Part shown: piece by piece, positions 1 through 33,555 of the stretch | Numbering within the stretch: position 1 is the first letter of the stretch | How the letters are laid out: each line of letters starts with the position of its first letter | NCBI GenBank assembly: GCA_020438485.1 | Contig: JAGQUM010000011.1 | Location: forward strand, 1 to 33,555 | DNA length: 33,555 nucleotides | Origin: Thermoleophilia bacterium | GTDB taxonomy: Bacteria > Actinomycetota > Thermoleophilia > Miltoncostaeales > Miltoncostaeaceae | Direction: 5' to 3' | Translations under genes and position numbers: made by a program | The notes under the pieces: model-generated | What the model was told of the DNA's origin: nothing | Database searches by the model: none | The model's input: only the letters and a program-made list of their open reading frames with translations

Positions 1-1
1 C

Positions 2-232
2 GTCACCGCCGGCATCGTCAGCGCGCTTAACCGCCGCGGCGACAACGGCATTCCCATGATCCAGACCGACGCGCCCATCAACCCGGGCAATTCCGGCGGG
101 GGCCTGTTCGACATGCAGGGGCGCCTCGTCGGCATTCCCACGTCCATTCGCGCGCCCGTGCCCGGAAACGTCGGCATCGGTTTCGCTGTTCCGTCATCGA
201 GGGTGCGCGCCCTCATGAATTCGGCACCCTAA
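2..232 (+). CDS. HtrA-like trypsin-fold serine protease, C-terminal fragment
   Basis: The window opens inside this gene, in frame from base 2, and 76 residues remain. The fragment has the S1C (HtrA/DegP) active-site block, [16 protein letters not shown], in which the Ser of GNSGG is the nucleophile. It continues with a GIGFAVPSS strand that is also typical of the family. The residue after GNSGG is Gly where most HtrA proteins have Pro. The protein stops about 40 residues after the catalytic Ser, so it has no C-terminal PDZ domain; whether it has an N-terminal membrane anchor cannot be seen. Such proteases usually act outside the membrane on misfolded proteins. The stop codon overlaps the AAGGAG ribosome-binding site of the following MoxR gene, so the two are probably co-transcribed. 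The family call is firm; the substrate is unknown. Confidence 0.85.
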
Positions 233-244
233 GGAGACGCCCGC

Positions 245-1312
245 GTGAGTTCCCCCCAGAATCCGCCCCCGCCGCCGCCCTCCGCCGCGGCGGTCACGCA
301 GTCCGGCCCCGTCGTGGTGTCGTCCGCGTCGCCGCGCGAGCGCCTCGAGTCGGTGCTGTACGAGCTGCGACGCGTCATCGTCGGCCAGGATCGCCTGCTC
401 GACCGCGTGCTGGTGGCGCTCATCGGCCGCGGCCACATCCTGCTGGAGGGAGTCCCAGGCCTGGCCAAGACGCTGACGCTTGAGACCGTCGCGAAGGTCG
501 TCGGCGGCGACTTCTCGCGCATCCAGTTCACCCCCGACCTCGTCCCCAGCGACGTCGTGGGATCGCAGGTGCTCAACCGCCAGGGTGAGTTCACCACGCG
601 CCTGGGGCCCGTGTTCGCCAATTTCGTGCTGGCCGACGAGATCAACCGCGCACCGGCGAAGGTGCAGAGCGCGCTGCTGGAGGTGATGGCGGAGGGGCAC
701 GCGACGATCGCCGGCGAGACACACCCGGTGCCCAAGCCGTTCCTCGTGATGGCCACGCAGAACCCCATCGAGAACGAGGGCGTATACGCCCTGCCGGAGG
801 CCCAGGTCGACCGCTTCGCGATGAAGGTCATCGTGGATTACCCGACCGTCGCCGACGAGGAGGAGATCGTGCGTCGCATGGCGTCCGATCCGCCCGTACC
901 CAAGACCCTTCTGTCTGCCGACGAGTTGATTGCGCTGCAGGCGACCGCGGACGCGGTGTTCGTGGACCACCGGGTGCGGTCGTACGCGGTGAAGCTGGTC
1001 AACGCCACGCGCAACCCGGCCGACGAGGGCATGGGCGACCTGGCGCCGTACCTGGACGTGGGAGGCTCGCCGCGCGCGTCGCTGGGCCTGATCCGCGGCG
1101 CCCGGGCGCTGGCCGTGATGCGCGGCCGCAGCTTCGCCACGCCCCAGGACGTCCACGCGCTGTTCCACGACGTGCTGCGCCACCGCGTGGTGCTGAGTTA
1201 CGAGGCTCTGGCATCGGACGTCACGCCCGACCAGGTCCTGACCGCGATCCTCGAGGGCGTCCCCATGCCGGACGTGAGTCTGGGCCACGGCGCGCAGGAG
1301 GACGCGGCCTAG
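245..1312 (+). CDS. MoxR-family AAA+ ATPase
   Basis: A 355-residue MoxR ATPase (AAA_3 type). After a Pro-rich N-terminus of about 25 residues come Walker A GVPGLAKT (69-76), Walker B VLADEINRA with D131-E132, and the sensor-1 stretch ATQNP. The C-terminal lid follows. MoxR proteins act as chaperone-like ATPases and are often encoded beside DUF58 and VWA proteins, exactly as here, where they are thought to mature or remodel partner complexes. The GTG start is fixed by AAGGAG at 231-236, eight bases upstream. The gene leads a tight run: nine bases to DUF58, then two 4-base overlaps. The family is certain; the client of this module is not known from sequence. Confidence 0.96.
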   Translation: MSSPQNPPPPPPSAAAVTQSGPVVVSSASPRERLESVLYELRRVIVGQDRLLDRVLVALIGRGHILLEGVPGLAKTLTLETVAKVVGGDFSRIQFTPDLVPSDVVGSQVLNRQGEFTTRLGPVFANFVLADEINRAPAKVQSALLEVMAEGHATIAGETHPVPKPFLVMATQNPIENEGVYALPEAQVDRFAMKVIVDYPTVADEEEIVRRMASDPPVPKTLLSADELIALQATADAVFVDHRVRSYAVKLVNATRNPADEGMGDLAPYLDVGGSPRASLGLIRGARALAVMRGRSFATPQDVHALFHDVLRHRVVLSYEALASDVTPDQVLTAILEGVPMPDVSLGHGAQEDAA

Positions 1313-1321
1313 CCCGCGGCC

Positions 1322-2248
1322 ATGGCCACCGTCGCCCCCGACACCACCCCGGCCCGCAGCCGGGCGTCCATCGACGCGCTGCTGCGCCGCGTGGAGCTGC
1401 GCGTGGGACGCCGCCTCGACGGAGTCCTGCAGGGAGAGCGCCGGGGCCGGCGCCCCGGCCCCGGCGGCGACGTGTCGCTGACCCGTCAGTACGAGCCCGG
1501 CGACGACGTGCGCTGGATCGACTGGCCGCTGACGGCCCGCACGGGGGAGGCGATGGTGCGGGTGCCCGAGCTGGAACCGGTGCTCACCGCCTGGGCGCTG
1601 GTCGACCGGTCGGCGTCCATGCGGTTCGGCAGCGCCGTCACCACGAAGGGCGACCTCGCCCTCGAGGCCCTGGCGGGCCTCGGCACGATCCTGCGCCGCC
1701 GCGGCGACCGGCTGGGCGTGGCCGCCAGCGCCACCGGCGGCCTCGACCTGATGCGCCCGCCCGTGGGCGATCGGCGCGGCCTGTCCGCGTCACTCGAGGC
1801 CGTGGCGCGCATGCCCGGGGGCGAGCGCGAGGGCCGCACCGACCTGGCCGCCGCCGTCGCGGCCGTCGGCAAGGTCGCGCGTCACCGCGGGGCGGTGTTC
1901 GTCATCTCCGACTTCCCGCACTCGGACGCGCTGGAGAACGCGCTCGGCACGCTGGCCCGGCGCCAGGAGGTGTTCGCCGTCGAGGTGCGCGACCCGCGCG
2001 AGCGCGAGCTTCCCGACCTGGGGGTGGTGCGGTTGCGCGACATGGAGACGGGCGGCACGCGCCTGGTCGACACTGCCGACCCGCGGTTTCGTGCGCGCAT
2101 GGCCGCGGTGGCCGCTGAGCGCGAGGCCGCGACCCGCTCCATGCTGCGGCGCGTGCGGGCGTTCCACGCCGTCGTCGACACCGACGGCGACTGGGTCCTG
2201 TCGCTGGCCCGCGCCCTGATGCCCGTCCGTGGACGGAGGGTGTCGTGA
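1322..2248 (+). CDS. DUF58 domain protein (MoxR partner)
   Basis: A 308-residue protein with the DUF58 hallmark PGDDVRWIDW at residues 59-68, followed by a VWA-like segment (ALVDRSASM) that has lost the full metal-site pattern. It has no membrane segment or signal peptide, so it is probably cytoplasmic or bound to the membrane through the VWA proteins encoded next. DUF58 proteins almost always sit beside MoxR ATPases. The ATG lies nine bases after the MoxR stop, with no clear Shine-Dalgarno site. Its stop overlaps the GTG of the next gene as GTGA at 2245-2248, which suggests translational coupling. Confidence 0.93.
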   Translation: MATVAPDTTPARSRASIDALLRRVELRVGRRLDGVLQGERRGRRPGPGGDVSLTRQYEPGDDVRWIDWPLTARTGEAMVRVPELEPVLTAWALVDRSASMRFGSAVTTKGDLALEALAGLGTILRRRGDRLGVAASATGGLDLMRPPVGDRRGLSASLEAVARMPGGEREGRTDLAAAVAAVGKVARHRGAVFVISDFPHSDALENALGTLARRQEVFAVEVRDPRERELPDLGVVRLRDMETGGTRLVDTADPRFRARMAAVAAEREAATRSMLRRVRAFHAVVDTDGDWVLSLARALMPVRGRRVS

Positions 2249-3180
2249 GCTTCGTCTGGCCGTGGGCCCTGTGGCTCGTGCCGCTGGTCGCCGGGCTCGT
2301 CGCGCTGGGCGCATGGTGGCGCCGGCGCCGCACCGACGCCGGTGGGCTGCCGTATCCGGACCTCGACGTGTTCGATGCGGTTGCCGTGACGCCGCGTCGG
2401 CGGCGCTTCGTCCCCGTGGTTCTCGCGGTGCTGGGGCTGTTCGCGCTGGCGCTCGGCGTCGCGCGTCCCCAGGCGGAGCGCAGCGTGCCGCGCGACAAGG
2501 CCACGGTGATGCTGGCCATCGACGTGTCGGGGTCCATGTCGGCCGAGGACGTCACCCCGACGCGCCTGGAGGCGGCGCAGAAGGCGGCGCTGCAGTTCGC
2601 CGACGAGATGCCGCGCACGTTCCAGGTGGGGCTCGTGGCGTTCTCGGGCAGCGCGTCCGTGATCGTGCCCCCCACGACCGACCGCGAGCAACTGCGCCAC
2701 GGCATCGAGCAGCTCGTGCCCGACGGCGATACCGCCATCGGCGACGCGCTGCTGACGTCGCTGCGGGCCATCTCCGAGTCGCAGGGCGGCGTGGCCGTGC
2801 CCGACTCCGCCCGGATCCTCCTGCTGTCCGACGGCACCAACCGCACCGGGACGTCACTGGAGGACGCCATCCCGCAGATCCAGGCGGCGAAGGTCCCCGT
2901 CTACACGGTGGCGCTGGGCACGCCGGACGGCACGCTCTACAACGGGCAGCCCGTGCCGCCGAGCCCGGAGACCATGAAGTCGGTGGCCGAGTCCACCGGC
3001 GGCGAGAGCTTCGCCGCCGAGGACTCCGCATCGGTCAGCGACGTGTACCGCAACCTCGGCCGGTTCATCGGGACCGTGCGTGAGCAGCACGATGTCACCG
3101 ACTGGTTCGTGGGCGCCGCGATGGCGCTGCTGCTGGCGTCTGCCGCCGCGTGGTGGCGGTGGGGGGTGAGGCTGGGATGA
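2245..3180 (+). CDS. BatA-like membrane VWA-domain protein
   Basis: A 311-residue protein with membrane helices near residues 3-25 and 53-73, a von Willebrand A domain from about 85 to 265, and a final helix near 287-308. The metal-ion-dependent adhesion site is intact as DVSGSM (93-98), with a TPTR segment after it. This architecture matches the BatA/BatB proteins of MoxR-DUF58-VWA operons. In some bacteria these are linked to stress tolerance, but the function is not settled. GGAGGG at 2235-2240 serves the GTG start at 2245. The gene overlaps DUF58 and the next VWA gene by four bases each, so the proteins are likely made together and may form one membrane complex. Confidence 0.92.
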   Translation: MSFVWPWALWLVPLVAGLVALGAWWRRRRTDAGGLPYPDLDVFDAVAVTPRRRRFVPVVLAVLGLFALALGVARPQAERSVPRDKATVMLAIDVSGSMSAEDVTPTRLEAAQKAALQFADEMPRTFQVGLVAFSGSASVIVPPTTDREQLRHGIEQLVPDGDTAIGDALLTSLRAISESQGGVAVPDSARILLLSDGTNRTGTSLEDAIPQIQAAKVPVYTVALGTPDGTLYNGQPVPPSPETMKSVAESTGGESFAAEDSASVSDVYRNLGRFIGTVREQHDVTDWFVGAAMALLLASAAAWWRWGVRLG

Positions 3181-4166
3181 TGGACGCGCTCGCGCAGTTC
3201 GATTGGGCGGCACCCGGGTGGCTGTGGGCCCTCGTGGCCGTGCCCGTCGTGGCGGTGGCCATGCTGCTGGCCGGCCGGCGCCGCTCCGGGGGAGCGTCGC
3301 GCTACGCCGACCCGGCCGTGATGGGGTCCCGCCTGGCGGGGCCGCGGCGCCCGGGCCGGGTCGTGGCGGGCGTGCTCGCCGTGCTGGCACTGGCGGCCGG
3401 CACGCTGGCCATGGCGCGACCCACGAAGCTCGTGAACGACCGGCAGTCACGCGGCACCGTGATGCTCGTGATCGACGTGTCGGACTCGATGAAGAAGACC
3501 GACCTGCAGCCCACGCGGCTGGCCGTGGCGCAGGACGCCGCCCGCCGGTTCATCGAGTCCGCGCCGAAGGACGTCCGCATCGGCCTGGTCGCCATGGCCG
3601 GGGCCGTGGACGTGGTGGCCGCGCCCACCACGGACCGCCCCCGGTTGCTGGAGGCCCTGCGCACGCGCTTCTCGTCGACCCGCTACGGCACCGTGATCGG
3701 TGACTCGATCGCGGCGTCCGTGCAGTCGCTGCGCGCCTCCGGGGCGCTCACGCCGCCGCCGGCCACGTCGGCCGACTCGGCCGGGCGCATACTGCTGATC
3801 ACCGACGGCGCGCAGGTGGGCGGGGGCGTCAGCCCGGAGCAGGGCGCGCAGATCGCCGCCGCGGCGCGGGTGCCCGTCTACACCATCATGATCGGCAACG
3901 ACCCCGGGCTGCCGAACCAGGCGACGCCGCCGGACACGCTGGGGGCCATCGCGTCCACGACCGGCGGCGTGTTCGCGCAGACCGCCACCGCGGACGACCT
4001 GCGTCGCGTGTTCGCCGACATGGGTCGCGTGCTGGCGCCCGACCCGAAGACGGTCGACTACGCGTGGGTTCCTGCCGCCGCCGCGCTGGGTCTGCTTCTT
4101 CTGGCCGGTGCGGCGCTGGTGGTCATCCCGGCGTCGGAGCGCCGCGCGCGCCCGGCGACCGCCTGA
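3177..4166 (+). CDS. BatB-like membrane VWA-domain protein
   Basis: A 329-residue paralogue of the preceding gene: N-terminal helices, a VWA domain with intact metal site DVSDSM (100-105), and a C-terminal helix. I place the start at ATG 3177, which forms ATGA with the preceding stop, matching the coupling used throughout the window; an upstream in-phase GTG at 3150 would lengthen it by nine residues. It is the last gene of the MoxR module. Its final 44 bases overlap the end of the convergent ROK kinase gene, so no intergenic terminator separates the two transcripts. Confidence 0.9.
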   Translation: MMDALAQFDWAAPGWLWALVAVPVVAVAMLLAGRRRSGGASRYADPAVMGSRLAGPRRPGRVVAGVLAVLALAAGTLAMARPTKLVNDRQSRGTVMLVIDVSDSMKKTDLQPTRLAVAQDAARRFIESAPKDVRIGLVAMAGAVDVVAAPTTDRPRLLEALRTRFSSTRYGTVIGDSIAASVQSLRASGALTPPPATSADSAGRILLITDGAQVGGGVSPEQGAQIAAAARVPVYTIMIGNDPGLPNQATPPDTLGAIASTTGGVFAQTATADDLRRVFADMGRVLAPDPKTVDYAWVPAAAALGLLLLAGAALVVIPASERRARPATA

Positions 4167-5091
4167 TCTCGCCCAGGAGGGCCGCGCCGACCGCCCCGGC
4201 GCGCTCGCCCAGCGCGGCGACGCGGATGTCGGGTGGCGGGCGCAGGTCGGTGGCGTACAGCAGCCGGGCGAACCAGGCGCGGACCGGCTCCAGGTAGAGG
4301 TCGGCGCCGGCGGCGAGGCCCCCTCCCAGCACGAAAGCGGCGGGGTCCAGCGCGTTCGTGAGGTTGGCCATGCCCAGCGCCACCCAGCGGGCGAACTCGT
4401 CGACCACGGCCAGGGCGTCCGGGTCCCCGGCCCGGGCGGCCTCCTGCACGTGCTCGCCCCGCACCGCCTGGACGTCTCCCCCGGCGGAGGCCACGACGTC
4501 GCGGAGCCCGCCGCCCCACGCCGCGTCGCGGGCCAGGCGCGCCAGCCCCGTGCCGGACGCGAAGCGCTCCCAGCAGCCCCTCCGGCCGCAGGGGCACGGT
4601 GGCCCGTCGGGGTCGACGGTCATGTGGCCGAACTCCCCGGCGAACCCGTTGCGGCCGGTGACCAGGCGTCCGGACGTCACCACCCCGCCGCCGATACCCG
4701 TCCCCAGGGTCACCATCACCACGTCGTCACATCCGCGGGCGGCGCCCAGCCTCCATTCCGCGGCCGTCGCGCACGTCGCGTCGTTGGCCACCCACGGGCG
4801 CATGCCGATCCGCGGCTCCAGCGCGTCGGCGACGGCCAGCCCTGCCATCGCACGCAGGTGGGCCGAGGCCACCAGCCCGCCGCGGTGCGTGACCAGGCCC
4901 GGCATGCCGACGCCGACGCTGCTGGCCGGGCCCAGCTCAGCCACGATGCCGGCGAGGGCGTCCACCAGCTCGCCCGACGTGGCGGGGGTGGGTACGCGGG
5001 CGGTGCGCGTCACGCCCCCGTCGGCGTCCAGGGCGACGCCGAGGCACTTCGTGCCGCCCACGTCGATGCCGATGCGCGCCGCCGCGGTCAG
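4123..5091 (-). CDS. ROK-family sugar kinase, probable glucokinase
   Basis: The reading frame carries the ROK kinase signatures: phosphate-1 motif IDVGGTK, a GTGIGGG phosphate-2 loop, and the zinc-binding CPCGRRGCWE motif preceded by GHMTVD. Glucokinase (glucose plus ATP to glucose-6-phosphate) is the likeliest activity; N-acetylmannosamine or fructose kinase cannot be excluded. The start is odd. The first ATG/GTG/TTG in frame is GTG at 5061, which would delete the Asp of DVGGT. A CTG at 5091 gives a 322-residue protein with D10 in place and forms CTGA with the stop of the upstream gene. I therefore take CTG as the probable start. It is the last gene of the glcDEF transcript. Confidence 0.87.
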   Translation of the reverse strand: MTAAARIGIDVGGTKCLGVALDADGGVTRTARVPTPATSGELVDALAGIVAELGPASSVGVGMPGLVTHRGGLVASAHLRAMAGLAVADALEPRIGMRPWVANDATCATAAEWRLGAARGCDDVVMVTLGTGIGGGVVTSGRLVTGRNGFAGEFGHMTVDPDGPPCPCGRRGCWERFASGTGLARLARDAAWGGGLRDVVASAGGDVQAVRGEHVQEAARAGDPDALAVVDEFARWVALGMANLTNALDPAAFVLGGGLAAGADLYLEPVRAWFARLLYATDLRPPPDIRVAALGERAGAVGAALLGEIRRSPGARGAPTPG

Positions 5092-5534
5092 CGGTCCACC
5101 GGCTCCCAGGCCGACGGGGGCGCAGCCTCGGGAAACCGGGGCAGGCCGTCGTCAGGGATGGCCTCCCACGGGGCCGCGAACGCCGTGAACTGGCGAAACG
5201 ACGGCACCACGCCGGGGTCGCCGTCGAGCAGCCCCATCCTCACGGCGACGGCGGGACGCGGATGACCGGCGGGGCGCATCGACGCGATGGCCGACCCGCA
5301 GCGCGCGCAGAACACCTTGTGACTCCCCGAGGCGGACGTCCACGCGCCCAGGGCGCCGTCCTCCGCGATGATGTGCACGCTGTCGGCGGGGGCCAGGGCC
5401 GACGGGGCCGCGGCGGTGCCCGTGCGGCGACGGCACACGCCGCAGTGACAGTACCCGGCGCCGATGAACGGCCCGGCCACCTCCACCCGCACCGCCCCGC
5501 AGTTGCAGCGGCCGGCGTGGACGGTGTCGCTCAC
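5088..5534 (-). CDS. GFA/CENP-V-fold zinc protein
   Basis: A 148-residue protein of the glutathione-dependent formaldehyde-activating (GFA) fold. Zinc ligands are visible as CNCG (10-13), CHCGVC (29-34) and FCARCG (75-80), the family's standard layout. Characterised members bind glutathione adducts, but most are of unknown function, and actinobacteria generally lack glutathione, so a literal formaldehyde-activating role is doubtful. The GTG start at 5534 overlaps the stop of glcF as GTGA (5531-5534). The downstream end overlaps the proposed CTG start of the ROK kinase, placing it firmly inside the glycolate oxidase operon. Confidence 0.88.
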   Translation of the reverse strand: MSDTVHAGRCNCGAVRVEVAGPFIGAGYCHCGVCRRRTGTAAAPSALAPADSVHIIAEDGALGAWTSASGSHKVFCARCGSAIASMRPAGHPRPAVAVRMGLLDGDPGVVPSFRQFTAFAAPWEAIPDDGLPRFPEAAPPSAWEPVDR

Positions 5535-6769
5535 GTCCGCTCCCGCGGGCGCAGAAGCTCCACCGGGTGACGCACGTCGACGTCGGCGCCGATCTCGCGC
5601 AGGCCCGCGGCGATCTGGGCGGCGCAGCCCGGGTTGGCGCAGGCCACGGTGTCTGCGCCCGACGCGGCGATCGCCCGGGCTTTGGACAGCCTCAGCTCGG
5701 CCGACATCTCGGGTTGCAGCACGCTGTACATCCCCGCGGCCCCGCAGCAGCGCCCGTCGTCCGGGATCTCCACGGGGCGCGCGCCGGATGCGGCGACCAT
5801 GCGCCGCGTCTCGGCGCGGATCCCCTGGCCGTTGACGTGATGGCAGGCGTCGTGGACCGCCACCGGGCGGGTGGTGGTGGCCTCGGACGGGACGTCGAGC
5901 TCCAGCACGTCCCGCACGCGCGCGGCCATCGCGTGCGCCCGCCCGGCCCACGCCGGGTCGTCGGCCAGCAGGTGCCCCCACTGCTTCATGTGGGCGCTGC
6001 ATCCCGCGGAGTTCACCACCACCGCCTCCGCGCCGAGGGCCTCGAACTCGGCGATGCGGGCGCGGGCCATCCGCCGGGCGGCCTGCGGGTGCCCGTAGTG
6101 GGCGGCAAGCGCGCCACAGCATCCGCCGTCGGGCATCACGGCCGTGTGCCCGCACGCCGCGACGGCCCGCATTGTGGCTTCCTGCACGGGGCGGAACGCC
6201 ACGTCCATGACACAGCCGCGCAGCACGGCGGCGACGGGGCCGGACCCGAGGCGGACGGGCATCCGCCGGGCGAGCCGGGGAAGGCTCACCCGGGGCGCCC
6301 CCGCCGTCATGCGCTCGGGCAGCAGGCGATCGATCCGCAGGGCCTGCGTCACGCCGAGGCCCACGGCCATCGCCCGCATGGCCCACGTGCGCGACATCAC
6401 CTGGCCCAGCGCGAGCCCCCGCAGGCCTCGCACGCGGACCGGGCGGGTGACCTCCACCTGCGCGCGGGCCGCCTCGATCATGCGCCCGTACGGCACGCCG
6501 CTGGGGCAGGCCGTCTCGCACGCCCGGCAGGCCAGGCACTCGTCCATCATGGCCGCGAACGCCCCGTCCACCCCCGCGCGCCCCTCCTGCACGGCGCGCA
6601 TGGCGGCGACGCGCCCCCGGGGCGCGGCCGTCTCGCGGCCGGTCAGGCGGAACGTGGGGCAGTGGGGCAGGCACAGGCCACACGCCACGCACTTGACGAT
6701 GTCGTCCTCGGCGGGCGCGGGCGCGCCCGGCAGCCAGCGGGCCCCGCCGGATGTGGTGGATGCGTCCAT
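5531..6769 (-). CDS. glcF: glycolate oxidase iron-sulfur subunit GlcF
   Basis: A 412-residue protein with two 4Fe-4S ferredoxin motifs, CVACGLCLPHCP (27-38) and CLACRACETACP (78-89). Two CCG-type cysteine-rich domains follow, recognisable from GGCCGAL and GRCCGAAG. This is the standard GlcF layout and length. GlcF passes electrons from the flavoprotein subunits GlcD and GlcE to the respiratory chain when glycolate is oxidised to glyoxylate. It follows glcE after 13 bases and overlaps the GFA gene by four. A related D-lactate or other 2-hydroxyacid substrate is possible, but the three-subunit arrangement favours glycolate. Confidence 0.93.
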   Translation of the reverse strand: MDASTTSGGARWLPGAPAPAEDDIVKCVACGLCLPHCPTFRLTGRETAAPRGRVAAMRAVQEGRAGVDGAFAAMMDECLACRACETACPSGVPYGRMIEAARAQVEVTRPVRVRGLRGLALGQVMSRTWAMRAMAVGLGVTQALRIDRLLPERMTAGAPRVSLPRLARRMPVRLGSGPVAAVLRGCVMDVAFRPVQEATMRAVAACGHTAVMPDGGCCGALAAHYGHPQAARRMARARIAEFEALGAEAVVVNSAGCSAHMKQWGHLLADDPAWAGRAHAMAARVRDVLELDVPSEATTTRPVAVHDACHHVNGQGIRAETRRMVAASGARPVEIPDDGRCCGAAGMYSVLQPEMSAELRLSKARAIAASGADTVACANPGCAAQIAAGLREIGADVDVRHPVELLRPRERT

Positions 6770-6782
6770 GGCAGGACCGACG

Positions 6783-7838
6783 CTACACCCGGGCGGGCGC
6801 GTCGCCCACGAAGGCCCCCGGATTCAGCACACCGCCGGGGTCGAACGCGTCGCGCAGGCGGCGCATGATCGCGAGGCCCGGCGGCGCCGGACCCCACGGG
6901 TCGGCGCGGAACTCGTTCGGCCCGAACACCTCGCCGTGCCCGCCGCGGGCCGTGGCCAGCGTGCGCAGGGGCCCGATCTCGTCGGGCGTGGGGACCTCCA
7001 CGCGGCAGGTCCCCACCCCGAGCAGCGCCCGGTAGCGCAGGCTCGCGTCGTCGAGGTCGCGGGCGAGGGTGGGCAGCAGGGCGGGGCTGACGGCCAGGTC
7101 CATCACCGCCGGTGCGGCCAGGTCCACCCGCGGGGCGTCGACGGCGGTCAGACCGGCGGGGGCACGGACGTCCGCCGGGGCGCCGATGAGGTGCAGCCAC
7201 AGGCGGCCCGGCTCCCGCACGAGGGCCGCGGGCCGGTACACGTCGCGCGTCAGCCGCGCCGCCAGGCCGCGCAGCACGTCCCCGTCGTCCTCCCGCACGA
7301 ACCACCCGGAGGACAGGGGACGGGGCCACAGCTTCAGCGTCGCCTCGACGATCACGCCCAGCGTGCCGCGCGCGCCCACCTGGAGGCGCGGCACGTCGTA
7401 GCCGGCCACGCCCTTCACCGTGCGGCCCCCGGCGCGCACCAGCCGCCCGTCACCGGTGCAGACCACGATCTCCAGCACCGAGTCGCGGACCGGGCCCCAG
7501 CGCAGCCGGTCGAGGCCGCCTGCGGCCGTCGCCAGGATGCCTCCCACGCTCGCGCCCTCGCGGTGCGCGGGCTGGGGCCACACCTGCCCGTGGGCGGCCG
7601 CCAGTTCGTGGACCCGGGAGGCGGGCAGGCCCGCCTCGACGGTCAGCGTGAGGTCGGCGGGCTGATGGTCGACGACGCGGTCGAGGCCGCGGGTCGACAC
7701 CTGCCCGTCGATGGCCGAGGGGATGCCGGCGGGTCGCGCCGAGCCCGCACCGCGGACGGCCAGCCTGGTACCCGCAGCCGTGGCGTCGGCCAGAAGCGCG
7801 GCGAGGGCGTCGCGGTCCGGGGGGGCCTCGGTGTTCAC
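6783..7838 (-). CDS. glcE: glycolate oxidase FAD-binding subunit GlcE
   Basis: A 351-residue FAD-linked oxidase subunit of the FAD_binding_4 (PCMH) type, close to the usual GlcE length. The FAD-binding half shows GASVGGILATAAGG, RDSVLEIVVCTGDG, GRTVKGVAGYD and a GTLGVIVEATLKLWP block. Compared with GlcD it lacks the long substrate/cap region. The GTG start at 7838 overlaps the stop of glcD as GTGA (7835-7838). GlcE works with GlcD and GlcF as a membrane-associated glycolate:acceptor oxidoreductase. Confidence 0.92.
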   Translation of the reverse strand: MNTEAPPDRDALAALLADATAAGTRLAVRGAGSARPAGIPSAIDGQVSTRGLDRVVDHQPADLTLTVEAGLPASRVHELAAAHGQVWPQPAHREGASVGGILATAAGGLDRLRWGPVRDSVLEIVVCTGDGRLVRAGGRTVKGVAGYDVPRLQVGARGTLGVIVEATLKLWPRPLSSGWFVREDDGDVLRGLAARLTRDVYRPAALVREPGRLWLHLIGAPADVRAPAGLTAVDAPRVDLAAPAVMDLAVSPALLPTLARDLDDASLRYRALLGVGTCRVEVPTPDEIGPLRTLATARGGHGEVFGPNEFRADPWGPAPPGLAIMRRLRDAFDPGGVLNPGAFVGDAPARV

Positions 7839-9277
7839 ACCCACGTCCCGGGGGGGAGGCTGTTCTCGTCGAGGATGGCCTCGCCGCAGCGCGACGTGAC
7901 GGGCAGCACCTTGCGGGGGTTCATGCGACCGGCGGGGTCGAACGCGCGCCGCGCCCTGGCCTGGGCGTCCAGGTCGAGCTCGCCGAACGACAGGCCCATG
8001 TAGTCGCGCTTCTCCAACCCGATGCCGTGCTCTCCCGTCAGCACGCCGCCCACGGCGATGCACGCCTCCACGATGTCCCGCCCCGCCGCCATGACCCGCT
8101 CGACCTGGGCCGCGTCGCGCCGGTCGAACGCGATCAGCGGGTGCAGGTTCCCGTCGCCGGCGTGGAACACGTTCATCACCAGCAGGTCGTGCCGCGCGGC
8201 GATCGCGGCGATGGCGTCCAGGATCTCCACGAGACGCGTGCGGGGTACCACGCAGTCGTGCAGGTAGTAGTTGGGGGCGACGCGGGCGACGGCCCCGAAC
8301 GCACTCTTGCGTGCCTTCCACAGCAGCGCCCGTTCGGCCTCGTCGGCGGCGATGCGTACGTCGCGCGTGCCCGACGCCCGGGCGACGTCCACCGCGATCC
8401 CGGTTTGGGCCTCGACGTCGGCGGGCGTGCCGTCCACCTCCACCAGCAACACGGCCGCCGCGTCGAGGGGCAGCCCGGCGCCGGTGAAGCCCTCGCACGC
8501 CTCGATCATGCGGCTGTCCATCAGTTCCATGGCGGCGGGCACCACGCCGCGGGCGATGACGTCCACCACGCAGGTGCCGGCGGCGCGGGTCGAGGCGAAG
8601 TCGAACAGCATGGTCTTGACGGCCGGCGGGTTGGGCGTCAGACGCACGCATGCCTTCGTGACGACGCCCAGGGTCCCCTCACCGCCCACGATGAACCCGC
8701 GCAGGTCGTAGCCCGGCGGGTCGGGGGCGGGGCCGCCGATGGCCAGCACCTCGCCGTCGGGCAGCACGATCTCCACGCCCAGCACATGCTGGACGGTCAC
8801 GCCGGACGCCAGGCAGTGGGGGCCGCCCGCGTTCGTGGCGACGTTCCCGCCGATGCTGCAGGCGGCCTGGCTGGACGGATCGGGGGCGTAGTGAAGGCCC
8901 AGGTGCGTCACCGCGGCCGTGAGGTCCAGGTTCAGCACGCCCGGCTCCACCCACGCGCACGGCACGGCGGGGTCGATCTCCAGGACGCGCCGCATGCGCG
9001 CCACCGACAGTACGACGGCGTCGTCCAGCGGCACGGCGCCGCCGCACAGCCCCGTCCCGGAACCGCGTGGCACGACCGGCAGCCCTCGCCGGTGTGCCAC
9101 CCCCATGCACGCGGAGACCTCGGCAGTGGTCTCGCACAGCAGCGCCACGCCGCACGACCCGTCTGCGATGGACCCGTCGCGCGCGTAGATGATGCGCTCG
9201 GTGGAGCCGTCGAGTACGCGGTCGTCGCCGAGGATGGCGCGGAACTCCGCGGCGACGCCGGGGGCGAGCGTGGTCAT
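7835..9277 (-). CDS. glcD: glycolate oxidase catalytic subunit GlcD
   Basis: A 480-residue FAD-dependent 2-hydroxyacid oxidase. The N-terminal FAD_binding_4 domain includes PRGSGTGLCGGAVP, SIGGNVATNAGG and GEGTLGVVT. The C-terminal FAD-oxidase_C domain includes HAGDGNLHP and GGVLTGEHGIG, the metal/active-site region of the family. The frame is open upstream to 9391, but I start at ATG 9277: it gives the normal N-terminus (TTLAPGVAAEF) and lies six bases after a TACATT -10 element, consistent with a leaderless message. It is the first gene of the glcD-glcE-glcF-GFA-ROK operon. D-lactate dehydrogenase is the alternative, but separate glcE and glcF genes support glycolate. Confidence 0.92.
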   Translation of the reverse strand: MTTLAPGVAAEFRAILGDDRVLDGSTERIIYARDGSIADGSCGVALLCETTAEVSACMGVAHRRGLPVVPRGSGTGLCGGAVPLDDAVVLSVARMRRVLEIDPAVPCAWVEPGVLNLDLTAAVTHLGLHYAPDPSSQAACSIGGNVATNAGGPHCLASGVTVQHVLGVEIVLPDGEVLAIGGPAPDPPGYDLRGFIVGGEGTLGVVTKACVRLTPNPPAVKTMLFDFASTRAAGTCVVDVIARGVVPAAMELMDSRMIEACEGFTGAGLPLDAAAVLLVEVDGTPADVEAQTGIAVDVARASGTRDVRIAADEAERALLWKARKSAFGAVARVAPNYYLHDCVVPRTRLVEILDAIAAIAARHDLLVMNVFHAGDGNLHPLIAFDRRDAAQVERVMAAGRDIVEACIAVGGVLTGEHGIGLEKRDYMGLSFGELDLDAQARARRAFDPAGRMNPRKVLPVTSRCGEAILDENSLPPGTWV

Positions 9278-9283
9278 GCGGGG

Positions 9284-9289
9284 AATGTA
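9284..9289 (-). promoter_or_regulatory. -10 element TACATT of glcD, probably leaderless
   Basis: On the minus strand TACATT ends six bases before the glcD ATG, with no Shine-Dalgarno sequence in between. Transcription would start at or next to the ATG. No good -35 hexamer is seen. Confidence 0.45.
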
Positions 9290-9582
9290 GACCACGCGCC
9301 GCGGGCGTCCGCCGTGCGGCCCGAGCGGTGACGGCGGAGCCTGGCGGAGGGGAGGTCGCGGGTGCGCGGGGTTCACCAGCAGCCGAAGCACGTCGCGGAC
9401 GCCGCCTGCACCCCGCAGGGCGGGCGCTGAAGACCGAGGTGTGGCGTACGGGCGGGCGATGTCACCGGGCTGCGGTCGTCGCCGAACCTTCGAGACGGCA
9501 CCGTCGCGCCACGGCCGGCGGGCCGCGCCACGATCTCACTCCGCCGTCGGCCCACCCGGATCCACGCGCCGGTGGTCCAAGG
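9290..9582. other. gap without recognised gene
   Basis: Most of the 335-base space between glcD and the FAD oxidoreductase. Apart from the glcD promoter at one end and a GC hairpin at the other, I see no gene, RNA or repeat. The short open frames here resemble no known protein and have no ribosome-binding site. Confidence 0.5.
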
Positions 9583-9604
9583 GGGAGGGCGACGCGGCGC
9601 CCCC
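9583..9604 (-). terminator. possible GC hairpin terminator after the FAD oxidoreductase
   Basis: An imperfect stem (GGGCG at 9587-9591 with CGCCC at 9598-9602, extended by further G/C pairs around a bulged A) lies just past the stop of the minus-strand FAD oxidoreductase. It has no U-tract, so termination is only suggested. Confidence 0.3.
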
Positions 9605-9612
9605 GAGGAACC

Positions 9613-10848
9613 TCACGCGGCCCGACCGAGGAGCGCCCGGGCCGCCCGCTCCCCGGCCTCCACGGCGGCGATCACCTCCGACCCGGGGGCGTGGGCGACG
9701 CCCCGCACGGATGCGATCGCGTCGACCGCGGCCCGCAGGGCCGACGCCTGCGCCAGATCGGCCAGCGGGTACGCGCGGGGCAGGCGGACCACCTCCAGCA
9801 GGCGGGCCCCTCGCCCGGCGCCGAGCCACCCCAGGGGGGCGCGCAGGGCCGCGACGCAGGCATCGCCCAGGGCGGCGTCGTCCAGCGACCACACCGGGTC
9901 GTCCCCCGCCGGCCGGCAGTAGCACTCCATCCCCAGAACGGTCGCGTCGCCCGTCACCATGGCGTTGCTCCAGTGGCCCGTCTCCATGACGCGGGTGAAC
10001 GGGACCTCGGGGTGGTCGCACTGGATCCACGCGTGCGGGGTCAGCGGGTCGGCCCCATTCACCCGCACGAACGCGATGGCGCACGCCCGCATGGCGATCG
10101 GCGCGGCGGCCGGCGCGCCCAGCATGCGGGCCGCGAGGGCTGCGGGGACGGCCAGCACCGCGGCGGGCGCCGCGATCGCCTCGCCGGAGGCAAGCGTCAC
10201 GGCCCGGAACTCCCCGCCGGGCGCGTCGACGCCCGCGGCGGGCGCCCCAAAGCGCAAGTCCGCGCCCGCGGCCCGTGCCGCCGCGGCCATGGCGTCCATC
10301 AGCGCGCCGATGCCGAAGCGGGGGAACCAGAAACCCTCCGGCGCGGCCTGGTTGCGGAGGAGGCGAACGACGCGCTCGGCCGGGATGCGCTCCAGCGACA
10401 CGCCGTCCACCTTCTCCAGGTATGCCCGCATCCGGGAATCCCGGAAACCCGCCCCCACCAGATCCGCGAGGTACGCGGCGCCGCCCTGCCCCGGCACCGC
10501 GTCGGGCACGGGGCCGTCGCCCAGCGGTCGCGGCGCGGGGCGCTGGTCCAGATACCTTCCCGGCCGGATCCCGCCGTCACGCCCGGTCGACGCCACCGGC
10601 CGCGGCACCCAGGCCATGTCGTCGCCGAGCAGGCCGCGCATCCACCGCAGGCGCGCGTCGTCGCGGACGAACGGGATGTGGCCGCCCAGGTCGTAGCGCA
10701 CGCCGTCGCGCGACAGCGTGCGGCACAGGCCGCCGGGGCCGGGCGCCGCCTCCAGCAGCGTCACGCGCGCGCCGCGGCGCGCCGCCCACAGCGCGGCTCC
10801 GAGCCCCGCCGGCCCGCCGCCCACCACCACCAGATCCCGGTCGCCCAT
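9613..10848 (-). CDS. FAD-dependent amine-oxidase-like oxidoreductase
   Basis: A 411-residue flavoprotein that begins directly with the dinucleotide-binding motif VVVGGGPAGLGAAL. An acidic/Gly segment ending GGLCRT follows, then DLGGHIPF. The C-terminal part contains FTRVMETGHWS, a stretch seen in protoporphyrinogen-oxidase-like and UDP-galactopyranose-mutase-like members of the superfamily. The exact substrate cannot be read from sequence. Because it is divergent from the heme O/oxidase block, a role in heme or isoprenoid chemistry is tempting but unproven. It has its own promoter (TTGACC, 17-base spacer, CAGTCT) and no upstream neighbour on its strand. Confidence 0.8.
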   Translation of the reverse strand: MGDRDLVVVGGGPAGLGAALWAARRGARVTLLEAAPGPGGLCRTLSRDGVRYDLGGHIPFVRDDARLRWMRGLLGDDMAWVPRPVASTGRDGGIRPGRYLDQRPAPRPLGDGPVPDAVPGQGGAAYLADLVGAGFRDSRMRAYLEKVDGVSLERIPAERVVRLLRNQAAPEGFWFPRFGIGALMDAMAAAARAAGADLRFGAPAAGVDAPGGEFRAVTLASGEAIAAPAAVLAVPAALAARMLGAPAAAPIAMRACAIAFVRVNGADPLTPHAWIQCDHPEVPFTRVMETGHWSNAMVTGDATVLGMECYCRPAGDDPVWSLDDAALGDACVAALRAPLGWLGAGRGARLLEVVRLPRAYPLADLAQASALRAAVDAIASVRGVAHAPGSEVIAAVEAGERAARALLGRAA

Positions 10849-10856
10849 GGCGTCGA

Positions 10857-10885
10857 AGACTGTCCGGCCGCCACCGGGGGGTCAA
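10857..10885 (-). promoter_or_regulatory. promoter of the FAD oxidoreductase
   Basis: TTGACC at 10885-10880, a 17-base spacer, and CAGTCT at 10862-10857, ending eight bases before the ATG. The -35 is close to consensus and the -10 is weak. The short distance predicts a nearly leaderless message. Confidence 0.5.
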
Positions 10886-10916
10886 CTGTCTGCGGCGCCC
10901 CGGGGCGCGCCTCGGC

Positions 10917-10922
10917 TATCCT
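10917..10922 (+). promoter_or_regulatory. -10 element TATCCT of the ctaB operon
   Basis: TATCCT ends seven bases before ATG 10930 with no Shine-Dalgarno site between, so this operon also looks leaderless. No convincing -35 hexamer is present. It shares an 81-base divergent region with the FAD oxidoreductase promoter. Confidence 0.45.
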
Positions 10923-10929
10923 CGCGACG

Positions 10930-11135
10930 ATGGAGTCCCTTACCTCCTCGCCGCTGCGCATGATCGCGCTGCTGGTGGCGGCCATCACGGTGATCCCCAC
11001 GGCGTTCGCCATCCTGCACACGATGGCCCGGCTGACCACGCCCACCGCGACCCGCCGCGAACGGCTGCTCGACCAGGTCTGGCTGGTGATCCCGCTGGCC
11101 GTGATGATCCTTATGCTGACGCTGGTGGCCCGCGC

Positions 11136-11139
<4 letters not shown>
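10930..11139 (+). CDS. 69-residue two-helix membrane protein upstream of ctaB
   Basis: A 69-residue protein with two hydrophobic helices, near residues 10-30 and 49-67, joined by a basic loop (TTPTATRRERLLDQ). I do not recognise a named family. The second helix begins DQVWLVIP, which resembles the start of the second helix of cytochrome oxidase subunit II (EIIWTVIP in the CtaC encoded at 13368). The gene is therefore like a CoxII membrane hairpin without a copper domain. It is the first gene of the run and its stop overlaps the ctaB start as GTGA at 11136-11139. A role in oxidase or heme O assembly is an inference from position. Confidence 0.7.
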
Positions 11140-12043
<904 letters not shown>

Positions 12044-12047
<4 letters not shown>

Positions 12048-13297
12048 GCCCGCGCCGTCGCGGCGCCGGGGACCAGGCGTCGCGGCCCCGCAACACGCCG
12101 CTGCTCATCATCTTCGCCACCGTCGTGGTGGACCTCATCGGGTTCGGCATCGTTTTGCCGATCCTGCCGCTCTGGGCCGAGCGGTTCGGGGCCTCGCCGA
12201 CCGAGATCGGCGTGCTCACCGCCGTCTACTCGCTCATGCAGTTCCTATTCGCCCCGTTCTGGGGCCGCCTCTCCGACCGCATCGGCCGCCGGCCCGTGAT
12301 CCTCATCACGCTGGTGGGAAGCGCGGTGTCGGCGCTGTGGATAGGCCTGGCCGGCGCGCTCTGGATGCTGTTCGCGGCCCGCATCCTCAACGGCATCTCG
12401 GGGGCCTCGTACTCCACGGCCCAGGCGTACGTGGCCGACGTGACGACCCGGGAGGAACGCGCCCGCGGCATGGGCATGATCGGGGCGGCGTTCGGTGTGG
12501 GGTTCATCCTGGGCCCCGCGCTGGGCGCCGTGTTCAGCCTCATCTCGCCCGAGGCGCCGTTCTTCGCGGCGGCCGCGCTGGCCGCGCTCAACGCGCTTGT
12601 GGCCTGGCGGCTGCTGCCCGAGTCGCTGCGACCTGACTCCGCCCACACTCCCCGCTCGCGGCTGGACCTCGTGCGCCGCGCGCTCGCCAGCCGCGCCATG
12701 GCGCCGTACATCTGGCTGTCGTTCGTGGCGACGCTGGCCTTCGCGGCGATGGAGTCCACGTTTGCGCTGCTGGGCAAGCACCGCTTCGGCTACGACGAGA
12801 CGCGCATGGCCCTGCTGTTCGTCGTGGTGGGCGTCGCCGCAGCCGTGGGACAGGGCTTTCTGGTGGGACGCCTCGTGGATCGCCACGGCGAGCGGCCGGT
12901 GATGATCGCCGGGCTCGCCGGCACCGCGCTGGGCCTCGGACTGCTGGCGGCCGCGCAGAACCTCGCCGTGTTGCTGGTGGCGCTCGTCATCCTCGGTGTC
13001 CTGTCGGGCCTTGCGTTTGCCACCGTCACCGCCCTCATCTCGAAGGCCGGGGGCGACCACGAGCAGGGCGGCGTGCTCGGCGTCACCGCGAGCGTGTCGG
13101 CCGCCGCGCGCATCGCCGGGCCGCTCCTGGGCGGCGTGCTGTTCGACCACGTGGCGCCCGGGGCGCCCATGGCGGCGGGCGCCGCGCTGACGGCGCTGTG
13201 CCTCGCCGGGGCCGCCTGGATCGCGCGGGGACAGGGGGCCGGGCATCCGGCGCCCGCCGAATCGGGGCGTCGGAGTTCGGGAAGCGAAGTTCCGTAG
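12044..13297 (+). CDS. MFS transporter, DHA1/TetA-like
   Basis: A 417-residue major facilitator with about 12 membrane segments. TM1 carries the DLIGFGIVLPILP segment of the TetA-like drug:H+ antiporter group. The loop 2-3 motif A is GRLSDRIGRRPV. Because it is co-translated with ctaB (GTGA at 12044-12047) and lies before ctaC, a role in oxidase biogenesis was considered. I see no methionine- or histidine-rich signature that would mark a copper importer such as CcoA. Efflux of a small hydrophobic compound is the conservative reading. Confidence 0.88.
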
Positions 13298-13307
13298 TTT
13301 CCCGGGA

Positions 13308-13351
13308 CAGTCGACACGCTGGTAGGGGTGTCCGAGCCCCCCGGTCGACTG
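13308..13351. promoter_or_regulatory. nested inverted repeat between the MFS gene and ctaC
   Basis: CAGTCGAC (13308-13315) is repeated inverted as GTCGACTG (13344-13351), with a smaller GGGG/CCCC stem inside the 28-base spacer. It ends two bases before the putative ctaC -10. It could be a terminator for the upstream operon or an operator for ctaC; sequence alone does not decide. Confidence 0.4.
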
Positions 13352-13352
13352 C

Positions 13353-13358
13353 TACTTT
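13353..13358 (+). promoter_or_regulatory. -10 element TACTTT of the ctaC operon
   Basis: TACTTT ends nine bases before ATG 13368 with no Shine-Dalgarno site between. The spacing fits a leaderless or two-to-three-base leader transcript. No clear -35. Confidence 0.4.
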
Positions 13359-13367
13359 CGGGCGGTC

Positions 13368-14126
13368 ATGAAGAGCCGTCACGCCCTGCCGCTCGCCCTG
13401 ATCACGATTGTGGTCGGCGCCCTCACCGCGGCCTCAATGTTGTTGATCGACTGGTATCCCGACCAGGCCTCCGAGCAGGCCCCGCGCGTGGATCACCTGC
13501 TGTGGTTCCTGATGATCTGCTCCGCGGTCATCTTCACCGGGGTCACCGCGGTGCTCATCTACTGCGCGTGGCGCTTCCGGGTGCCCGAGGACGACGAGAG
13601 CGAGGGGCCGCCGAACCACGGCAACACCCGCCTCGAGATCATCTGGACGGTCATCCCCATCCTGCTGCTCGTCGTGGTGGCCGTGTGGGCCGTCAAGGTG
13701 CAGCTCGACAACGAGGCCGTTGCCGCCGACCAGACGGCGATCTCGGTCACCGCCCGTCAGTTCGTGTGGGAGTTCGACTACCCCGGCACCAACGTCCAGA
13801 GCGGCGACCTGCGGGTGCCCGTCGGCAAGCAGGTGCGCCTCGACATGCGCTCGCCGGACGTCATCCACAGCTTCTGGGTGCCCGAGATCCGCTTCAAGCA
13901 GGACGTCGTCCCCGGGCGGACCACGCACATGATTTTCGACCCCACCAAGGTGGGTACGTATCCCATCATCTGTGCCGAGCTCTGCGGCGCCGGTCACGGC
14001 CTGATGCGCGGTCGCCTGATCGTGATGCCTCAGGCCGAGTACGACGCGTGGCTCAACCAGGCCAAGCAGCAGGTGGCCGCGCCGCCGGCCAACGCCCCCG
14101 CCCCCGCCGCCACGCCGGGAGGCTGA
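13368..14126 (+). CDS. ctaC: cytochrome c oxidase subunit II
   Basis: A 252-residue subunit II with a signal-anchor-like N-terminus, two membrane helices (the second begins EIIWTVIP) and an exported cupredoxin domain. All CuA ligands are present: H167, C202, E204 (backbone), C206, H210 and M213 in the CAELCGAGHGLM motif. There is no fused cytochrome c domain, unlike classical caa3 subunit II; a separate lipoprotein cytochrome c is encoded at 17534. The C-terminus is an Ala/Pro tail. It is the first gene of the ctaC-ctaD-ctaE-cytochrome c unit, separated from ctaD by an 11-codon His-rich frame. Confidence 0.97.
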   Translation: MKSRHALPLALITIVVGALTAASMLLIDWYPDQASEQAPRVDHLLWFLMICSAVIFTGVTAVLIYCAWRFRVPEDDESEGPPNHGNTRLEIIWTVIPILLLVVVAVWAVKVQLDNEAVAADQTAISVTARQFVWEFDYPGTNVQSGDLRVPVGKQVRLDMRSPDVIHSFWVPEIRFKQDVVPGRTTHMIFDPTKVGTYPIICAELCGAGHGLMRGRLIVMPQAEYDAWLNQAKQQVAAPPANAPAPAATPGG

Positions 14127-14127
14127 G

Positions 14128-14163
14128 ATGACGCACACGCACGCCCACCCGAGGATCAGCTAG
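14128..14163 (+). CDS. 11-codon His-rich frame between ctaC and ctaD
   Basis: ATG 14128 opens a frame coding MTHTHAHPRIS and closes at TAG 14161-14163, directly abutting the ctaD ATG. A strong GGGAGG (14117-14122) sits five bases upstream, better than anything in front of ctaD itself. The frame is in phase with ctaD, whose own N-terminus is also His-rich. It may be a leader peptide that delivers ribosomes to ctaD by re-initiation, a histidine- or copper-responsive leader, or a remnant of a longer CtaD N-terminus cut by the stop. Translation is unproven. Confidence 0.45.
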   Translation: MTHTHAHPRIS

Positions 14164-16908
14164 ATGGCCACGTATCAGCCGACCCACGCCCACACGGGGC
14201 ACCACCACGTCCACGGGCCCACCCGGTCCGCGTGGGACTACTGGAAGCGCGCGATCGTCGGGGTCATCACCGGCGTCGTCCTCGGCTTCATCATCACTTT
14301 CCTGGCGCGCTGGCTGTTCGGGTTCGACGGGCTGTGGGCCAGCCAGGTCTACTGGTCGGTCTGCGCCACCCTCGCCGGCCTCGGGTTCATCATCGGCATC
14401 GGCTGCTTCGACTGGTGGTGGGACTACCTGCGGGGCCGCAAGGTCGACTACGAGGACCACTCGCTGCACGGCGCCCGCAGCATCGGCGACTACTTCCGCC
14501 CGAACACCGACCACAAGGTCATCGGCATCCAGTACCTGGTGCTGACGTTCGGCATGTTCATCGTCGGCGGCATCCTGGCCGAGTTGGTGCGCCTCGAGCT
14601 GGCCTTCCCCGGCCAGACCATCGCCGACGGCGAGACGTACAACGGGTTCTTCAGCGGCCACGCCACGGTGATGATCTTCGGCTTCGTCATCCCGGTGTTC
14701 GGCGGCCTCGCCAACTACATCCTGCCGATCATGATCGGCGCCAAGGACATGGCGTTCCCCCGCCTGAACGCGCTGTCGTTCTGGCTGCTGGTGCCCGCAG
14801 GCGTCATGCTCGGGCTCGCCCAGTTCGTGGGCGCGTTCTCGGCCGGCTGGACCGCGTACACGCCGCTGGCGCTGCAGGGCACCACGGGGCAGACGCTGTT
14901 TGAGATCGCCGTGCAGTTCGCCGGCGCGTCGTCCATCGCGACAGCCCTGAACTTCCTGGTCACCGTCATGACCATGCGCGCCCCCGGCATGACCGTGTGG
15001 CGCATGCCGCTGTTCGTGTGGGCGCAGTCGGTGACGGCCGGGCTCGTGGTGTTCGGCACCCCGTTCATCGCCGGCTCGCAGTTCATGACGTGGTTCGACC
15101 GCGTCATGGGCACGAACTTCTTCAACGTGGGTGGCGGCGGCGACGTGCTGATGTACCAGCACGTCTTCTGGTTCTACTCGCACCCAGCCGTCTACATCAT
15201 GATGCTGCCCGGGTTCGGGATCATCTCCGACGTCATCTCGACGTTCGCGCGCAAACCGCTGTTCGGGTATCGGGCGCTGGCGTTCTCCACCGTGGCCATC
15301 GCCGTGCTCGGGTTCGGCGTGTGGGCCCACCACATGTTCGTCAGCGGCATGCCCGGCTGGCTGCGCTTCCCGATGATGATCATGACCATCGTCATCGCGG
15401 TCCCCACCGGCGTGAAGGTCTTCTCGTGGCTCGGCACGATGTGGGGCGGAAAGATCCACCTCAAGACGCCCATGTTGTGGGCCATGGGTTTCGTGTTCAC
15501 GTTCGTGATCGGCGGCCTGTCCGGCGTGTTCCTCGGGACCCTGCCGGCCGACATCCAGCTCACCGACACGTACTACGTCGTGGCGCACATCCACTACGTG
15601 TTCTTCGGCGGCAGCGTGTTCACCATCTTTGCGGGCCTCTACTACTGGTTCCCCAAGATGACCGGCCGGATGTACAACGAGCGCCTGGGGCAGATCCACT
15701 TCTGGCTGACGTTCGTGGGTTTCAACGCCACGTTCTTCCCGATGCACTGGCTCGGCGCGGTCGGCATGCCCCGGCGTGTCGCGGACTACGACGAGCGGTT
15801 CGCCGACCTGAACCTGTTCATCAGCATCGCGAGCCTCGGGATGGTCATCGGCACCGCGATCTTCTTCTACAACGCCATCAACTCGTGGATCCGGGGCCCC
15901 AAGGCGCCGTGGAACCCCTGGCGTGGCCGCAGCCTGGAATGGCTGGTCTCCTCGCCGCCGAGCCTGTTCAACTTCGACGCGGTCCCGCAGGTCGTCGGTG
16001 GCCCGTACCAGTACGGCCTGCCCGGCGCCCGCCACGCCGTGATCTTCGCGGGCGAGGACCTGGGCGGCGGCGAGTTGACCGAGGTCGACCGGCGCACCAT
16101 GCTGGTCGTCGCGAACGAGTCCGTCGGCTCGCAGGCCCTCACGGACCGCGTGCGGCAGCTCGCCGCCTCCGGTGTGTGGCGCTTCACGTTCCTCATGCCG
16201 GTCGAGGACGGCAACAACCGCGCGGCCGAGCGCCGGCTGCAGTCGGCGCTGTCCGTGCTGGCCGCGGAGGGCATCGACGCCAACGGCTCCGTGGTGTCGG
16301 GTGACCCGCTCTCGGCCATCCGTACCGCGGTGGCCGACGACGACCCGCAGCAGATCCTGCTGGTCACCCAGCCGCGCGGCGCCTCGCCATGGCTCGACCG
16401 GGACATGGTCGACCGCGTGCGCAAGGCGTCCAACCGCGCCGTCACCCACATGGTGATCTCGGGCGACGACGCGCGGACCCCGACGCGCTCGTCGGCTGTG
16501 CAGACGATCGCCGTGGTGGCGAACGACGCGATGGGCGAGGGCCTGGCGACGGCGGTGCAGGAGCGGGCCGACGGCGGCCCCGTCTCGGCCGTGGTGCTGT
16601 GCCCGCTCAGCCTCGACGGTCCCGGGTGGACCGACGACGCCGAGTCCGTGCGTGACGCGGCCGCCGAGCGCGCCCGCGCCGTCATCGCCAGCCTCCAGGA
16701 GGCCGGCATCCCGGCCCGCGGCGAGGTCATCGACGGTGACCCGGCGGAGGCCGCGCGCATCGCGCGTGACAGCTACGGTGCCACGTCTGTGCTGGTCGGC
16801 ACCATCGCCGGCCGCGGGGACGCCGACATCGTCGAGGCGGTCACCGCCGCCGCGCAACCCGTCCCCGTCGAGCACGTGTTCGTCGAAGCCGCCCCGCCGG
16901 CGCTCTAG
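14164..16908 (+). CDS. ctaD: cytochrome c oxidase subunit I, type A2, fused to tandem Usp-like domains
   Basis: A 914-residue protein in three parts. A His-rich start (HAHTGHHHVH, 8-17) leads into two extra membrane helices (about 28-85). The subunit I core (about 110-612) has all metal ligands: H166 and H477 for heme a, H475 for heme a3, and H340, H389 and H390 for CuB, with Y344 placed for the His-Tyr crosslink. YSHPAVY (338-344) replaces the usual GHPEVY, the hallmark of type A2 oxidases. N184, D195, T415 and K418 keep D- and K-channel positions. A soluble C-terminal part then holds two related alpha/beta repeats (about 644-768 and 780-908): VVANESVGS and VVANDAMGE, GDPLSAIRTA and GDPAEAARIA. 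These resemble Usp-like domains appended to actinobacterial permeases. The frame is continuous with no sign of error. The enzyme reduces O2 and pumps protons; the tail's role is unknown. Confidence 0.95.
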   Translation: MATYQPTHAHTGHHHVHGPTRSAWDYWKRAIVGVITGVVLGFIITFLARWLFGFDGLWASQVYWSVCATLAGLGFIIGIGCFDWWWDYLRGRKVDYEDHSLHGARSIGDYFRPNTDHKVIGIQYLVLTFGMFIVGGILAELVRLELAFPGQTIADGETYNGFFSGHATVMIFGFVIPVFGGLANYILPIMIGAKDMAFPRLNALSFWLLVPAGVMLGLAQFVGAFSAGWTAYTPLALQGTTGQTLFEIAVQFAGASSIATALNFLVTVMTMRAPGMTVWRMPLFVWAQSVTAGLVVFGTPFIAGSQFMTWFDRVMGTNFFNVGGGGDVLMYQHVFWFYSHPAVYIMMLPGFGIISDVISTFARKPLFGYRALAFSTVAIAVLGFGVWAHHMFVSGMPGWLRFPMMIMTIVIAVPTGVKVFSWLGTMWGGKIHLKTPMLWAMGFVFTFVIGGLSGVFLGTLPADIQLTDTYYVVAHIHYVFFGGSVFTIFAGLYYWFPKMTGRMYNERLGQIHFWLTFVGFNATFFPMHWLGAVGMPRRVADYDERFADLNLFISIASLGMVIGTAIFFYNAINSWIRGPKAPWNPWRGRSLEWLVSSPPSLFNFDAVPQVVGGPYQYGLPGARHAVIFAGEDLGGGELTEVDRRTMLVVANESVGSQALTDRVRQLAASGVWRFTFLMPVEDGNNRAAERRLQSALSVLAAEGIDANGSVVSGDPLSAIRTAVADDDPQQILLVTQPRGASPWLDRDMVDRVRKASNRAVTHMVISGDDARTPTRSSAVQTIAVVANDAMGEGLATAVQERADGGPVSAVVLCPLSLDGPGWTDDAESVRDAAAERARAVIASLQEAGIPARGEVIDGDPAEAARIARDSYGATSVLVGTIAGRGDADIVEAVTAAAQPVPVEHVFVEAAPPAL

Positions 16909-16919
16909 GTAGGAGAGGA

Positions 16920-17537
16920 ATGGCAGCCGATCACGCCCACGCGCACGCCCTGGGGCACGCGCCGGCAGACAAGAAGCCCATCAGCCAGGGTGTCCTGGCG
17001 ATGGTGCTGTTCCTGGGGTCGGAGGCGATGCTGTTCGCGTCGCTCTTCACGGCCTACTTCATGGTCCGCTACAACGTGGCCCAGAACCACTGGCCGCCGC
17101 TCAACTCCAGCGGCGAGCCTTTCGAGCTGCCCAAGGTGGGCACCGGCGTCAACACGGCGTTCCTCGTGTTCTCCAGCTTCACCGTGTGGTGGGCGGAGCA
17201 CCGCCTCAAGCACGGAGACCGCAAGGGCCTCGAGCGCGGCCTCCTGGTCACGATGCTGCTGGGCCTCACGTTCCTCGTGATCCAGATCAACGAGTACGTG
17301 CACCTCGGGTTCACCCCGCAGGACCAGGCGTTCGGCTCGACGTTCTACACGCTGACGGGCTTCCACGGCCTGCACGTGTTCGTCGGTCTCGTCCTGCTGC
17401 TCATCTGCTACCTGCGGGTCAAGCGGGCGCGGGACTTCACGCCGACCTTCTCGACCCCGCTCGTGGCCGCGTCTCTCTACTGGCACTTCGTCGACGTCGT
17501 GTGGGTGGCCCTCTACATCCTGGTGTACCTGGTATGA
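16920..17537 (+). CDS. ctaE: cytochrome c oxidase subunit III
   Basis: A 205-residue subunit III of the short, five-helix type. Recognisable segments are FLGSEAMLFASLF in the first helix and GFHGLHVFVGL and YWHFVDVVW near the end. The N-terminus is His-rich (ADHAHAHALGHAP), echoing the starts of CtaD and of the 11-codon frame. AGGAG at 16911-16915 precedes the ATG at 16920, and ctaD ends 11 bases upstream. Its stop overlaps the start of the cytochrome c gene as ATGA (17534-17537). Confidence 0.95.
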   Translation: MAADHAHAHALGHAPADKKPISQGVLAMVLFLGSEAMLFASLFTAYFMVRYNVAQNHWPPLNSSGEPFELPKVGTGVNTAFLVFSSFTVWWAEHRLKHGDRKGLERGLLVTMLLGLTFLVIQINEYVHLGFTPQDQAFGSTFYTLTGFHGLHVFVGLVLLLICYLRVKRARDFTPTFSTPLVAASLYWHFVDVVWVALYILVYLV

Positions 17538-17977
17538 GCATGAAGATCACCCGTCCCCGCCGCCGCGCCGCCGCGCTGACGCTGGCCGCCGTGGGGGCCT
17601 CGTTCGCCCTCGCCGCGTGCGGCGACACGGGCGGCGACGCCGCCGCCGGCAAGAAGAAGTTCGCCACGTGCGCCGGCTGTCACACGCTGGCCGACGCCGG
17701 GTCCACCGGCTCCTCCACGCCCAGCGGCGGCCCCAACCTGGATGACGCGTTCCGGCAGGCCCGCCAGGCCGGCTTCGAGGAGTCGCAGATGGCGGGTGTC
17801 GTGCACCGCTGGATCTTCGAGGCGCAGCCGCCGATGCCCCGCGACCTCGTGACGGGCCAGGACGCCAAGGACATTGCCGCGTACGTCGCGTCGGTGGCGG
17901 GCAAGGACGAGCAGAGCGCGGTACAGCCGTCGGGGAAGGAGACCCCGCAGGTGACGCCGGTGCGGTTCCTCAACTAG
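17534..17977 (+). CDS. lipoprotein monoheme cytochrome c
   Basis: A 147-residue exported lipoprotein. A basic N-terminus (KITRPRRRAAA) and a hydrophobic stretch end in the lipobox-like LAAC with the lipid-modified Cys at 29. A single heme-binding CAGCH lies at 46-50, and PPMPRDL provides a likely axial Met. It is co-translated with ctaE and is probably the membrane-tethered electron donor to the CuA site of CtaC, doing the job of the cytochrome domain fused to subunit II in caa3 enzymes. Met at 17540 is an alternative start two codons downstream. Confidence 0.9.
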   Translation: MSMKITRPRRRAAALTLAAVGASFALAACGDTGGDAAAGKKKFATCAGCHTLADAGSTGSSTPSGGPNLDDAFRQARQAGFEESQMAGVVHRWIFEAQPPMPRDLVTGQDAKDIAAYVASVAGKDEQSAVQPSGKETPQVTPVRFLN

Positions 17978-17984
17978 GCGCCGC

Positions 17985-18671
17985 GTGGCGGCGGGACCCC
18001 GCCTGAGGGGCGTGCGCGCCGTGGTGACCGGGGGCTCGCGGGGGCTCGGGCGCGCCGTCGTGGGCGGCCTGGTGGCGGCCGGCGCCGACGTCGTCGCGAC
18101 GGCCACCGGGCCTGCCGGACTCGCCGCGCTGCCCGAAGGGGCCCGTGGCGTGACGCTCGACCTCGGGGACCCGGCGTCGGTCGACGCGTGCGCGGCCGAG
18201 GTCGCCGCCCTCCTCGGAGGCGTGGACCTGCTGGTCAACAACGCGGGGGTCCTGGGCTTCCGGGGCGCGTTGCTGGACGCGCCGCCGGACGACATCGCGC
18301 GCACCATCGCCGTTAACCTCACCGGGACGCTGCGGCTGACCCGGGCACTGAGGGGGGCGCTGGCACCGGGGGCTGCGGTCGTGAACGTCAGCTCCGGGGC
18401 GGCGGCGCGGCCGGGATGGGCGGGCTACGCGGTATCGAAGGCGGGTCTGGACGCCGCGTCGGCGGTGCTGCGCGCGGAGCTGGCCGGTGACGGCGTCCGG
18501 GTGATCGCCGTCAACCCGGGCGGCCTGCGCACCGAGATGCGCGCCGCGGCGTATCCGGGCGAGGACCAATCCGTGCTCCCGCGGCCGGAGAGCATTGTCC
18601 CCCTGTTCGTTGCCATCGGGGCCGGCGAGGACCCCGGTGGGTACGTGGACGCGCGAGAATGGATCGCGTGA
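17985..18671 (+). CDS. short-chain dehydrogenase/reductase
   Basis: A 228-residue classical SDR: cofactor motif TGGSRGLG near the N-terminus, NNAG after the fourth strand, a catalytic Ser in NVSSG, and YAVSK with the Tyr-Lys pair, followed by NPGGLRTEM. It is an NAD(P)-dependent oxidoreductase; the substrate cannot be predicted. It starts at GTG eight bases after the cytochrome c stop with no clear ribosome-binding site, so it may be read from the oxidase transcript. Its end overlaps the dipeptidase gene. Confidence 0.9.
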   Translation: MAAGPRLRGVRAVVTGGSRGLGRAVVGGLVAAGADVVATATGPAGLAALPEGARGVTLDLGDPASVDACAAEVAALLGGVDLLVNNAGVLGFRGALLDAPPDDIARTIAVNLTGTLRLTRALRGALAPGAAVVNVSSGAAARPGWAGYAVSKAGLDAASAVLRAELAGDGVRVIAVNPGGLRTEMRAAAYPGEDQSVLPRPESIVPLFVAIGAGEDPGGYVDAREWIA

Positions 18672-19363
18672 ACGATCCCCGCGCCGCACGCCCCATCCCC
18701 CCGATGCGTTCCAACCGTGGCTGGCAGGACGCCCCCCTCGAGGCCACGGACGAGCCGCTGGTGCCGGTCACCGGGGCCAGCGCGCGCATCGTGGACCGTG
18801 CCGAGTACCACCGGTGGGGTGTCGACGGTGCGATGCCGGAGTCGTGGCTGCGGGCGGACGTCGCGGCGCGGCTGGGTCGGGCGGCGGACGGCCTGCCCGG
18901 CGGCATGACCCTGGTGGTGTGGGACGGATACCGGCCGCTGGCCGTTCAGGCCCACCTGTTCCGCAACTACCTGCTGGAGCTCGCCGCCGTCCACCCCGAC
19001 ATGCCCGCCGACGCGCTGGAGGATGCGGCGTCCAAGTACGTGAGCATGCCGTCGCGGTCGGCGCTGTGCCCGCCGCCGCATCTCACCGGCGGCGCCGTCG
19101 ACGTCACGCTGGGCGACGCCGCCGGCGAGCCGCTCGATCTCGGCACGCCGTTCGACGCGTTCGTCCCCGAGGCGGAGGCGCACGCCCTGGAGGATGTTCC
19201 CGGGGGCCCTCGCGACCTGCGTCGCCTGCTTCACTGGGCGATGCACGAACAGGGCTTCTCCAACTACGCGGCCGAGTGGTGGCACTACGACCACGGCAAT
19301 CAGTTCTGGGCGCACGTGACCGGCCACACCGCGATCTACGGACCTGCGGAACGGCCGGGGTGA
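18659..19363 (+). CDS. VanX-like D-Ala-D-Ala dipeptidase (peptidase M15D)
   Basis: A 234-residue zinc peptidase with the VanX signatures: VVWDGYRPLAVQ, HLTGGAVDVTL (first His and Asp ligands) and EWWHYDHGNQ (catalytic Glu and third ligand His). No signal peptide is apparent, so it probably acts in the cytoplasm, hydrolysing D-Ala-D-Ala for cell-wall turnover or amino-acid recycling. There are no vanH/vanA neighbours, so glycopeptide resistance is not indicated. ATG 18659 overlaps the SDR by 13 bases; GTG 18668, which forms GTGA with the SDR stop, is an equally good start three codons later. Confidence 0.9.
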   Translation: MDRVNDPRAARPIPPMRSNRGWQDAPLEATDEPLVPVTGASARIVDRAEYHRWGVDGAMPESWLRADVAARLGRAADGLPGGMTLVVWDGYRPLAVQAHLFRNYLLELAAVHPDMPADALEDAASKYVSMPSRSALCPPPHLTGGAVDVTLGDAAGEPLDLGTPFDAFVPEAEAHALEDVPGGPRDLRRLLHWAMHEQGFSNYAAEWWHYDHGNQFWAHVTGHTAIYGPAERPG

Positions 19364-20244
19364 CCGACGCGGCCACACACGCGCCGGCTCGTGGTCTCGC
19401 GGTCGTGCCCGCGCTGTTCGGGCTGGTGCGTTTCGCCCACACCATCTTCGCCCTGCCGTTCGCGCTGGCCGGTGCGCTGCTGGCCGCCGGCGGGGTGCCG
19501 TCGTGGGCCACGTTGGGGTGGATCGTGCTGGCCATGGCGGGTGCCCGATCGCTGGCGATGGCCATCAACCGCCTCGTGGACGCCCGCCTCGACGCCGCGA
19601 ACCCGCGCACCGCCGGCCGGGAGATCCCGTCGGGGCGTCTCACCCGCACCCAGGTGTGGGTGTTCGCCGCGGCCAGCCTTGCGGCACTGCTCGTGGCCGT
19701 CAGCCAGCTGCCCCGGATCACGTGGTACCTGTGGCCCGTCCCGGTCGCCGCGTTCGTCCTCTACCCGTTCACGAAACGGTTCACATGGGGCTGCCACCTC
19801 GTCCTGGGCGTGTGCACCGGCCTGGCGCCGCTCGCGGCGTGGGTGGCCGTCACGGGCCGCTTTGCCCTGGCGCCGGTGCTGCTCGCCCTCGGCGTGGGCC
19901 TCTGGATCGGGGGTTTCGACGTCGTCTACGCGCTTCTCGACCTGGACCACGACCGCCGCGTCGGCATCAACTCGATCCCCGTGCGCTTCGGGGTGCGGCG
20001 GGCTCTTTGGATCACCCGCGCGATGCACGCTCTGGCCATCGCGTCCCTGGCGGCGGCGGGCGCGGCCGCGGGGACCGGGCCCCTCTACCACGTGGGCGTC
20101 GCCGTCTGCGGTGCAGTCCTGGTCTACGAGCACGCCATCGTCGATCCCGCGGACCCCGGCCGCATCAACCGCGCGTTCGGGGCCGCGAACATGGTGATGG
20201 CGGTCGTGTTCTTCGCGTTCGTGGTGGCGGACGTGGCGTGGTAG
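19360..20244 (+). CDS. UbiA-family prenyltransferase, probably MqnP-like
   Basis: A 294-residue integral membrane prenyltransferase. The two Asp-rich motifs are N70-R-L-V-D74-A-R-L-D78 and D194-L-D-H-D198, the latter followed by RRVGINSIPVRFG as in 4-hydroxybenzoate prenyltransferases. In organisms without ubiquinone such enzymes often belong to the futalosine menaquinone pathway (MqnP), which fits a respiratory gene block, but no other mqn gene is in the window. The GTG start overlaps the dipeptidase stop (19360-19363). Confidence 0.88.
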   Translation: MTDAATHAPARGLAVVPALFGLVRFAHTIFALPFALAGALLAAGGVPSWATLGWIVLAMAGARSLAMAINRLVDARLDAANPRTAGREIPSGRLTRTQVWVFAAASLAALLVAVSQLPRITWYLWPVPVAAFVLYPFTKRFTWGCHLVLGVCTGLAPLAAWVAVTGRFALAPVLLALGVGLWIGGFDVVYALLDLDHDRRVGINSIPVRFGVRRALWITRAMHALAIASLAAAGAAAGTGPLYHVGVAVCGAVLVYEHAIVDPADPGRINRAFGAANMVMAVVFFAFVVADVAW

Positions 20245-20954
20245 CCGAACCGCGCCCGGACATGGTGCGGGTTCGTGGCCTGGGGCACGCGTTCGCGGGC
20301 CGGAGGGTGCTGGCCGGCCTCGACCTCGACGTGCCGGCGGGGCAGCGGGTCGCCGTCGTCGGCCCCAACGGGGCCGGGAAGAGCACGCTGCTGTCCATCG
20401 TCGCGACGCTGCTGACGCCGCGGGAGGGCACGGTGGAGGTGGACGGTGCCCGCTACCCCGACGGCGTGAGGGACGCCCGGGCACGCATCGGCTATCTCGG
20501 GCACGACCCGCAGGTGTACCTGGACCTCACGCCGGCGCAGAACCTGCGCCTGTTCGGCGACCTGTACGGGGTGACGGGCCTGGCGGCGCGCATCCACGAC
20601 GCGCTGGCGGCAGTGGGACTGCTGGCGCGGGCCCACGACCCGGTCCGGACGTTCAGCCGTGGCATGGCACAGCGCCTGGGCATCGCGCGCATGGGCCTCC
20701 ACGACCCGGGCCTGCTGCTGCTCGACGAGCCCTACACGGGCCTCGACGCCGATGGCTCCCGCCTGCTCGACGGCGTAGTGGCGGCCACGTCGCGCGACGC
20801 GACCGTCGTGATGGTCACGCACGACCTGGACCGTGCGCGCACGCTCTGCGACAGGGTGGTGATGATCCACCGGGGCCGCGTGGCGTGGGACGTCCCGGCC
20901 GGCGACGTCGATCTGCCCGCCCTGGCGGCGCGCTACGAGCAGGCCACCCGGTGA
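20238..20954 (+). CDS. ccmA: heme exporter/cytochrome c maturation ATPase CcmA
   Basis: A 238-residue ABC ATPase with Walker A GPNGAGKS (42-49), the CcmA-style signature FSRGMAQR (139-146) in place of LSGGQ, Walker B LLLLDEP with D163-E164, and the switch His in VTHDLD. With CcmB and CcmC, encoded next, it forms the ABC complex that drives release of holo-CcmE in System I cytochrome c maturation. GTG 20238 overlaps the prenyltransferase by seven bases; ATG 20262 is an alternative that would shorten it by eight residues. Confidence 0.9.
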   Translation: MVAEPRPDMVRVRGLGHAFAGRRVLAGLDLDVPAGQRVAVVGPNGAGKSTLLSIVATLLTPREGTVEVDGARYPDGVRDARARIGYLGHDPQVYLDLTPAQNLRLFGDLYGVTGLAARIHDALAAVGLLARAHDPVRTFSRGMAQRLGIARMGLHDPGLLLLDEPYTGLDADGSRLLDGVVAATSRDATVVMVTHDLDRARTLCDRVVMIHRGRVAWDVPAGDVDLPALAARYEQATR

Positions 20955-21640
20955 GCGCGTCGCGGGGGCGGCAGCTGCGCGCGCTCGTGCGCAAGGACCT
21001 CCAGCTGGAGGCGCGCACCCGCGAGACGGTGACGGCGATGGCGCTGTTCGCCCTGGTGGCGATGGTGGTGTTCCAGTTCGCCGTGGGGCAGCGCAGCGAC
21101 GACGCCACGGGCGTCGCGGGCGGCATCATCTGGGCGACGATCGCGCTGGCCGCGGTGTTGGGCGTGGGGCGGACGTGGGTGCCGGAACGGGAGCAGCGCG
21201 TCCTGCACGGGGTACTCGTCGCGCCCGTCCCGCGCCTGGTCATGCTGATCGCCCGCGTGATCGTGCTGTGGCTGTTCCTCCTGGCCATCGAGGTGCTCAT
21301 CGTGCCGCTCGGCGTCGTGTTCTTCGTGCACGACGCGTCGCCCGAGGGGCTCGCGCTGGTCGCGGGCCTCTGCGCGGTGGCGAACCTCGCCATCGCCGTC
21401 CCGGGGGCGCTGTTGGCCTCCATGAGCGTGTTCTCGCGGGCGCGGGAACTCGTGATCCCCGTCCTGCTGCTGCCCGCCCTGGTGCCCGTGGTGATCGCCG
21501 CCGCGGGCGGTACCCACGCGGTGCTCGGTCCCGAGGTCCAGATGGCAGAGTTCCTCGGGTATTGTCGGTTCCTCGCGGTGTGTGCCGCGGTCTTCTGCCT
21601 CGTCGCCTACGCCACGTTCGATCATGTCCTTGACGACTGA
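20951..21640 (+). CDS. ccmB: cytochrome c maturation membrane subunit CcmB
   Basis: A 229-residue protein with about six membrane helices and the CcmB opening ALVRKDLQLEARTRE. It also has the conserved WVPEREQRVLHGVLVAPV segment after the second helix. It is the membrane subunit paired with CcmA. The GTG start overlaps ccmA as GTGA (20951-20954), and its end overlaps ccmC by 17 bases. Confidence 0.92.
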   Translation: MSASRGRQLRALVRKDLQLEARTRETVTAMALFALVAMVVFQFAVGQRSDDATGVAGGIIWATIALAAVLGVGRTWVPEREQRVLHGVLVAPVPRLVMLIARVIVLWLFLLAIEVLIVPLGVVFFVHDASPEGLALVAGLCAVANLAIAVPGALLASMSVFSRARELVIPVLLLPALVPVVIAAAGGTHAVLGPEVQMAEFLGYCRFLAVCAAVFCLVAYATFDHVLDD

Positions 21641-22337
21641 CACAACCCGCCCCGCCGCGCCGCGCCACATCCTGGCGCTCGGTGTCCTGAGTGCCGTCCT
21701 CATGGGTCTCGCGGTGGTGGGGGCACTGGGCATCGCCCCGGAGGACGCCGACCAGGGCGTCGTGCAGCGCATCTTCTACTTCCACGTGGCCGTGGCCATC
21801 GCGTCGATGGTGGCGTTCGGCGTCGGGTGCGTCGCCGGGATCGTGTTCCTGCGGCGCGGCACCACGCTGTGGGACGACATCGGCGTGTCGTCGGTCGAGG
21901 TGGGCCTCGTCTACTCCGTGCTGACAATCATCACCGGGTCCATCTGGGCGAAGGGCGCGTGGGGCGTGTGGTGGCGCTGGGACGACGTGCGCCTCGTGTC
22001 GTTCCTGCTCATCATCCTGCTGTACGCCGCGTACTTCGTGCTGCGGGGCTCTGCCGAGCCCGACCGCCAGGCCCGCTTCGGCGCCGTCTACGCGGTCTTC
22101 GCGTTCGCGGCGGTGCCCCTGTCGTTCTATTCGGTGCGCATCGCGCAGTCGTTCATCCACCCGGTGGTGTTCACGTCGAAGGGTGCGAACATGCCGGGGT
22201 CGATGCTCGTGTGGTTCGTCGTCAGTCTCGCCGGGTTCCTCTGCCTGTTCGCCACGCTCGTCGCCGTCGAGGTGCAGCAGCGGCGCGCCCAGCGCGCGCT
22301 CGAGCGCCTCAAGCGCCGCTTCGATCACGTCCACTAG
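21624..22337 (+). CDS. ccmC: heme-handling protein CcmC
   Basis: A 237-residue, six-helix heme-handling protein. The tryptophan-rich WWD motif is AWGVWWRWDD (112-121), and the flanking periplasmic heme ligands are H54 (FYFHV) and H179 (SFIHP). CcmC loads heme onto the chaperone CcmE. An in-frame ATG lies upstream at 21582, but ATG 21624 gives the usual short N-terminus and a modest overlap with ccmB. A CcsA-like reading is less likely because of the length and the ccmAB neighbours. Confidence 0.92.
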   Translation: MSLTTDTTRPAAPRHILALGVLSAVLMGLAVVGALGIAPEDADQGVVQRIFYFHVAVAIASMVAFGVGCVAGIVFLRRGTTLWDDIGVSSVEVGLVYSVLTIITGSIWAKGAWGVWWRWDDVRLVSFLLIILLYAAYFVLRGSAEPDRQARFGAVYAVFAFAAVPLSFYSVRIAQSFIHPVVFTSKGANMPGSMLVWFVVSLAGFLCLFATLVAVEVQQRRAQRALERLKRRFDHVH

Positions 22338-22352
22338 CCCGGGGGTCCCCGA

Positions 22353-22499
22353 GTGCAGTACGTCGTGTCCGCCTACGCCGTCATCTGGGTGCTGCTGGTG
22401 CTGTACGTGGTGGCGCTCGGCATGCGCAGCGCCCGCCTGGGCCGCGAGGCGGAGCTGCTGGCGCGGATGGCCGAGGCCGAGGACGCCGACCGCGCCTGA
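22353..22499 (+). CDS. ccmD: CcmD-like small membrane protein
   Basis: A 48-residue protein of one helix (SAYAVIWVLLVLYVVAL) followed by a charged helix with RLGREAELLARM. That is the CcmD layout: an AY-x-x-x-W start of the helix and a basic/acidic C-terminus. CcmD joins the CcmABC complex and helps free holo-CcmE. It starts at GTG 15 bases after ccmC and stops seven bases before sirC. No ccmE or ccmF follows. Confidence 0.8.
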   Translation: MQYVVSAYAVIWVLLVLYVVALGMRSARLGREAELLARMAEAEDADRA

Positions 22500-22506
22500 G
22501 CGCCGC

Positions 22507-23148
22507 GTGCCGGCGTACGTCCCGCTCTTCGTGCGGGCCGACGGGCGCACGTGCGCCGTGGTCGGGGGCGGGCGCATCGGGGGCGAGCGGGCGCTGCGGA
22601 TGGCGGCGTGGGGCGTCGGCGTCCGCCTGATCTCCCCCGCCGTCACGCCCGCCGTCGCGGACGCGGTCGCGCGGGGCGCCATCGGCGAGCACCGGGCGCG
22701 GGCCTACCGCGCCGGCGACCTCGACGGTTGCGCGCTCGCGGTGGCCGCCACCGCGTCGCGCGACGTCAACCGCGCCGTCCTGGCAGACGCGCGCCGCGCG
22801 GGCATACCGTGCAACGTCGCGGACGACGCCCGCGCGGGCGATTTCATCGTGCCCGCAACCGTGCGGCGGGGCGACCTGGTCATCGCGGTCACCACGGGCG
22901 GCGCGAGCCCCGCCGTCGCGGCCGAGGTTCGCCGCCGGCTGGAGGTGACTTTCGGCCCGGAATGGTCGGACCTCCTGGCTTTGCTGGGTGATTTGCGGGA
23001 CGATCTGCGAGCGCGGCATCCGGATCCTGACGAGAGGGCCGCGTGTGTGAGGGCGGTCCTCGACTCGGAGGTTCATGCGATGCTCTCGCGTGGTGATCGC
23101 CTTGAGGCCGAGCGCCTCGCACGGACGCTGTTGGAGCTGGGGGAGTAG
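22507..23148 (+). CDS. precorrin-2 dehydrogenase / sirohydrochlorin ferrochelatase-like SirC
   Basis: A 213-residue protein matching the N-terminal part of CysG/Met8: Rossmann motif VVGGGRIGGERA (18-29), followed by PCNVADDARAGDFIVPA and TTGGASPAVA. It is an NAD-dependent precorrin-2 dehydrogenase; iron insertion may be done by the same protein or another. It makes sirohydrochlorin/siroheme, using precorrin-2 produced by the CobA domain encoded at 25291. The GTG start lies eight bases after ccmD, and its TAG abuts the TTG start of hemA. Confidence 0.9.
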   Translation: MPAYVPLFVRADGRTCAVVGGGRIGGERALRMAAWGVGVRLISPAVTPAVADAVARGAIGEHRARAYRAGDLDGCALAVAATASRDVNRAVLADARRAGIPCNVADDARAGDFIVPATVRRGDLVIAVTTGGASPAVAAEVRRRLEVTFGPEWSDLLALLGDLRDDLRARHPDPDERAACVRAVLDSEVHAMLSRGDRLEAERLARTLLELGE

Positions 23149-24420
23149 TTGCACGTCACCGTCGTAGGGCTTTCGCACAAGACCGCCCCGGTCGAGCAAC
23201 GTGAGAAGGCCACGCTCGCCGACCGCGGCGCGCGCGAACTCATGAACGCCCTGGTCGCCCACGAGTCCGTGGCCGAGGCCGTGGCGCTGTCCACGTGCAA
23301 CCGCACCGAGATCTACGCCGTCGTGCGCGATCCGCTGGAGGCCGAGCCACTCATCCTCGACGCGCTCGTCGACCACACCCGCATCGGTCGAGACGAACTC
23401 GATTGCGCCCGTTACACGCGGCGCGACGAGCGCGCCACCAGCCAGCTGTTCCGCGTCGTGTCGAGCCTCGACTCGATGGTGGTGGGCGAGAGCGAGATCC
23501 AGGGACAGGTGCGGGCGGCGTGGGACCGCGCACGTGAGGAGGGAGCGGCGGGCCCGATCCTCAACCAGCTGTTCCGCCGCGCCCTGGAGGTCGGCAAACG
23601 CGTGCGCAGCGAGACGCGCATCAGCGCCGGCCCGTCGTCGGTGTCCACCGTCGCCGTCAACGTCGCGTGCGACGCGTTCCGCGAGCTCTCCGGCCGCTCC
23701 GTGCTGGTGATCGGCGCCGGGAAGATGGCCGAGGGCACCATGGTGAACCTGGTGGAGCGGGGCGCCCAGGACGTTGTGGTGATCAACCGCACCGTCACGA
23801 CCGCCCGCGCGCTCGCGGCGCGCGTGGGGGGCAGGGGGGGCGGCTTCGCCGACCTCGACGCCGAGCTCGCGGCCGCCGACATCGTGATCTCGTCGACCAA
23901 CGCGCCGCACCCAGTGCTGATGGCCGAGCACCTCCAGCCGATCATGGGCACCCGCCCGGACCGGCCGCTCGTCGTCATCGACATCTCCGTGCCCCGCGAC
24001 GTCGACCCCGGCGTCCGCGACATCCCCGGCGTGGTGCTACACGACATCGACGACCTCGAGCAGGTGGTCGAGGCCAACATGAACGGCCGGCGCCGCGAGG
24101 CGCTGCACGGCGAGCGGGTCGTGCACGAGGCCGTTGACGCGTTCGCCGAGTGGCGCTCCGGCCTGGCCGCGTCGCCGGCCATCCGCGGCCTGCGCGACCG
24201 GGCCGAGGAGATCCGCCGAGGCGAGCTGCAGCGGATGGAGGGCGTGTGGGACTCCCTGTCCGACGCCGACCGCGAGCGCCTCGAGGCGCTCACCCGCTCG
24301 ATCGTCAACAAACTCCTGCACGAGCCCACGGTGCGGGCCCGGGCCGCCGTCCGTGAGGCGGAGGGCCTTCGCCACCTCGAGAGCCTGCAGCACCTGTTCG
24401 GGCTCGAGCGCTCTGCCTAG
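23149..24420 (+). CDS. hemA: glutamyl-tRNA reductase
   Basis: A 423-residue HemA, which reduces glutamyl-tRNA(Glu) to glutamate-1-semialdehyde, the first committed tetrapyrrole step. It shows GLSHKTAPVEQREK, STCNRTEIYA with the catalytic C50, GESEIQGQVR, and NADPH motif VIGAGKMAEG. A C-terminal helical dimerisation domain follows. The start is TTG at 23149, directly after the sirC stop (TAGTTG); it is the only start giving the normal MHVTVVGLSHK N-terminus. A G-rich stretch just upstream serves as a weak ribosome-binding site. Confidence 0.96.
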   Translation: MHVTVVGLSHKTAPVEQREKATLADRGARELMNALVAHESVAEAVALSTCNRTEIYAVVRDPLEAEPLILDALVDHTRIGRDELDCARYTRRDERATSQLFRVVSSLDSMVVGESEIQGQVRAAWDRAREEGAAGPILNQLFRRALEVGKRVRSETRISAGPSSVSTVAVNVACDAFRELSGRSVLVIGAGKMAEGTMVNLVERGAQDVVVINRTVTTARALAARVGGRGGGFADLDAELAAADIVISSTNAPHPVLMAEHLQPIMGTRPDRPLVVIDISVPRDVDPGVRDIPGVVLHDIDDLEQVVEANMNGRRREALHGERVVHEAVDAFAEWRSGLAASPAIRGLRDRAEEIRRGELQRMEGVWDSLSDADRERLEALTRSIVNKLLHEPTVRARAAVREAEGLRHLESLQHLFGLERSA

Positions 24421-25294
24421 CCCCATCGTCATCGCCACCCGGCGCTCGCCGCTGGCACTGGCCCAATCCCGCCTCGTGGCTGACGCGCTGCGCGCCCGGG
24501 GCCACGACGTCGTGCTGGAGGAGTTCACCACCACCGGTGACCGTTGGTCGGCGTCCCGCTCGGACGGGCCTGCGGACAAGGGCATGTTCGTCAAGGAGCT
24601 GGAGGCCGCCCTGCTCGACGGGCGGGCCGACGTCGCCGTCCACTCGGCCAAGGACGTCCCGGCCGACCTGCCCGAGGGTCTGGTGATCGCCGCCGTCCCC
24701 GGCCGGGCCGACGCCCGCGACGTGCTGCTGGGCGTGACGGGGGGCCTCGACGGCCTCGCCGCCGGCATGCGCATCGGCACAGGCAGCCCCCGCCGCCGGG
24801 CGCAGATCCACGCCGCGTGCCAGGGCCTGGAGACGGTGGAGATACGGGGGAACGTCGACACGCGGCTCGACCGGCTCTCGGTGGGGGACCTCAGCGGCAT
24901 TGTGCTGGCCGCCGCCGGCCTGGCCAGGCTGGGGCGCGCGCGCCCCGACGCCGTCGCGCTGCCCGTGGACCGCTTCACGCCCGCCCCCGGCCAGGGGTTC
25001 CTGGCGCTGGAGGCCCGTGCGGGCGACGCGCGGGTGCTCGACGCGCTTGCGGCGCTGCACGACGCGGCGGCGGGTGCATGCCTGGACGCGGAGCGGGCCG
25101 TTCTGCGCGGCCTGGGCGGGGGGTGCCTGTCGCCGGTCGGCGCCCACTGCGCCGTCACGGGCGGTGCGGCCGAGATGACCGTGTTCGTGGCCGCCGACGC
25201 ATCCGGGGCCCACGCGCGCCGCGTCACGGCGCGGGCCGCGTCGCCCACCGACGCCGCCCGCGACGCGCTGGGCCGCCTGGGGGGCGGGCAGTGA
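24413..25294 (+). CDS. hemC: porphobilinogen deaminase (hydroxymethylbilane synthase)
   Basis: HemC joins four porphobilinogens into hydroxymethylbilane. The frame contains IATRRSPLALAQS, HSAKDVPADLP, GTGSPRRRAQ, GNVDTRLDRL, APGQGFLALEA and the dipyrromethane-binding Cys in GGGCLSPVGAH (C238 with the start used here). No ATG, GTG or TTG is available near the N-terminus: downstream ones would remove the TRRSPLALAQ motif and none lies close upstream. CTG at 24413 gives a 293-residue protein beginning MPSPIVIATRRS, the normal position, and overlaps the hemA end by eight bases. The product is certain, the start is inferred. Confidence 0.94.
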   Translation: MPSPIVIATRRSPLALAQSRLVADALRARGHDVVLEEFTTTGDRWSASRSDGPADKGMFVKELEAALLDGRADVAVHSAKDVPADLPEGLVIAAVPGRADARDVLLGVTGGLDGLAAGMRIGTGSPRRRAQIHAACQGLETVEIRGNVDTRLDRLSVGDLSGIVLAAAGLARLGRARPDAVALPVDRFTPAPGQGFLALEARAGDARVLDALAALHDAAAGACLDAERAVLRGLGGGCLSPVGAHCAVTGGAAEMTVFVAADASGAHARRVTARAASPTDAARDALGRLGGGQ

Positions 25295-26796
25295 ACCGGG
25301 TCGCGCTCGTGGGCGCCGGTCCCGGGGACCCCGGGCTGCTCACCGTCCGGGGCCGGGAACTGCTGGAGGCCGCCGACGCCGTGGTGTACGACCGGCTGGG
25401 GACGGAACGCCTGATGGGGCTCTGCCGGCCCGGTGCCCGCCTGATCGACGCCGGGAAGTCCCCGGGCCGCCAGGCGCTGACCCAGGACGAGATCGGCCGG
25501 ACGCTGGTGGGCCTCGCCCGAGAGGGGCTGCGCGTCGTGCGCCTGAAAGGCGGCGACCCGTTCGTTTTCGGCCGCGGCGGCGAGGAGATCATGGCCCTCG
25601 CGGACGCCGGCTTCGGCGTCGAGGTGGTCCCCGGCGTGACCAGCGCCATCGGGGCCCCCGCCTACGCCGGCATCCCCGTGACGCACCGGGCCGTCGCGAC
25701 GTCGTTCACCGTCGTGACGGGGCACGAGGATCCCACCAAGCCGGGCGAGCAGACCGACTGGGAGGCGCTGGGCAGGGTGCCGGGCACGCTCGTCATCCTC
25801 ATGGGGATGGGCCGCCTGCGGGCCATCAGCGAGCGGCTCATCGCCGCGGGGCGCCCGGCCGACCAGCCCGCCGCGGCGGTGCAGTGGGGCACCACGCACC
25901 GCCAGCGCGAGGTGGTCGCGACGCTCGGCACCCTGCACGACGTGGCCGCGGCCCACGGCCTCGGGTCGCCCGCGGTCGTCGTCATCGGGGACGTCGCGGG
26001 CCTCGCCGGCCGGCTGGCCTGGCGGACCGCCGGACCGCTCGCGGGGCGCCGCGTGGTCGTCACCAGGGCCCGCGCGCAGGCCTCCGACCTGTCCGAGCGG
26101 CTGCGCATCCTGGGAGCCGACGTGCTGGAGTTGCCCGTCATCCGCATCGAGCCCCTCCCGGCCGACGATGCCATCCGCGGCATGCTGGCCCGCCTGGGCG
26201 ACTACCGCGCGCTGGTGCTGACCAGCGTCAACGGCGTCGAGCAGCTCTTCGCGCGCATGGCCGAACGCGGCCTCGACACGCGCGCCATCCACCCCGACGC
26301 GCGCGTCGTGGCGATCGGGCCGGCGACCGCGGCCGCGTTGAACGCCAGGGGGCTGCGCGTCGATGTCATGCCCGAGCGGTTCGTGGCCGAGGGGATCCTC
26401 GACGCGCTGCGCGGCGTCGATCTGGACGGCGCCCCCGTGCTGGTGGCGCGGGCCCGCGAGGCCCGCGGGCTGCTGGTGGACGAGCTGCGCGCGCGGGGCG
26501 CCCGCGTGGACGAGGTGGCCCTGTACCGCACGGTCCCGGAGGATGCCCCGGACGCCGACGTGGAGGCGGCGCTGCGGGCCGACTACGTCACGTTCACGGC
26601 GTCGTCCACGGTGCGCAACTTCTGCGCGCTGGTCGGCGACCGGCTGCCGGAGCTGCGCGCGCGTGTGGTGTCCATCGGTCCCGTCACCAGCCGGGCGCTG
26701 GCCGACGCCCACATCCCCGTCGACCAGGAGGCCGGCGTCTTCACGCTCGACGGCGTGTGCGAGGCGCTCGTGCGGGACGCCGATGAGCCCGCCTGA
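25291..26796 (+). CDS. uroporphyrinogen-III C-methyltransferase / uroporphyrinogen-III synthase fusion (CobA-HemD)
   Basis: A 501-residue bifunctional protein. Residues 1 to about 245 are the SAM-dependent methyltransferase CobA/SUMT, with VGAGPGDPGLLTVRG (7-21), KGGDPFVFGRGGEE from residue 86, and VPGVTSA. From about 252 the uroporphyrinogen-III synthase domain begins (VVVTRARAQ), with ELPVIRIEP, a TSVNGVEQLF loop, AIGPATAAAL and YRTVPE. HemD closes hydroxymethylbilane to uroporphyrinogen III, and CobA methylates it to precorrin-2, the substrate of SirC. This fusion is common in Gram-positive bacteria. The GTG start overlaps the hemC stop as GTGA. Confidence 0.95.
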   Translation: MNRVALVGAGPGDPGLLTVRGRELLEAADAVVYDRLGTERLMGLCRPGARLIDAGKSPGRQALTQDEIGRTLVGLAREGLRVVRLKGGDPFVFGRGGEEIMALADAGFGVEVVPGVTSAIGAPAYAGIPVTHRAVATSFTVVTGHEDPTKPGEQTDWEALGRVPGTLVILMGMGRLRAISERLIAAGRPADQPAAAVQWGTTHRQREVVATLGTLHDVAAAHGLGSPAVVVIGDVAGLAGRLAWRTAGPLAGRRVVVTRARAQASDLSERLRILGADVLELPVIRIEPLPADDAIRGMLARLGDYRALVLTSVNGVEQLFARMAERGLDTRAIHPDARVVAIGPATAAALNARGLRVDVMPERFVAEGILDALRGVDLDGAPVLVARAREARGLLVDELRARGARVDEVALYRTVPEDAPDADVEAALRADYVTFTASSTVRNFCALVGDRLPELRARVVSIGPVTSRALADAHIPVDQEAGVFTLDGVCEALVRDADEPA

Positions 26797-27637
26797 CGCG
26801 CCCGCCCGCGTCGTCACCCTCACCACGGACTTCGGCCCGGGCAGCGAGCACGTGGGGGCCCTCCACGCCGTCATCGTCGCCCACCGGCCCGACATCGCCC
26901 GCGTGGACTTCGCCCACGACATCGCGCCCGGGGAGGTCCGCTGGGCGGCGCTCCAGCTGGCGCGCTGCGTCTCGCTGCTGCCCGACGCCGTTCATCTGGC
27001 CGTGGTCGACCCCGGGGTCGGCAGCGACGCGCGGCGGCCGGTGGCGGTAAGGCTGCGGTCGGGGGGTTACCTGGTGGGGCCCGACAACGGCCTGCTGGAG
27101 GTGGCCGTCGACGAGGCGGGCCTGTCGGCCGCCGTCCAGTTGGATCCCGCCGCGGTCGCCGGGCCCGTCAGCGCCACGTTCCACGGCCGCGACCTGTTCG
27201 CCCCCGCCGCGGCGCGTCTGGCGGTCGGCGCGGCGCTGGAGTCCCTCGGGCCCGCCGTCCCCGCGCACTCGATCACCCGCCCCCGCGTGCCGGACGCCGT
27301 CGTGGGGGAGGGGATCCTCGCCGCGGAGTTGGCGGGCAGGGATGCGTACGGCAACGCGTCGGTGCTGGCCGGCATCCGCGACGTCGCCCGGGCCGGGTTG
27401 GCAGAGGGGGACCACGTGTCGGTGGAGGTTCCCGCGGGGCGCCACCCCGCGCGGATGACGCGCACGTTCGCCGACGCCGAGCCGGGCGAGATGCTCGTCC
27501 ACATCGACAGCCACGGCATGGTCGCCGTCGCCGTCAACCGCGGGTCGGCGTGGGACCGGCTGGAGGCCCACGCGGGCCAGCTGTGCTGCATCACCCGCTC
27601 GGGCTTCGGGTCGCCCGACGCCGAGGCGCGGCGCTAG
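26783..27637 (+). CDS. SAM hydrolase (SAM hydroxide adenosyltransferase, DUF62)
   Basis: A 284-residue DUF62 enzyme of the chlorinase/fluorinase superfamily. Active-site stretches are TDFG (15-18), DPGVG (76-80), GPDNG (99-103), FHGRD (133-137) and DAYGN (187-191). Family members without halogenase features hydrolyse S-adenosylmethionine to adenosine and methionine; I see nothing that argues for halogenation. It overlaps the CobA-HemD gene by 14 bases, so a SAM-consuming and a SAM-hydrolysing enzyme are co-expressed. Its stop shares the CTAG at 27634-27637 with the convergent secreted-protein gene. Confidence 0.9.
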   Translation: MSPPDAPARVVTLTTDFGPGSEHVGALHAVIVAHRPDIARVDFAHDIAPGEVRWAALQLARCVSLLPDAVHLAVVDPGVGSDARRPVAVRLRSGGYLVGPDNGLLEVAVDEAGLSAAVQLDPAAVAGPVSATFHGRDLFAPAAARLAVGAALESLGPAVPAHSITRPRVPDAVVGEGILAAELAGRDAYGNASVLAGIRDVARAGLAEGDHVSVEVPAGRHPARMTRTFADAEPGEMLVHIDSHGMVAVAVNRGSAWDRLEAHAGQLCCITRSGFGSPDAEARR

Positions 27638-28119
27638 AACAGGCGCACACGCGCCCTGGTCAGCACGAACCCGTGGCCCGTACGGTTGCGGCACACCACG
27701 CCGTTCACGCGGGCACGGCAGTGGATGCCCCGTCCCATTCGCAGTGTGCGGCCGGCGTGCAGCATCCGGTGGCCGGACCCGATCCACGTGGACGCGCAGC
27801 GGCCGTAGGGGCGTCCGCGCGGGGGCAGGACGTACCGCACCCCCCAGCCCATCGAGCACGACGCCGGCTTCGGCGGGGTGCCGGGCCGGTCGGCGGGCGC
27901 CCGCCGGGAGCCGGGGCCGACTGCCGAGTCGCACGTGACGCCGCGGCGCCCCAGCAGATCGGCCACACACCCCGCCTGCCGGTCCGGCACGGTGAACGCG
28001 AGGCGGTTCCCCAGGTAGGGATCCCGAAACGGGGACGGCGCGGACGCCGCGAGGGGCGTGGCGGCGAGCCCCGCCCATGCGAGGGCGAGCACGGCGATGC
28101 GGCGGTGGATGCGTTCCAA
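27634..28119 (-). CDS. secreted DUF6636-like protein
   Basis: A 161-residue exported protein with a signal peptide (RRIAVLALAWAGLAATPLAASA), a Pro-rich middle and six cysteines. The C-terminus, TLRMGRGIHCRARVNGVVC then NRTGHGFVLTRARVRLF, matches the GHGF-type ending of DUF6636 proteins, which are frequent in actinobacteria and of unknown function. Disulfides outside the cell are likely. The only plausible start is TTG 28119, with GGAGG about 11 bases upstream. It ends on the same CTAG as the convergent SAM hydrolase gene. Confidence 0.78.
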   Translation of the reverse strand: MERIHRRIAVLALAWAGLAATPLAASAPSPFRDPYLGNRLAFTVPDRQAGCVADLLGRRGVTCDSAVGPGSRRAPADRPGTPPKPASCSMGWGVRYVLPPRGRPYGRCASTWIGSGHRMLHAGRTLRMGRGIHCRARVNGVVCRNRTGHGFVLTRARVRLF

Positions 28120-28188
28120 TGGGGAATCGTCCTCCGGGGACGCACTGCGTGACGTGGGACTCCTGCCAGTCTCCCCCCGGCTGGCGTT

Positions 28189-28255
28189 CGTTTCCTCAGG
28201 GAAACGTGAGAGTTGTCGGTGTCCGCTGTTACGGAGGACACCCGCCGAAACGGCG
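28189..28255. other. cluster of three perfect hairpins
   Basis: Three clean stem-loops lie between the secreted-protein gene and the terminator hairpin. They are CGTTTCC/GGAAACG (28189-28206, TCAG loop), GGTGTCC/GGACACC (28218-28242) and CGCCG/CGGCG (28243-28255, AAA loop). No open frame explains them. They could form a structured 5' leader for the minus-strand secreted-protein gene or a small RNA. I do not recognise a known riboswitch. Confidence 0.5.
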
Positions 28256-28289
28256 ACGGCCCCGCCTCAGGGAGGCCGGGGCCGTCGTC
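28252..28289. terminator. strong GC hairpin, probable tRNA-Phe terminator
   Basis: A long stem with one bulge and an AGG loop: 28255-28268 pairs with 28272-28286, and further pairs reach 28252 and 28289. It starts three bases past the tRNA-Phe 3' end on the minus strand. The following bases are not a U-run, but a strong stem directly after a tRNA is most likely a terminator or processing signal. Confidence 0.55.
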
Positions 28290-28291
28290 AG

Positions 28292-28364
28292 TGGCGAGAC
28301 CCAGACTCGAACTGGGGACACCACGATTTTCAGTCGTGTGCTCTACCAACTGAGCTATCTCGCC
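28292..28364 (-). tRNA. tRNA-Phe (GAA)
   Basis: A 73-base cloverleaf on the minus strand. The acceptor stem is GGCGAGA/TCTCGCC, the D-loop starts TAGCTCAGTTGG, and the anticodon loop is CTGAAAA with anticodon GAA. The T-arm contains GTTCGAGTC, and the discriminator base is A. The 3' CCA is not encoded. A good promoter lies just upstream. Confidence 0.97.
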
Positions 28365-28377
28365 GTGCGGCTCACGA

Positions 28378-28406
28378 ACGGTAGGGGCCCGGCGCGCGCG
28401 ACGCAA
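28378..28406 (-). promoter_or_regulatory. promoter of tRNA-Phe
   Basis: TTGCGT (28406-28401), a 17-base spacer and TACCGT (28383-28378) on the minus strand. The start point would fall about seven bases before the mature tRNA. The same TTGCGT with 17-base spacing recurs upstream of the repeat gene at 33139. Confidence 0.6.
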
Positions 28407-28452
28407 GGGGCGGGGCCGACCGGCCGGTTCCCGCGGCGCCCGCGCGCAGCTT

Positions 28453-28458
28453 TACAAT
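28453..28458 (+). promoter_or_regulatory. -10 element TACAAT of the response regulator, leaderless
   Basis: TACAAT ends six bases before ATG 28465, so transcription should begin at the ATG itself. No Shine-Dalgarno site is present. The -35 region is G/C-only and not recognisable. Confidence 0.5.
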
Positions 28459-28464
28459 CACCGC

Positions 28465-29145
28465 ATGCCCAGCCGCGGACACATCCTGGTGGTCGACGAC
28501 GAACGCGCGATCCGTCGTCTGCTGCGCATGTACCTCACGGACGCCGGCTACACCGTGGCCGAGGCCGGCGACGGCCGCGAGGCCATCGAGCAGGTGCGCC
28601 GCGGCGGCATCGACTTGGTGCTGCTTGACGTGATGATCCCCGAGATCGACGGTTTCGAGGCGACCCGCCGCATCCGCGAGACCGCGCAGGTGCCGGTGAT
28701 CCTGGTGACGGCACGCACCGAGGAGGCCCACCGCGTGACGGGCCTGGAACTGGGCGCCGACGACTACGTCACGAAGCCGTTCTCGCCCGTGGAGGTCGTC
28801 GCCCGGGTCAAGGCCGTCCTGCGCCGTGCGCAGGGGGACGACGCGCCCGACCGCAACGTGACGCTGGGCGACATCCACATCGAGCCCGCCGCGCGTCAGG
28901 TGACCAAGGCCGGCGAGGAGGTGGAGCTGACTCGCCTGGAGTTCGACCTGCTGTACGAGCTGGCCTCGCACCCGCGCGTGGTCTACTCGCGCGAGCGCCT
29001 GCTCGAACGGGTGTGGGGGTACCAGTCGGCCGTCGGCGCCAAGACCGTCGACGTGCACGTCGCGAACCTACGCCGCAAGCTGGGTGACGACATCCCGCTG
29101 GTCGCCGTGCGCGGCGTGGGCTACAAGATCGAGCCGCCCCGGTGA
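28465..29145 (+). CDS. OmpR-family response regulator
   Basis: A 226-residue two-component regulator. The receiver domain has the acidic pair in VVDDE, phosphoacceptor D55 in LLDVMIPEID, the switch Thr in LVTARTEE, and K104 in TKPFSP. The C-terminal winged helix ends KTVDVHVANLRRKLG and VRGVGYKIE, typical of OmpR/PhoB regulators. It is transcribed with the kinase encoded next (GTGA overlap at 29142-29145). The genes it controls cannot be inferred; the small secreted protein gene two positions downstream is in the same operon. Confidence 0.95.
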   Translation: MPSRGHILVVDDERAIRRLLRMYLTDAGYTVAEAGDGREAIEQVRRGGIDLVLLDVMIPEIDGFEATRRIRETAQVPVILVTARTEEAHRVTGLELGADDYVTKPFSPVEVVARVKAVLRRAQGDDAPDRNVTLGDIHIEPAARQVTKAGEEVELTRLEFDLLYELASHPRVVYSRERLLERVWGYQSAVGAKTVDVHVANLRRKLGDDIPLVAVRGVGYKIEPPR

Positions 29146-30491
29146 AACCCGAGTCACTGCTGAGCCGCGCGCTCGGCAGCCTGCGGGTGTTGTCGGCCGT
29201 CTCGTTCGTGGTCGCATCCCTCGCGGTCGTGGTCGTGGCCGGCACGCTGTACCAGGTGATTCAGGGGCAGGCGCGGCGCCAGGTGGAGCGCAGCCTCGAC
29301 GCGCAGGCCGAGGCCCTGGCCCGCTCCGTGGTCGAGGCGGGCCGCGCCGACGCACGGCAACTCGTGGCCAACGTCAGCCGCTACTTCACCGGCGAGACGC
29401 GGGTGGAGGTGATCTATGACGGCGTGGCGCAGATCTGGGAGATCCCGGCGGGCCCCATCTACGCCGAGGGCGACGCCACGTACCGCTGGGCCCACGTCAG
29501 GCTGCAGCGTCTCGACCCGATCAGCGCCGTCGACCGGCGCCTGCTGGCCGGCGTCATCGCCTTGGGAATCGGCTCGGTGGGCCTGCTGGCGTGGCTGCTG
29601 TCCGACTCGCTCACGCGCCGCCTGCGCCGGTCGCTGCGCCACCTCGCCGGGGTCGCCGGACGTCTGTCCGAGGGCGACCTCAGCGTTCGCGCCGACCACC
29701 TCCCGGGCGAGGCGGGCGTGGTGGCGGACGCGTTCAACCGCATGGCCGCGCGCCTTGACGCCAACGACGCGCGCCAGCGCGAGTTCCTGGCCGACGCGGC
29801 GCACGAACTGCGCACTCCCGTCACGGCCATCGAGGGCTTCGCGACGGCGCTGGCGGACGGCACGGCCCGCGACGCCGAGGACCGCCGGGAGGCGGCCGAG
29901 ACGATCCGCGACGAGGCCATCCGGCTGCGCGGCCTCGTGCAGGAGCTTCAGGAACTGACGTGGCTCGACCTCGACCCCCCCGTCGAGCGCACTGAGAGCG
30001 ACGTGGCGGCGATCGCCCGCGAGACGGTGGCACGGTACGCCGGCGCGGCGGCAGAGCGCGATGTGGCCCTGTCGGGGCCGCCGGACGCCGCCCACGTGAC
30101 GGCATGGACCGACCCGGCCCACGTCGCCACCATTCTGGCGAACCTCACCAGCAACGCCGTCGCGGCCACGCCCCCCGGCGGGCGGGTGCGCGTGACGGTC
30201 GAGGCGCACGGCCGCGATGCCACGCTGAGGGTGGCCGACACAGGGGTTGGGATCGCGGCGGAGAACCTTCCCCTCATCTTCGAGAGGCTGTTCCGCGTGG
30301 ACGGCAGCCGGGCGCGCAGCGGCCTGGGCGGGTCGGGCCTGGGCCTCGCGATCGTGAAGCGGCTGGTGCTGCTGCTCAACGGAAAGGTCGAGGTGTCGAG
30401 CACGCCGGGGGTGGGAACGGTCTTCACGGTCACGCTGCGCGGCGTCCGGTCGCTGCGGCCGGGCCGTCTGTCGTCAGTGGCCCGCACGTGA
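29142..30491 (+). CDS. sensor histidine kinase
   Basis: A 449-residue membrane kinase. TM1 is near residues 12-38, an extracytoplasmic sensor region of about 100 residues follows, and TM2 is near 136-160. After these come a HAMP domain, HisKA with phospho-acceptor H221 in DAAHELRTP, and a HATPase domain with N334/N338 in NLTSN, DTGVG (366-370), LFERLF-type F box IFERLFRVD and GLGGSGLGLAIVK. All catalytic boxes are intact. It partners the response regulator with which it overlaps. The sensor region has no recognised ligand domain. Its stop overlaps the start of a small exported protein gene. Confidence 0.94.
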   Translation: MKPESLLSRALGSLRVLSAVSFVVASLAVVVVAGTLYQVIQGQARRQVERSLDAQAEALARSVVEAGRADARQLVANVSRYFTGETRVEVIYDGVAQIWEIPAGPIYAEGDATYRWAHVRLQRLDPISAVDRRLLAGVIALGIGSVGLLAWLLSDSLTRRLRRSLRHLAGVAGRLSEGDLSVRADHLPGEAGVVADAFNRMAARLDANDARQREFLADAAHELRTPVTAIEGFATALADGTARDAEDRREAAETIRDEAIRLRGLVQELQELTWLDLDPPVERTESDVAAIARETVARYAGAAAERDVALSGPPDAAHVTAWTDPAHVATILANLTSNAVAATPPGGRVRVTVEAHGRDATLRVADTGVGIAAENLPLIFERLFRVDGSRARSGLGGSGLGLAIVKRLVLLLNGKVEVSSTPGVGTVFTVTLRGVRSLRPGRLSSVART

Positions 30492-30913
30492 GGCCGTGGC
30501 CGGCGGCGGCGATCGCGGCGGCGCTTCCTCTTGCGCTTCCCGCGGCCGGCGCGGGGGCCGTATCGGTGCGCATCACATCCGTGCGGGTCGTGGACGCCCA
30601 GACGCGCCGTCCCGCCCCCGCGCCGCTGCGCCGGACCCGGGACTACGCCTACGTCGTCCGGTACCGGGTGGCGGGGGAGCGGACGATGCGCGTCACGCGC
30701 CGCGCCGTGATCGTGGACGCCCAGGGCACGGTGATGGCCCGCGTCAGGCCGCCGGCCACGTTCGACGAGCCCGGCAGCTACTTCGCCACATCCCGCATCT
30801 CCATCGGGCCGGACGACCCCGTGGGGACGTACCGGCTGCGCTACGCCGTGGTGGTGCGCGGCCGCCGGGCCGTGGACCGCGCCGTGCGCGTCACCCGGCT
30901 GCGGTTCCGCTAG
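30488..30913 (+). CDS. small secreted protein co-expressed with the two-component system
   Basis: A 141-residue protein with a signal peptide (RPWPAAAIAAALPLALPAAGAG, cleaved near 22-24) and a beta-rich mature part of alternating hydrophobic and Arg residues. The mature part contains FDEPGSYFATSRISIGP and GTYRLRYAVVVRGRR, suggestive of an immunoglobulin-like fold. I recognise no named family. Co-translation with the kinase (GTGA, 30488-30491) suggests a sensor accessory or an extracellular target. It overlaps the convergent membrane protein gene by 23 bases. Confidence 0.75.
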   Translation: MRPWPAAAIAAALPLALPAAGAGAVSVRITSVRVVDAQTRRPAPAPLRRTRDYAYVVRYRVAGERTMRVTRRAVIVDAQGTVMARVRPPATFDEPGSYFATSRISIGPDDPVGTYRLRYAVVVRGRRAVDRAVRVTRLRFR

Positions 30914-31157
30914 GCGGCGATCCCTCGGCGGCCCGGGCCTCGGCCTCCTCCCGGCGCTCGCGCGCCACGCGGCGGCGGCGGCCGTCGATCATCCCCACCA
31001 CGATCACGAGCCCCAGCAGCGCGTACGGGACGCCGAACAGGAAGCGGTTGTCGTCGAGGAAGACCATGAACACGATCCCGCCGATCAAGAAGATCCACCC
31101 GATGATCAGCGCGAACAGGAACCCGGTGTTGCCCGAGTAGTCGGAGCCCTCGCTCAT
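30891..31157 (-). CDS. small two-helix membrane protein
   Basis: An 88-residue protein with helices at about 13-33 and 40-58. A strongly charged C-terminal tail follows (RRRRVARERREEAEARAAE), probably cytoplasmic. No family is recognised. It is co-translated with the Nfu N-domain gene upstream (ATGA, 31154-31157). Its end overlaps the convergent secreted-protein gene. Confidence 0.7.
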   Translation of the reverse strand: MSEGSDYSGNTGFLFALIIGWIFLIGGIVFMVFLDDNRFLFGVPYALLGLVIVVGMIDGRRRRVARERREEAEARAAEGSPPSGTAAG

Positions 31158-31426
31158 TCGGCGAAGTGCCCCTCGATGGCGGCGACAACGAGCGGCACCA
31201 ACTCGCCCCAGTCCGCGTCGTCCTCCTTCGTGACGCTGACGAAGTCGGCCGTGCAGAACACGTTCGTGACACCGTCGATCTGGAAGACGCGGTGCCCCAG
31301 CGGCGACACGGACGGGTCGGTGCCGTCGCGGAACGTCTCGGGCCGTCCGGACGCGGTGGACGGCCGGTCCAGGGTGAACTTCACGGCGTTCGGGTTCGGG
31401 GTTCCCCCCGGGGTAACGACGACCAC
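31154..31426 (-). CDS. stand-alone Nfu/NifU N-terminal-domain protein
   Basis: A 90-residue protein matching the Nfu_N domain: TPGGTPNPNAVKFTLDR, then HRVFQIDGVTNVFCTADFVSVTK and WGELVPLVVAAIEGHF. Nfu_N is usually joined to a CxxC NifU domain that carries Fe-S clusters; here that domain is absent, as in other short actinobacterial versions. It may be a regulator or adaptor of Fe-S assembly. The frame is open upstream, but GTG 31426 is favoured by GAGGAG ten bases before it and by the normal domain start. Confidence 0.82.
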   Translation of the reverse strand: MVVVTPGGTPNPNAVKFTLDRPSTASGRPETFRDGTDPSVSPLGHRVFQIDGVTNVFCTADFVSVTKEDDADWGELVPLVVAAIEGHFAE

Positions 31427-31535
31427 GGTGCGGCGGCTCCTCGGCGGACGGCGGCGTGCGGCCAGCCTAGACAACCGGGTGCGCCGGCGCCGCGCGTCGG
31501 GGCGAACGGCCCTCACGCCGGGACCCCGCGTGCGG

Positions 31536-31541
31536 TAGCGT
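31536..31541 (+). promoter_or_regulatory. -10 element TAGCGT of pyrE
   Basis: TAGCGT ends nine bases before ATG 31551 with no Shine-Dalgarno site between, as for ctaC. The match is weaker than for the other leaderless candidates. Confidence 0.3.
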
Positions 31542-31550
31542 CAGCGCCCG

Positions 31551-32117
31551 ATGACCGATGCCTCCGCCCGCGACCGGCTGCGCACGCTGCTGGTCGACCA
31601 CGCCGTGATCCGCGAGTCCGTCGTCCTGTCGTCGGGTCGCCGATCGTCCTACTACGTCGACGCCCGCCAGGTCCTGCTGGACCCCGAGGGCGCCGCCCTG
31701 TCGGGGCGCCTGGGGTGGGACCTGCTGGCGCCGCTGGAGCCCGCCGCCGTGGGCGGCCTCACGATGGGGGCCGACCCCCTGGTGTGCGCCATCAGCGCGG
31801 CCGCATGGGCCGACGGGCGTCGCGTCACCGGGTTCTTCGTCCGCAAGGAGGCGAAGAAGCATGGACTGCAGCAGTGGATCGAGGGGCCGTTCCTCGAGGA
31901 GGGCACGCCGGTGGTCGTCGTGGACGACGTGCTCACGTCGGGAGGGTCGCTGCGCATCGCGATCGAGAAGGCGCGGCAGGCCGGCGGGGACGTGCGCGGC
32001 GCGCTCGTGGTGATCGACCGCGAGGAGGGCGGCCGTGAGTCCCTGGCCGACGTGCTGGGCGACACCCCGCTGCATGCGTTGTTCACGGCGACCGAGCTGC
32101 TGGGAGACGAGCGGTAG
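31551..32117 (+). CDS. pyrE: orotate phosphoribosyltransferase
   Basis: A 188-residue PyrE, which makes orotidine-5'-phosphate from orotate and PRPP in pyrimidine synthesis. It has the PRPP-binding motif VVVVDDVLTSGGS (121-133), the flexible catalytic loop RKEAKKHGLQ and the N-terminal LSSGRRSSYYVDAR. The length is slightly below the usual 200-215 residues but no element is missing. No other pyr gene is nearby. A CCCGGC/GCCGGG stem lies at 32123-32139, just past the stop. Confidence 0.95.
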   Translation: MTDASARDRLRTLLVDHAVIRESVVLSSGRRSSYYVDARQVLLDPEGAALSGRLGWDLLAPLEPAAVGGLTMGADPLVCAISAAAWADGRRVTGFFVRKEAKKHGLQQWIEGPFLEEGTPVVVVDDVLTSGGSLRIAIEKARQAGGDVRGALVVIDREEGGRESLADVLGDTPLHALFTATELLGDER

Positions 32118-32164
32118 CCGAACCCGGCAACCCGCCGGGGGCGGGCACCACGCGGGAGGGTCTC

Positions 32165-33016
32165 GTGATCCGCGTGGCGGGCCCCAGCGCGACCGTTCAC
32201 GTCGACGGGACGCCGGTGGAGGCCAGCTTCACCCCGCGGCTGCCCGGGGGGCCCGCGGTGGCGGGCGACCGGGTGGACGTGGACCTGCGCGCCGGCACCG
32301 GCGTGGTGAAGGCCGTCCGGCCGCGCCGCACGCTGCTGTCGCGCGGTGAGTTCTCCACGCGCAACCGCGCCCGCCCGCTCGTCGCGAACGCCGACCTGCT
32401 GATCGTGGTCGCCGCGGCCGCCGACCCGCCGTTCCGGCCCCGGTTCGTCGATCGCTACCTCGTGGCCGGCGAGTTCGGCGGGCTCGACTGCGCGCTGGTG
32501 ATCACGAAGATGGACCTGTCGCACGACGCCGAGCTCATCGCCCGGGCCGCGCAGGTCTACGGCGACGTGGGGTATCCCGTCATCACGGGTTCCAGTGACG
32601 ACCCCGGCACCGTGGCGCGGGTGCGGGACCTCATCGGCGGCAGGGCGGCGGCGCTGTGCGGGCACTCCGGCGTGGGCAAGTCGTCGCTGACGCGCGGCCT
32701 CACCGGGGTCGCGCGCGCGGTGGGGGACGTCAGCCGCCGTGTCGGCAAGGGCCGCCACACCACCACGGACCCGCGGTTCATCCCCATGCCCGGGGGCGGC
32801 GCCGTCGTCGACACCGCGGGGGTGCGCACGTTCTACGTGCCCCCCATGGACCCCGAGGACCTGGCCCACGGCTTCCCCGAGATTCAGGCGGCGGCGGCGG
32901 GCTGCCGGTTCCGCGGCTGCCGACACGGCGGGGAGGCGGGCTGCGCCGTCCCGGGGAACGTCAGCCCCGGCAGGCTCGACAGCTACCGGCGCCTGCTGGC
33001 ATCCATCGTCACGTAG
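32165..33016 (+). CDS. rsgA: ribosome small-subunit-dependent GTPase RsgA
   Basis: A 283-residue circularly permuted GTPase that helps late 30S maturation. An OB-fold N-terminus is followed by G4 TKMD (114-117), then G1 GHSGVGKSS (166-174) and G3 DTAG (216-219), in the permuted order G4-G1-G3. The C-terminal zinc site is C247, C252, H254 and C260. GGAGGG at 32155-32160 fixes the GTG start at 32165. It follows pyrE by 47 bases. Confidence 0.95.
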   Translation: MIRVAGPSATVHVDGTPVEASFTPRLPGGPAVAGDRVDVDLRAGTGVVKAVRPRRTLLSRGEFSTRNRARPLVANADLLIVVAAAADPPFRPRFVDRYLVAGEFGGLDCALVITKMDLSHDAELIARAAQVYGDVGYPVITGSSDDPGTVARVRDLIGGRAAALCGHSGVGKSSLTRGLTGVARAVGDVSRRVGKGRHTTTDPRFIPMPGGGAVVDTAGVRTFYVPPMDPEDLAHGFPEIQAAAAGCRFRGCRHGGEAGCAVPGNVSPGRLDSYRRLLASIVT

Positions 33017-33018
33017 GC

Positions 33019-33040
33019 GCCGGCCGCCGGCTGCCGGCCG
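33019..33040. terminator. GC-rich hairpin after rsgA
   Basis: Overlapping stems made of GCCGGC/CGGCCG palindromes begin three bases after the rsgA stop. There is no U-run. It is placed like a terminator between rsgA and the next promoter. Confidence 0.35.
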
Positions 33041-33041
33041 C

Positions 33042-33070
33042 TTGCGTCGCACGGAGGCGACACGTAGGTT
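33042..33070 (+). promoter_or_regulatory. promoter of the repeat-protein gene
   Basis: TTGCGT (33042-33047), a 17-base spacer and TAGGTT (33065-33070). It has the same -35 and spacing as the tRNA-Phe promoter. Transcription would begin near 33077, leaving a leader of about 60 bases with a proper ribosome-binding site. Confidence 0.55.
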
Positions 33071-33087
33071 TGTGCGCACTCGCACAA
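33070..33087. promoter_or_regulatory. perfect dyad over the start point, putative operator
   Basis: TTGTGCG and CGCACAA form a perfect 7+7 palindrome around CACT, and GG/CC pairs extend it past a bulged T. It overlaps the last base of the -10 and the predicted start point. That is a typical place for a repressor site, though an RNA hairpin at the 5' end is also possible. Confidence 0.5.
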
Positions 33088-33138
33088 CCAGGCGGGTCGA
33101 CCTCGAGTGGCCCGTGCGCGTCCCCCTTGGAGGCGGAG

Positions 33139-33555
33139 ATGCGGCAACGCCGTTCGGATGGTTCGCTGGGTCTGATCACGTTGAGGTTCCCCCCACCGCT
33201 GTCCGGCGGCGCGCAGAAGACGGGGTGGGAGGCGCTCGACAAGTGGGTCGGCGGGGGCGGCGGATCCGGTGGTGAGGCGGCCGCGGGCGGCGCGGAGGCG
33301 CCCGCGGGCCCCGCGGCCGCGTCCGGTGACGCCGGCGGGGCCAAGAAGACCGGCTGGGAGGCGCTCGACAAGTGGGTCGGCGGCGGCTCCACGGGCGGCG
33401 CCTCCGCGGCGGACGCACCCCCCGCGCCGGCGGCGGACGCACCTCCCGCGTCCGGTGACGCCGGCGGGGCGAAGAAGACCGGCTGGGAGGCGCTCGACAA
33501 GTGGGTCGGGTCGTCCAAGGGCGAGACGGCCGGCCGCGCCGAGCAGGCCAGGGAC
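33139..33555 (+). CDS. GWEALDKW tandem-repeat protein, 5' part
   Basis: A 139-codon open frame that runs off the window end. After 25 residues (MRQRRSDGSLGLITLRF start) come three copies of a KTGWEALDKWVG block beginning at residues 26, 69 and 112, an exact 43-residue (129-bp) period. The linkers are Gly/Ala/Pro/Ser-rich, and GDAGGAKK precedes copies 2 and 3. Each block looks like a short amphipathic helix with two Trp six residues apart, spaced by disordered linkers. I know no family with this motif. GGAGG (33129-33133) serves the ATG. No signal peptide is evident. The C-terminus is unseen, so a further domain may follow. Confidence 0.75.
   Translation, partial: MRQRRSDGSLGLITLRFPPPLSGGAQKTGWEALDKWVGGGGGSGGEAAAGGAEAPAGPAAASGDAGGAKKTGWEALDKWVGGGSTGGASAADAPPAPAADAPPASGDAGGAKKTGWEALDKWVGSSKGETAGRAEQARD

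Follow-up and report, generated by a model that had tools for sequence, protein, structure and literature searches.

Several described proteins carry short motifs on a disordered chain. EPYC1, the linker of the algal pyrenoid, has several short helical motifs on such a chain and binds RuBisCO, and CsoS2, the scaffold of the alpha-carboxysome, is a disordered bacterial scaffold built of repeats. In the non-catalytic region of E. coli RNase E, a membrane-targeting helix and short motifs that bind partners lie on a disordered chain. Here we analyzed a 33,555-bp stretch of DNA from a member of the Miltoncostaeaceae, referred to below as the window, which ends within a gene whose product repeats one short Trp-containing motif (the core). 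This repeat protein matches a multivalent disordered scaffold, that is, one motif repeated on a disordered chain, as a layout only. Its likeness to EPYC1 is likewise confined to layout, with motif copies along a disordered chain that would gather a partner; no likeness of core sequence was recognized, and the putative membrane anchor is a feature of the repeat protein. CsoS2 shares the repeats on a disordered scaffold, but by inspection its repeat motif is unlike the core. The RNase E region contains different motifs once each, whereas the repeat protein contains one motif many times and has no catalytic domain.

A first-pass annotation, made from the DNA alone, had compared the layout with EPYC1 and CsoS2. 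Read as kinship, this resemblance fails, as the nine family genomes tested are without RuBisCO and BMC shell proteins. The RuBisCO large subunit (PF00016) was found in 0 of these nine genomes, with controls matching in 5, and the BMC shell protein (PF00936) also in 0 of nine, with controls matching in 2. Identity with EPYC1 or a pyrenoid linker was rejected since RuBisCO, its binding target, is missing from the nine genomes, and identity with CsoS2 since carboxysome shell proteins are missing from them. By analogy, the working principle may still be alike. Searches of Pfam-A and NCBIfam with three members returned nothing over cut-off, so the view that the motif lies outside annotated families stands for these two collections. 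No solved structural relative of the repeat protein was found, no paper in the library searched contains the motif strings, and of nine papers naming Miltoncostaea none seemed relevant from its title. Proteins of this architecture class have been described before, whereas the family itself, the motif, the anchor, and the fixation throughout the lineage appear to be new.

The repeat gene in the window and on contig C6

The window is the whole of contig C48, from a source genome of 2.58 Mb that is about 95% complete. Features of the locus are given in Table 1. Translation of the gene's forward-strand reading frame up to the contig end placed KTGWEALDKWVG at residues 27, 70, and 113 of 139, and the corresponding DNA cores start at 33223, 33352, and 33481. 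The three tandem copies and their exact 129-bp spacing were thus borne out by both the translation and the pattern search of the genome, with each copy one residue further along than first reported (26, 69, and 112). The exact 43-residue period proposed at the same time applies to the window copy only, since spacings in relatives range from 22 to 57 residues. Elsewhere in the 2.58-Mb genome, the core pattern occurs at one unrelated place with 2 mismatches, and a reversed control pattern had 0 matches.

Table 1 Features of the repeat locus, with positions in the window unless a contig is named
Feature	Position	Strand	Remarks
pyrE-like phosphoribosyltransferase	31551..32117	+	Conserved upstream neighbor
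rsgA (RsgA GTPase)	32165..33016	+	Conserved upstream neighbor
Promoter-like -35 TTGCGT, N17, -10 TAGGTT	33042..33070	+	Based on conservation
Dyad TTTGTGC-GCACTC-GCACAAC	33069..33088	+	Overlaps -10 / presumed start site
Ribosome-binding site GGAGG	33129..33133	+	5 nt 5' of ATG; read from sequence
Repeat protein gene, 5' part	33139..33555	+	139 codons, ATG start, open to contig end
N-terminal conserved segment LRFPPPLSGGA	33181..33213	+	RRFLPPIAGGA / FRFPPPxAGGA in relatives; missing in short genus-g9 forms
Core 1, TGWEALDKWVG	33220..33252	+
Linker 1	33253..33348	+	Gly/Ala-rich, no aromatics
Core 2, TGWEALDKWVG	33349..33381	+
Linker 2	33382..33477	+	Gly/Ala/Pro-rich, no aromatics
Core 3, TGWEALDKWVG	33478..33510	+
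Repeat gene 3' end	G000:C6:1-69		22 codons + stop; assembly gap between C48 and C6 parts

The 3' end of the gene was located on a second contig. The ASCH-like protein of a relative, searched against the window's genome, matched right at the beginning of contig C6, where the first 69 bases translate to EPDGQSSGGGMMGFLRRLFGGG-stop, the C-terminal segment that relatives also have. The gene's 3' end reads ...SSGGGMMGFLRRLFGGG-stop, and the next gene is the same downstream gene as in relatives; the C-terminus of the window's own copy is MMGFLRRLFGGG. Because the start of C6 carries the relatives' C-terminal segment and a stop codon, the window's repeat gene can be taken as intact in kind, with the assembler having broken it within the repeats. 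Extending the sequence, as the first-pass annotation had proposed, therefore yielded a C-terminus and a stop codon, and the frame, whose possible break just past the window had been a concern, is unbroken. Contigs also end in the repeat gene in six other genomes (G006, G010, G013, G015, G016, and G028).

Elsewhere in the window, positions 14164-16908 encode cytochrome oxidase subunit I, with PF00115 over residues 120-557. Its C-terminal extension of ~350 residues has no Pfam match and by eye resembles universal-stress-type alpha/beta sequence.

Distribution, gene order, and upstream region

The suggested search for the motif in other genomes placed the gene in 35 of 42 Miltoncostaeaceae genomes and in 0 of 59 relatives outside the family (101 relatives searched at the protein level). 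When 299 genomes of the class were searched with a profile, family members alone were returned, and a scan of 84,980 species returned 30 loci, all of them multi-motif or cut arrays. The gene is single-copy per genome at a fixed locus, with homologues across 12 genera. No second motif-bearing protein was found in nine genomes at up to one mismatch, barring single non-motif matches. None of the seven family genomes without a match is a demonstrated absence, because the locus is missing or cut there: five assemblies lack the syntenic rsgA (G014, G020, G022, G023, and G038, the rsgA match in G022 being a GESGAGKS paralogue), and in two (G034 and G036) this gene runs to the contig end. Apparently, every member of the Miltoncostaeaceae carries the repeat gene. 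No viral relatives of the protein were found in IMG/VR, nor was plasmid carriage of the gene. Among the loci, L048, L060, L062, L064, and L074 come from MAGs titled Bifidobacterium breve or Acidobacteria; the repeat gene places these MAGs in the Miltoncostaeaceae, and they look mislabeled.

Gene order in the family is conserved as pyrE-rsgA-repeat gene-NUDIX-ASCH-groES, with NUDIX and groES named by Pfam and the ASCH-like gene by eye. In sister-family genomes, rsgA is followed by other genes, and no same-position analogue of the repeat gene was found behind it. In the small genus g9 (L038-L040), a 357-residue protein that by eye is class I fructose-bisphosphate aldolase-like directly follows the repeat gene.

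Relatives outside g9 have TTGAC(C), N17-18, and TA[AG]GTT at the place corresponding to the promoter-like element of Table 1, where a generic sigma-70 promoter scan made no call. A dyad, TTYGTGC-N6-GCACRAA, starts two bases inside the -10 box and is present with 0-1 mismatch in 12 of 17 upstream regions outside g9; only 0.03% of shuffled regions reach two or fewer mismatches. This dyad may be an operator. A Rex-type or other regulon was rejected, since the sites found by a genome-wide search were few in each genome, scattered, and without the coherence of a regulon.

Cores, linkers, and the C-terminal helix

Intact relatives consist of a short N-terminus, then 2-14 cores spaced 22-57 residues apart, then a C-terminal helix. 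The N-terminus is MSTKK in g9, and elsewhere it is a segment ending in RRFLPPIAGGA or FRFPPPxAGGA. The core consensus is T-G-W-E-x-L-[DE]-K-[W/H]-V. Among the 131 cores of 31 proteins, position 5 can be Ala, Asp, Ser, or Glu, position 7 is Asp or Glu and rarely Gly or Ser, position 8 is mostly Lys, and position 9 is Trp in 123 cores, His in 7, and Tyr in 1; the search pattern itself fixed or limited the remaining positions, whose invariance therefore carries no evidential weight. Trp residues outside the pattern occur in the C-terminal segment, in two N-terminal FWPP sequences, and in two cores cut by contig ends, and nowhere else, which means that the pattern overlooked no degenerate Trp core in these proteins. 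Between genomes, the cores have a pN/pS of 0.16, a value biased low because the search pattern fixes several residues. Core amphipathicity is mildly unusual, with 4% of shuffles reaching it. In the linkers, Ala makes up 31% of residues, Gly 28%, Ser 10%, and Pro 7%, and aromatic or large hydrophobic residues are nearly absent, in agreement with the low-complexity Gly/Ala/Pro linkers described for the window.

AlphaFold gave a mean pLDDT of 54 for both a 104-residue and a 270-residue member. Short helices were predicted at all three cores of the former and at some cores of the latter, with low confidence at the cores themselves, while the C-terminal helix reached a pLDDT of about 72-90. Such models are compatible with helix-prone stickers along a disordered chain. 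The earlier description of short conserved helices on a disordered chain with Gly/Ala/Pro linkers agrees with both the linker composition and the AlphaFold predictions. Two loci (L032:6440-7105 and L021:9-497) carry a charged, probably helical insert of ~45 residues (...LKEDLAKIRENLPEYQDKLEEKGRG) that separates the membrane helix from the last core.

In most intact members the C-terminus resembles GGGFMGWLKRLFGGK, a cationic helix. The membrane-targeting sequence of E. coli MinD, KGFLKRLFGG, has been used as a transplantable tether (PMC5471200). One member, L045, ends in GGGLMGFLKRLFGGK and contains the identical nine residues GFLKRLFGG, likewise at the extreme C-terminus. Most intact members come close to the MinD type, a short amphipathic C-terminal helix with a Phe/Leu face and Lys/Arg residues, in a likeness that is short and at the level of sequence only. 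The C-terminal peptide had no relevant match among PDB sequences. In one species (L035 and L061), the cationic helix is replaced by FAGVSAIGWALGIALLVIGVVILIVALLS, a transmembrane-type helix. The occurrence of two different anchor types in the same position speaks well, if indirectly, for a membrane location of the chain, and from these sequences we infer that the C-terminal helix binds the membrane. MinD has a deviant Walker ATPase domain, whereas the repeat protein has none and no further MinD similarity was seen. Kinship with MinD was rejected, the full-length homologues consisting of the N-terminal segment, the core array, and the C-terminal helix only, with no Pfam match. As no MinD was found above the curated cut-off in ten family genomes, the MinD-like anchor is probably a convergence and not part of a Min system. 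The first-pass annotation did not cover this anchor, the conservation throughout the family, or the shared synteny, all of which lie beyond the window.

A proposed tethered docking scaffold and its alternatives

We favor the interpretation that the repeat protein is a membrane-tethered, intrinsically disordered, multivalent docking scaffold, and we give it a probability of about one half. The C-terminal helix would tether the chain to the cytoplasmic membrane at its inner face, and each core would fold into a two-turn amphipathic helix with a Thr N-cap and a W-L-W-V face. Each of these helices would dock either a single copy of a soluble partner common to all sites or another core, and many weak sites would jointly gather the partner into a membrane-bound cluster. 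Recombination within the array would change the repeat number and keep the binding face. A broader proposal, possible and put forward tentatively, is that of a lineage-specific core protein organizing a membrane-bound condensate or cortical domain, in which MinD-like anchors and 2-14 Trp helices gather one putative housekeeping machine, with valence tuned by repeat number.

The cores could instead bind each other as Trp-faced helix bundles, with anchored chains crosslinking beneath the membrane into a network or condensate, a self-assembling cortical mesh that would require no further partner. The identical cores of each chain, their amphipathic W-L-W-V face, the aromatic-free spacers, and the variable valence would all suit this arrangement, but AlphaFold gave no confident compact arrangement (pTM 0.21-0.22, a single-chain prediction and so weak evidence). 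The minimal form, L068, has 2 cores and would be a poor crosslinker, which leaves the mesh a doubtful alternative.

In L034, L068, and L069, Trp at core position 9 is changed to His across nearly the whole array. Such a change would be expected if one and the same pocket receives every core, and it suggests as much, but gene conversion could produce it unaided. The same change suits a protein pocket better than lipid, and it bears on the possibility that the Trp cores themselves lie at the lipid interface and turn the protein into an extended peripheral membrane coat or a curvature or stress sensor, in which the C-terminal helix would be just the strongest of many membrane sites. Trp is typical of interfacial helices, and the C-terminal helix is cationic and MinD-like. 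The core TGWEALDKWV, however, is net negative and only two turns long, unlike that helix, and the cores of L035 and L061 are unchanged where a transmembrane helix has taken over anchoring. Binding at multiple membrane sites is therefore unlikely.

Core states are more similar within arrays than between them (shuffle test), and species with 97-99% identical RsgA have 3, 4, or 5 cores. From these two observations, arrays evolve in concert, gaining and losing units, in line with the first-pass expectation that repeat number may vary between strains. Gene conversion could keep cores alike with little selection on each. Taken further, the array would be a low-complexity expansion of little function, an account that the within-array similarity and the unstable copy number would fit. 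We consider it very unlikely given that the core, C-terminal helix, start region, and synteny are conserved across 12 genera and that pN/pS between genomes is low. The protein might also be read as a peptide precursor (multi-core RiPP, pheromone, or antimicrobial) from which the repeated unit is excised at the linkers. The identical short cores and variable linkers do recall multi-core precursors, but the gene is single-copy at a fixed housekeeping locus family-wide, no adjacent maturation or export gene and no signal peptide by eye were seen, and a conserved C-terminal anchor would be useless there; we find this reading hardly credible.

For the tethered docking scaffold, the wider context is that few bacterial scaffolds are both disordered and multivalent through clearly repeated stickers. 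Such genes are overlooked because the repeat breaks short-read assemblies, as happened in the window's genome. The repeat gene appears fixed, single-copy, and restricted to one family, with a recognizable membrane anchor. The natural 3-, 4-, and 5-core variants in near-identical species form a series for relating valence to membrane clustering, and the core peptide would be a bait for the lineage's core partner.
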